Source of the DNA: Mesodorylaimus sp. YZB2_4 | Taxonomy: Eukaryota > Nematoda > Enoplea > Dorylaimida > Dorylaimidae | Assembly (NCBI GenBank): GCA_030248295.1 | Contig: JASANH010001383.1 | Coordinates: forward strand, 1-64,000 | Length of the DNA stretch: 64,000 bases | Direction of reading: 5' to 3' | In this document: piece by piece, positions 1 through 64,000 of the stretch | Layout of the letters: the number at the start of each line of letters is the position of its first letter | Position numbering within the stretch: position 1 is the stretch's first letter | Made by a program: the position numbers and the translations under genes | Notes under the pieces: generated by a model | The model's database searches: none | The model's input: the letters and a program-made list of their open reading frames with translations, nothing else | Told to the model about the DNA's origin: nothing

Positions 1-494
1 TGGTATTGTCGAATAAATTCACGAAAGTTTTTGGATTCTTGAGAGTTGCCCGTCAACAATTCTTTGAGCGCTTCTGGATATTCGGACAGCGGCGGAGCCA
101 AAGCCTTGCCCATGTGGCAACAATTGTGAATTAGCCGAGCGGGTTCTTCAACGAAATGTAGGGCATCGCAGTGCTCGCAAACTACCGACATGGCATTAAA
201 AATATTTTGAACGGCTTCTTGCGCGAATTCAGTTCCACTGACGGCGGCACGAAATCTTTCAGCCAATACATTTCTTTGATTTTGACGTCTCCGTCGACCA
301 CGTACAGCTTCTTCAGCTCGATTACGAATAGTCGCTTCTTGTTCTCGCATCCAATTTTCAGCTTCACGTACCTCGTCTGGATAAGGCGATTCCCCATTAC
401 GAATAGCCGCTTCTTGATCTCGCATCCAATTTTCAGCCTGAGCCACATCATGTGCATCAGGTGACGAAAACCTACGACGTCGACGGGGCCACAT
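1..494 (-). mobile_element. Helitron replication/helicase ORF, 5' part, cut by window edge
   Basis: An open frame runs on the minus strand from an ATG at 494 to the window edge without a stop (about 164 codons). It starts with an arginine-rich stretch (MWPRRRRRF), then has two near-identical segments, AENWMRDQEAAIRN and AENWMREQEATIRN. Next comes the zinc-finger-like block typical of the N-terminus of animal Helitron proteins: CEHCDALHF, then a CC-x-MGKA segment, then APPLSEYPEALKELL and an F-R-E-F-I-R-Q-Y motif. Helitron proteins are rolling-circle transposases with an N-terminal zinc finger, a Rep nuclease and a SF1 helicase; only the first part lies here. No frameshift is visible, so the copy may be young. 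A domesticated Helitron-like helicase gene is the main alternative. Confidence 0.8.
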
Positions 495-1949
495 GACTGT
501 AACAATGTTTCTTCGACTTCTTTCTACGAAAATTTCTATAATATCTAAATAATACCTACATAAATAGAACGCAGAGTGCAGCGGAAACGCAAAGAGTCAC
601 CTATCTAGACAGAGGCCATTCACCCTTATTAGACTCGAACTCAAAACGCTATGACTTTACAGTACACTGCAGGCCCCCCAAACGACCGCGCCCCCTAGCG
701 ATAACTTTCCATTTATCGATTATCGATTATCTAACGATCGGATTGGAAATTAAACAAAAAATTGATACTGTCTTATAGAGCTCGAAATTCTCTACAAACT
801 TCGTGTTGACCAAAATGCGCCTTACCGCTGAAAATTTCGAGATAATCCACTCGGAACGTTTTGCTGTGTTGAAGGAGTCTGGACGTTTGGCTTTTAGTAT
901 TATAGATGCCCACAGCGATACTGATAAAACGGCTGTATTTTCTCACATCTTCCCGCTGCTTCTCAAACAGCCGCCAAAAAGCTAAGAGCGAAGCCTGCAG
1001 TTCCGCTGAATTCCTCTGCTGTATAATTAGCCTTCTGACCAGAAATTAGAGAAGTTCATGGACAGTCTGGATCAACTCTCGAAGTTCCAGTTTCCCAGCG
1101 ATCGGTGATTGTATCTGGCAGTCTCCTTGATTTTGTCCATGAGCGGTTTGGAGTTAAGCGCTGAGATGTCGTACGTGCCTGCAGCAGTCTCCGACCTCTA
1201 GTAGTCTAATCTAGCGACTGGTGAAACACCAGACTAATTGATTGACGCGCCCCCGTTTTGGTTGACCGCCCTCCAGACCACGGAGAGAAACGCCGCCAGG
1301 TTCGTAACCTACAGTATGTTCCACTTGTAACAAAAAAAAACTTGACCAGTCATTTTTTTCACAAAAATATTTTGACGAGCATAATTTTGAACACTACAAG
1401 ATACTACATAAATTACTAAGATAAAGTACCAATGGACGCACAGCTCAAGCAAACGATCCATGTACAACGTATCAACAAAAACATCACAAAATTCAATTTT
1501 TAGAGCCCAGTTTAGCATGTGACTTGTTTTAGCTAGCCACCTTTGACTGCACACATTGGCACAATGCAAGTCCCTTGACACGTAAGAGAATGCACTGTAA
1601 AAGTACCGTTACGGAAATGAGAATATTTAAACAAATGACGTGCAATAAATACACTCCGAGGTTTAGGAAATGAGTGCTGATAACAGGTCAACGAGTGAAA
1701 AAGACGTAGTTTATAAAACTGTGCCTATATTATTTCGCGGCGTGCGGCAAACAAAAAATCAGACTCACGAGGCGAATGCAATCAAACCGTTCACTAAATA
1801 AATCGATGCTGCGAAATCAATTGTGTAGAGAATACACAGCAGCTCGAAACATGGCCCTTGGACACGCTTCTCCTCTGCCCGCACCACAAAATTTCACCAA
1901 AAAAACTAAACGGACATCGCCAAAACAATGAAACAAAAGAAAAAAGAAA
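495..1949. other. Gene-free stretch with a tRNA-like remnant
   Basis: No convincing exon was found on either strand. At about 615-705 the minus strand reads like a tRNA-derived SINE head, with a B-box-like GAGTTCGAGTC and a GGCGCGGTCG segment upstream. The rest is AT-rich without recognisable structure. The last part should contain the 3' UTR of the small GTPase gene. Confidence 0.35.
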
Positions 1950-2561
1950 TTACATAAGACCACATTTGCCACCCCGTTTCTTCGTGCCATCACTTTTGCC
2001 GCCCTTCTTTCCCGATTCGTCCATAGTCAAACTCAAAGTACGTCGTTTTTCTAAACTCAATAACTGCTGGAATAATTCTTTGATATTTATATCCGCTTTG
2101 GCCGATGTTTCCACAAAACCACAGCCCCATTTCTTGGCCAAGGTCTGCGCAAAATCTTTGGTAACTTCACGTTGAGATTCTTCGTCCAATTTATTTCCGG
2201 CTAATACGACTGGAACCTCGCTCAGGTCATCGCCTTTCACTTCTCTGATCATATCGACGATAGGCTTCAATTCTTCCAGCGATTGTCTACTGGTTATAGA
2301 AAAAACGAGAACAAAAGCGTGTCCTTTGGAGATGGACAGTCGCTGCATCGCCGGAAACTGATGGCTACCAGTCGTGTCCGTAATTTGCAGGGTACACACA
2401 TTATTTTTATTACAACTAATTACTTGACGATATGTGTCCTCGATCGTGGGCACATAACTGTCCGAAAACGTGCCTTTGACAAATCGTAAAACTATCGAAC
2501 TTTTACCAACACCACCCGCGCCGAACACGGCCACGCGGTAGTCGTTGCTTTGCTCAGGCAT
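1950..2561 (-). CDS. DIRAS: Di-Ras-type small GTPase
   Basis: A 203-aa Ras-superfamily GTPase, uninterrupted in one exon. Visible motifs: P-loop GAGGVGKSS (about residues 14-22), switch [25 protein letters not shown] in place of the usual DxxGQ, NKLD for guanine specificity, ETSAK, and a C-terminal CGLM prenylation box behind a basic linker. The start [10 protein letters not shown] and the DTTGSHQF block match the Di-Ras family closely. Ser replaces the catalytic Gln of Ras; Di-Ras proteins are known to hydrolyse GTP poorly and stay mostly GTP-bound. It should sit on the plasma membrane after farnesylation (Met at the CAAX end). A good splice acceptor (TTTTTTAG) lies 9-10 bases before the ATG on the minus strand, so an upstream 5' UTR exon is likely. 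Confidence 0.96.
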
Positions 2562-5500
2562 TCGTCCGCCCTAAAAAAGGGAAAAGTTCAGTCATTCCAA
2601 GTTAAAAGTGAAAACTCAACGGCTGCAAACTATTAGCTGCCGCGCAAATCAAGTTTGAAAAGTTACTTTTGGCTTTGACTGATAAACACTATGTTTATTC
2701 GGAAGTCTCCTCCACTTTGCCCCCTTCCCCGAAGTGCTTTTGAGGTTTGTTGTGGTGCGACTGAACTCGATGATTAGACTAACTGATTCTGGGTTTGCGG
2801 AATGTCTGAAGAACATTCCCGAATCAAATGGAACATACCACAGGATTTTTGTACTGGTGGACTCCAAGACATGTCAAAAATGTACTGACGTCAAAACTCC
2901 TTCACGAATGTGGCCCTCTCGGATGTGTTCCCCTAATACGCCCCAGAATGCGACCCCATCGGATGTGTCTTCCCCTCTAATACAGCCTATCTAAGTCTGG
3001 GCCCCAATCGAAACTTTCTGTCCCTCGCGGAGACTTTGGAGTAAGCAAATTAGCAAGCACACGTTTAAGCTATCGATGACGCAAAAATTACACAATTTCA
3101 AATTTAAGCTACTAAATTTCAACATGATACTCCCACGAAGCAAAACTTTGAACAAGCAGCTATTGTGAAAACAGAATGGATCATAAAACGCAAATTAGGG
3201 TGCACGAACAAGTCAAAACGAGTGAATCGTTTTCTACATGTGGAAAACATAAAAACACGCGGACAGTTCGCAAACACGAAACACTCCCTATCAGAAAATT
3301 GATTTTACACAAAAACGTCTTTGTTCACTTTGAAGATGAATAACCATCATTTGCATCTGACAGGCCTAACATCATAGAACAGAGAGGAGGACGTGGAGTG
3401 TTTTTAGCTTCGCAGTGGGAGTGACAGAGAGTTTTTGGCAGCAGAAGCAAGGGGGTGTGAGCCCGAAACAAAAAACTGTAAAAATATTGTAGGAACCAGA
3501 CATGGTCGCATCTTAATTGTTTGCTCAGAAGCTTTGAAACAACGTTTCAAAGTTGAAAACCGACGTTTGCCGAGAAATGAAAAAACATTTATGAACAATT
3601 GAAAACCAGATAGCCATGGCTGCTTCTCTCAAAAGGCACCAGAATCCCGATCAGCCAGATTTTGCGGATTAGCTCAGGGTAGTCCCTCCTATCGGCTACT
3701 TGCGCCCGATTACTCACGATCTCGTCGATGTATTAAGCGAGACATTAAGCGCATTAGATGTCCTCATCCACCCGAGTCTCGTTTAGGATCACGTCGCAGA
3801 ATGTTACAGGCAATAGGGTTTGTATTGGCGAGGGGGTGTTATGGTTGGCTCAATCTAAGTCCGAAACCGCCGTCCCCTCCAACGCTTTCAATATATCCGC
3901 CTTCTTGTGTCCATTTTGAACATGGCACACAAAAAGGGCGATCAATTTTCCACCAACAGCCAACCCCATTACTGCACCATTGCGTCAATTCACTTAGAGC
4001 AGCTTCAAAAAAGAAGCTGCTAGTTCCGGTGGCGCGCGATAGAGAAGGCGAGGAGGACACGGCTCTTTTTCCGTCCTCCTCTCTTTCCCAATAAGCCCCT
4101 TGTGCCCCGAGCTCTTTTCGCGCTCACCCCTTACCCTTAGAGCGGGGGAAAGAGGCAGGCCGGTTCCGATAGTGCTCGGTCTAAATAACTAGTAATGGAA
4201 CTGACCCGCCCTCTCGCACCCATGAGCACACTAGCCGACATTCCTTAGGCGCTACGATAATCGGCTAGTCGGCGAGAAATATGTCCACGTTCAACATTAA
4301 TATTCAGACCTAGCAGCTCACTTCACTACATTTTCTCGGACAAAAAAGGAGCAGGTGATACGACGACCTTGATTGAGGCACCCGAGCGGAACGTTTCAAT
4401 TTTTGATCTTGCCCTTACACTTATCGTTAACAACGACCTTCTTAATATTAGGCGAGGGAATGAATGAAAAAATACGGGGAAAAAGCTTCTCTAAGGGGAT
4501 ATTGAAAACTTATTCTGATAATGCCTAAACATCTGCCATAAAATCTGAGAAAAACCACCTTTCATCTTGGCTAAGCGCCAAGATATCCCCATTTAAGTAG
4601 GGCCTTTAAAATACGCAAGAAGCATGTCTATTGTAAAATCTTTTATAAGATCGTTTCCTTCTTGCTCTCCTGACACGAAAATTATCAGGCCTGGCAAACG
4701 AAGGCAAAAAGAAACAAAAGGAGCTACATGGTTTCAGGCGGCCGTTCTGAACGGGCTCACCTAAATAGAGCCAGCGTTGAAATGGCTAAAGGGCAACGAG
4801 ATAAAATGGTGTCTCATGATCGAGGAGTGTTCCTAAGATGAATAGGCACCTATATATACCTAGCTCCTCGTTGGTTGAGACTAGGTAGGCCTAGGGGCGC
4901 AATAATAAAAATCTCCTAGTCATTTCCCTTGACGTCAATGGATAGGATGTAGTGGCATAATGAGCTAGGGCTCCCGATAAGACACACACATAGGCGCGTA
5001 CATGACTGCTGACAAGATATTTGTCCCGCCTTCGCAATCCCGCCCAAGTAGCAGCTAAGGACGTGGCCAAGAGAGACAGAGTCTAAATCTCACACTTACC
5101 AATTTCTAGATGAAACTAGATTTGCTAAATCGGCAGTCATGGCAGAGGAATGATCTAGAAAGCCATAGCTAATGAGGTTATGGAGTGATTTTAGGAAAAG
5201 AGAAGAAAACAAGAGGTTGGGGGCATTGGAAAAAAGCCAAACAAGCTTCCTCCCATCAAGCATGAAATTGAAACCGGATCTAAAGCAAAGCCTAATATCT
5301 AAATCGAAGGCACAATAAAAACATGCTTTTATGGGCTCCAGTCACATAACCAAGACTGACGGCGACTGCGTGAGTCGGCTGGTATTTGCCGACCTCGCCC
5401 GCTTTTCCATTACCTTAGCAGAATGGTGGAGAAGGAAAAAAGAAGCGGAGGAAATGGCTACTAGGAAACAAGACACGAAAAAGCACCATTGGGCCAGGAA

Positions 5501-6984
5501 TATGTTCTTTGCCGGAAGTGCAGGAACGGCGCCCCTAGGCCATACACAGATCGATGAGACACGAGCAACGAGACAGCAAGCCAGTCCCTACCATAGGTAA
5601 ACTGGAGTCTGCTTTATCCTAAACATTACATTTATGACGCCCTGACTCACAGCAGTAAGCACAAGTCATACAGAAGTTTTAGAAAGTCAAAGGTAGTGTG
5701 AAATATTAGCATAGTTCTGAGATTGTTATATTTTGGCCACAATGTCACATTACTGGGTGAATAGAGTGAAGCCCAGAATGTAAAAACCCACGGTTTTGTG
5801 GTTATTATTGATCATGGAGCATAATGAGTTCAGAAAGTGCGGTGGTGGCAGACAAGTGGTACGATGTCATCCTGCTGATCGGGCTCGACCCCGAGCACTT
5901 GAGTTCATCTTCTCATTGAGTTGAGAAAAATTGACGATGAGTCTTGCACGCTGCCACACTCAACCTATTGTAGCAGTTAGAAAGCTTGGGAAAGCAAGTA
6001 GATAAAATGGATAATTGCGGTAGGAGCTGACAGTCGTTTTCCTTGACCCCGATAGTAAGGCGGATGCAGTCCTTCCGCCAGTCCGTTAGCTTGGCAAGCG
6101 CAAAAGTGGCTTTACTTCAGAAATGCCGCTGTTCTCAGCTGTGTTTCAGTTTTCAATTTTTGTTATACAGCTTGTGCCATACAGTATTCACATACCACAA
6201 CAAAAATTAATTGCTTCCGTTTAAGCATTTGCGAGATGCTAGAAACCCTGGCTTCAGTGCTTAGAAACATGAAGTGCATAAGTGCTTTTAGCTCATTTTT
6301 GACGGCATGGTAAATTTTATTTATATTAGCGTCAAAACGGAAGGACACATTTCTGCGGCAGCTATGAGGGGTCCTCTTGGAATCCAAGTGGATTTAATAA
6401 AGTACTGTACTGTATACACTATGCACATAGCAACCGATGCTTATCAGTAAGAATTGACTGCCCTTTCAGTTAAAGGCCGAAATAAAAGGCCACCTTTTGA
6501 AAAAATGTTTGAATGATCCATCAAAAACTTTCGGGAGTCAGGAGTTCACAAAAAAGTTTCAGGAAGCCAATCAAATGACGATAACATTGTGCACTTTTTG
6601 CTAACTTCAATCAGCTTAAATTCTACACAGAAAAGTTCTTAATTGAAGGAGGCAAGTTTTCGTTTGTGCTAGTGCAAATCTTTCCAGAATCCGATGGTGG
6701 CAGTCATTTAAGTTGCAACCACACGCAATATAGCCAAAAAATTGAGGATTGGAAACCTATAGCAATTATCTGAGAACTGCAAAAACCCGAAGTGCAGATA
6801 AATGAGGACGACTCTGAAGTCAGATGCTGTACGATTTTTTGTTAATAACGTTAATAAGAAATGTGGTAGTGTTTCCTCCAATATGACTCTTAGTCCCTTT
6901 CTATTCGAATGCTAGTCCCTGTTCTATTCGAATGCATTCAGGAATATGTACAGCAAGACCTTTTGCCTTGAAAGGATTCGAATC

Positions 6985-7045
6985 ACGCTGGACCAGAATC
7001 CCTAAGCCGCGGGTTCGAACCCCACTTAGGTTCAAGGATAAACAC
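6985..7045 (+). repeat. tRNA-like fragment (B-box)
   Basis: CGCGGGTTCGAACCCCACTT is an almost perfect T-arm/B-box. No full cloverleaf could be built upstream, so this is more likely a SINE head or tRNA pseudogene than a functional tRNA. Confidence 0.35.
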
Positions 7046-10000
7046 AAAACCGCATCATGCTCCTCCCGCTATTTCGAGTCGATTGGAATCATACTATCTG
7101 CTCTGATGCATCCAAGTTTCTATTGCTGGCTCATCTCACTTGTCTTGAAATATAAAATGGGTCTTAAACTAAGTCTCACCCCACCTATATTCTACAGATT
7201 TGAACATTTCCCAAGCTATACTCGTATCAGTGGGGTGTGTGAATTGTAATGGGAAATCTAAGGGTAGTTGTCTGCGCCAACAGACCCATTTTTGTCACTC
7301 CTTGTTTTGTTTTCCAATTTAGCCTCGCTGGTCATGTTCGCTGTTAACGCACAAGGTGTCTATTTTTAGGGCTCAAAAGCAGTATGGAGGTCTCATAGTA
7401 TTTTCCATGCAGGAATGCAGCCAGACCCCTTCGAAACCCTAACCCCTGGACAACAAGCAGGGGGTGGGTGGGTTTTCGGTACAGATACTGAACCTTGCGC
7501 AACACCTCTGAAGTAGGTTTTGTGCATGGGCGTTTTCCGCGGGGCCTGCAAATTTTACTTCGCGCAGTTTGGCATGACAATTGCTAGAATACCCAAGTGT
7601 CCCTTTCTCGACTGTATATATACTGTACAGCCTATTGAAGAAAGCGGTTTGAGTTTGCGTGAAGTTTATAGCACAGCTAAAGAGAGAAGTATCCCAGCCG
7701 CCCTCGAAACCAGATAAGTTACGGCTCACAGTTACTGTATCTGTAGCCATGCAGGTCCAAAAATATCGCATTTCTGGCCTTTAACGGGCAAGCTACACAA
7801 CATTTATTCAGAAATTTGGCCTTTCTGCCAAGCGATCAAAAAGGCTGATTTTTTTACCTTGATACGTGAGCGAAAATTCATTTAGTTACCGAAGTAGCCC
7901 TGCGGCCATCGGATACTCCGCTCGTAATTTATACCTCCAACTTGAATGTGCAAACGAAAACAGACAATGAGGCTTCCTTGGAATAACTAATGCCCTTCAG
8001 CTAAGTTCAGATCGAAAAACACTAAAATGTCGAGTTGCGCATCTTTTTATACTGTATTTGCTTCATGATGAACACTTTGGGAGTTTCCTACGTGCTTGCA
8101 AACTTCAGGTGAAACTTAAAAACGAGGAAGGCAAAGCAACTAAAAACGCCATTATGACCTTATTGGTATATTTAGTGATTATTTCGCCATAGATATTCAG
8201 AATCAGCCCTTTCAGCTTATAAGAGCGAACAAACTACGGACTATCCCGAAATGCCCATTTCCTTTTATGGCACACATTTTTGTCATGACTAAACTTTGAC
8301 TTGAAATAATATTGCTTACCGGGCCAGCTCTTCCAGCCATTTTGAGAAAAACACCAACAGTCGTCCCGATAGAGGCAAACGTGGCTTGAACAAATTTCTG
8401 CAGCTCGTTTCTACTGCATCCAACGTTGGGCAGCCATTTTTAAAGCAGGCAGGGTTGAATAGTTATGAGATCCAAGTAAGTCGCCAAACATGAGCCCGGC
8501 TAGTGATTTGCCGATTTTTCAAGTCGAACTCAATTTCCTCTTTCGCCTAGGTTATGCGCAGCGTGAGAATAAAAAGGACGGTTCCCTTGTCCATTTTGAA
8601 CTGGCCCATTTGCAGTGCACATGGCTAGCCCGTCGCAGCCGTCCATGATTGAATATAACGAGTTTGTTTTCTGCTGGAAAACGAGCGCGACAAAATTTTT
8701 CGTTAGCAGATCATCAATTTCCTTTTGTGCTCCTCGCCTGGACGCTGAGATAATGGAGGCGTTCGTGTAGGACGAAGGAAAATAGTTTTGTCGACTGCTG
8801 TGCGCTTATTTGAAGATGCGTCTTTGGTCAACTGCAAACGGCCTCCCGTTGGGAAAAGAGGAGCCTCGCGGGAAAATCGAACGCCCTTCCTAGCATTCCA
8901 TGTTTCTTCATAAAAAGTCAATTTTAGTACACGAATAGTGTATCGACTGCAAACTGAATAGCATTCGGAAGAAATATAACACGAACAGAGAGAAGGTGTT
9001 ATCGGTGCTTCCTTTGAATTCCTGTCGAAGAAGGTGCTTTCTTTTCACAAAGACGAGTCTTCTTTTATGACAAAGTGCAACTTAGCTCGAACAGGAAATA
9101 AAAACCTGGTTCAATGTGGGTTCAGCCCCTCTGCTTCTTCTATTTCTATTTGAGAATGCGCATAAGCTTCTTTTATCCAATTTGTAGAATCTGCGTCTCC
9201 CAGGCTTCATTTCTAAGCCGTTCTTATCATCTTACCCCCTCTGCCCGCGCACAGGCTACAGTTCCTCCGATGATTGAATTTCTAACCTCACGAGAACATG
9301 TGACAGTAACGTGTGAAGTCATACTGGTGCATACCTACATCACTGAGTATATCAGAGGCGCAAAATTTAAAAATCATCCTAGCAATGAATCATTTTACTA
9401 TTCATTCAATGGAAATTTGAAATTACAGTATGAAAGGTTTCGACCAAAACTACGTGGTGCTGCATTGCGGTGCGTCAAATGAACATAAAATCGCAAACGT
9501 AGAAACTGCTTGAAGTAATGTAATTGGTTCCTAATTCTAGCTAAATTTGCATGTTTGAACTGAAATGTGAATAGTGTATTTTCTGGACCCAATTGAGTTT
9601 TTTGTGCAGTCGCATGGAATGAGAGGGTACTTTGTGTCAGAATATCGTAAGAGGTCTAGATGCGCGCAGGCAAGTGGAATGTCCTCGTGCTTGTTGCAAC
9701 ACGATTACACTCAATACAACCAGGATCGTTGTTCATCTTCATGATCAGGTGGGCTCGTGAGGTGAAGGCAATATTGGGCATAAAATTGAATTTTACCTGG
9801 GAGCAACGGGTTTTTTCTGCCCGTCCCGCTCTTAAAAAATTTTATAGCGCTCTGCTCTTTTTAATGGAGCCTTTTTGCCTATCTCGCCATCAATCAAAAT
9901 AGAAACGTGCATGTGCAGAGACCATACAACAGATTCCCCAAAACTTTCAGAATCAGAGCACCCACATAAGGGCATCCTGACTAGAAACTGGCTTCCTCGG

Positions 10001-10609
10001 ACAGCAGGTGGTCTTTGAATTCTTAGACTGCAACGACTGCTCGTTTGGCTTCCACTCGGTGCATCTCGACAGTATTGGGTGCGCTGCCAGACTCCATGGC
10101 TGGTACATTGAATGCAAATTTGTCTGACAAAACTCTCGTCTAAAACTACATTTCACCGGCCCAAAGGAACAATTTGGGTCTCTGTTTCTGCATCTTCTTC
10201 AGTCAACGACAGGACGAATGGACGAGACTGTAGCTCACGAACAGTGAAAGTACAGGAAAAAGTCCGAGTCAAAAAGATTGGTAAAGTTTCGTGCGATGTT
10301 CGCTGTCAAGGGCAGGACGTTTGAGTTTTACATTTGAGAAAACACATTTGGCAAGGCCGGTAGTCCTGCTGCAGAAAACACAGAACCACAAAGCAGTGAG
10401 CAAAATATATTTTCAGTTGGAATAGCTGCAAAGAGCCAAGCTATCGAGGGAATATTCCCGATTGTCTCTCGCAGATCAAAACGAAACTTTGCGTGAAAGT
10501 AGTACACAGGCAGGGATGAATTTTGATGCTGATTATTTTTCCCAGTGGCCCCTGGTTGACCAGAAAATGACCAAATGTTCGAGCACGGTAGGAGGAGAAA
10601 AAGCTAAAA

Positions 10610-10682
10610 TACTTGCGTCCCGAGTGAGAGTTGAACTCGGGGCGCCACGATCCATAGGCGCACGCTCTACCAGCACAACATA
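10610..10682 (-). repeat. tRNA-like sequence, probably pseudo-tRNA or SINE head
   Basis: On the minus strand there is CTGGTAGAGCGTGCGCC (D-arm/A-box-like), a GCGCC/GGCGC anticodon-type stem with an oversized loop, and a T-arm-like CGAGTTCAACTCTCACTCG. The loop sizes are wrong for a working tRNA. A covariance-model tRNA search would decide. Confidence 0.4.
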
Positions 10683-11626
10683 ATTTCAATAGTCTTTAAT
10701 AAAAATCTGTTGTATCATAGCTCCTATTTCGAGGAAGTCTGTGATATAGTCCCTTCTCCCCGTGTTTTGCTAAGTCTTCATGACATCTCGTTGCGACCTT
10801 TCGTGCTGCCAAGTCAACACTCCCAAGCAAACCTTATCTGACAAACATGAATGACGCATGTTCTTATCCTGAATACGCAGGGTCTTACAAGCTGTAAAGT
10901 CTTTGGCAATGTAACGCTGCTCAGAGTCCGGAAAACTACGAAAAGCAGTGCTTTACGTACTATCTTTGTTAGTCAGGATTTTATGACGACTAAAAATATT
11001 GATAATAATGGCCAGCATGTAAGATTAAACATTGGGAACTTGATGTTTTGTTAACACGCACTATTATGTACAGTACCGAACATATTGAGGATACTCACTT
11101 TAGTAAATTGGCTACATAAGCCTCGACGCAAGTGAAAATTACAAAAACTTACAGCATGATTACCATATTATGGGCAAAAACATATGGTTTTGGCTTTGCT
11201 ATCGAAATGGCTGAGACCCTTGCACTGAGTAAATTACTTGCTTGCCGTCAACTCATTATGTGGCAATCCTTCGGCGACTTGAAACTGACAGTAGAAGCAC
11301 GCGATTGAAAATCAATCAGCCAGACCATTGTCACTTGTGCCTCTCTCCCCGCCATGTCTGTCAAGTCGAAAAGGGCAGAAATGTAAGGCCGTCGGGATCA
11401 AACACTGGAAAATACACCCAACAGAAAAAAGCCTGCTTCATCAAAAATTAAAACCATTGCCGAATTTCCCGCTGCTGTTTTTTTTGGATCACGTTAAGTC
11501 TGTGTCTATGATCGCACTATGGTCTAAAGGCGACAATGGAAAACACAAGACCTGCTTACAAGACGCACTTTTGCGACTGAAGGTCAGCTAGTCGATTTGA
11601 TACAATGGTCGAATAGCAATAACGCA

Positions 11627-11803
11627 GACCGCGCCGGGGCAGGGGCCGTGGTCGTGGCGCCTGTCTCTCACTTTGGGTGCGCATTTACAACGGAGGGTTC
11701 GACTCCCGCCTCAGTAAAAAATTATTGTCGAATATGTGTTCTCGAGCCCTCGAGTGCGCTGTATAGTGCTTTACTATGGATTAAGTATGACATGACATGA
11801 CCG
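11627..11803 (+). repeat. tRNA-headed SINE, family B, copy 1
   Basis: A tRNA-like head with B-box GGTTCGACTCCCGCC is followed by a body containing TCGAGTGCGCTGTATAGTGC and a 3' tail of repeated CATGA (TATGACATGACATGAC). The same head, body and tail order recurs at 16489-16640, 39241-39394 and 58548-58712. Confidence 0.65.
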
Positions 11804-13398
11804 CGTAGGGCAGCTTCGGGGAACATATCTGATTCAGATTTGAACTCGCGCGCTGGTTCTTTCATAGGGAAGACAAGACCACATTGAAGTTGGTCGATTT
11901 CTACTATACCGATTCGAAACGGCTCGCAAGCTCTTTCCCCCTGGCAAGGCTTTCTCGAAAAACAAAAAGTGTCATAGCTTTATTTTAATTTCACCATAAA
12001 TCCTCACTTGTTACATTGGAGTTATAGGATTTTACTGGGATCCTGCAGAGGCGATAAAAGTGAGGACTTGCGACATAGCCTTTTGGATAACATGAGTAAT
12101 CCTAAAAGATCTAAAAAAGTAAGTCAATGCCTTACCTGCAAGTTTAGCAACGCCACTGTGCCTTTGGATGCAGACCTCATCGCTCTACCAGCAGCCATCG
12201 TGAATCTTTTCTCTCACTCCAAACAAGGCGAAATGTGCCTGAAATGGAGTCAAAGACCTAAGATGTCTTGTGAAACCCCTTGTAATCATACGTATATATT
12301 AGCTAGAGGCTACAAGTCGAGGTCTTCGTGAGACAATTTTAAAAGCAAACAAAAATGACTTAACTAAACAAACTTCATGGTGCATTCAGGGCAAACTCGA
12401 AATGGCACATCCACGCGACAGTTCTTCTGCCTTATGGCGGCCTCGGACGCGCCTTATCCACTTCTAAGGCTAATCTTATTAAGCGCAGGCGGGTTCGCCG
12501 AGGCTCTTTGCCTACACAGACCCTTTACGGCTTTGTTTTTGTGCCTAGCTAATCCATCCACCACTACCACACAACCCGCACCCCATCCCATTATGTAAGT
12601 CATATTGGAATGCAGCATGGACGCGACCCTTTTAGGCTGTGGTGGGAGCAAAGCCTGAGTGGAATCCGCTTTGAAGAATTTACTTTTTCAGCGAAGACAA
12701 AATAGCCCTGGTGTCAGCACTAGGTGTCAGGATGGAATATCGAATGGTAGCTATGAACGTTCAAACAAGAGCTCACACCAGGCGCTGGACACATTCGTCA
12801 AGTCAAGAGATGCTCTTCGCTTTTGCTCGGCGCAAAGGTCGTCTGCGTGCTCATTAAGAGAAAGGGGTCCACGTTGAAAATTGCACCGCCTTAGCTTGGC
12901 CAATTCACGAATGACGGAAAAGAGAGCATCTTTCAATTTTCTTTTTTTTGCCTCTGTTCTGGACCATGTGTATCGAATTTTAACAAGCCGAGCTCATTGA
13001 AAAAGCATCCGCCCTTCCTGATGCTATGCGCACGCTAATGGATGAGCACTAAAGCTTTTTGTGCCTTGTATTGAATATCTTAGTAGCCAGAACAAAAAAG
13101 GAAACTGAGTAAAAGAACGGAAATCTTGTTCAAGTAAGTGCCGAGGCTCATCGACACAAATAAAATGCTGGTGTTTCGCGTTGCTTGTTGGAGCGTTTAC
13201 GCAGGAAAAACTCTCACTTATTAAAAATGCAAGAACGAGGTTTCCTGACCAAATTGCGTATTCCCAAACAAGCAAGTCGAAAATCCGATGTTTAATTTAT
13301 ATATGAAGCGGAATGATTTGCAGATTTAAGTCCGAAGTTTTGTGACCCTGCTAGAGCAAGCTCGGATGGCCTCTAAACTCGTATGTTGTCGGGAAGCG

Positions 13399-13416
13399 CC
13401 CCCCCCCCCCCCCCCG
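13399..13416. repeat. C homopolymer
   Basis: An uninterrupted run of about 17-18 C residues in intergenic DNA. Similar runs occur at about 34808-34835 and 59559-59575, and a G run at about 56192-56207. Confidence 0.9.
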
Positions 13417-15297
13417 AGAAAGACCACTGGCATGAGGCGTCAAACACAGGAACGCTACTGTTTCCTTTGGGCGGGAAATTAGAAGGCAACAATGCTTGTA
13501 TTTTAAATAGGCTCCCCTCATATTCCCCCTACTCCTAAAATAGTTTTACCGCCCTGCTGGCCCACCTGAAATAATAGTTACGTTTGAAAATTTATGTTAA
13601 TTCTTATAGTTATATATATTATATAGCGGAACCATAGTTTCGAGAAAATTGATCGTAACGCTCATTTATTTCTAGCAGCAACTACACCTTGTTTAGAGTA
13701 ATGCCAATAATTGCTGCTTGGATGGTCGTTGCCACCATTTAACGTGTTTCAGGGCCAGCTTTTTTGGGGCTTACATAAAATGCACATAATCCGCAACCCT
13801 GCACCGATGCGCACTTATCGTTGTCAGGACTCTAATGTCGCACATGAACATTCAGAATCCATCATGTTTCAGCATATGCTCGAGCATTGGCTGCTTAGGT
13901 CATTTAGATCACAGGTAAACAGTAAAATGAGAAAGCGGCTTCTGTGCATCAATGTATTTTGTATGTCAAAATCATCATCCTGATCTCTCGCAAAGTCCTA
14001 TTCATTTCTCAGTTGTAGCAAGTTTTTAATCAAATGAGTGCAGTATGATCGTGTACTGAACCTCTCACTATTCCAGTAATCTCTCGTGATGGCAAGTCGA
14101 TGTCGGATTGACAAGCAGTCGAGTGAAATGGTGTCGAAAAAAATTCAAAACTTCACAGCGGCTTAAAAAAAAGAGGTATCACATTACTATAACATTACTG
14201 GGAATGCTATGGGGCCAGCGGGATATCTCACTCCTTTTGCAGCACAAAGTCGGTCTCTGACCAATGGTCTTGAAACATCAGTTTGATTTTACGCCACCAA
14301 AAATCAATATCAGCACTGGGTAGTGTGCATGGCAACCAAAGTCTGCCTTACAAAAGCTGGTCACAGTCAAATTGAAGGGCTGAATAATGATTCAGATTTC
14401 TTGACAGGAGCAAGATGGCAAGATAGTGGGAAGATGGCATCAGTAAAACTTGTTGAGTCGCGTGCACGATCCACGCTCGTTCGATGAGACAGCACCCCTC
14501 GTTTCGTCAGACATAGAGACAGAGCTACCTGCAGATTGCAGAATGGCTCGACTCCCTTGTCGCTCTGGTTGCCTTTGTGATGTTTCCCACGCGTCACAGA
14601 GAAAACTTTATCTGTCCGTGCTCGAAGTCCCAGTACAGTATGCTGAAAAATGGCGTCCAGTTTAGACTGTCGTTTTCACGCGCCAATGCTTCGTCTCGTC
14701 GTCTTCTGGCAAACGTATTGAATAAAATCAAATTTCCTCTACAAATGTTATTTGTCCAGGTTTTATAGCCTAATAAATTTTGTAGATTGGCCAATGTAGG
14801 TGGGTGCGATAGGTTTTTCCACGTTCATTTTCCTCGTCTGTACCAAAGCCTGACCTGGCCTCTATGGCGCGAGGGGTTGTGGCTGGCTGGCTGTGTATAT
14901 GAGGGAAGGATGTCGCGACGAGAATCCCTGGTCGGCTATTAGTTGCCTTCTTCCCACCGTCTGGCCCTCATAAAAATTGGAGGCGAGGGGTTGTTTTATT
15001 GCTCTTTGCCTCTTTACGTCGTTCGTAGTCTTATCGGCTGCGTCAGTACGTCGGCCTGGTTGAGACTGTTTTGTGAATAAACAACGCTCGATTGGCGGCT
15101 TTCTTCCAAACCTTCACCGCGGCTAAGACGTTTCATTGGTCCTCGGTTCTGACATCGAGCTGAGCAGCTGCAGCCATCACGCAGCCGAGCATAGTGGAGT
15201 GGGAGAGGGCGGATAGGAGATTACTTCCGATTGAATTAGTGCGAGACCAAAAGGACGTTTGTTTTTCTCTTATTTTGAGAACCTCTATTGAAGAAGG

Positions 15298-18200
15298 ATG
15301 GCTGATTTGAACACGGACTCCACATTGTCATCACCAAATATCGGTGCTGTGGTAGAAAATTTAAGCAATAAAAAATTATTCGTCATTTTGGGGTGTTTAG
15401 CAATTTTACAAACTATTTTTTTCCTTTTGGGCGGTGTCGTTGGTAAGTGCATTTTTTTGGTGTACGCTTCTTCGAAATCCAATCTTACACACAAGTTAAG
15501 ATTCGGGTAGATAACGATGACTGATCTTATTGTACCCGGGGAGAACATTATTGTTTTATTGGAATTATTCACTCTAAGGAAAAACAGGGCAGACTTTGAT
15601 GCAACACTGATTGCAGAAAATTGATTCTGACAAGGCAATCGAAGAACCTCAAATTAGGCGAACACAGAACGAAGTTTAAAGCAGCGTGAGCTCTTTAGGT
15701 TAGTGATGGCTTTCGATCAATGTGACTGACCCTAAATTTGCATATATTCTGCGGTGCTTTTACTGTTTGGCCCCCGAGGCAAAGGCTGATATAAGGCGAA
15801 GCTTAAGTCTATACCAGACTAACGATAAGCCTAAGCCTAAAACCTATTATCAGCCTAAGCCTGAGCCATATACCGGCCTAAGCCTAAGCTAACCTATGCT
15901 GGGGACCAAACAGCAACAGTGCCCATTCGGCCCCGTGGTAAGTAGGGACAATAGTTGTAATCTGCAGTCGCAGGGTAAAAATGTTTCAGCACAGTGTCTA
16001 GAAGTGTGGGCATTAAAAAACACACAGTCCTTGGGCCTTAAAGAATCTTGCGGTTTGAAAGCTTATTTGAAACTTGGCACTTACTCGAACTGCGTGTGCT
16101 GAACACAATATTCTGGCAGGAATATGAAGAAGTTCTTGCACAAATTTCAAACTTGCAAACTAAAACGAATGTTGGGGCCTAAAAATTGAGGCAGTTATCC
16201 GGATTGCAGCTGCGTTCAAAAGGTAGTCAAAAATGGGAATGAGGATTTCTTGCACTTGACTGGATTATATTGAGCAGGCTATAAAACTTGAGTAGGTACC
16301 ATAATCGTAGCGCAGTAGACAGCCAAAAGTGCAAGCTTCAAAACCTCACTAGGCGAAACAATGTCAGACTTATGTACTTCACACTTCGAAACCTGTTTTC
16401 AGTGATGTATTTTTTCGTAAAAAGTAACCTGTACAGTACATAGATCAATTTCGCAAGGGGATTTTATGTCCTGTCCTACTTTATGTACAGCCAAGCACTA
16501 TCAACGCGCTCGAGGGTTAAGAAATGCATAAATCATCAATCATTTTTTACCAAGGCGGGAGTCGAACCCTTCCCTGTAAGGGCGCATCTAGAGTGAGAGA
16601 CCGAGCCCTTAACCCATCTGGCCACGACTCGAGATCCGGTTAAATAAAACTTTTTTACAGCCGCAATCCCCATTTACTTCGCTTTAGCCGTACTTTTTTA
16701 ATCAGCTGTTGCCAACTGCAAAAAGTTCAAACTTGGGCAATCAATATCATAGGGCCAATATTGCAGTCATCCATCCATCATGAGTAATTTATATGATATG
16801 ATGTCTCCGCTTGTGCCACAACACGGTAGTACCAGAATTGTATTGGCAATCATTGACAGCGGGGAAAGAGTAAGCACTGACCCAAGTGGCCCCTCTGTGG
16901 CAGTCCAGATCAGGATGGTGTGGTGGTTATTAAAGGACAGGTGTCCCATGCTGAATTGCTCTTTTTCAGCCCCTCAACCATCCAGCTACATGACCCATGG
17001 CATGAGAATGTGCGTGGATACGCATCGCGATAACGCCGATCATTGGTTCTACCTTCGTCCAGACGACAAGAAAGGATGTCGGAACTGGTTGGACAGCGGG
17101 CACGTTGAGGGCGATCCGCATTACAAGGTGTCAGTGAACGATGCCCGCGATATCGTATTCGTGGCACAGATGCCTCATGTCCGTGATGGAATTCATCTTC
17201 GTTATTCGCCTTGGTTCCAAAGTCTGCTCGGAGTCCTCACAATCCAGACGCAGTACATGCCTCCATCGAGGTACCCCCAATGGAAAATGTACTCGGACCC
17301 CGTTTTACGACTGGAAGTTCGAATGGGCTATAAAACTACGCTCGAGTCATCCGAATGGCACGAATTGACGTCGGCGACAATAACTCGCAAATTGCGCTGC
17401 TCCGATCCAGAACCAGTAAGAGATGTCATTTATTTACTTTACAATTCAAAATGATGCAAAAAGGAGGCAGGTTTATTTATTTTAGCGAAGAAGTTTTGAT
17501 GGAGTTTGTTTTTTAGAAACGTGAAGGATCAAATTATGGCTGCGAACCCGTGGAGTTATTTGAACTGGGATCAGTTGATTACCCATTTTACTTGATCAAT
17601 ATTCGAGTACCACACAAAGTTGCCAACTATAGCGGGGTCAGCAGCGACGACCAAAACGCTGGTATCGGGCGCTTGACTGGATTTGATCTTGTTGTAAGTG
17701 CCAGTACGAGGAGGAGGTTGGGAATGTGGTGGTGCCGGGTGGGACTTGAAGTCGTCTGAGATTTTTTCGTGCTTTGTACAAAGTCATGATCAAGTGATGA
17801 CTTAGTACGCGTGGAATCATACGGATGAACCTTCAGCAACATCGCACATTTCTAGCAGGAATGACGCAAATACAACAATCATTGTTAGACGCTGTGGGAA
17901 GACAAGGCAGGAAAAAGATGAAATCACGTGTGGTCAAGTTAGCAGCTATCGTCTCTGTTATGAATCCTGACTTGTATTCCCTCGATTATATCCCTTTGGA
18001 TAAAACCATTACGCGAAATATGAAAACTCATTTTAGGCGGCCATTTTTTGGTTTTCTTTTCATAAATTTGCCTTATCATTTTTATTGTCATCACAGTCAA
18101 AATGCTTATTTTTAGCTCCTACGGTACTTACCAGTAGGGAGGCCTAAATAATAGGATAGATCCTTGCCAGCATCGACCGATCCGGCCGAACTCATCCGCC

Positions 18201-21200
18201 GATCCGATGGGAGGAGCACCTCCCCACCCATCCCGCCGCCGGGGGGGGGAAAAATTTTTCCTTATTTGCTGAAGAAGATAAGGTGTGACATACTATGATG
18301 AGGAAAGCCCGTTTTTCTCTCAACTCCGCACCAACCCCCACTTCCGCCCCCCCCACTCCCCCCTCTCCCTTTGGTGAACACACAGACACAGAGGGGGCGC
18401 CGGGAAAAAAGAACAGGGCGGGGAGGACACGGCGCCGCTCCCACCCCCCCCACCCAACACAACACACTTATAACAGAGGGCCGCTCGGCCCGGGGGGGAG
18501 AGCCACCCCGGCGTCGGGCGGACGGACTTGTACACGAACACAAACGCCAGACGTGTTTGTAATTCTGATCGCATGTGCTTCCTCAATTATATCTTTCGCG
18601 TCAGATCCCTCTGAGATTTTATGGAAAGAGGATTATAATGATTTGTTCTCTTGATTCCTTGCTTTGTGCATCAACATTTCTTATCAGCTCTCTTGTCCTG
18701 CACGGGACTTAGAATTCACATTTGAGGGTGGAGATTGAGACAGAGATGCTGACGTCTATAACTCTAAAACTCCTGGCGCCAACTTCTTTATACCTGTTTT
18801 CTAAAGTTGGTCGCGTCTGTTAATCGAAGCTGGTTTTTTAGGTAATCCATCAGAACGGTGGTTTCACCCAAATTTGGTTATCTATGAAGACTGTCTTATT
18901 CCCGGCAATTTTGGCATCCCTAGTTTGGTATTGGAGACGCGTCCGTTTGCTCGCTCGTCCACCCTTGTTATTGGAGAAAGCTTTGGTTGCTTTGGGCGTT
19001 GCAATGCTCTTTATTGATCGTAAGTACTGAAAAGCCTTCTCTGTCCAATAAGCTCAATTGGTTCAGTTCATTTTTTCAAAATATATGAATACGGCGGCAG
19101 CATTGATTGTTCCTAATTTCCCCCTCTTGCAAATTCTGCTAAGCTACTCCACCTGTAGTGTTAGTATCTACTCGTATTTTGGCCCTTATTGATGGTGGGT
19201 GCCATTGGTTGGGACTAAAAATCTGGAACACCTATCCATGACAAGACCCAACCCGTGGCAGGCCCTCGAAAATATGTGCCAAATGTTAAGTTCTACACAT
19301 CTTTTATGTTGACTAGCAGTATGGACACTCTAAAAAATGGTATTGATTTGTATATATGTGCATTAGTAAACTTATTTGTGAACCATTGCTTAGATGGAAG
19401 CACGGCTCCTCAACTAAATTTACTGCTTCTGTAAATTTTATGAGCAAAAAATTATATGCATTTTTTACTACGAGGAGGATCTTCGACTGACTTGTGAGTT
19501 ATGTTTAGTATAGAGCAGTTTCGATATGAAGTGCGCTTTATCCCAGCATGACCGATCCAATCCTGCTGATCCGCTTCAAAAAATTTTAGATTGATTGGGA
19601 TGATACTTGGCACTGCGTCCTCACCAACCTGCTCTGTTTCCTCGCGTTCACTCTCTGTGTCTGTCAGTCTACTCCAAAGGACACTGCAGAGATGAGCAGA
19701 GCCGAAAGTGGGATTGAATGCTGATAGGAGAGAAAATCGGGATATCCTCATCATAGTATGTCACACCTTATCATTCTTCAGCAAATACAGAGCGAAAAAT
19801 TTCGGTTGCCGATACGGCCGATCCAGCGGTTGGATCGGATCGGGAGCCGATCCACCCCTTTGATCGGCTCGGCTGGATCGATGAATCAGTCGATGCTAGA
19901 TTTTATCCACATGCTAAAGCACAAACAGAAAATAAACGTGGCTATGTACCCCGGCGGGAGTCTACCCCTTTTCCAGTGCTCAAGTAATTGCAAGTAGGCA
20001 TCGTCTCATTGTTAGATGGACCACAAGCTTGTAAAAGTTCTAAAAGTAGGAAAACTACAATAAGCGCCTGCAACACTCTCGCTGTAGCTGTAGCTGCAGC
20101 TAGGGTGTTGGGAAAGTGCTTGCATTTGTCTCACGATCAGAACGGGTGTCCTGGTCACTTTGTTATACAGTAGGATGCAGTCAGATGGCCCAAGATCTTG
20201 TGTCTGCAGTGCCAGGCAGCTAGTCCGCACCTAAGCTTCAATAATGTGTTGTCGACTTGCTACAGCCTGTGATATTTTTAACTTTTCGCCTTGATTAACT
20301 TTTTTCCAAGCAATAAATCTCATCTTGTGGATTGTCAAATCTTATTTTTTCCAGTACCGATCGAATGGTTATCGCTGATGGTTCGCACACCGTTCATGCT
20401 CTTGGTATCCGATATCCGACAAGGCGTATTTTATGCAATGCTACTCAGTTTCTGGCTCATCTTCGTCGGGGAACACTTGCTGGTAAGTTCTCCCTCATAT
20501 GCTGACCACCCTTCTTTCACTTCTCTGATTGAGCTGGAAAGCGTTTATTTGGGGTTCTCAGAGATTGAATCTTGGCTATAAGGAGCCTTGCTGTTGCCGT
20601 AGTGGCTTTCCATGCCCGTGTAGTTGTCTGTGTAGTGCTGCATCGCATCCCACAGCATTGTTGTCAGCTCTGTGGGCCCTAAGCCTCACCTGTATTTTCA
20701 GATGAATCACGCAGAAGTAATAGTCAGTTGGTTGCTTGCTGTAACTCAAAACGGTAAAATTCTTGTTCATGTTTTACCGCATCACCAGGCGCTACCAGGT
20801 GAATATAGTTCTGCACTAGGTCTGGTCATAGTGCTGGTAAACTCAGGCTCATAACTAACCCTTCTGCAGAGCCCTTGAAATAACCAGTTTAGCGTGGTCA
20901 GTGCTGCACTTGTGGAAGCAACCAATATCATATTTACTTAGCGACTAGCTACCACAGTCTTGTGCTTTGATGTGGCGAAACTGTATAGCGTGTTCAAATC
21001 TTGTTTATCCCCTCGATATGGCCCTTGGTAGGTCATGCATTTAAAGCTATATCGCATCCCGCATGATACCCAGTGAGTGTTTATAGCGGCTTCCCTTTTC
21101 AGGATGACAACAGGAAAAACCAACTGAGCTACTACTGGAAACATTTGGCAGCCGTATTCTTCGGATGTGCGTGCATGTTCATATTCGATATGTGCGAGCG

Positions 21201-24200
21201 CGGAGTGCATTTGACGAATCCCTTTTACAGCATTTGGTCCACATCTCTCGGCACTAATTTAGCTGTAAGTCACAAATTTATTATCCTTGAGTTTATATCA
21301 TAAACATTTCGTTTCAGTACGGGTTTGTCATTTTGGCAGCAATTTCGGCCATCCTTTACTTTTGTTTCATTTTTTATTGGATCTGCCGCGTTTTATTGAC
21401 GGTCAAAGCCAAGCGGGCTACACTGTTGAATATGAGACCAAACAGACGACTTCGATTTGAGGTGGGTAGAAAACCTATTGAATAGCCCGAATAAAACAAG
21501 AGCTTCTGAGAGTCATTTTACAAATAAGAGGCGCGGAAGCCAGTTATTTGAGTTGGTTTCTACCAAAGTAATTTGATTTAGAGCCGATATACCAGATTTC
21601 TCTCTAATAGCACCCAGATCGGACTCCAAATTCCTTCACTTACATCCCAGGGGTAGAACTGTTGTGTGAACTACGGGCACCCGTGTCATGCAGTAGGATA
21701 CAGTTGGAGCACCAAGACCCTGCGAAACACTTGATTGCTCACTCGCCCCAAGCCAGATAATTGAGGTGACTGGTCAGTCCGCTGGTCTCTGTTACAGTGC
21801 CAAAAAGCATTCTAGTGCACAGAAACTTACGAAGGAAACCCTAGGTGCCACCTGGGAAACGAACTTACCTGACGTATCTGCTCAAATATTTGCCCTCTTT
21901 CGCCGAAGATCCCGCGTGTATGAGCATAAGCAGCCATAAGTGTGATGATGTTCTTTAACACCCTTGATGGCTATCTGTGGGGCAACCTCCTGGGTGGTTC
22001 TCGTTAGCATAGGATTACTCTAATATATTATCTGTGCATAACTCTTATTTTTTACTTGGATCTACGATTGGTAAAAATACTTGATTTGAATGCGTATGCG
22101 TATTGCGCGTTCCAAAAAGTATGCATACAAGCTTGTTTGCGAATTGCGTATTTTTCCTACAGTAGGTTTTTAGTCCCATACTGTAACTAAAATTATCTTG
22201 AACCGCAGCATCTTCACAAGCATTTTGACATGGCGGCACATGTCGCTGCCTTATGGTCAGCTAAACATCCAAGTGAGAAATCTCTGCTGGCTTCGGTCAT
22301 GTGTCCTTTCCAGGTACTCTCAGCTCCGAATTTATGCCTCAGTTGCCGTGAATTGTTCTAGTATTTGTTGAACTAGTTTTCCCAGTACTGTCAGAAGATG
22401 CCAAAATTACGATTATGCTTTCGGCGCAAGCCAGCATCGACTGAACACGGCTTTTGCACCAAATGGAACCATCCCTCAAATCTCACCAAACATGACTGAA
22501 CCGAATTTCCTATGTCCTCCATGATCTACAATTTCAAAATATTTGTAAGCCAATCCTTTCAACCATTTTTGGAACTAAAATTTTGAATGACTGACTGAGC
22601 TTCTTTGGCAAAACCTTTTAGTCTAGTTTTTAGAGGCTACCATCGTAGCGGTCGATGAAATTTTGTAGAAAAACAAATCACTGACTGACCGATTGTGTGA
22701 AAAACATATCTATTCTATGAGCTGATACCTTTTATGAGCATTCCTCATGCTATGCGTAGGCTCATTTTGGATGGATCTTTATTGCGCAGTCTTCAGCACT
22801 TAAACAAATGAGTTACTTCGTCGAGTCGAACATTCTCCCACTACTTTTGGTTTTACAACGCATTATTTACTTGCTGTTTGAGTGATGCTAGACTGAAAGG
22901 TTATGGCAACCAAGCTCACATTCAGTCAGTCATTTAGGTGCACTGGCCATATCTATGGCCACCCTCTGTGCAAAAAACTCTCAGTAATTTGTAATTAGCT
23001 CAAGCTGCTTATATCGGCTTACGCATTGTATGTATCGCGTACAAGCCACTTTGCGTATGCGTATTTTATACGCAACCAACTGCACTCGGAACACTTTTTC
23101 CATCCTGCAAATTATTTCAAAAAATTCCAGCTCTATGTCTTTCAGGCAGTCGTTTACAGATTCAAGTTCCTAATGCTTTTCACAGTCGTCTGTGCAGCAT
23201 TGACGATAGCTGCATTTATAATGACAAAGGTAAATATTTTCAAGCCATGATTTTTTTCACTCGCTAATGTGAACCCTCATTTTAGATCGGCGAAGATCAG
23301 ATGCACTGGGGTGATTGGACAGAATCTCCAATGATTCAGTACAGCAGCGCTTTCCTGACTGGCGTATATGGCATGTGGAATATCTACACCATGCTGCTTC
23401 TGTTCATGTACGCACCAAGCCATAAGAGATACGGAGAAGCTTGCCAGAGTAAGAAATTTGATTTTGAGCTAGTCGATCAACTTTACTTGGAACACTCTTT
23501 CCATCCTGCAAATAATTTCAAAAATTCCAGCCCTCTGTCTTTCAAGCAGTGCTTTGCAGCGTACATAATACGGAGGGTGTCCGACAATGAGTTGGCTTGA
23601 TGATTTGCGTAGCGCCTCCAGTGTCATGGCTCCAAAGCGGTTTTGGCGCGTCCAGTCTGTGTGACTGGTCAGTCGCTTTCCTCAAAAGTTTGTTCGACAT
23701 GGAATCTGAAAGTTGATCACCGAGTCGATATTTGATTCGAAAGAACAAAAGCACATGATGAACTCGTGAGAAGCATATCACCACACAGTGTCAGCATTTT
23801 TCTTTCGCACCAGGTATCGAGTTCGGTGGTCAATTTTAAGGTATCCAGGCATTTTTCATGGCTAACAAACTATTAGTAAGCGACTCACTTGTCACAAGAG
23901 CAGCTGACCGAAAGTACCTCAATCATTAAAATGGACGCTCTATCCGATGGTGTGCTTCACTTTACACTGCTTTGGCTCGTTATTGAAAAGATTTCTCATT
24001 GTCAGACACCCCTCGTAGCTGTAACCTGGCTGTCCACTCTTTATTACATCACCCCTAAAAACTGCTCTATCATTTCTACCGCCTGAAAGTTTCAGATCTG
24101 TTATTTCACGTCATCAGGCATAATCTGTTATCCAAACTGTCATATCCTTCCGTGCTTTATTGGCCACCTGAATCAGCTAGCACAGAGCGCTTTTCTTTTC

Positions 24201-24300
24201 AGTGACAACATCATCTATCGATGATGACGAAGATGAAAATGGTCGTTTAGCCACTGAATCGTCAGCATTGACAACTTTGATGAAGCCAGCCACCGACTAA
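15298..24300 (+). CDS. WLS: Wntless (Evi/Sprinter), Wnt cargo receptor
   Basis: Ten exons join in phase: 15298-15442, 16970-17415, 17517-17693, 18842-19019, 20355-20482, 21103-21264, 21318-21461, 23146-23229, 23286-23448, 24203-24300. They encode about 574 aa (human WLS is 541). Order: short cytosolic N-terminus, first membrane helix (residues about 25-48), a large lumenal domain ending in [11 protein letters not shown], then the multi-pass core. Family hallmarks are [72 protein letters not shown] and [13 protein letters not shown]. Wntless carries lipidated Wnt from the ER through the Golgi to the cell surface and recycles. The third intracellular loop has [11 protein letters not shown] where human WLS has the YEGL endocytosis signal, and the tail ends in KPATD, not the human ER-return sequence KEAQE. 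Introns 3, 4 and 7 are long and repeat-filled. The stop is 247 bp from the convergent F-box gene. Confidence 0.96.
15752..15924. mobile_element. Short MITE, family C, copy 1 (in Wntless intron 1)
   Basis: Terminal inverted repeats: GTGCTTTTACTGTTTGGCCC on the left, and the complement of GGGGACCAAACAGCAACAG on the right. Inside, the hexamer-like unit TAAGCC recurs (CCTAAGCCTAAGCC). A second copy in the opposite internal orientation is at 44012-44219 with the same ends (TGTTTGGTCCCC / GGGGATCAAACGGC). Non-autonomous; no coding capacity. Confidence 0.7.
16489..16640 (-). repeat. SINE family B, copy 2 (Wntless intron 1)
   Basis: Read on the minus strand it has a tRNA-like head, a B-box (GGGTTCGACTCCCGCC with changes) and the family body; the CGCTCGAGGG and AGCACTATC segments are the complement of the body seen at 11750-11780. 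It lies between Wntless exons 1 and 2. Confidence 0.6.
18168..18450 (+). mobile_element. GATC-rich inverted-repeat element, family D, left of Wntless exon 4
   Basis: Starts with CCAGCATCGACCGATCCGG, the family end sequence, and continues into a body shared with the inverted copy at 19545-19906 (CTTATTTGCTGAAGAA..., AAGGTGTGACATACTATGAT). The far end is not recognisable. The stretch 18190-18530 is unusually G/C-rich with many G or C runs compared with its sister copy, which could be real divergence or poor consensus sequence. Confidence 0.65.
19545..19906 (-). mobile_element. GATC-rich inverted-repeat element, family D, right of Wntless exon 4
   Basis: Both ends are present: CCCAGCATGACCGATCC at 19545 and its degenerate complement ending GTCGATGCTAG at 19906. 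The body contains the complement of the block at 18255-18320 (ATCATAGTATGTCACACCTT). No ORF. It lies in Wntless intron 4, in opposite orientation to the copy in intron 3. Confidence 0.7.
23085..23150 (+). repeat. Splice-acceptor segment of Wntless exon 8, source copy of a duplication
   Basis: The block GGAACACTTTTTCCATCCTG, then CTATGTCTTTCAG|GCAGT, ends at the real acceptor of exon 8. A close copy lies at 23488-23556 downstream of exon 9. Confidence 0.8.
23488..23556 (+). repeat. Duplicated Wntless acceptor segment, acceptor lost
   Basis: GGAACACTCTTTCCATCCTG and the following bases through CTCTGTCTTTCAAGCAGT match 23085-23150 with few changes. The AG of TTTCAG has become AA, so it can no longer act as the same acceptor. 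It lies in intron 9. Confidence 0.8.
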
Positions 24301-24547
24301 TCTTTCCTTCGATTGTGTCTGTATGAGCTTTAAAAAGCTGAATGAATCATGTAATGTCATTTTATGTTTTTTTTCATCTTCTTGATAAGACTAGTGAGTT
24401 TTTTTTGAAATATGGATTTTGCATGTAATTGTTTGAGCATCAGCCTTGCATCGACGCACTGAAGGACTTTTTTGAAACAGGTTTTATTTGTTGGTTGTCG
24501 TGTTTTAAAAAATCTGCCCAGACAACAGAAAAAATTAATTACAGGCT

Positions 24548-25447
24548 TTATTCGAACTCCAAATTTTTTATCACTGGGTATCTTTCCTTATCACCAAAAA
24601 TCAGGAACATCTCGCTGCTGTCAATTCCATCAATTTTGGAAAATTCAACCACTTCGAGTTTTGGGGCAATCATAAATTTAAATACGTATTTGATCTCCCT
24701 TATATCACAACAACTAAATCGAAGGGTCTTTAAAGCGGGACACAAAATAGGGTCTTTAAGAAGAACATTTGAGCCAAATCGATATTCGCGGAATTTGAGT
24801 TCTTTTAAGCATGGATTTTCAATTAGTGTTTTAAAAATTTCAAAATTTATTCCGGGTAGTGAGCGAGTACTCGGCACAATTCCATTTATCAATTTTAACT
24901 TTAGAGATTGTTCTTGTAATATATTCAAAAGTGAGAGAAAAAATTCTAATATCAGTTTTGATACCAGTGTCAACTCTAAATTTAATAATTCCAGATTCTT
25001 AGACTCGTTTAAAACATCGCCAAGATTTTTAAACCATTTTGGCCAAAACGCGATTTCTGATGGCTGAATCAAATAAAGTTCCATCGTTTTCACTTTTCTA
25101 AGATCAGACATCAACTGTAATACAATATTCCAATCGATATCTCGCCAAATGGTCGCTGAAATTCGGGTTATGCTTTGACATATTCTTTCCAAAATAGCAA
25201 ATGACTGATCACTTTGATTTAACTGATTAATATCGATGGCATATGTGCTTGACTTGTCGTGCCGAACAGATGGTGGACACGGCGAGACTATGAGAGTGGA
25301 GTACTTTTTATAGACCCTCTTTAAAAGTATTTTTTCCCAGTGCTTGGATACCTTCTCCAATTGCAGGAGTTCTTCTGGCTCGAAACCAAAGGTAAAAATA
25401 TGTGCAAGAAGTTCATCAGGAAGAGAAGCCGCCGTGCATGCAGCCAT
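24548..25447 (-). CDS. F-box protein with leucine-rich C-terminal part
   Basis: A single-exon ORF of 299 aa. Residues about 8-45 form an F-box: SLPDELLAHIFTF, then LLQLEKVSKHWEKIL with the conserved Leu-Pro, Val-Ser-x-x-Trp pattern. F-box domains bind SKP1 and bring substrates to SCF ubiquitin ligases. The rest has repeated leucine-rich segments (NLELLNLELT, CLKELKFREYRF, ALKTLRFSCCDI, KLEVVEFSKIDG), consistent with degenerate leucine-rich repeats as in FBXL-type proteins. Substrate unknown. The start at 25447 keeps the F-box complete. A polyadenylation-type AATAAA lies on the minus strand about 60 bp after the stop (near 24485). Lack of introns, unlike its neighbours, suggests an expanded F-box family or a retroposed origin. 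Confidence 0.82.
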   Translation of the reverse strand: MAACTAASLPDELLAHIFTFGFEPEELLQLEKVSKHWEKILLKRVYKKYSTLIVSPCPPSVRHDKSSTYAIDINQLNQSDQSFAILERICQSITRISATIWRDIDWNIVLQLMSDLRKVKTMELYLIQPSEIAFWPKWFKNLGDVLNESKNLELLNLELTLVSKLILEFFLSLLNILQEQSLKLKLINGIVPSTRSLPGINFEIFKTLIENPCLKELKFREYRFGSNVLLKDPILCPALKTLRFSCCDIREIKYVFKFMIAPKLEVVEFSKIDGIDSSEMFLIFGDKERYPVIKNLEFE

Positions 25448-27462
25448 AAGACTGGCTTGAGGGGACGAGAAAGAACAAACTTTTGAATGAAGTGATGTTG
25501 GTTAAACTGCGCAGGGAGCTTCTTGGACTTCTCTTTAACCAATTCACATTTTCACTTGAGTATCTCTTGGAGGAGGAGCGGTTCTTGCTGACGATCTAGC
25601 AGGTACAGGGTAAAAGTCGACCTGCAAGCATCGCGAGAAGTCGGCATACGAGTAGATTTTTCTGAAATTGTCGCCAGTAGTACGTTATTCTACGACCATG
25701 GAAAAAGACTTCTGAAATGGTGATTAGCGTACAGCACAGCCTCGCACCAGAAATGATCAGGGACCCTAGCCTAATTTTTGTTTATAAACAGGCCTTGCCG
25801 AAGCAGGGCCACCCAAAAAGTGTTAAATTTACTCCTTACGTTCCCCCACACGGAAATCTTTAGTAAAAGGCGAAGATTTAAACGAATTGTGGAGGAACCA
25901 GAGACAGCGAAGGAACTCTCACTATCTACTATATCAGCATGCATGAAACATCAAGTGCACGGGTCGGAGAAGGAGGGTAAAGCAATCGATATACAATACG
26001 AGGGCCTGAGGAGGGGGGCACAGTACGGCGATGTTGATCATGCTACGATGCAAGTTAGTAACTTTTAAAAAAGATTCGGATGTTGAGTGATGTGGTATAA
26101 TGAAAATGATGGTGATGTGACGATGGCGGAGTTGATGTCACCTTGATGAAAAAATCAAGGCGATTCATAAGATCGACTGCCTGATGTCCGAAAAAAACCA
26201 GAGAGAGCACCATTTTTTTTTCGTATTTCTTGAGGCAGTCGTGGCCACACACAACATGAGAAGGGGACGGGAGTGGCATAAGATACGCGCTTATTTTCAC
26301 AGGCTGCATAAAACTGAAGTAAACGGGATTCTTGAAAGAGTTTCCTTCTCTGATCTTGAGTAAAAGTTCGGAAAAGTCAGGTGAGCGACCGAAACACGCC
26401 AGAACACGCTCATATCGAGTAGGCACCCCTCTGCGAAAGGCGGGTTCTCGAGATCGAAACTGTCGTGCCGTTTATTAAACCAAACTCGAGCTGGTTATTT
26501 CGCTTTTTTGAACCCCAAATTTAAATTTAAGCTCCTTTGAGTTGGCATTCTTATCAGACTTATTCGTACTACTGTATCTTGCTGTTGATTTCTTTGAGAT
26601 CATTTTTATACTTTTTAACTCTTAGGCATTCTCACGTTTCTGCCGAATTCCAAGCCGCTGTTTCTGCAGCTAACGACTTTCGTGGACTGTTTGGCTCAAT
26701 CATCGAAGCGCACAGAAAATATGACTAAACTGCTACCGAACTGATCAAGCTAAAGAGTCGAGTGAAACTGACACCGCTCAGGTACAACCGCCCATGCTCA
26801 GGCTCAGGACAGGTGATGGATGATGATGATGATAAACCACTGAACGAATTGCAGTGCTGCAGTGATCTGCTACAAGCTGGAGGAAGTATGGAAGCTTTGA
26901 CTTGAAGCGCAGGTCTGACTTTTTTAAATCTGACTTTTTTAATCGTTTTATACGAACGAGTATCCAGTCATTGTCCTCGCAGCCATGGCCCAAGGATTTG
27001 TTTCTCAGGGTTTATGATTCTGTTTTCAACTTTATGATTCATAAATTTGAAAGTCTGTCGAAAAGGTGAGTAATAGCAACAACGTCGATAAACCTGTTTT
27101 TAATTATTATCATGTTTGCGCCAATGAGTAACGCTGTCATTGTATTGTTTTCCTCTTTCAGGCGGAACTGCACTTTGAACATCATTTCTGTGTGCCAGGC
27201 AGGCAGCTCGTTCGAATAAAGAAAGAGTGGGTGGCGCTGATTTTTTGTGGTCATCACGTCAACAATAATATCCTGGGTGATTTGAACTAAACGCATTTCC
27301 ATGTATGGTAACGAGATAAGGCTTGTCACACTGACGCAATGTGCAGACTAGTCTTCTGACACGTATGGCATCAACACCGCTGTCCTTTAAAGCAGCAACA
27401 CATCGCCAAAGCACCCCTTAGCGCGAGCTGTTTGCGAAAAAGTGAATTATATCTTGACAAAC
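25448..27462. other. Gene-free stretch between F-box and aminotransferase-like genes
   Basis: No gene called. It should contain the promoters of two divergent genes, the F-box gene (-) and the aminotransferase-like gene (+). Small open frames show no domain motifs. A segment at 26625-26728 (AEFQAAVSAANDFRGLFGSI) looks protein-like but has no partner exon that I could find. Confidence 0.4.
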
Positions 27463-30400
27463 ATGGATGGGAATGAGAATGAACGTGACGATAACTCAGT
27501 TTCGGATGAAAGTCTGACAGCCTTCCATTTTAATGGGTTCGTTGAACCGCTAAATTTCGTCGAACCAGAGGATTCGGATCAAGAATTTGAATTTGAATTT
27601 GAAAAGTGAGCGCATAATTTTATATTTATTCTGGTTTTAAAAATGGTTGCCGAGTTTCCTGGAAAGTTTTCTCTCTCAAATATGCCCCTGTGGCCTTGAT
27701 TGGAGCCTGCGGTTTAGGCCTTTTAGTGGCATTTTGAGACACGGACACGTTTTTTGACGAAATTGCATTCAAACGCAGATTTTTCAGGGATCCAGATTCA
27801 GCTGAAGATAGTGGCGCATCTGGAAATGAAATAACGTATAAAGGCGCCAGTATATCGTTCGATAAAACAAGTGACGATGGATGTCTAGCGTACACTGGTG
27901 TCCGCTCGCAGACTTCGATCGATGCCTACGATCAGGAGGATAGTCTCAGTAGCTTATCGAAAGATGTGCCAAAATACAGTTCGTCGAAGACGAGATATCA
28001 AAGTATTGATCACGACTATCACGAAAAATCGATCGCAGATGATGAACTTCCAGAAACTGAGTACGTGACAGCGGTGGAAAAATCCATTCTAAATGGCATA
28101 GGTAAGCTAGAAAACAGGAATGTGTAATTTTGTTTAAGAGTTTCTCTTTGTAGAAATCAATGAAAAACAAACATGTTGCATCCCTTTTTTGTGCGACTCA
28201 ATTCTTAATCCTCATCAATTACTTTTTGGATGGAAAAGTTCCATGCCGTGGTCTTTTCAGTTTTCCTTTCGAACATGGTACAGTAAGTCGGTTTACTGTG
28301 CTGTGACGATCGCTGCTCCAAATGGGGTTGTCTCTAATTTTTAACCTTGGAAAGTAAAATCTATGCAGTTGGAGGAAGAACTTTTTAAAAATTGAGTACT
28401 GACACTAGGGACACTTCTTGTAAATACTGTGAGAAACAACTTAATTTCGTGGGACAATAAAGTTCGCGGATTTCGTGGTTCGTCGTCGACCGCGAAAATT
28501 TCTTTCCGCGAATTTGTCCTGTACAAAACATAGCTCGGACAGGAAAGCTAATTTAGAGCTTGTCATTTGGAAAATTGGAGGGGAAATAGATTAAAACATT
28601 TCGCTACTCCGGTCTTACTGAGCGCAAGCTGTCATGGCTTGTTGTGAGATTGGACCAATTACAGTTTGTTCCAAATAGGATAGCTTAACAGCTTATAATT
28701 TACGGACTCAAAGGATTGACGACCACACTCAAACTTTTTGCAAGGACCTGGCCGCTTTTCTGAAGCAGTTTTTGTTCCTTGCTGAACTCTAAGAATAAAC
28801 CTGCAAAAATTGAATTAAAATCTGTTAGACACTGCGTGGTTTTCAGATAGTTTTGGATGTTCTGGGATTATTGGCTAACCTGTATTACAGCCGATGCATA
28901 GAAATAAAATTTGATGGTTAAGACAGGAAAATTGCTTGGCTGCACGGCAGGAAAAGCAATGTGAGGAAACACAGCGGCCGCGGTGGTGCAGCGGTTCGGC
29001 ATTCGTCTCCCCGTATTGCTTGGGTTCGATCCCCGGTTATGGAGGTCGGTTTGCGAACCATAAACCCTCGCTGACCTTGCGCGCCAGGCAGTGGGTGACT
29101 CACCCGGTACCGTCGAGTGCTCCGAGTGCTGAGACGGAAGCCAAACGAGTAAGCAGTCTCAGCCGTCGAACACCAAGTGGGGTCAACGCCCGCCCGCCAT
29201 CGTGCGAGGAAGTCGGTTTCCTGTCCAGGATGCCCTCACGTGGAGGTGCTCCTACTGGAGACACACAGAGGGACGTCGCTGTGTCCGCCGGTCCCCGCAC
29301 AGCCCTGCTTACGACACCGCTGATCGCAAATTTGTGTGGGCTTCAAGCCTTCTTTTGTTAAAAACTTGATGGCAGACTGATGCGCAAAATTTTTCAAATT
29401 TGTAATTTCTCTGAGCCACTTCCAAATAGATTACCATATCTCAAGAACTCATGAATGGATCAGCGTGATTTATTTGTAGGGATTCTAGTGGGATGTGTGG
29501 CAGTGTAAAGTACGAATTTCACTGCTGCAGGTCACGCGAAAGGTACGCAGGCTACGAACTTTTCGAACTCCGCCCGCTTTGACTGCTGGCGGGCTATAGG
29601 CAAAAGCGGGCCTCAGCCCACAAAAATTTTGAAACAAAAAAATGTGAAGAAACACAGGCGTAGACTCACTGTAAATGATGAATCCAATACATACTTAAGC
29701 CATGGTAAGGAAAGCTAGTAATGCGTACTGTGTGTGCGAGAAAGGAAAAGCTAAAACGGACATAGCGTTGGAATGCACTGCTTGGTGGCAGTGATTGAGA
29801 TACGCGCCCACGTGAGCAGCAAAAAATAAGAAAAGTTGGATGAAGCACGGAACCGCGAAATTTTTTTTCCGCGAGCATAGCCGAAATTGGGAAACCTCGA
29901 AAGTTTCTTACTGCGAAACCAAGTTACTTTACAGTATGCGATTACATAACATAAGCTCATCATGTCAAAAAAATTTAAATCTCCCGCCAAACTTACCGGC
30001 TCGGCTTCCCGGCATTTTTCATGCTGATGTAAGAGATCATTTTACGATGTTACACGTTTCATCCTTATCTTTTTAGTTGACATTTTTTATTTTGAGTTTG
30101 ACATATACTCGTAATGTAACGTTACTTTATTCTCTTTTTTACATGTCTTTCAGTGCTTGAGTGCAGTCTAACTGCTTCGCTGAAAGTAAAATCAATCAAT
30201 CAATCAATCAATCATCTGATTATTTAGTTTTCTTTTCTCTTTGAGAAAAAATTTTTGCTGGCGGTCGGCTTTGGCGCGAACCTTGCCATCCTGTAATCCA
30301 CGCATAACTAACACTCCATTCATCAGAGTTCTGGTTGCACATAACGTTAATACATGTTATGCATTTTCAAGTCGAGAGTCGACCAAAAATTGACAATTTT

Positions 30401-32951
30401 TACAGAATCAAGAAAAATATTTGAAACTACAACAGTTTTCGACATTTTTGACTGAACATCACTGATGTTGCTCCAGGATGCACAATTTTAGGTCATGGGC
30501 TTTGTCAACTTTACTTTCGACTTCCAAACACAAATATTCCGAGTTCACGCCCATCAACGACACAAAATGGGCCATGACATTTTTACATCGAATCTTGAAA
30601 GAATCACGACGAATTACGAAAACTGCAAATCCCTACTCTGAACTACCGAAACAATTGTTGGAAGACATTGACAAAGTGTTCGAATTAGCCAAGCAGAAAC
30701 CAGCTCGATTGAAATCCGTCATTGGTGTACATGTGGCCCCAGTTTCTGGCGAAGGGCGATGGAAAGACTTGGCAACACTAAAAATTGTAGTCGATAAAGC
30801 TCAGAATCGGAAACCACCACCCGGAGCACCAACAACTGAAGCCATTCGTGATCGATTATCTCAGCTGGGCTACGCAGTCGTCTCCTATTATTCGCAGAGA
30901 TACGCTTTAAGCGAAACAAAACTGCGCGCATTTGTATTCGATACTGGAAAAGATTTCAAAAAGTTTGCAGTCGATACGATCGCGAGAGAAGCATTATTCG
31001 CTTTAGCCAAGAATAAACAATCCGTATTATTGCCACGACCAAACCATCCAACAATGAGTATCTGGTTTGAACTTTTGCAAAATATGAATAAAATCACACC
31101 TGTATATTATAAGCGGAATCCGAATCAATTTTGGAGTTTAGACATGCTCGACCTAAGATTTCAATTACTGACTAATAATTCAATCGCGGCCATGTTTTTA
31201 TCAAATCCAGCTTACAATTGTGGTGGAGTTTGTACATACGAAGAGTTAGAATTTTTAGAAAAACTTTTGCATAAATCTGGGACAAGTTTAGTCGCGGAGG
31301 AAACGTTGGATTATTTGGTTTATGATACCCATTTACAAAAATCGATTGGTTTCTTGGACGTAAGTCCACGAGTTCCAGTGGTCATTGTTAGCACTTCGAA
31401 TCGATGGTAAGCTTAGTGCAGTTGGCGGGAATTTTAAATTCAAGCACGTAAACCTTTAGCTTTCGCCAGTTTTTATCAGGCTATTTGTGCGGGCGATAGT
31501 AGGAGTCAAAATTTTTAAAAAAAGTGCACACACTGTACATAGTGGCTACATTGAATTTCAAGAAAGATATTCTGGCCTTTGTAAAGATACGCAAATTCTA
31601 AGTTTCACTCACTTTCATACGCCCGATGTTGTGAAAATAACTCCTAAAAAGTGCATGTGTTTTGGTAGGTGTCATAAGTTTTCCGTATTCCCATTGCCAA
31701 ATGCGCTAATTTTAAAATTTGACATTCAACTTGGATGACTTTTTTCAACGAATTGCGGTATTTTTTGGTTTACAGTACATCGAGTAAGAAATCAAACAAA
31801 GACGCTGATTAACGCATAACTGACAGTAAGAGTAAGCAAAACCAGAATTTCAAACTCGCGCGCTTTGTTATCGGGATTACTGGAAGTCAGAGTACCTCTC
31901 CGATTACACCACAATATCTCTAGATATCATTGTCTCAACATTGCGCGCATGAAAAAGAATAAGATTTGGAGCTTGAGCATATTTTTAAGCATTGCATCAA
32001 TGGTCAAAATATCTTTTCGAATACATGCAGCAGCTACAATGCACTCGTCTCAATTACTTGATAGCATCGAAGTGGAGCCCCTACAGACTCTGTACGGAAG
32101 GAGATACGAGCTGTCTACAGGCTACTGTATGTTGTGCGTTTAATGCCAGAAGGTGGTGCTGTTTCATTCAGTAGGTTCTATGAAACAGTCTGTCTTTCAA
32201 ATGCAAATGTTTCTCAAATTTCCATGAAAAAATAACGCATTAAAAATGCGGGAAGACCCCGCGTAGTAGCTTTCATTAAAAATACACACCTCGCTGATTC
32301 AAAAAAGCTCAAAATCCTCTTTCGGATTTAAAAATTATTGATGGCTCCAGAAGTTTATCACAAATCTTTGGAGTTGCAGAAAGATATGAACCAGTGAATC
32401 GAGAAACAGCTCGCATACACTTTTTTAGGAGAATATTTGGCGGAGAAGGCCCTTACATCGCCTGGGCTTTAGTATACGACCCTGAAAATCGCCTGCCTCC
32501 ATATCTCTATGAACGACTGGCTGCACTTCAATCGAGTCAATCAATTCAAATGGAATCGTTGCCCAAACCAAGCGCACTCTCAGAAGTTCTGTACCACAAC
32601 GGATGGCCGAGTGACATTCGTCGATATCTGGCCACCAATGTGGATATTGCGTGTAGCATTCTCAATAAAGCCCCCGGTCTGAAGGTGGCTCCTGGAAAAG
32701 CTGGAACTTTATTACTTGTCCTAGTGGATTTGGAGAAGGCCTTTGGAAACAAGTTTGGCAGCGATGTAGATTTTGTATCAGCATTGCTTCATGAAGAGAG
32801 TGTCATTGTTTTAAGCGGTTCCATATTATTTGGTTGGCCAAATTGCTTTGCATTGGAAATTTATATGCGTCGAAGATCATTTCTGGAAGCATGTGAAAGA
32901 ATTGAAGAATTTTGTTCACGCCATGTCCTACCTGAATATGAATTGCTGTAA
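27463..32951 (+). CDS. Tyrosine-aminotransferase-like protein, probable pseudoenzyme
   Basis: Proposed exons 27463-27605, 27788-28101, 28261-28282 (22-nt microexon), 30477-31406, 31480-31523 and 32380-32951 stay in phase and give about 674 aa. The first 160 residues are acidic, serine-rich and unlike any aminotransferase. The rest follows tyrosine aminotransferase (PLP fold type I): VLLPRPNHPTMS for ILVPRPGFSLY, SNPAYNCGGV for NNPSNPCGSV, AEETLDYLVY for ADEIYGDMVF, and RRSFLEACERIEEFC near the C-terminus for MMLEACSRIQEFC. The key positions are changed: the Asn of NPxNP is Tyr, the Asp that holds the PLP ring is Glu, the Schiff-base Lys region reads STSNRW (Asn where Lys is expected), and the PGWRLGW arginine segment is FVRAIVG. 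Exon 5's donor (GTGCAC) is weak and its end is the least certain point; exons 1-3 could be a separate gene. A SINE lies in intron 3. Confidence 0.72.
28974..29345 (+). repeat. tRNA-headed SINE, family A, copy 1 (about 370 bp)
   Basis: Head: GCGGCCGCGGTGGTGCAGCG (A-box region) and GGGTTCGATCCCCGG (B-box). Body: GGTCGGTTTGCGAACCATAA, then GTGGGTGACTCACCCGG, then CAGGATGCCCTCACGTGGAG, GTGCTCCTACTGGAGACAC. Other copies are at 37932, 50112 and 54192 (reverse). It lies in intron 3 of the aminotransferase-like gene. The open frame across it is a by-product of its GC content. Confidence 0.85.
30190..30214. repeat. (AATC)n microsatellite
   Basis: About six units of AATC within the intron of the aminotransferase-like gene. 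Confidence 0.9.
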
Positions 32952-34543
32952 GAAGCGAATCAATGAATGAATTCTGATACATTCCGGATGCGATTTTGCC
33001 GAGGTGGTCGGTCATTCACGTGAGTAGTAAAGGTAGATCACTGTGGCCACATGTCGTCCATTACTAGTAAGGTCGTATTTCAAAGATGCGGTATTTCTTT
33101 GCGATATACTGTATGCATGTAATTTTTTGAACATGTTTTTTTACAATAAATTTATTGTAAAGCTTGTATCTTTTGAGGTCTCCATAGCAGACTTCTGAAA
33201 GATTACTCAAAGTTGCGAGTTGAAAGTCTTCTACAGAGGGTTCGCTGGGCGAGTTGAATAGCTGGTACCGTAACGTCGGCCACAGATTGCTGATGTCACC
33301 ATCCCTGACAGGAACCGTCAGGTCTTTTGCGTCATCGCAAATAGACATTGCGTTTAGTCATTTCCAGTTAAAGGTAAAAGAAATCTCAAATATGGTGCAA
33401 ATTTTCAACTCACCGCTGGAAATCATTTGCATAGTCACCCTCGAGTGCGCATACTATGCATGTGGCACCGCGAAAACGGCAGGTTTAGATTTTAGGATCA
33501 AAGTTCTTCCAAATAACTGCTCAGCACTCCGGCAGCAGTAAACTTATTGTTAGTTTCTCTCCTCTTTCATGCTCTTCCTCTCTGTCGCGAACGCAAGCAA
33601 GGATCAAGGTTGTCATAGCATAGGAATGCTAGTGATGTAAAGTGAGAATGTAAAGGTGGTGATAGAGGGTTCTGGAGATGATGAGAGTGTCGTTTCTGCG
33701 TGAATCGAGTGTACGGTTCGTTATCAAGTGTGTCTCCAAAATATACTATATTTCAATTAAATCAATGTGTGATTCCGTCGTCGCAGCGTCAATTTCCAAT
33801 GCGCGATCAATCGACGACACTCTCATCATGACATCGTGACAGGGTGTCCGCAGACAAACAGTAAGCCAAAGGATACTGTTACGCGGTTACGCGTTACAGC
33901 AACACAATTACGCGGTACCTACTGCACCAAAACGGTGGGGAAACTGTTTGAGGGGAAAATTATACTCGTAACCAAATGGATTCTTGCAGAAAAAACTGAG
34001 GAGGATTGAAATGCATATATTTGCGGTCACTTTTTCAAATCCTCGGGAATGTACAGTAGCGCGCGAGTTTGACTCTGCACTCGATTAGAAGGGTGACTCT
34101 ACAGTACCATGACACTAATTGTGAGTCGTTCATGGATAGGTTTTTATGACATGGTATTTGCCACAACCTGCCCAATTTATAAGGCATGCTAACCGAAGTT
34201 TGCATAGCTGTGTGTACCTTCTAAAATATCTGTGAAGGTCTAACATTCAAATCACTGTTTCATTTATTCAGTGTGCTTTTTGCTAAGAAATGCACCCACT
34301 TTTGCGTGGGGCAGGGATCGAGAATCTGATACTTGAACTGTGTGTCTCTAATTAAACTTTAGTTTGCAGATTTATGTCTTAATTTCACTGCCAGGAGTCC
34401 AATTTCTTTGCAGCAATTGATCAAGCAAGCAATAAAAGGGCTCACTTTGGAAGCAGGATTTCATTTTCACTCACAACTCGAGCCTGTGATCGCTTGTCAT
34501 TTATTTCAGATTGGAAAAAGTTTTGTTTTGAACTTGTTGAAAA
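32952..34543. other. Gene-free stretch before the peptide genes
   Basis: No exon recognised. It contains the LTR-like segment at 33583-33841 and should hold the promoter of the first peptide-precursor gene. Confidence 0.4.
33583..33841. mobile_element. LTR-like or foldback segment
   Basis: It starts TGTCGCGA and ends TCGTGACA, an 8-base near-perfect inverted end of TG...CA type. Inside are a perfect 16-base inverted repeat (ATGATGAGAGTGTCGT at 33678-33693, complement at 33814-33829) and an ATTAAA. No target-site duplication or internal retroelement coding is visible. Either a solo LTR or a small foldback element. Confidence 0.35.
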
Positions 34544-36332
34544 ATGACAAGAATAATTTTTCTTTCTGTTTTATTCCTGTTCGGTCTGATGTCATTGGCA
34601 CGACCTTTTCCAATCGACGATGATGGATCGAGCGAAAGTTTCTATTCAGATGATATTGGAGCACTCGAAAAACGAGCTCCTGTTTTGGTGAACGTGCCAT
34701 CGGGATCTCAGTAAGGGCCTGTGCAGTGAGAAGTGGGTGTAGCGTCGCTGACAGATCTCACAATAAAGTGAATTTGCAGGTTATTGTAGGTTGTTGCTCC
34801 CTGTTGCTGACCCTCCCCCCCCCCCCCCCCCCCCCCGCTGGTCAAGTTAGCGGACCCATATTCTACAATAGAGGGGTCCGCACTGTGGAACTTGTTTTTG
34901 ATAATACAGTATCTCCCAAACTGATGGAAATTTCGCGAAATCCAATTGGGGGCTCTCGGATACCAGGTCCTGCATTCTGGGGTAAAAAATTATCGAAATT
35001 CATCATGCGGCTCTCAAGTAGCGCTAAGAAACCCACCTGGAAGTATATAGCGTATTTTTTGTATAACCGCAAGAACTACAGTATCTTCTACTACAACTGT
35101 CGAACAGTTCACATTTTCATGTTACAAGAAGGGTGACCAGCGGGGGGTGGGGTTAAAAAAGACTGCTTCAACAGCAATGTGAACTCGAACAGGAAAGCCA
35201 CATGCACTTTCAGTATCTGCTGTACTGTACGTGCTGTAGATACAATTCTAAAGCCTCTGTGCTGCAAAAAGGATTGGGTTAGACTCACGTGATGAACTGG
35301 TGCACACTATCATTTCGTTGTCCACGCTTTTTTTTGGCACTCTGGCTTGTCTTTTGGAGAGAGATTCAGAAAAAAGAGGGTCTTGTGGTGGTTCCCTCCT
35401 TGGTTTGTCAGAAGCCTGGGCATAAAGACCTTGCAGTTTCCGCTGTCAGGCTAAGAGCATCTCTGAAGCGTGAGCTTAAGCTTCTCCACCAGTTCCCAGG
35501 ATAGTTCAATATCGTGCCACGTGATATTCTAATGCCGTCGCTATGAGTATGGATCCACAAGATTTCGCGAGGGTCCCACAGCGAACCATGTGAGGCTGCA
35601 TTTTGAGGTTCCAATTTTCGAATCACCCGCCTTTTCGATATACCTGTTGAGCAGGCTGGAATTAAGTAAATCAGCTGAAATTAATTTAGTGCTCGCGGGA
35701 CAATGTGAGAAAAATCAAAATTTTTGTCCGGAAAACCTGAAAAACTCTGGGAAAAGCGGTTCCCACTCCTTGTATGAACCCTGCATGCATTCCATACGGA
35801 AGCACTCGGGATTCTGCAAGTTTGCACATGGAACTGACCTTGGATATAGAGTGCGTACCAGGCTGGAAATAGATTCTAGCTTGTTGCGCATGGATCACCA
35901 GCTCGAGTCCATGCCAAAAACAAGGTTCTGGTTCTAATAATAAGCATTTCCTTCTAAGTTTTTCAGACAGTGTTTTGAGTCAAGGAATGCTTCGAATAGT
36001 GGGTACTAAACTTCCTCCAAAAAATTGGGTGCAATGACACCAAAAAAACGCTGAACCTGTGATAGCACTTTCTAATATGTACTGCTTGTTTTTTCAGCCC
36101 TGATCCGTTGCGCGCACTCATGCCTTTCCACAATTCCAAGGCCAATCTGAAACCGAAGCCAAGAAATGCTAAGCGAGGCATTTACGACGATGAACATGGT
36201 GGTAGAACAGGATCCCGCGCCCAATTAAAACTCGTGTTCCAGATTGACTTTGGATCCAATTACAATAATAGCACAAAAGGGGCTAAAATTTTTTCTTTGC
36301 AATTTGCAGATACAATTTTGTGTGCTAATTGA
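34544..36332 (+). CDS. Secreted peptide-hormone-like precursor A
   Basis: Two exons, 34544-34710 and 36098-36332, join in phase 2 to give 133 aa. The start is chosen because it yields a strong signal peptide: MTRII, then a FLSVLFLFGLMSLA core, cleavage near A19. An acidic spacer ends in EKR (dibasic), followed by a segment of about 38 residues beginning APVLVNVPSGSH and ending PRNAKR (second dibasic site), then an acidic tail starting GIYDDEHGG. No cysteines follow the signal peptide. Dibasic sites flanking a mid-size peptide after a signal peptide are the usual layout of neuropeptide precursors cut by prohormone convertases. I do not recognise the family. The C-terminal 40 residues look unstructured. 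The intron carries a C run near 34808. It precedes a gene with the same architecture by 411 bp. Confidence 0.68.
34808..34835. repeat. C homopolymer in peptide-precursor intron
   Basis: A run of about 27 C residues, prone to length error in sequencing, in the intron of precursor A. Confidence 0.9.
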
Positions 36333-36743
36333 GGCACTGATATTACATCCTGGTGAATCAATAAAACTAATTTGCCCTGTCATATAAACGCGTGGGTTTG
36401 TCCAAACTTAGCACTCGCCTGCACAGAATTCTTTCAAATACATGCTTAACGAACCTCTGTCGGCCAAAAGAATTTCACCTGTCAGGTTTAAAAAAGGGCA
36501 ATTATCTCATTCTGCTTATTGATCCGTCTCTAAGTACATATCGTCTTTTGCTTCGAGTTGCCTATACATGACAAGAATCTCGGAAAATTGTAACTTGAAC
36601 CCGTGCACCGCCTACAACCTAGAACCCTATCAAAGAGGTCATTTTTGTGGAAAAGAGTAGAAAAACGAATCCACCAATCGTTCCTTAGCTCCTTTCCAAT
36701 CGGCTAGTCTCCAAGATCTGACGACGTTGAGAAGACTCGGGTC

Positions 36744-37646
36744 ATGGCGTCTAAACTGGTTTGCGTCCTGGGCATTTTCTTATTGGTTGCGATGACTTGT
36801 AGCAGATGTGAAGGATTATCTTGGACGCCAGCAGGACGTCCCATATTCACGGGAAGGAGAGATGCTAACGCGAATAAAGTCCTGAATTCCAAGTAAGTAC
36901 ACACATATCCAAGATTTTTTGTGTATGTGCGCCAGACTTCTCAAAAAATAATTCCACTCATATCGCTGACAAAAGGGGCCATATCATAATCACCAATGGG
37001 TCATATCCTCAATAAAATTTCAAGTGTGCAATCGAATTTTCGATACTGGCTGACTACATACTGTATACCACAGACATATTTCTGCATTTTTGATGCTCGC
37101 ACCACACGCAGCATGTACATTCTGACCTGCCTGACCCAAGAAGCCGAAATCAAATATTTGGAGTGTCTCTTGCATATCATGGCGAAACTGCCTTTTTTGT
37201 GCTGTCTTCTGCTCCCATAACATCAGGTGTAGAGAATGAGTGTGGCAGGCTCCTTTATGAATACTCAGCTACGTGCAGATGAACTGGACATTTCGACCGC
37301 ATCCCACGCTCTTCACCAGGGGACAAGCGTGCAACATGAGAACGAGAACAAAAACCCGAGCGACAGAGAAAATGTAAAGTGAGATCACAAAAGCGCCCAT
37401 TGTTCTTGATCTCGGTTCGCACGCTTGCCCTGCTGATGAAAACCGTCGGATACGGGCGAAACGTCCAGTTTGTTTGCCCTGATACAGTTTCGAGTGAGTA
37501 CACTGTGCTGTATTTTCAGGTTTAACCGCATCAGCATACTTTCCATGCTGCCAGCCATATATGGGAAACAAGGTGGCAACAAAAGATGGTGGAAACAGGC
37601 TTACGATCCTGACGAAGACTCGTCTGTGATCGATGAAAATCGATAA
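36744..37646 (+). CDS. Secreted peptide-hormone-like precursor B
   Basis: Two exons, 36744-36892 and 37520-37646, join in phase 2 to give 91 aa. Signal peptide MASKLVCVLGIFLLVAMTC, cleavage around residues 19-24. It is followed by LSWTPAGRPIFTGRR: a Gly before a dibasic RR, the classical C-terminal amidation and cleavage signal, predicting a short amidated peptide ending PIFT-amide. Then comes a segment of about 33 residues containing FNRISILSMLPAIYGK and ending NKR (dibasic), then an acidic tail (AYDPDEDSSVIDENR). Layout, intron phase and intron position match precursor A, so the two are probably old tandem duplicates, although residue identity is low. The I-x-x-L-x-x-L-P spacing in the middle segment recalls pigment-dispersing factor, and WTP near the amidated end recalls spexin; both resemblances are too short to name it. 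Confidence 0.72.
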
Positions 37647-37931
37647 ATACTGAATTTGCTTGAAATGTCAACCGAACAACTTCTGCTTTTAGAAATATCA
37701 TATATCAATTTTATGTGTTGGCCATGTGCACTTACAGTATATCGACTACATAAATTATTACCGTACCATGTGTGAGCTGGACTGCGAGGACTGGGCCGGA
37801 GCAAAACTGTAATTGCGTGGTGCACTGATTAGAGAAATTTCAACAAAACTTGCTAAAGCAGATTAAAACACTGAAGGGGCTTGGCTATAAGTAAACCAGC
37901 CAATAAGAAAAAGGCAAAGAGAGAGAGATAA

Positions 37932-38300
37932 AAGCCGCGGTGGCCAGTAGGTTAAAGGCGTTGGTCCCACATTGCTTTGGCCAGCAATTCCGACCCTTAG
38001 TGTAGTAAGTTCGTCGCTGGTTCTGTGTGAATAACAGTTACGTCAAGTCGCGGACTCTGAAGGGGTGACAAATCGGGAAACTGGATCACGAACCCCGGTC
38101 GGGAAGGACCCTCCCTTCTCGCCCTCTATCATCCCAGGCCGCTGATGCTGGCACGGGATGCCATCACGTAGAGGTGCTCCTATAAGTCCTTACGGTCGAA
38201 GCGAGGACGTGGGGAAGGCGGTTGTGCCCGCCGTTAGATGCGCAGCAAGTTTTTAGACACGGCAGCTGATTGCGAGCGTTTGTGTTCAGTTCCCGCTCTA
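37932..38300 (+). repeat. tRNA-headed SINE, family A, copy 2
   Basis: AAAGCCGCGGTGGCCAGTAG begins the head. The body holds ATCATCCCAGGCCGCTGATG, CTGGCACGGGATGCC and CGTAGAGGTGCTCCTATAAG, collinear with copies 1 and 3. Diverged, so older than copy 1. Confidence 0.75.
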
Positions 38301-38780
38301 ATTATGGCTACTAGACTGGCCATGAACTCGAACTCCCGTTTCAAGAGCAAGTTTTATTCCAGATGAAATGCAATGTAGAAAAACCCTGATCTCCTGTCTA
38401 TGTCAATAGAATCGGTCGGGAGGCTGGCTAAAAACGTGATTATCAGCACTCCAGTCCGAAGTTGGAGTCCCCGGATCGGAGCCTGGAGTCGTGGTGAAAC
38501 AGGCCCCAGGAGGAGAAAGGCGTGATAAGGTGCAGTATAGTTAGTTTGAATTTCCCGCACCAATTCCAGTTCACGTTCTATTGACTTTGGAAGCAGGGTC
38601 ACCTGGTGATGATGATGATAATGAAACTGGATCTCACCTAGGCCTGTTAATTGTTGTGCAATTAACTTATATTGGTTCCCTGTTTGCACCGGGCCTAGAC
38701 CATACGTATTGTGGTGCAAATCTGGTGACCTAGGTTGTGATTATGTTTGGAAATGTTATTTGTTTTGCACGGAACCGGTC

Positions 38781-38820
38781 GCAGCCAGCAGGTATAAAAG
38801 GACCTCCTCCTGCTGGCTGC
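38781..38820. repeat. Inverted repeat with TATA-like loop
   Basis: GCAGCCAGCAGG (38781-38792) pairs with CCTGCTGGCTGC (38809-38820); the loop contains TATAAAAG. Could be a transcribed hairpin or the core of a foldback element. Confidence 0.6.
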
Positions 38821-39240
38821 AACCAGAGAACGTATTCTTTTGCCATTTTGTCGACGCGTATCGCTATTGAATAAAAACGACGTGAAATCTTATGGCGAGG
38901 TTCGGACGGGGCAGACGATCCAATCATCGATACCAGCCGTATCGAAACCTGGGTAAGCAGCGTGGAGTGTAACGTGGTTAAGAAGTGACCCAACCCCGAA
39001 CCAACTACGTTACAAAGGCACGGCCTCGTCCAACGGGTACTTTTGGGGACGGCCGTGAAACTGGTCCACATTGTGAGGCAAGTTGAGATCAATAACGGGC
39101 ATGACGATCACGTGTAACTGGTGATGTACATTTGCGTGGCTCAGGTGTGAAGGGGAAACGATACACGTTGCCAAGACCAGCTGAGTGCAATAGCCATGCT
39201 AGCTAACTGTGCTCGAAATACTCTTCCCTGGCTTTGTCTC

Positions 39241-39394
39241 ATGTTCATGTTCATGTTTTACCACATCACCAAACGCTTATGCGCACTCGAGGGTGAAGGT
39301 GAAATGATTTACCGGCGCGCGAGTCGAACCCTCGCCAGTAACTGCGCGCCTGGCGTGAGAGGCCGACGCCTAATTTACCGGCCACGAGGCTGGT
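39241..39394 (-). repeat. SINE family B, copy 3
   Basis: On the minus strand: tRNA-like head, B-box in GGCGAGGGTTCGACTCGCG, and body complement CGCACTCGAGGG. The tail is degenerate repeated CATGA (TCATGTTCATGTTCATG on the plus strand). Confidence 0.65.
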
Positions 39395-40127
39395 AAACCG
39401 CATTGAACTGGTAGGCACACCACCCATCCAAAAACTAGACTAACTAGCCAGTTTTCTCGACTTACTGATCGTAAGCTGACATCCTGGGTGCACTGTCAAT
39501 TGCGGTCAAAGCTTCGGCTGCAACCCACACACTATCCTTTCCGAGATGATAACCAGTGTGCTTGAAAAGGGGACTAGGCTGTAAATCGGGTTCAGCAGAC
39601 TGTTTCTTTTTACTGTTTATTTTTGGCTGATTTGTTCGGGTCTCATCCGATGTGCTTTCTCTTGCCTTTTAGAATGTACAGTTTATACGCGCCGCCAACG
39701 TACTGTGTTTTTCAGGAAATAAAAACTAAAAGTTTTGGCCTACTGGCGTCGGCCACAGCCCCTTCCTCCGCGTCCTCGCTTCGATCCTAGGACTATGGTG
39801 GAGATAACCTGCCGCGAGAGCCGGTCACAACACGGCCTAGCCGAAATTATATCCGTGGGGATACACGAAACAAAACTTAAAAAACAAATAAAATTTTATG
39901 GAGTGTAAAGGCTGAATTGTGTCTTATGAACAAAAAAAAGCTCCAAATAGCAAATCCTGGCGCTTTTATGGCAAGCGCACCACAACGCATGATTTTGAGT
40001 GGGATCACAGGCATCTCATCTCATCACAATCAAACCAAACAACGCACTCTGTCCTCGGCGCGAAAGCCTCGAGTGCACGCTGTCAAAACACCTTCATCTT
40101 CAAAACAGTCTGCTAAATGAGAACATG

Positions 40128-40616
40128 AAAAATATTTTCAGTTTTGGTGATTGTTCATATTTTCCACTCCGAAGACAAGCCTATGGATTAGTCGCTGCTG
40201 CAGTGGCTGGCTGGATTGGATGCATGCATTGTCTTTTATGGCTCGTAGTAGGCTGTCGAATAAAATGGTTCCATCATCAACAATTCTTCCTAATTATTAA
40301 CCAAGCCATTGCAGATTTCTTGACCAGTTTTTTTTGGGCTGCTGGTTCTACCAGAATGCTTATTATTTCTCCTTACACTTGTGCAGCAAAGTTACAAAAT
40401 TTGGTCAACAACCTGGACGAATTGAATGTGTTCTCATTCACTTACCAGCACTTGTGGCCAACGGAGTGCCTTAGTTGTTGCATTCGATCGCATGTTTTCT
40501 ATGTTTTACCCACTTCGATGGATGAAGACAAAAATAAGGTACATACAGATATTTATCAATTGCTCTGGCGTGGCTGTGGTCTGTTTTTCAAGAATTGAGC
40601 TGGTTTATAGCTGCTA
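40128..40616 (+). pseudogene. Partial 7TM (Srx-like) receptor, probably degenerate
   Basis: The first frame encodes two membrane helices: YGLVAAAVAGWIGCMHCLLW (TM1) and FFLIINQAIADFLTSFFWAA (TM2, with the N-Q-A-I-A-D signature near that of nematode Srx chemoreceptors). A different frame then encodes SALVVAFDRMFSMFYPLRW, which looks like the end of TM3 with a DRM in place of DRY/NRF and the following F-x-P-L. The frames could be joined by a tiny intron (about 40391-40447, weak donor) or be separated by a frameshift. The product stops at 40616, before TM5-7, and an AATAAA lies just after at about 40631. A truncated receptor pseudogene is most likely; missing downstream exons cannot be excluded. 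Confidence 0.5.
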
Positions 40617-40885
40617 GTTTCGATTTTTCAATAAATAAAAAACTCAAACTGGGCTGTGACGATCTGAGTTAACAGCGCGAATGCATTGTTTTCGTAGAGG
40701 AGGGTGGACAATAGAAATATTTCGCTGTGAACAGCGCGAATGACCTCACGATCACGGGCAAAGGAAGGGCGTAAGGACAACGTAGCGTTACGTAAGGAAC
40801 GCGCAATACTAATTTTGTTCTACGTTTTTTTAGAAACTACGTTTCTTTTCGAAAAATTGTTTTGACGTCATCAGCATGAACAACT

Positions 40886-41938
40886 TTGGTGCCCCTTGGT
40901 GACTCATGGGTTGGATTGAACAGGCTTGGATTGGATGGGACTCTGGAACTTCGATCTTTCTTCAGGCGACGCCTCCTGGATTTGAGCAACTGTTCACAAT
41001 TCATGGATTTGGTCGATTCGGAGATGAAGCTGTGCCTTGTGTCTGCGCTTTGCTGTCGGGGAAAATGGAAGCCCAATACAGTGCTGTTCAGTCTGGTCAG
41101 GCTCCATATCATGCGCAGATTGGGAAACATCGGCAATTTTCAGACGATCCTCATTGATTTCGAAATCACGGCTCATAATGCCATCAGAGAAGTATTTCCG
41201 CATGTCGCGATCACGGGCTGTATTTTCCATTTCGGGAAAGCATTCGTACAAACATGCATGCCGAGGGTCTCAAAGATAAGTATCTGAAGAAAACCTTCTA
41301 TCGTGATGGGTGCCCACAGCCAGAACATCCAGTCAAGGCATGGTTCGTCCACGTAAAAGCAATAGCTCTGCTGCCTGTGCACTTGGTTCCTTTCGCATGG
41401 GAGATTCTTGAGCACGATCTTCGAAATCAATTGCCCCCAACACTAGTCCTTCCAGAAGATTTGCTTTTGCTCCTGGCATTCGCTCAGTTTTTCGCGATAC
41501 ATGGATCAATGGAAATCAATTTCGGATCGATATTTGAAATCACTTTTGGAACAATGGGCCTGGGACCACAAACCATGCCGAGGTTTATCATTCTGGCGTG
41601 AACAGAAATGCGATTCCTCAAACTCATATGGCACTCCGAAACTTCCTCCATGAGTGGCAACAAGAGCATACCGCAATGAGCAACGCATCAGAAAATTGCA
41701 AGCAAATTTGAAAAGGCCGAAACCGCAGGACCCACTGTATCAGCGTTTGCACGTAGAAATCAATAACGAAAAATTTTTATTCGCCAACGCAACTGGACAT
41801 TTATGGCAGCAGCACTTTGACGCAGCTGCTTTGATAAATTTCGACAGGCAAGCTTATGAAGGGTTGGTTGCTAGTATTCGTCACTTCTTGAACGTGCAAC
41901 GCTACAAAATTGGCGATAAAATTTCAGTGATGTAATTA
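40886..41938 (+). pseudogene. MULE-type transposase, frameshifted remnant
   Basis: Pieces of a Mutator-like (MULE) transposase lie in order but in changing frames. 40906-41110: FEQLFTIHGFGRFGDEAVP and ALLSGKMEAQY. 41140-41265, next frame: ILIDFEITAHNAIREVFP and ITGCIFHFGKAFVQ, the central catalytic block with its conserved acidic and His residues. 41254-41500, first frame again: WFVHVKAIALLPVHLVPFAW. After 41500, in a third reading, comes a segment like the conserved W-x-NNGPRTNNHAEGYH block, with a TGA where Trp is expected at about 41545. 41654-41938 carries a basic C-terminal part. At least two frameshifts and one stop make it dead. No terminal repeats were identified. Confidence 0.82.
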
Positions 41939-44011
41939 GTTGATGTGTCAGTCGTCGGAAAATTATGTGAAACCTTTTTGCACTTAAAGCCTTTTGAGAT
42001 TTGTTTGGTTGTTCTTGGAAAAACGCTTGACTATTCTGAAAGATTTGTAATTGTCGAAATGTGATTTGACTATTTTTAAAAACATCTGATTATGATTTGG
42101 CTGAATATATAACTGAGTAGGACTTTGCTATTGGCAAGCACTGCATATAGGTTTTTCATCCATCATTTCATTCATTAGGTACAAGATAGTTACGTTCGTG
42201 TTTTTATAGCGATGCCCTTTTATTGCCGCCCTACTGTACTTTCAGAAACAATGCCTTCATATAAAACATTGCAGTTTAAGAAACATTAGAGGGCACCTAT
42301 GGCAAAATTATGTCGGCAGACGAGAAATTGTCTCAGAATCAGTTCGCTTTTTACCGGAACGGCGTAACTCTGCAAAGCAGAATCCCGACCAGTATACTTG
42401 CAAACATCAAGGAATTAACCGTACGCCAAATAATGTGACAGAGCTTCACTAAAAAAACGCGAATCAGAAAGATAATATGTAAAATACGTTTTTCAAGCCA
42501 GGATTAGACACTACGCCTGAAAGAAAAAAAATGTATCTGAAGCAGTGCCAGCCCAACCTCCACCTCGCGACCACCAAGGCCACAAGAAAACACCAAAAAC
42601 CTGGACTCTTTAGTTTGGCCGCATCAGGCGCTGCCATGTTAGAGGTACGTACAAAGGATTAAAAAAAACGGGTTCTACTATTCTATTATTGCTGTCGTAA
42701 GATGAATTTATGAATGATGCTTGATTTGTATCCTCCCTATTTCTATGACTTTCGTATTGGAGCGGAAAAATTTTGCGAATAGAAAAATTTTTGAATCCAG
42801 ATTTAACGCTTGGCGAGCAAAATCTCCCCATTTTCTTCATTCAGCTACCACATTTTACATGAAGACATCAACAGCTCACAGGGTAATCTTGCCAGCCGTT
42901 TAAGTCGAACTTGACATAAGCAGTGATTGTAATTTGTTTGGGGCCAAAAGAAAGCTCTAAGCAAGGCATTGTGGCCGTCTGGCCATCTGGCCAACTGGTC
43001 AGCACCCGAAGTCCTGCGAATTTTCTGAAATTTCCCTGCCGTATTGGGTCATTTACGGGAAAAACCCAAGCCCGAGTGCTGGAAGACGGAGCTCAAAGCC
43101 CCAAACCCGTAAACCGAGTTTAGAAAATCGCTGGAAGTTTTTTCTAATACTCTGTCTGCTTGTCACACAGGTGACCACGGGTGACCAGCTGGCCAGACGG
43201 GTCCATTATTAACAGCTTTCTTTTGTACCCAAGAAATAATTACAGTCATCGGTTCAACTTGACGGTTGGCAAGGCTCCCTCAGATCAAGGAGATGCAACT
43301 TTAACATGTTTTCCAACGGAATGATTGAAATTATGAGAACCCTCTATTTTATATTTAAATTATGCTGACTCCTTTTCAACATGGAGTTCGCTCTGAAAAC
43401 TCTTTCACTCAGCGCTAATGTTGCAAGAGCTTATCAACCACTGCAATTTTGTAAAGATGTGCAATTGTCTACGTTACACGTAGATTTCGGGTGCGCACTA
43501 ACGTAAAGCACAGGGCTAGCGCGTATGCAAATTTTCCACAACAATGGCCGCCTCTACGATGTACCTGAGCATCACATGCTGTGCGACATGGATGTACCTG
43601 TGCGCACGCCAGAAAATTCTGGATAACCATCCAATTTCTCGCCTGAAATTCCAAGTTTTCGTTGGTTTGTTGATTGAAATTTTTAAGAAATGATAAATAG
43701 CGGTTGCAACAAAAAGTTTTTGCTGAAATTTCTAGAAAACGCATGCGTCGCTGAAAATTCTATTTGAAAAGAATTGGGTAGGCGGCGAAAACAATAGGAT
43801 GCCCTGCTGCAAACACGCAACTACAAAATTACACATGGTTCCCAGCACCCTCAAAAACCTCAGAAAACTCCTTAAATTCCAAGGTGCCGCTCAAAATCCT
43901 AAAAACCTACTCAAATTACAAGAAAGATCTTGAATCTCCTCAAAAATCGAAAAGTGTGATTGCTGAAAAGCTGACCGCACGAGGTACTAATGGCCCGGCA
44001 CTAGAAAGCAA

Positions 44012-44219
44012 GGCACTTTTGATGTTTGGTCCCCAACATACTATAGGTTAGCTGGCCCGATTAGCTTAGGCTGGTACTAGGCTTTGGCTAAAGCTTAGGC
44101 TGGCATATGACACTAGGCTTAGGCTTAGTCTGGTACATACAAGACTTAAGCTTGAGGTGACATTCGGCTTCAGCCGGCCTTATAAGAGCCTTTGCCTGGG
44201 GATCAAACGGCAAAAGCGC
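44012..44219. mobile_element. Short MITE, family C, copy 2
   Basis: Ends GGCACTTTTGATGTTTGGTC and the complement of GATCAAACGGCAAAAGCGC form an imperfect inverted repeat. The interior carries GGCTTAGGCTTAG-type units, the complement of the TAAGCC units of copy 1 at 15752-15924. Confidence 0.7.
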
Positions 44220-44592
44220 TGAAAGCAGATAGTATCATTGCAAATGAACCAGTCAGGAGTCCAATAGCTCCACAATATCCTTCTTTTGGAATAGCGCTGT
44301 CTTTGAAATCGAAAGCGATTAAAAAGAACTTTTTAATTCCATTGTCAAGCATAATTGCTAACTATTCTTGCAGTAGGTGCACTGATCGAGTATTTTTTTG
44401 GTCCATCAATCAGCCGATGAAATTAGGAGTGATATGTTTCGATGATTGCTGATCGCATTATCACACAAGATTCTTCAATTATATACATCAAGGCCCCACC
44501 CCCTGATAAAACGTAGGCCTACAATGTTGACACAGCTGGTGACTCATTTTCGAAACATCGGGGCAAACGCATTTCTTGGTCAATCGCCAAAC

Positions 44593-44643
44593 GGCGAACT
44601 ACAAGTTGCTAGGCGACGACCCGCCCACAAACTGTAGTTCGCC
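44593..44643. repeat. Inverted repeat (hairpin)
   Basis: GGCGAACTACA (44593-44603) pairs with TGTAGTTCGCC (44633-44643), with a GC-rich loop of about 29 bases. Function unknown. Confidence 0.6.
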
Positions 44644-44945
44644 TTTTTGCTTTAAACTGCCCTCGCGAGGTGCCCCCCTCTTTTTTCTAACTCCTCCCTT
44701 TTTTCCCTCCTTTAGCAACGCGTTGCTACAGACGCGAGCAGACTGTTTGCAATAAGCAGTCGCAGTTCGCGCTTGATTTGAACGTAAAACATCATCAAAA
44801 TGCTGTCTGCTTCTGGCGGCAACGGCGCGAGGAGGCGGGGCCGTGTTGCATTACCGAGATAGCGCGCTAAACCTACGTGGTTAGAACTCATTTTATTTAC
44901 AACTGCTTAGAGCTTTTTAAAGGATGACAGAATATGCCCCTAATT

Positions 44946-44991
44946 CGCGATCAACGGGATTCGAACCGGCAATCGTCTTAGCTGCCTTTCG
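44946..44991 (-). repeat. tRNA-like fragment
   Basis: The minus strand contains GCCGGTTCGAATCCCGTTGA, a good B-box/T-arm, preceded by AGGCAGCTAAGACG. No complete cloverleaf. Confidence 0.35.
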
Positions 44992-45064
44992 TTTCTCTTT
45001 GGTCTTTGCAGCCAAAGAATGTAAAACTCAGTAATTTGAAAACTAATCTTACGGGTTCTTAAAA

Positions 45065-45190
45065 GATTCAGTTACAGTTAAATTCAGTTTTGGCGAAGAG
45101 ATTCAGTTTCAGTTTCAGTTACACTCAACTGAATTAAAAAGATTTAGTTAATTGATACAATTAGTTTCTGTTTCATTCAACTGTATAAGC
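45065..45190. repeat. TTCAGTT-rich simple repeat
   Basis: Imperfect units of TTCAGTT/TTCAGTTACA and their complement AACTGAATT recur about ten times. Confidence 0.6.
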
Positions 45191-45592
45191 GCTATCTCGC
45201 TGCTATGGTGAAAAATTCAGTTGTTTTCAGTTTGCCAGCAATTATTACGCTTTTTGAAGGAAATTCTGGCACAAATTTTTATGACTGATTACTCGGCGAT
45301 ACTTTTGTACGGAACCACATCACTTTGCTTACGGAGCCTCCATCGCTGATCGAACCTCTGGGTTTCACCATATTAGTAGGTACCTGTGGTGAAACAGTTC
45401 CCTGGGCTGGGCTAGTCAAGCGCACACTCTTGTTTGTCATAAGCAGTGTAACCTGAGCATCAATTTCTTATTTATCGTCGCCTGGGTGTGCGTATTTGCT
45501 AATGCCAATTTGCTTACCCACCTTGCGGTTCCACAAAATTTCTTTCGAAACTTCGAACTTTCATCCATTCGCAGTCGAAACGAGTGAATAAA

Positions 45593-46776
45593 ATGTCTTT
45601 ATTGCCGGTTATGAAACTTTTAGCTTCTCGAAACGGTTTTGCCGCACGCAGTTTGCATACAACGTCAGGTGAGTAGAATCAGAAGGCTTTTTTTGAGGTT
45701 CAGGGTTGGCATGCGATTCTACGCGCGTCGCGATTCCGTAATTTTGGCGGCCTAAAACTAAGATCCGATTCTCGCCGGTGTGAACGTGCTTCGAAATGTA
45801 CTTTATGCTGTTTCTGTAAAGTAAATCCGTCAATACTTCTAAGGAATTCGTGAAATGCCCAGAGATCTAATTTTGATGCATTTCAGGACGTTCCTGGTGG
45901 AGTTATCCGGGTTGGTGGTTCGAGGATCACAAATCGCGTCGATGGCCTCGAAATGAAGAAGAACGGAAAGCGGCCGCTGTCAGGTACGGATTGCGCGAAG
46001 GCGATTACAAACCGGTCAAAGAAGATTATTATGGCGGTATCGGCGATTATCCCGATTTGGGCAACATAAATTACGGTGTCAAGGATCCGTATGAGAATTG
46101 GAGCTACGATAAATTTCGTCGAAATTTTGGCGAACCCGTAAGAATCTTTTATAGAATTCTTCCTTGCTAATCAGAGTTTGCTTTTATACGAAGTCTACTC
46201 GGCCTTTAGGTCCCATTTGACAATAATATTACTACTCCGGATCGTTCGACATACACGCAGACTGAAACGGAGCAGGGGTAACCGCCAAATCGTCAATAAT
46301 ATTCCTTTAGTAGCTAAAGCTTATTATTTTAGATCGAAAATTTTGTGGGAATATATTCTTGCATACGGCGGCCTCATTCTTTTTTTCTACTGCGTTGCCG
46401 AATTTCCTATTCGCATGCTTCTGCCGTTGGTAAGCTAGAATATCCACCATAGCTCAAATTTTGCACTAAGGGGTCATGCACAAATACTCTAGCCTTGAGT
46501 GGGACCTCTCTATGGAATGCTTCTGGGACTAGCAAATCCTAGAGGCGCGAGATGATCCTAAGGTTATTATTTTTGGACCCTCCATTTAGTTGAACTTGAA
46601 CCATTACAAAGTCTATTCACATTTTCTAATCTTAGAAACCGAAACAATATCCGTACGATTACAATTACGCTTATCCAAGTTTCGACCCCAAATTGTTCCC
46701 ATTGACGCATTATACTTTCGAGCCAGCTGACACGGAACCCACTGACGCGCCAAATAGAGCGCATGGACATCATTAA
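45593..46776 (+). CDS. NDUFB8: NADH dehydrogenase 1 beta subcomplex subunit 8 (complex I, ASHI)
   Basis: Five in-phase exons, 45593-45668, 45887-46137, 46210-46277, 46333-46429 and 46636-46776, encode 210 aa. An N-terminal MSLLPVMKLLASRNGFAARS stretch rich in Arg and Ser looks like a mitochondrial presequence. Then comes the family's conserved region: RWPRNEEERKAAAVRYGLRE, GDYPDLG, and a W-x-YDKFRRNFGEP block. Exon 4 encodes the single membrane helix (YILAYGGLILFFYCVAEFPI). Exon 5 has KPKQYPYDYNYAYPSF, matching the human GPKQYPYNNLYLE segment. It is a supernumerary subunit of the membrane arm of respiratory complex I. All introns are short (55-218 bp), unlike most genes here. The C-terminus ends in HGHH. 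It converges with the SUMO protease gene, whose stop is 233 bp away. Confidence 0.95.
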
Positions 46777-47009
46777 GGAGTTAGTTTACGCGTCGTGCAG
46801 TTTACGATTGGCCCAAGTGTAAAGTTAGTAATGCGGAATGTTCATAGAATTACTGCCAATACGTATAGATTTTGGTCAATCACGAAATTGAGAAAGAATT
46901 CATTGCCCATTCAGTTTGGTAATTTTTTTTACAGAAAAGTACGCAGGGTACACGCATTAAATTTTCATCACATATTCACAATTTTAGAGAATATATAGAT
47001 AATTTAGCA

Positions 47010-50000
47010 TCATGATCTCACTCGCGTCGTTTTTGTCGCATGATCGTGACTAACCATAATAATATCATCCGACTTGATAGGCGAATGCGTCAATGGGGCC
47101 TTCGACGCCCCATCTGATTGTTTAACTTTCCATTCATCCGCCAGTTTCATCAATAATATCTTCAGTTCCCGTCGTTTCGATGATACCCTTTCCGCTGGGA
47201 ACCAGTCAGTCATATTCTTCGAATTCGTCATCACTGTGGCCCAGAATTTTTCTCCAATATTTACATTTGAAGTAGGGATTTCCATTTTCTCATCAGTTTC
47301 ATACAGTCCATTGAACAAAAATCGTTCAGCGTATTCCAATAAAAAAACCCCACAATCAGACCAGTTATTTTGTTGAGGAGCGATGGGATAAAATGATTTC
47401 CACGGATTAGGTGACGTAAATTCGCGAATACCAGCGTTCGATTTCCTCGCTGTCCATTCTGCAGCCAAATAATCTCGAATCATTTTTGTAGTTTTATAAT
47501 TCGTGGCCCCTTCTTTTAGCGAATCTAATAAAATTACGCATGGCTGTTTCAAAATCTGACGACGGGTCGATTGTGTCATTAGGCGTGGTTTTTTCGCTGG
47601 GGGCGGCGCAAAATAAGCGCTTGTCGTCTGATATGCTTCGTCATAAACGGATAGCGTATTATTCTCGGACTCGGAAGGCAGTAACGTCGCACTCATTACG
47701 CCAGGACCAGGTTGAGATGACCCAGCTTCAAGCTGTTCCAGTGGACTTGTAGCAGATGACGGATCGGGACCCTGAAAACAAAATTGATGAAATATGTAAG
47801 GAGATTATGAAAGTTATGCCATGTGCAAATAGTTTAACGGCATTATTTTCTCAAATTTTTCTAATTACTGGAACCATACCCCTCCAATCCTAATTCCTGT
47901 TATATGAAGATATTTCGAATTTATCAAGACCGTTTACCAGCTGTAAGTGCAAAGTTTTAGTGCACTTGTTGACATCAGAATCATCGCCTGAGAAGGAAGC
48001 AGCATATTCCTCTATACTGGACAATACCCTCCCTACATCCAAGGTCAGTGTCACGCCAGCACAGCTCATGTGCCTGAATAGTGCGGTGCACTCGGAAGGG
48101 GGCGTTCAAGACAGCGTCAGTTCGGGATCGGGATTTCCAGAGTGTTTTTTTTTAATTTTCAATTCGCTGCAGGTATCCTACAACCCACCCCAAGTAGCCA
48201 GCAAATATAGAGTCAAAAACTTTTTTTGCTCAGTATTTATAATTGCATTCAAAATCAGGCAAGCAGAATAGGGGAGAATCATTCACCGATTAGCAAACAA
48301 ATCCCTTCCTTCCTCTTTACCAGTTCAATCATCTGCCAAAGGTACACCAGCTCCACAACATTCAATCCCGACCATTTTTTATCGGGATCCCGAACGAACG
48401 CTAGTTTAAGACTCAAAATGCTTTCAAGACAGGGGCTGGGTCATAAGAACATGGGGCTTTGCCATGAATGGTCAGCGCTGAATCCTTGTCCTACGGTTTT
48501 GAATCGGTCTAGATCCGTGCTGATGCCGAGGTACTGCACACGAAAGCAAACCCCCTCTGCAGAGTCTAGCTGTCCCCCCAACACAATCTAGCCTGGGAAT
48601 GCTTAGCAAATGCGGATTCTCCAACGTGGCTGGGCGATTTAGAAATTGAGATTCCTGAAAACTTTGCGGCTCCTAGAGGTACCTACAGTATTATGTCACA
48701 TATGAGCACGCAATCTTACCCAGCTCCAAGTGCTGGCCACAACCGCATCAAAACTTATCTTTCACCATAAACCTGGTCTTCAGCACAGCCCAGCATCGAC
48801 CGATCTGGCCAAACCAATCCGCCGATCGGAGAAGTAAAAAGTTCCTGAAACGATCCGACTACTGGATCAGCCAGATTGGTTTCGCTGGATCGGATCGGTC
48901 GATGCTGGGCTGTGCTTAAGACTACGTAGGCTCAATTCTCGTGTGTCCTAAATAGTGGTCAGACTGAGAGAGACAGTGCAGGTCGGTGGGGGTGCAGTGC
49001 CAAAGACGTCAACAATCCCCAACACCCTTACAGTATTTTTTGAAGCGAATCAGCCAGACCCTGGATCGGATCGGTTGCTGCTGAAACACAGCCAGCCCAT
49101 ACTCACCTCCTCTTTCACTTCATCACCCGGATCGTCTCCATCCATTTCTGACTCGGCATAAACTGGACCTTCCAAATTTGGATAACAAACGATAGCCAGA
49201 TACCAATGGGCATCCTCATTAATTGGTATTAATATAAAGTCTTTTTCGAACAAATCCACATTTTTCGTCCACCTAGCAACTTTGGAATGCATAATTTGAT
49301 ACTTCTTCAATTGTCCATCATCGCCGTTCGTTCCTTGTTTCGACGAAGCGAACTTGGTCCAAAAATAAGTCGAGAATACATGAACCCGTCGCTGCTGTTC
49401 AACTGGCAGCACGTGTACGAGATAATCCAAATAAAAATCGATGATGGTATCGTTTAAGAATTCACCATCTTCCAAACAAGCCAAATCTGTATCGTGCACA
49501 GTGATCTCACCTCCAGCTATAGGTACGTAAGAGAAGAGCACTTCAGGCTCTTTTAGTCGTGATCTGGTTACATTCAAGTTCGCTTCATGTTGCAATATAA
49601 CTCGAGTCGTTGGTTCGTTTACTCGTTTTTCTTGCGTGGCCGCGATTACTGATGGTAAAATATGGACCAGACGAGGAGACGAGGACGACGGCTGACTGGC
49701 GGTTATGACTGCGTGTCGAATTCGGACATTTCCAATCACTGTCCTCGTAGTCGTAGGCTGGCATTGGGCGAATGATGATGGTGATTGGGTAGCCGTTGCT
49801 GCCGATGACGAATTCTCTGAATGCAATATCGATAAAGCTGTACCAGCACCTGAAAAAATTGTTCATATGCTAATTAGCTTAAACTCGAATGTTTTGCTGC
49901 TCTCGCCCTCATACGTGCCATTGCGTTTGTCTTCTAACGCAGTCTTTTGAATTTACATTTAAAGGAACAAATGATATTTATGTGCTGTCATCCTAAACGG

Positions 50001-52380
50001 GCTAAATTAGAGTCACGCATTTCTGTGAGACTAGTCGCCCGCAGGGCTCCCACGTAGAGGGTCCGCCATCGGCTACATAAGTCTTGGTCGCCTGCATCTC
50101 TTCACGCCTTCAAGCCGCGGTGCCTTAGTAAATTTAGGCGTCGATCCAACAATGCTTGGGCCAGCAACCCTGACTGGGAGGCCCCAGTTCTATTCCGGCT
50201 GAGGACGGCGATTTAGTAAGTCCGTCGTTACCCTTGCGCATCTGGGCGACTCATCCCGCACCGTCGAGTGGCTGACACTGGAGGAGTAGAGAATCAGGGA
50301 ACTGGTCCACAAACACCAGTCGGGAAAAACCTTACCTTCTCGCCCAGTATCATCCTGGGAGGTTGGTGCTGGCACAGGATGCCCTCGTGTGGAGGTGCTT
50401 CCCCTGGAGACACGCAGGGGGAAGCTCACGGCCTCGCATCATATACTGCTGGCCGGATACAGGCAAAAACGGGTTGGAAGTCCCATGGGCGGCACGGGGC
50501 CAAACCAAAAAATCTCTCCATTCCTTCGTCCCTGCGTACGAAGGCCTTCGAGCCCTACGACCATCCAGCTAGCTCAGTAAGTCTAGTTCGACTGCTAGCT
50601 CTTATTCATTAGCTGCCTTCTAATCGGTTTTTTTTCCCAAAATCCTACTTCCAAGGCAATGTATTCTTGCTTACAGTACGGGTGCACTAGCCATATCCAA
50701 ATTGCGTCTTACCAAGCGTCCGTTTCTCTTTGTTTAATGAATTTCTCCTGGCGACAGTATTTCCAGGAGGGAGTGGATTACGAAATCTCGGATCCATCGT
50801 TCGCATTAATTGATTATTCGCATCCTCATAAGTGAGACATCGAATTTCAGCGTTTTGAATGAACGGACAGGAAACTAAGCTTCGGAGCGATTGCTGAAAA
50901 AGGAAATCAAGAGTGAATGCTCGCCGAAAAGGGCTTCCAGAGATTTGAAGCTGAAATTAACAGACAACAAATGAGATACAGTACATAGCGGGCTGAAATA
51001 CATCATGGAGTCGAAAATTTCCAGTTTCAACATGCAAGGGAAACGAATAAAAGCAAAACGAGAATGTTGCCGCCTTGGTGGTGAAGCGGTGAAAGGCGTC
51101 ACGTAGTGTTCGGCCGTGGCCTCGACCTCGACCTCGACCTTGGCCGAGGTTGGCCACCCTCGACCTCGAGTAAAAACGGCCGAGGTTCGAGGTTCACAAG
51201 CAAGATGCAATCAATAAGCTGTTTCCCAGTTTGAAGACTGGACGCACAAGTGTGCCTGTGCCTCGCACGCAAAAATTTGCGCAATTTTGCTGCTAGCTTA
51301 ATTAAATCACTGTGTAGGACTGCTTCGTCCATATCCCTTGCCTTTTTATGACACTGGGTGAGTTGTCTTTTGAAGATACAGTCAGAAAAGAATGGAAATT
51401 CACACAAACTTGCAGGAAGCATTACAAATTCAAGTTGGAGACTGTTAGCAAAAACCTCGAGCCTCGACCTCGACCCAACCTCGACTGCCAACCCCGACCT
51501 CGACCTCGAAAAAGGTCACCCTCGGCCGAACACTAGCGTCACAGTTTGCTTGGCAGAGCTGGGTTCGACTCTGGCCGTCTGAGCACATGGCGAAGTTCTC
51601 TCTGCGCTTAGCACACCTGCTGGTGGGTGACTAACCCTTCATTCCACTGGGGCCGATAAACGAGGAGAGGCCTTATCGGACGGGAGACTCTTAAGAATCC
51701 GGGTCCCCTCACGCTAGCAAACGGGCCACCTAAAACGAGCAGGATGGGTAAAAAAATGAAGATCTTACCTCCATAACTGCTTGATCGCAAGTCTTATTAT
51801 CATGAAGAATAATTGTAATATATTTATGATAATCTAATGTACTGGCCGAATCGAAAAAAGGCACATTTTTGTCTTGGGCTGAATTATTTTTCATATTGAA
51901 TACAATTCTTAACTTTTCGCTGGCCGGACCCGAAATTAAAACGAAAACGACCGATAATCTTGTATGAAAACAATAATCGATTCGAACAACATGACGCCAA
52001 CTAAGATGAATATTGAAGGAATCTTCTTTATTTTCTTCCAATTCCGATTCTTCACGATGTTCATGAATTGATGGACGAGTCAATTGCGATCCGCTGCAAT
52101 TTCCGAGCGACGTAGAATTTTCGAATGATCCATTTTTCGATAGATAGCTAGGAAAAGTTTTGCTCAATGAATTTTCTTCATCACAATGTTTGATATATAG
52201 AAATAATCCAGTCGATGTTATGTGAAAACCGGTTTGTCTTGATGAAACTGTTCGAAGAGTCCCGAACCGAATCGATCGACAAATTGCCGATAGTACAGAA
52301 TCAGGAGGCGGATAAATGATCGATTGGCAATTCGATGTCGCCGGAGCATCACCCTTTGTTAAATCAGTTGAATCATTCAT
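47010..52380 (-). CDS. SENP6/7-type SUMO protease (Ulp1/C48 family)
   Basis: Four minus-strand exons, 52380-51769, 50893-50713, 49849-49107 and 47771-47010, join in phase to 765 aa. Residues 1-205 resemble a PH-like domain (IRFGTLRTVSSRQTGFHITS, WRHVVRIDYCF). The C48 protease domain begins near VHDTDLACLEDGEFLNDTII. The catalytic set is complete: His in NEDAHWYLAIVCYP (about 477), Asp in VILLDSLKEG (about 595), Gln in APQQNNWSDCGVF (about 646) and Cys at about 652. A low-complexity, acidic then serine-rich insertion separates His from Asp, as in the SENP6/SENP7 branch, which trims poly-SUMO chains in the nucleus. PPPAKKPRL may be a nuclear localisation signal. Introns hold family A and D repeats and a hAT-like MITE. 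It is head to head with EHMT, another chromatin regulator. Confidence 0.93.
48782..48916. mobile_element. GATC-rich palindromic element, family D, short copy
   Basis: AGCACAGCCCAGCATCGACC at 48782 is exactly complementary to the end ...GGTCGATGCTGGGCTGTGCT at 48916; the arms extend about 24 bp before mismatches. Length 135 bp, mostly inverted repeat. In SENP intron 3. Confidence 0.85.
50112..50480 (+). repeat. tRNA-headed SINE, family A, copy 3
   Basis: Head AGCCGCGGTGCCTTAGTAAA; body GGCGACTCATCCCGCACCGT, GGCACAGGATGCCCTCGTGT, GGAGGTGCTTCCCCTGGAGA. Collinear with copies 1, 2 and 4. In an intron of the SUMO protease gene. Confidence 0.8.
51063..51735 (+). repeat. tRNA-headed SINE-like element split by a MITE
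   Basis: The head starts at 51063 (GTTGCCGCCTTGGTGGTGAA) with an A-box-like TGGTGAAGCGG, and resumes after the insertion with a B-box-like GGGTTCGACTCTGG at 51560 and a body GGTGGGTGACTAACCC. The 432-bp insertion 51104-51535 lies between the two Pol III boxes. Confidence 0.65.
51104..51535. mobile_element. Non-autonomous hAT-like MITE
   Basis: Terminal inverted repeats TAGTGTTCGGCCG / CGGCCGAACACTA (13 bp perfect). They are flanked by GCGTCACG (51096-51103) and GCGTCACA (51536-51543), an 8-bp target-site duplication with one mismatch. An 8-bp duplication and TAGTGTTCGGC-type ends fit hAT transposons. Both sub-terminal regions carry repeated CTCGAC/GAGGTC hexamers in opposite orientation. No transposase. 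Confidence 0.82.
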
Positions 52381-52840
52381 TTTTTATAATCTTTGACTGA
52401 AAATGAGACCGAGAGGAAGCGAGAGAAACTTCTACGACTTTCGATTCTTTCGTCAATTCTACAGTAACCTACGAAAAGCAGCGCGGGCACCTTTGGATTT
52501 TCAGGTTCATTACTGTCAATGTCATAGAGAAAAGTTTTTAAGATGGCCATGAAAGCGTGATTATTTGAGCGACAGTAGTGGCAGCCAATTTTAGTATAAA
52601 CTTGGCTTCAGAAAAGTTCTTAAAAGATCCTACAGTATTGCTCTATATCAAAGCTAAAAAAACTTTATCACAAAGCTCATTAAAATTTTGAATTGCCGCG
52701 TAAATGTAGTTTTGTAATTGTACCTGCGGATCCCCGCTGTTAGAGGTACTGTACCGAGCTTTGCTTCCAGTAGCATCTGTTCTTCTCATCTCGTTTTCGA
52801 TTCCATGTTTTCTTGATTCTCGAGATTATTGCTTCCAAAA
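52381..52840. promoter_or_regulatory. Divergent intergenic region between SUMO protease and EHMT
   Basis: 460 bp separate the two start codons, which face away from each other. The region must hold both 5' UTRs and core promoters. It contains TACAGTA/TACTGTA at three places (about 52461, 52632 and 52747). A short upstream reading frame (ATG at 52804, stop after three codons) precedes the EHMT start. Confidence 0.55.
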
Positions 52841-55800
52841 ATGAGCGCTAGTTCATCTCCATCTTCGACCGTTCTGCCTGCTCGAAGTGTTCCAGTTCTG
52901 CATAGTACGGGCAACTTTACAACACCGCCCTTGCCCAAACGAGCCCGGATTACGACTGGTCCAGTATCGGTTGGTCGAAGTGGAAATGGCGGGCTGCCTT
53001 CACCCTTATTGTCTCGACGGCAGATTCCTAGCGAGAGCAGCAATGCGGTCAGTGCACGAGGGCATATGCCCATTAGATCGCCCCCTACCGATGAAGAGGA
53101 TGCAAATTTACAGTTTCTGATGGCTGCTAGACGCGATGCGATGGTAAGAAATGAATGTGTACTGTTTTTGGCATGACTGACTTGTGGACAGATTTATTGC
53201 TTTTTCACTTGATTCTAAAATCATTTTAGGAATTCGCTTGAATCACTTGAAAAGAGATTTGATTTTTGTTTTTTTCTGCGTGCACTGCGTTGCAGCAATA
53301 ACCAATAGTCAGACAAGAATATTCAACTGATCCTGTTTTTTTCTTTCCAGCTTTCCTTATATGGTCCTGATGCTCAATGTTTGCCCTGTTTATGTCGTGT
53401 TCCGAACGAAGTCAGGGTGACGGACGAAGTACCAGACTGTTGTCAAGCACAGGATACGATCAATGGCGCGGTATGTCATAATGTTATTCCCGAGCATTGG
53501 TGGCGTTTTCCCACAAATTCTTTGCGCAGTCGACTACATGGGGGGTCCTTTGCTGATTTGATAAACGTCTATGAAGTTCTGACGGAGTGATTATCAGTGT
53601 GAGAGACTGAAAACCTGGTCATTTGAGCGTCAATCGGTCATTTCGGATTGAGTTACGACCCAGGAATTTAGTACGCAACTTATAACAGCCTTCTGGCGTT
53701 ATAAGCTAGAAGGCTGTTATGAGGTCAAGAATTAGGTGTTCGAGTGAGCCTACTATTTAGAATGAGATAATGATATCGAACTGTTCTTTTTTCAGTACGT
53801 GGATTGTGGCGAATCATTTTCATCCGAGACACCCCCATTCGTTCGTTCCCACGTGCGCGATCGATTGAAGGCCATGTGCGACAACCATTTGTACCGCCTT
53901 CGATTGCACCATTGCTGTCCTGGGTGCGGTTCGTTTTGCTTGAAAGTAAGACATTCGTTCTTGAGTTTTCTGGCCTTAAATTGAGGCGCATTTTGGTTGT
54001 TTGGCACTCCGTTCACTGAGGAACGATCCTGTGCATCAGGGCTTGGATAGGTTATGACTGACGTAGCTTGAGTGTCAGCCGTGGGGTATTTTAAACTAGG
54101 TGATGTATGTGCACGGGCTGGGGTGGTCACTAAATAAGTTATAGGTTTTTACGGAGGGGGTGCCCGTAACCTTTAATAATATGGGCTGCAACCAGTTTTG
54201 CCTAGCCAGCTAGCAGTCAAACCCTCCAAGCAGAGCTGTGCGGGGACTGACACGCAGCAGCTTCCCTCTGCGTGTCTCCACTAGGAGCACCTCCACACGA
54301 GGGCATCCTGGACAGGACACCGACTTGCTCGCACGATGAACATCGACAGGGCTTTGAACCCCGTCGATGTTAGACAGCCGAGACTCTCCTCGTCTGGCTT
54401 CGGTCTCTCCACTAGGAGCACCTCTAGGGTACCGGCTGAGTCACCCACGCCCTGGCGTGCAAGGTCAGCCACGGTTCATGGTTCGCAAACCGAACTCCGT
54501 CACTGGGGATCCAACCCGGGACAAGCGCAGCCGCTCGCTCCCAAGCAATACGGAGAGAGGAATGCCGAACCGCTGCACCACCGCGGCCGCTCCGTAACCT
54601 TACATCTTTGTCTATGCAGCTTCCGTTTTCCAACAGCTTCCATGCGCAAGATGCGAGAAACGTCATTCATTTTCTTCGCTGTGTGAATTTTTCATTAGCT
54701 CCGCTATCTCGCACTCTTTGCAATAATTTCCGTCCACTTTCTGCAGCAAACTGAAAAATTCCAGTTCTCTATAAAATTGAAACTGGCGGAAAACCCCAAA
54801 GTTGCGACGTGAAACCAGCAATGTGACTGTACTCAAAGACTTGCACTCTCACAATCAGTGAGACAAGATGCCCAAATACTTTCTTTTTGCCCAAAATGCC
54901 CAAATGCTTTCTTTTTGTGCAGATGTTGTGTTCCTGGTGCATAGACTGTCAGTCGGAGGAAAATCCAGTGTGAAATTGTCATTCAATTAATAGGGTATCT
55001 GGAAAAAAAATTGCACTAAAAAGAAAGCACGTGATCATGGCTTAGATGGAAGGGCTGTGGTTGGTGGTTTGGCAATAGCATTCTTTCGGGATCATGACTT
55101 TTAAAGAATGCTTTTTTCACTTTTTATTCGCTCTAGATGACCTGAAGCCCACCCTGAGTCCTTAGGGTCAAACCAGTTTTCAAAACTTGAAGGGGTACAA
55201 CCGTAAAGATTTTTTGAGCTGAGTGAGGGGGTCACGTAGGCGCAGCCCACTCCCGCCTCTAGTAGGTTCTGGATGTTGACTTGAGGTGGACCAATTCATA
55301 AGCACATACTTTCAGAGTCGGAATCATTTATTTATCCAAGCATATCACACTTGTTTTTCGAACTTTTTGTAGGGTCAATTTAACAAATGTCGTGCTAGCG
55401 ATTTCCCTCATTATTTTCATTTAAATTGCGCCAACGAACTTGGACAATGCCCTCATTGTTTATCAACCAACTATGGCCCGGTCGAAGTGGATTTGACTAT
55501 TCTGGCGCCAACTGAACTGGTAAGCACTTTACACTCGGCGAGAGACAAAATTGTGTTTTGAGATTTCCTCACCATTCATTTTAGTCGCGTTGCAAAGCCC
55601 GCATGTGTTTGTCGGGCGATTGGGCCAAGGATATTCGACGATTTCTTAACGTGCACAATGAAACATTCATTCGTCGACACACTCATAGAATACCTGGCAG
55701 TGACAAGGAAATCTGCACTGGTCAGTCGTGTATTGATGACTGACTGTTCCGGGTTGATCATGAATTATGTTTCAGCCGATTTGGGCAGTCCAGACGATCG

Positions 55801-58800
55801 GGAGACCATACGCAAGGCCATCGCGTAAGTCAGCTTGGTGGGGTTTGGTCAGGGGCTCTTGGTCTTGGAGTGAAGGGTGTGATGTGATGGCTTTCGTTAA
55901 CCACATATATTGCGAAGCGCGATGACAGTCATTTTCGCGCAAGCTTCTGACTACGCTCAGGCAAGCTTCCCTCTCGACTGCCATGAGATTCTTGCACCTG
56001 AGCATCAATGCGCTCGGCAAATTCAAATATTTCAGGAGCTAACTCTGACTCAAATATTTGGCTACCTAAAGTTACAGAGCATTCTCTGTTCGCTAATTTT
56101 TCGTTACTTCGAGAATGTGGCTTTTATCTAATAGCTTGACCCTGTACTTGTACACTCGATTGCGGTGGGGCTCATCAACTTTTGGCTTATCTAGGGGGGG
56201 GGGGGGGTCACTAATTTTTGGCTCGTCCAGACGAGGGGTCAGACCAGTTTTCAAAATTTTAACATTACAAAATTTACAATTTTCCAAGCCTAGGGGGATC
56301 AGCAGGGCTACCTTCCCAGTTTTGGATGCTGCCACACTTCATTTACTGCTTGTTCAGTTTTCTGCTGATAGTGTCTTTGTCAGTACCAATTTCTGGTGTC
56401 TATAACCAGCCTAAAGCTTAGCGATTAATCTTGGAAACTCTGGACTGAATATTCAGTTTATGATTTGACACTAAATTGCATTTTTTGGCACAAAAGATGT
56501 CCCTTAAAATTACGAAAAAAATCTCCCCGCAATTTTTAAAAACTTGCTGAAATTTTGGCCCTGAGCCCTGGTGGAAATCCTGAATAAGACATTTTTATAG
56601 CATTATATACCATTAATTTCCTAAAATTTCCAAGTTTCTGCTCTTATATACATAGGATAAGAGAGACATAGTTCACGACAAGCGGCATGAGAAAGATCAA
56701 TATTAATGAAAAGCTACAGAAAAATTGACATTTTTCTTTACTGTCAGGACCTAGAGCCACATAAAAAGATATGCTGAAGTCGTTTCGCGTAGAAAGCCTT
56801 TCTGTTGTTCTTTAGCGCCGTCGATCCAAACATTCAAGCGAGTGATGAAACGTTGGAAAAAGCATTGAATCAGAGCGATTTGCGCACATTGATTTCACTT
56901 TTGAGTAAGTTTTTCGAGGATTTTTTAATGTTTTGTTTTTTATGTCGTTTTATAGTCAACAAGACGGACATCAATTCTCGTTTGTCGAATGGTTGCACTT
57001 TGCTCCAGCACACTGCTAGCAATGGCTTATTCCAAGTGTGCTATGTTTTGATTTCGGTAAGTACATACGCGTGGAAGAGTGTGTTATGAGGCTGATTTGT
57101 ATGAGGGTGGGTGGGTATGGCGTGGGAGGATGAGGAGTGGGCCTAGCGGGTTAAAACTCGATTCCGTGGTGTCAGAAGTGAAAATTTGATTTTTCGAGTC
57201 GCCTATACCGTGTGTCCTGATCGAGGCCTCACTTGGGGTTCTTTTGACCCAAAAATTTGTTCTCGAGCTATCGAATTTTCAAGTCTTTCAATAGCCCGAA
57301 AATATTTATCACCGAAACCTCAGTGCTTATGAGCAGGTCATAAACGAGTGCCTTTTTCAATGCTTTTTTGCTCTTCCAGCTGGGTGCAAATGTGGAATTT
57401 GAGGACGCGGAAGGAAGAACTGCCCTCATGCTCGCTGCTATGAATGGTCATTACGGTATTTGTAAGATGCTGATCAAGTATGGGAAAGCTAACGTTTTGC
57501 ATAAGGTAAGTGTGGTGTAACCGTCGTGACCTGGTGGAACATGGCTCTGAAACGTCAACCCCTCCAATTGATGTTTCAACCGCAGGACTTGGAGTTGTTT
57601 GGTCGCATTCTCTGCTACGCCTGCCAGCCATGGTCACTGGCAGGTCTCGGATGGGTGTCTGGCAGTGTGTTCTTTGTAGGATAAATCAAAGGACACGACT
57701 TTGCACTTGGCCGCTAAAGCGGGAGCGTCGGAAATTGTTCGTTTATTGATTTATGGCGCGAATGTGTACACGGTCGATGAACAGGCAAAACTGCTATTTT
57801 GTTAAATTTACAGCATTTTCTAGTTGTTAATGCATTTTAGGATCTCGGAGGATGGACCCCGTTGATGTGGGCATCGGAGAATGGGCAATTGGAAACTGTG
57901 CAAGCTTTGTTGGAAGCTGGGGCTAGGACTGGTATAATGGATAGCGTAAGTTGGTTTTGATAGGGAGTTTGTTCTTTGGTACGCTGCAGCACAAGGTCCT
58001 GATGCTAGGGGGAGGGATCAACGCCAAGGATCGAGAACCCAAATTCAAGGGTTTTCGCATTGTTATGCGGCGTTAGCCTTATGTGCCCTTGGGCCCCTGC
58101 TGCTTCCATATACTGTACATGTACAGTACCAGCATCGACCGATCCGACCCTCAGCCCGGATCCCGATCCCGATCCGATCCATGCTCTGGATCGGCCCGAT
58201 CCGATCCCGATCCGATCCGATCCCGATCCGATCCGATCCAGCCGATCCGATCCTAACCGATCCCAAGCCAAAAATGTGTCCAAAATTCTGCGCAATCTTT
58301 GTTCTTCATTCACTGATTTAAAAAAACTCTGATTTCAAATCGTTTTACATATCTTAATTGGGCCTTCAGGCCCAATAAGCGGGACTCCAAACAAGCTCGT
58401 TTCTTCGCGTGATCCTCAACGACAGGCCAGGATCCCGACGATTAGGCATGGGGATTCTGCATAGATAAAGAAAAAAGCACGCTAGCTAGGCTAGTCTGTT
58501 TATCGTAGTCTGTAGCAGCTCTGGGGGTGGAAGCAAAACTGGGGCGTAGCCTGCGGTAGTTGTTTGCCTGTCACGCTAGGTGCGCACTTACGATTAGAGG
58601 GGAGACTTCGACTCTCGCCTGGGTAAAATTAATTGTCAATGCATGACATATGTCTCCTAACCCCCGATAGTGCTGCATGGTGCTTGGTCAGGAATAAAGC
58701 ATGACATGACGTGAGCTGGCATGGCTTATCTATATATGGCCTGTATCAGAACTCCCTATTTTTCAAATCAATTTTCAAATTATCCATAATAATAATTAAT

Positions 58801-61800
58801 TGGAGAAGTTTCAAAAAAGCTGTATGACTGAAAAGTGCTTCAGTGAGGTACAAAGGCTCATACGCAAAACACAGAAAAATCCTATCCCAATCGGGATCGC
58901 CCTGATCCTGATCCAGCTCCGTTAAGCTATCGTTAAGCTCCTTATTTACTTCTTCTATTCGCCATTGCATCTGATTTCTCTCTGACCTCTGGAACCCATT
59001 AAAAAACTTCACGTACACGATGTCACAGAGACAATGATTATGGGAGAGAACTCAAATGTCAGAGGAGTATCGTAAAACAAGTCATACGCGTGTTTTTTAA
59101 GCAGGTAATGCGCGGCAAATTTGAAATGCCGATCCGGCCGATCCAGCGGTCGGATCGGATCGGGATCCGATCCACCCCCTGGATCGGCGGATCGGTTCGG
59201 CCGGATCGGTGGATCGGTCGATGCTGGGTACAGTATAGATAGATATATACGTGCATATGCACAAGCATGTGCATGTATACAGTATGAGGCCGCAGTCGCA
59301 CTAGGCTTGGATACTTAGTTTGGCGCTGGGTAGTCATTTGGTATCACCAGGCACTAGCGCCGTAACTGAGTAACTTTTCTAGTGTGATCAGCACAGTATG
59401 GTGTCAGTGATATCGAGTAACGGGGCGTGGGTGTCGACCTATGCCGTGTTACGGTACGCGCTTACTAACGATGAATGCTACCGCCTTCCACTCTCAACCA
59501 GAACCTTGTCTGTCCGCCAAAATTTTTACGTCGCTTCCCTTTGGCATGGTCTGCATTCCCCCCCCCCCCCCCCGTCTCGATGCTGGGAAAACCTCAACAC
59601 TGGGATAGCATTCCTCGTTAGCGAGCGCGTACCGTAACAGGGCACAGGTCGACACCCACGCTCCGTTACTCGATATCACTGACACCATACTGTGCTGATC
59701 GCACTAGAAAAGTTACCCAGATACGGCGCTAGTGCCTGGTGATACCAAATAACTACCTCGATATCTTAACACAGGATGCCTAATTTGCCTGCAACATGTA
59801 ATTTAGGCAGCCTTAAAATATCTATCAAAAATTTAAAATCGCTCTGTCACTTTGACCGCCTGCCATGGTCTGTCAGTCAAAATTTCTACATCGTTTTCCA
59901 CTGCCTACGTTGTGCCGCCTGTCTCGATCATGGGAAAACCTCAACAGTGGGGTAGCATTCCTTGTTAGTGAGCTATGGGGCGATCCAGGGGCACTTTATC
60001 AAGTACTGATACCATGTACCTACCAGGTACAGTACTATCCCTGTTCCGAACGCTAGTGCGACTCTGGCCTGACTCGCTTAGTCGAAAAGTGTAATAATAT
60101 GAAACGAGTCCTGCAGCGAATACCGTAAGCACGCCTACAGTTATTTACCATGCACACAGAGCTATCCGGTGCACAGCACAGGAAGGCCACCCCCAGGCTT
60201 GGACGACTGAAAAGTTGTCATGGGTTGCCTGGCCATTTTTGTCTCAAGTCCTAAGATGACTGAACAAAAAAAGGAGTCGCTAGCATGTGCTATGGTCGCA
60301 TGTTTTGGGGCGAAAAACAGCTAAAAGCGCATTTTCTTTGATCTGTCCTTAAGAAACCTTGATGTTCTTGAAAACTCAAGACACTGATTCAATGGGGAGT
60401 TAACTTTCAAAACATCAAAGTTTTTATGGACAGATCAAAGAAAAGTGTTTCTAGCTGTTTTCACCCAAAACATGCGATAATGACATTTGCTGAGGACCAT
60501 TCGCTCGTGATTTTTTAAGTGGTCATTTAAACTAGCTTCCGCTCCAGCTGTCTGAGCTCTCCGACCCTTGTCTTTGTCCTCCCGTCCCTTTCTGCTGTTG
60601 CATGTGGTCAGAGTAGCACTGGACTGGGGTAATTGGTCGACTGTTTAAGGAGGGCAACATCGCCTTACACTGGGCTGCGATGAGTGGATCGGTGGATGTG
60701 GGCAGGCTGCTGATCCAAAATAAGCACAAAGATAATGTGGACAGGCAGAACGCGCTGGGATATACTCCCCTCATGATCGCTTGTCGAGAGAACCATGGGG
60801 CGTTTATTGAGTAAGTAAGGGGGAGGGGTGCTAACGAGAACCGCTTAGTGGTCTTTTGGATCATAAAGTATCTGTCCGTGAGTAATGAAAAATTGAGATG
60901 ATTCCTAATTTTTTAAGGCTATTGCTGGCGAATGGAGCCGACCCGAGGATCGAGGACATTGAACACAAAACAGCCGAGGCCTACCTTCGTATCCATGTCA
61001 ACAGTGACGATGATCCTAAATTGTTCTTGTTGCAAAGAGCCGAGAAATTAAAGGCGTTTACTCAATCGATCGGTCGAGGCAAGGGTGGCATGATCAAGTC
61101 GTAAGTGTGCATTTTTGGCAGAGTCAGGGATGTGAGATAGATTTGATGCTTGTAGGGACTTGTCAAATGGAAAGGAACGAGTGCGAATCAGTGTGTATAA
61201 TGATGTGGACGATGCGAATGTGGACGATCTGACCTATGTGACGGGATTGGTCGAGACATCGTCGGATACCAAGGTCGATTGGCATATCGCCGCCGATGCT
61301 TGCGTAAGTTAAGAGGGGATGTGTGCAGTTTGGAGGGTGCACTGATGTTACCTATGGGTTGAAGTACCCGATCAGATGCTAGTCGCAAGTACCTCACATA
61401 CATGTTAGCGTGTGCAGTGTGAAATTGAGGCGGCCAACGAATTTGGAGGGCATCTCGTCTGCCTTCCATCTTGCAATAGAGTGCGCGTGGGCTTTTAACC
61501 AGGCAGAACAGCAATGTAAAGCAGCAGTATCTACTGTAGACCTTCTAGGGCATAAGCTGGGGCTAGATTCCGCTCAAAGCGTAGAATCTTGTTCTTTGCC
61601 AAATTTTAGTACATTTTGTGTCACTTCTGCTAATGTTGCTGATGCAGAGATGGTGTTTGTCTTCGCTGTGTGTCTTTTCGTTTCGTGACTTGCCATAGGT
61701 GTTGCTATGTTCAGTTACAGTATGATTAGGCGGGCCTACGAGTGTGGTGTGTTCTAGGCACAGCTAGGGACCCGGGCAATACGCGACCATGATTGGTTTA

Positions 61801-63364
61801 GCCTGGAGTAACAGGCTTCACACAATTTGACCATGTTGTTTGTTTAGGCTTGCAAGTGCAGCGGCATCGAGTGCGGTTATCCCGACGCTCCGGAAGAGGA
61901 GCGTTGCTTATGTTTTCTGGCCAACAATAACAAGAATTGGTACGATGAGAGTGGTCGTTTGGTGCACGACTTTCCCTACGCATCTCTCGATCAGCCGCAG
62001 TACCTGTTCGAGTGCAATGTGCTTTGCCGATGCCCGGCCACGTGTAGAAATCGGGTGGTTCAGCGTGGAGTGACGTAAGTGGGTGACGATGAGTGCGTGT
62101 CCTGGACCGCTTCACGACGTCATAGGATGCCCACAGTTTCATGGCACAGCCCTTTGATGATGAATGTCCAAACCAAAGCGTGGGGCATAGGAATTGGGGA
62201 ACGTGTCAGATGGGTGCTCACACAGACTAGACGAATGGCGAGGCGTTTGTTTTAGGGCCAGCCTGAAGTTGGTTCGTACGGTGGAGAAAGGATGGGGTGT
62301 GTTTGCGGACGAAGAGATACCCAAAGGGACGTTCATTTGCGAGTGAGTAGATCGCCTGTGTCTTGCTTGGAGTTGGGACTCGCTATAGTATGGACTCGAT
62401 AATCTTTGATTGAGGGGATTGAGGGGCAGTGTGCGTGGCTGGAGGGATGGTCAGGTGGTAGGAGGCATTCAAGGAAGGGTTGTTGCAGGTACGCTGGAGA
62501 GCTCATAACTGACCACGAAGCAGAGTTGCGCAACGAAGACACGTATCTGTTCGAGTTGGTGGACATGGCCATGCCGGAGTTGGTGAGTAGTGGCGATAGA
62601 TCCTTTGACTTGAAATTGTGTCGTATGGAGGTGAATGTAGGCCAGGGTTCAGAATTGTCAATAAACCCTCGAAAAACCTTAGCCTGCGCGGTAATCGAAC
62701 CCCCACCAGTTATTTCTACTGTGCTATATGTAGTTTAGCTTACGAACAGTCGGTACATCAACAATGTGTCGACATATGGTAGTGGTGGTGGTAATCTCTA
62801 CGGGAGTGGGAGGGGCAAGTGCTCTGACCTGTGTTGAGCTCTAGTTGGATGGAGCTACGCCCTCTTCTGACGAATGAGTTTTATGTTCATATGGTCGCAG
62901 GTGGCTGATTCTTTGATTCGCACCAGTCCTGCGAGGATCTGTTCGATGCGTCTCACCGTCAGCCTTGGCTCCACACATTCTACACTTCTTAAGGAGCTGT
63001 GCAAGTTGTGCGGGTTCGATTCCCGCTTCGGGATCATGTTTTCCATTCTATTTTTATTTCTTGATACAAATTGGAGTCATTTCATTTGTCGTATGTTCTG
63101 CAAATTTTAACACCGCATACTTTTCATTTACTCGTTGGCTCAATCGGGCAGTCTTTTTAAACTCATTTTTGATGCATTTTAGGAGGACACAAGTGGCTGG
63201 TTGTGTGTCGACGCCAATCACTTTGGCAATATTTCTCGCTTTATCAATCACGGCTGCGACTCGAATTTATTTCCGATTAAGGTATTCTATGATCATACGG
63301 ATGTCAGAGCCCCGCATTTGGCATTCTTCGCAGCGAAAGATATTAAAAAAGGAGAAGAATTGAC
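52841..63364 (+). CDS. EHMT: EHMT (G9a/GLP) histone H3K9 methyltransferase, 3' end missing
   Basis: Eighteen in-phase exons give 837 codons, cut inside SET by the window edge: 52841-53143, 53351-53470, 53796-53945, 55373-55519, 55585-55720, 55776-55824, 56816-56904, 56956-57056, 57380-57505, 57680-57784, 57841-57945, 60650-60810, 60918-61100, 61156-61303, 61848-62074, 62256-62342, 62489-62582, 63183-63364. Order: disordered N-terminus; the EHMT Cys-rich zinc domain (HHCCPGCGSFCLKG, FHLNCANELGQCPHC); ankyrin repeats from about residue 360; pre-SET (DACACKCSGIECG, FECNVLCRCPATCRNRVVQ); SET (KGWGVFADEEIPKGTFICEYAGEL, NISRFINHGCDSN, IKKGEELT). The ankyrin residues that form the H3K9me1/2 cage in GLP are kept: GGWTP, MWASE, ALHWAA. 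It mono- and dimethylates H3K9 in euchromatin. The final SET exon(s), with FDYG and post-SET cysteines, must lie beyond 63364. Confidence 0.95.
53682..53720. repeat. Perfect 13-bp hairpin in EHMT intron 2
   Basis: ATAACAGCCTTCT (53682-53694) and AGAAGGCTGTTAT (53708-53720) are exact complements around a 13-base loop. Confidence 0.85.
54192..54592 (-). repeat. tRNA-headed SINE, family A, copy 4 (EHMT intron 3)
   Basis: Minus strand: head GCGGCCGCGGTGGTGCAGCG, with a B-box degenerate relative to copy 1, then GGTTTGCGAACCATGAACCG, GGGTGACTCAGCCGG and AGGATGCCCTCGTGTGGAGG. Closest to copy 1. The body segment carrying GGAGCACCTC occurs twice (54280-54300 and 54410-54425). Confidence 0.82.
57785..57840 (+). 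other. 56-nt intron of EHMT with a GC donor
   Basis: Exon 10 ends GTCGATGAACAG and the next bases are GCAAAA; the acceptor is TGCATTTTAG at 57840. Keeping the reading frame and the ankyrin repeat length (about 33 residues between TLHLAA and GWTPLM) requires this GC-AG splice or a much shorter repeat using GTCGAT. Confidence 0.65.
58128..58265 (+). mobile_element. GATC-rich element, family D, left arm in EHMT intron 11
   Basis: Starts CCAGCATCGACCGATCCGAC and continues as an array of GATCC and GATCCC units for about 120 bp. Confidence 0.7.
58548..58712 (+). repeat. SINE family B, copy 4 (EHMT intron 11)
   Basis: GGTGCGCACTTACGATTAGA, then the B-box-like GACTTCGACTCTCGCC, then ATAGTGCTGCATGGTGCTTG and the tail GCATGACATGAC, collinear with copy 1. 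Confidence 0.65.
59128..59228 (-). mobile_element. GATC-rich element, family D, right arm in EHMT intron 11
   Basis: Ends GGTGGATCGGTCGATGCTGG, the complement of the family start, with CCGATCCGGCCGATCCAGCG at its inner side. Together with 58128-58265 it forms an inverted pair about 1.1 kb apart. Confidence 0.7.
59329..59757. mobile_element. Foldback MITE with arms of about 155 bp (EHMT intron 11)
   Basis: The left arm (GGTAGTCATTTGGTATCACC, GTGTCAGTGATATCGAGTAA) and the complement of the right arm (ending GGTGATACCAAATAACTACC) match over about 155 bp with few changes. The centre contains a C run near 59559. A related partial copy with the same centre (GGGAAAACCTCAACA) follows at about 59865-60060. 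Confidence 0.85.
60296..60478. mobile_element. Foldback element with arms of about 75 bp (EHMT intron 11)
   Basis: TCGCATGTTTTGGGGCGAAA and TTTCTTTGATCTGTCCTTAA on the left are matched in complement by TTTTCACCCAAAACATGCGA and GGACAGATCAAAGAAAAGTG on the right. Confidence 0.8.
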
Positions 63365-64000
63365 GTAAGTCAGCTTTGGCATCAAATAGCTATGATCAGT
63401 TTTTTATCATCTATCTGATATGGTTTGGTTATCGATCAGACCAGATCATTTGAACAGTTTGATCGGATTTGACCAAAATAGTCTTGGTGTCAGTGTGTGT
63501 GCGTGTATCACCGGCTGTACTCATTGGTCGTAGCAGCTGATCGCAGCTTACAGTATCCAGGGCCTACTCATGTAGGGCATGTATACTTAGGGGCAAATTT
63601 TCAAGCAGTTTTGTGAGCTGACTGTTTTTTTTAATAAAACGGGATTTTTACCAAAAATTATACGAAAATGGCACTTGATAAAATTACAGTAATTCACTCA
63701 TTTTTTTCAAAATCCATCATCTTGCAGTAGAGAAGGGTGAACATAAACGTGCTTTTTCGTCAGACTGCAAGGATTGGAGCAGAGGAGGTTAGGAGGAGGA
63801 GGAGGAGGAGGTGAGCAGAGGACATGCACAGTTAAGTTCTTAGCCAACGAAGCCCACGCCGAAGCATACATGGTTTCAAGAGGCTCAATCCATCTTGATA
63901 GCAAAAGGTTCAGTGGACCAATGATCAGTTATAATATTATATTTGCAGCAGGTCATCAACAGCAGCAGGTTTTTTAAAAAATTGATGCAGTTTATTATTA
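63365..64000. other. Unfinished EHMT intron 18
   Basis: Begins with donor GTAAGT. I found no exon encoding the expected FDYG and post-SET Cys cluster before the window ends. Contains a (GGA)n tract at about 63787-63812 and two TACAGTA heptamers near 63549 and 63686. Confidence 0.7.

Follow-up and report, generated by a model that had tools for sequence, protein, structure and literature searches.

The window analysed here, the whole stretch of 64,000 nucleotides from the start of contig JASANH010001383.1 of the nematode Mesodorylaimus sp. YZB2_4, carries on its plus strand a gene that is homologous to tyrosine aminotransferase (TAT). Two long open frames, 30466-31410 and 32298-32951, were read directly from the window, and our model of the gene joins them with upstream segments into a 672-residue frame of five exons with GT-AG borders and phases 2, 1, 2 and 2 (Table 1). 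The first two exons of the model are tentative, since they were placed by splice signals and phase, and their likeness to the frames upstream of the paralogues described below is not clearly greater than that of shuffled sequences (for exon 2, 107, 434 and 76 of 1000 shuffles reached the score). The other features recognised in the window are listed in the same table.

Table 1. Features of the window (a slash marks an exon border)
Feature	Position	Strand	Description	Evidence
Ras-family GTPase	1950..2567	-		
Wntless GOLD domain	16753..17451	+		
F-box protein	24551..25501	-		
U5 spliceosomal RNA gene	25791..25906	-		70 bits, model positions 1-117 of 117
Exon 1 (tentative)	27463..27605	+	MDGNENERDD..., acidic N-terminus; phase 2 end (GAAAA/GTGAGC)	Open frame, consensus donor, phase-matched join
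Exon 2 (tentative)	27788..28101	+	Acidic, Ser-rich; phase 1 end (ATAG/GTAAGC)	Open frame, TTTTTCAG/ acceptor, GTAAGC donor, phases fit
Exon 3	28154..28277	+	...SILNPHQLLFGWKSSMPWSFQFSFRTW; phase 2 end (ACATG/GTACAG)	tblastn with paralogue exons
Exon 4	30492..31406	+	N-terminal part and most of the TAT-like large domain; ends STSNR + TG/	Paralogue matches
Intron, phase 2	31407..32428	+	GTAAGC...TTTTTTAG; 1022 nt	Same junction in three paralogues
Exon 5	32429..32951	+	RIFGGEGPYIAWALVYDP... to EACERIEEFCSRH...ELL stop; small domain and C-terminus	51-63% identical in paralogues
AATAAA, possible polyadenylation signal	33145..33150	+	About 194 nt 3' of the stop	Pattern match
Ulp1/SENP protease family frame	47013..47804	-	Probably an exon of one gene with the next	PF02902
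Ulp1/SENP protease family frame	49053..49862	-	Probably an exon of one gene with the preceding	PF02902

A search of the assembly (145 Mb, 1067 contigs) gave at least three paralogues besides the window copy, which are named here by their contigs, C21, C6 and C16. They match exon 4 at levels of 39% (C21), 40% (C6) and 45-50% (C16, in three pieces), and the pairwise identity within the family over exons 4-5 is 41-52% (six pairs, 388-441 codons, with 67 codons of C16 around its frame breaks excluded). In each of the four copies an intron interrupts the same codon (CGATG/GT...AG/G), which is joined straight to an exon beginning xxFGxxG and gives RW-R/M/M/K-x-FG; the intron at this shared junction measures 802 nt in C21, 59 nt in C6 and 115 nt in C16. 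Exon 3 is also conserved across the four copies; its counterpart in the paralogues is a short exon ending in ...W/gt, such as PHQLLFGWKS...RTW in C21. When the three paralogue exons were used as tblastn queries against positions 1-31000 of the window, they matched 28198-28278 with E values of 1e-12 for C21 (70% over 27 amino acids), 5e-10 for C16 and 1.5e-5 for C6. A search of the stretches fetched for six canonical TAT loci of the same genome gave no counterpart of exon 3, the best E value being 0.09.

These comparisons changed the gene structure proposed in the initial annotation, which had started the first exon at an ATG at 30477/30478, placed a mini-exon of 44 nt at 31480-31523, assigned intron phases 2 and 1, and taken FVRAIVG as the counterpart of the PGWRLGW segment of TAT. 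The direct splice of exon 4 to exon 5, from the donor GTAAGC at 31407 to the acceptor at 32427-32428 (TTTTTTAG/GAGAATA), is in phase 2 and yields STSNRW/RIFGGEGPYIAWALVYDP, and the family does not use the mini-exon. Because the 59-nt intron of C6 is too short for an extra exon, and because the junction is shared, the mini-exon was rejected as an artefact, and the counterpart of PGWRLGW becomes FGGEGPYIAW, as read through the direct splice. Similarly, the ATG at 30478 is not the start, because it lies 5' of the splice acceptor at 30490-30491, which the conserved exon 3 joins in phase 2; the first exon of the initial annotation thus begins after this acceptor, is fed by an upstream exon, and is flanked by introns of phases 2 and 2.

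The relationship of the gene to TAT was supported by several comparisons. The 672-residue model scored 49.5 bits against PF00155 over residues 358-656, above the curated cut-off of 19.7; the product of the first open frame by itself scored 33.1 bits, also above the cut-off, and that of the second by itself 18.1 bits, just below it. Against TIGR01264, the equivalog model of eukaryotic TAT, the window model aligned over positions 12-402 of 403 with 109.2 bits, far below the cut-off of 474.25, whereas the canonical TAT on contig C14 of the same genome passed it with 561 bits. The closest solved structure for both open frames is a tyrosine aminotransferase, and for a profile built from three family members the best PDB match is mouse TAT (3pdx, E 2.9e-34). 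Furthermore, hhalign of three family rows against three canonical rows gave a probability of 99.7% and an E value of 8.7e-26. The long open frame collinear with TAT described in the initial annotation was thus confirmed, as was the retention of the C-terminal LEACERIEEFC, which is common to genuine TATs. Single-sequence AlphaFold models of exons 4 and 5 of the window copy alone had mean pLDDT values of 39.5 and 34.8 and were discarded.

The same genome contains at least five whole-domain models of canonical TATs and a sixth, partial one, located on contigs C14, C30, C23, C209 (two genes about 9 kb apart) and C83 (one exon seen). These models are 67-76% identical to each other, and their number is unusual for an animal; animals often have one TAT gene. 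COX1 gave 15 matches in the assembly, spread over 11 contigs (C73, C273, C741, C47, C56, C1, C66, C225, C380, C489 and C299), several of them with TAA or TAG stops, which suggests mitochondrial DNA copied into the nucleus; the COX1 match on C73 has an ND4-like frame close by. Read with ATA as Met, TGA as Trp, AGA/AGG as Ser and AAA as Lys, COI makes sense, and this code, together with the Wntless and Ras-family genes of the window, points to a non-flatworm protostome.

The catalytic residues were compared in a MAFFT alignment of the four family copies and five models of canonical TATs from the same genome. We take the roles of Asn194, Asp222, Tyr225, Lys258, Arg266, Arg386 and Tyr70 (aspartate aminotransferase numbering) to be those general to fold-type I. 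The Asn, Asp, Tyr, Lys and both Arg residues are present in all five canonical models, and all of them are replaced in all four family copies. In the order window copy, C21, C6 and C16, the Asn-type position is Y/I/F/V, the Asp-type position E/E/N/E, the Tyr-type position L/M/L/I, the Arg266-type phosphate Arg of PGWRLGW Y/T/P/S, and the Arg386-type substrate-carboxylate Arg A/A/A/T, where the canonical GAIRFVM has become NCFALEI in the window copy. The segments NPAYNCGG, AEETLDY and STSNRW, with which the initial annotation had illustrated the losses, were found where it had located them. Its list can be extended by the substrate-carboxylate Arg, by the phosphate-loop Ser (TSGCSHA, changed to DTGKDF), which is replaced in the three readable copies while C16 is masked for its frame breaks, and by the Tyr70-type loop. 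The canonical YNGYGP of this loop, which in TAT-type enzymes reaches into the active site of the partner, corresponds to NRKPPPG, PHA-SPS and SYKFQGR in the three readable copies and is neither kept nor conserved.

The identity of the residue in the Lys column depends on the aligner, and it is never Lys under either alignment. In the MAFFT alignment, which has no gap here, it is Arg in all four copies, and the phase-2 intron is then at the same place in the family and in the canonical genes; in the gapped alignments by hhalign and hmmsearch, it is Asn in the window copy, Tyr in C21 and Asn in C6, and the intron is then one codon off. Most of the old pocket positions differ among the copies, with the exception of the Arg/Trp pair of RWxxFG. 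The four copies have in common structural blocks that also occur in TAT, together with a few new blocks (RWxxFGxxG, AWALxYDP and FxxxxxxRR).

In trees with the TATs, the four family copies formed one clade with support of 100/100. This clade has a very long stem, with 2.39 and 1.51 changes per column, and where it branches among the TATs is uncertain; we therefore dropped the dating of its split from TAT. A pairing of the window copy with C16 was starred in one tree and unresolved in the other. Because the four copies form one fully supported clade, the losses at the active site most simply occurred once, before the copies split.

Over exons 4-5, an unbroken frame is found in the window copy and C21 alone. 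In C6 a single in-frame TGA, 40 codons before the stop, takes the place of a Trp that is retained in the other three copies, and exon 4 of C16 contains two frame breaks in an otherwise conserved frame. These lesions may be recent real losses, alleles or assembly errors, and their presence in two of the three paralogues means that part of the family may be decaying. Selection was assessed from the differences by codon position and from a maximum-likelihood codon model. Over the six family pairs, the differences at the first, second and third codon positions were 0.38-0.47, 0.26-0.35 and 0.64-0.71, and omega = 1 was rejected in all six (LR 100-175), as it was in all ten canonical pairs (LR 214-323). 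Since dS is saturated, with estimates running to very large values in three of the six family pairs and five of the ten canonical pairs, the evidence was limited to these two kinds of result, and no point values of omega are given. In a neutral simulation, in which the 483-codon frame of exons 4-5 drifted to 66% amino-acid identity, about one lineage's share, none of 500 runs ended with one stop or fewer, and the mean was 10.6 stops. Owing to the saturation of dS, the constraint is an average over the long history of the family, which does not by itself prove the present-day maintenance of the window copy. The initial annotation had named a dN/dS near 1 together with stops in relatives as the sign of a dying pseudogene; omega = 1 is rejected in every paralogue pair, yet among the three paralogues C6 and C16 carry disabling lesions, and only C21 has, like the window copy, an open frame.

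We consider it probable that a family of at least four copies arose from a TAT gene, that its PLP site was lost, most simply once, before the copies split, and that the product was then kept as a non-catalytic protein. It can hardly be credited that the gene encodes a working aminotransferase that was modelled incorrectly, and that a missed exon supplies the SxxK and Arg segments, as the initial annotation had allowed for. The 1022-nt intron of the window copy has room for such an exon, but the same junction is found in all four copies with introns as short as 59 and 115 nt, which makes this very unlikely, and the Asn, the Asp and the second Arg are lost within exons 4 and 5 regardless. An improbable explanation is that of a decaying pseudogene family, some copies of which are still open. 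The TGA of C6 at an otherwise kept Trp and the two frame breaks of C16 are what such decay would produce; however, these lesions might be of recent origin, alleles or errors of the assembly. The window copy has an uninterrupted frame of 672 codons with GT-AG sites (its first two exons being tentative), C21 is free of lesions in exons 4-5, the copies differ above all at third codon positions, and neutral drift would leave about 10 stops per copy.

Two further explanations assume a functional protein of another kind. The family might have become a new enzyme with PLP-independent chemistry in a remodelled pocket, involving for example the invariant Arg and Trp of RWxxFG. The conservation of RWxxFGxxG among four copies that are otherwise only 41-52% identical would agree with this, but the other old pocket positions vary (Y/I/F/V and Y/T/P/S) in a manner unlike an active site; this variation speaks against new chemistry there, and we know of no PLP-independent fold-type I aminotransferase, so that we regard this explanation as highly improbable. 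Somewhat less unlikely than either decay or new chemistry, though still doubtful, is a heteromeric pseudo-subunit, which would pair with one of the active TATs of the genome, as LCB1/SPTLC1 does with LCB2, and tune its stability or activity. The partner could come from the at least five TAT genes whose catalytic residues are complete, and SPTLC1 is a precedent among homologues of PLP enzymes, since human LCB1 is described in PMC3794620 as lacking the PLP lysine and functioning as a heterodimer. However, completion of the active site of a partner seems unlikely given the YNGYGP-type loop of the three readable copies: because this partner-reaching loop is not conserved, a shared site of the SPTLC1 type is disfavoured, whereas pairing with an active TAT is not. 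We consider a self-standing protein with a binding or regulatory role likelier than a subunit that would complete the active site of a genuine TAT.

The best-supported reading is that of an old pseudoenzyme family derived from TAT, and its function is probably one of binding or regulation, judging from the sequences. The proposal of the initial annotation, that the gene encodes a pseudoenzyme kept for a non-catalytic role, stands in this form, with the catalytic residues lost in all four copies and omega = 1 rejected; against it stand the lesions in two of the three paralogues, which could mean that the family is being lost. Since the losses are shared by three relatives and the protein has been under selection, it probably has a job other than catalysis. 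According to this reading, an ancestral TAT gene would have lost the PLP site, most simply once, ahead of the splitting of the copies, which would then have been retained as a non-catalytic protein. The protein may still fold as a TAT-like body; because the Schiff base presumably could not form, there would be no transamination, and the protein would work via the binding of a partner or a small molecule, and the N-terminal extension would be an additional segment for contact or localisation. As a tentative possibility, the family may be a multi-copy, non-enzymatic group with the TAT fold and a new N-terminal extension, for instance a sensor of tyrosine or of its keto acid, or a regulator of the expanded active TATs.

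The family shares with TAT (TIGR01264; PDB 3dyd and 3pdx) collinearity over nearly the whole domain, the C-terminal EACxRIxxFCxxH and the VP...NP framework, and with the TATs of the same genome the phase-2 intron at the identical place (or one codon off in the gapped alignment). In contrast to TAT, it lacks the PLP- and substrate-binding residues, carries an insertion of two to three residues in the phosphate-Arg loop, has a conserved extra N-terminal exon for which the stretches fetched for the canonical loci gave no counterpart, and lacks the PRPG/FPLY intron. Among other homologues of PLP enzymes, SPTLC1/LCB1 descends from another family, the alpha-oxoamine synthases, and AZIN1 and ADC have a different, alanine-racemase-like fold type. 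A human pseudoenzyme census (PMC2748086) lists SPTLC1, ADC and AZIN1 as PLP-enzyme homologues with non-enzymic roles; the first, without the PLP lysine (PMC3794620), resembles the window family in this respect, and the latter two are homologues of ornithine decarboxylase turned regulators. SPTLC1/LCB1 differs in forming a known heterodimer, whereas the window family has no known partner, and AZIN1 and ADC differ in their link to antizyme, which the window family does not have.

Well-known pseudoenzymes derived from PLP enzymes are few, such as SPTLC1 and the antizyme inhibitors in the human census (PMC2748086). Among the matches listed in the open-licence literature, no description of a TAT-derived pseudoenzyme family was found, although pseudoenzymes of PLP enzymes in general are a known kind. 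With four members beside at least five catalytically complete TATs in one genome, the TAT-derived family offers a natural experiment on the uses of the fold without its cofactor.
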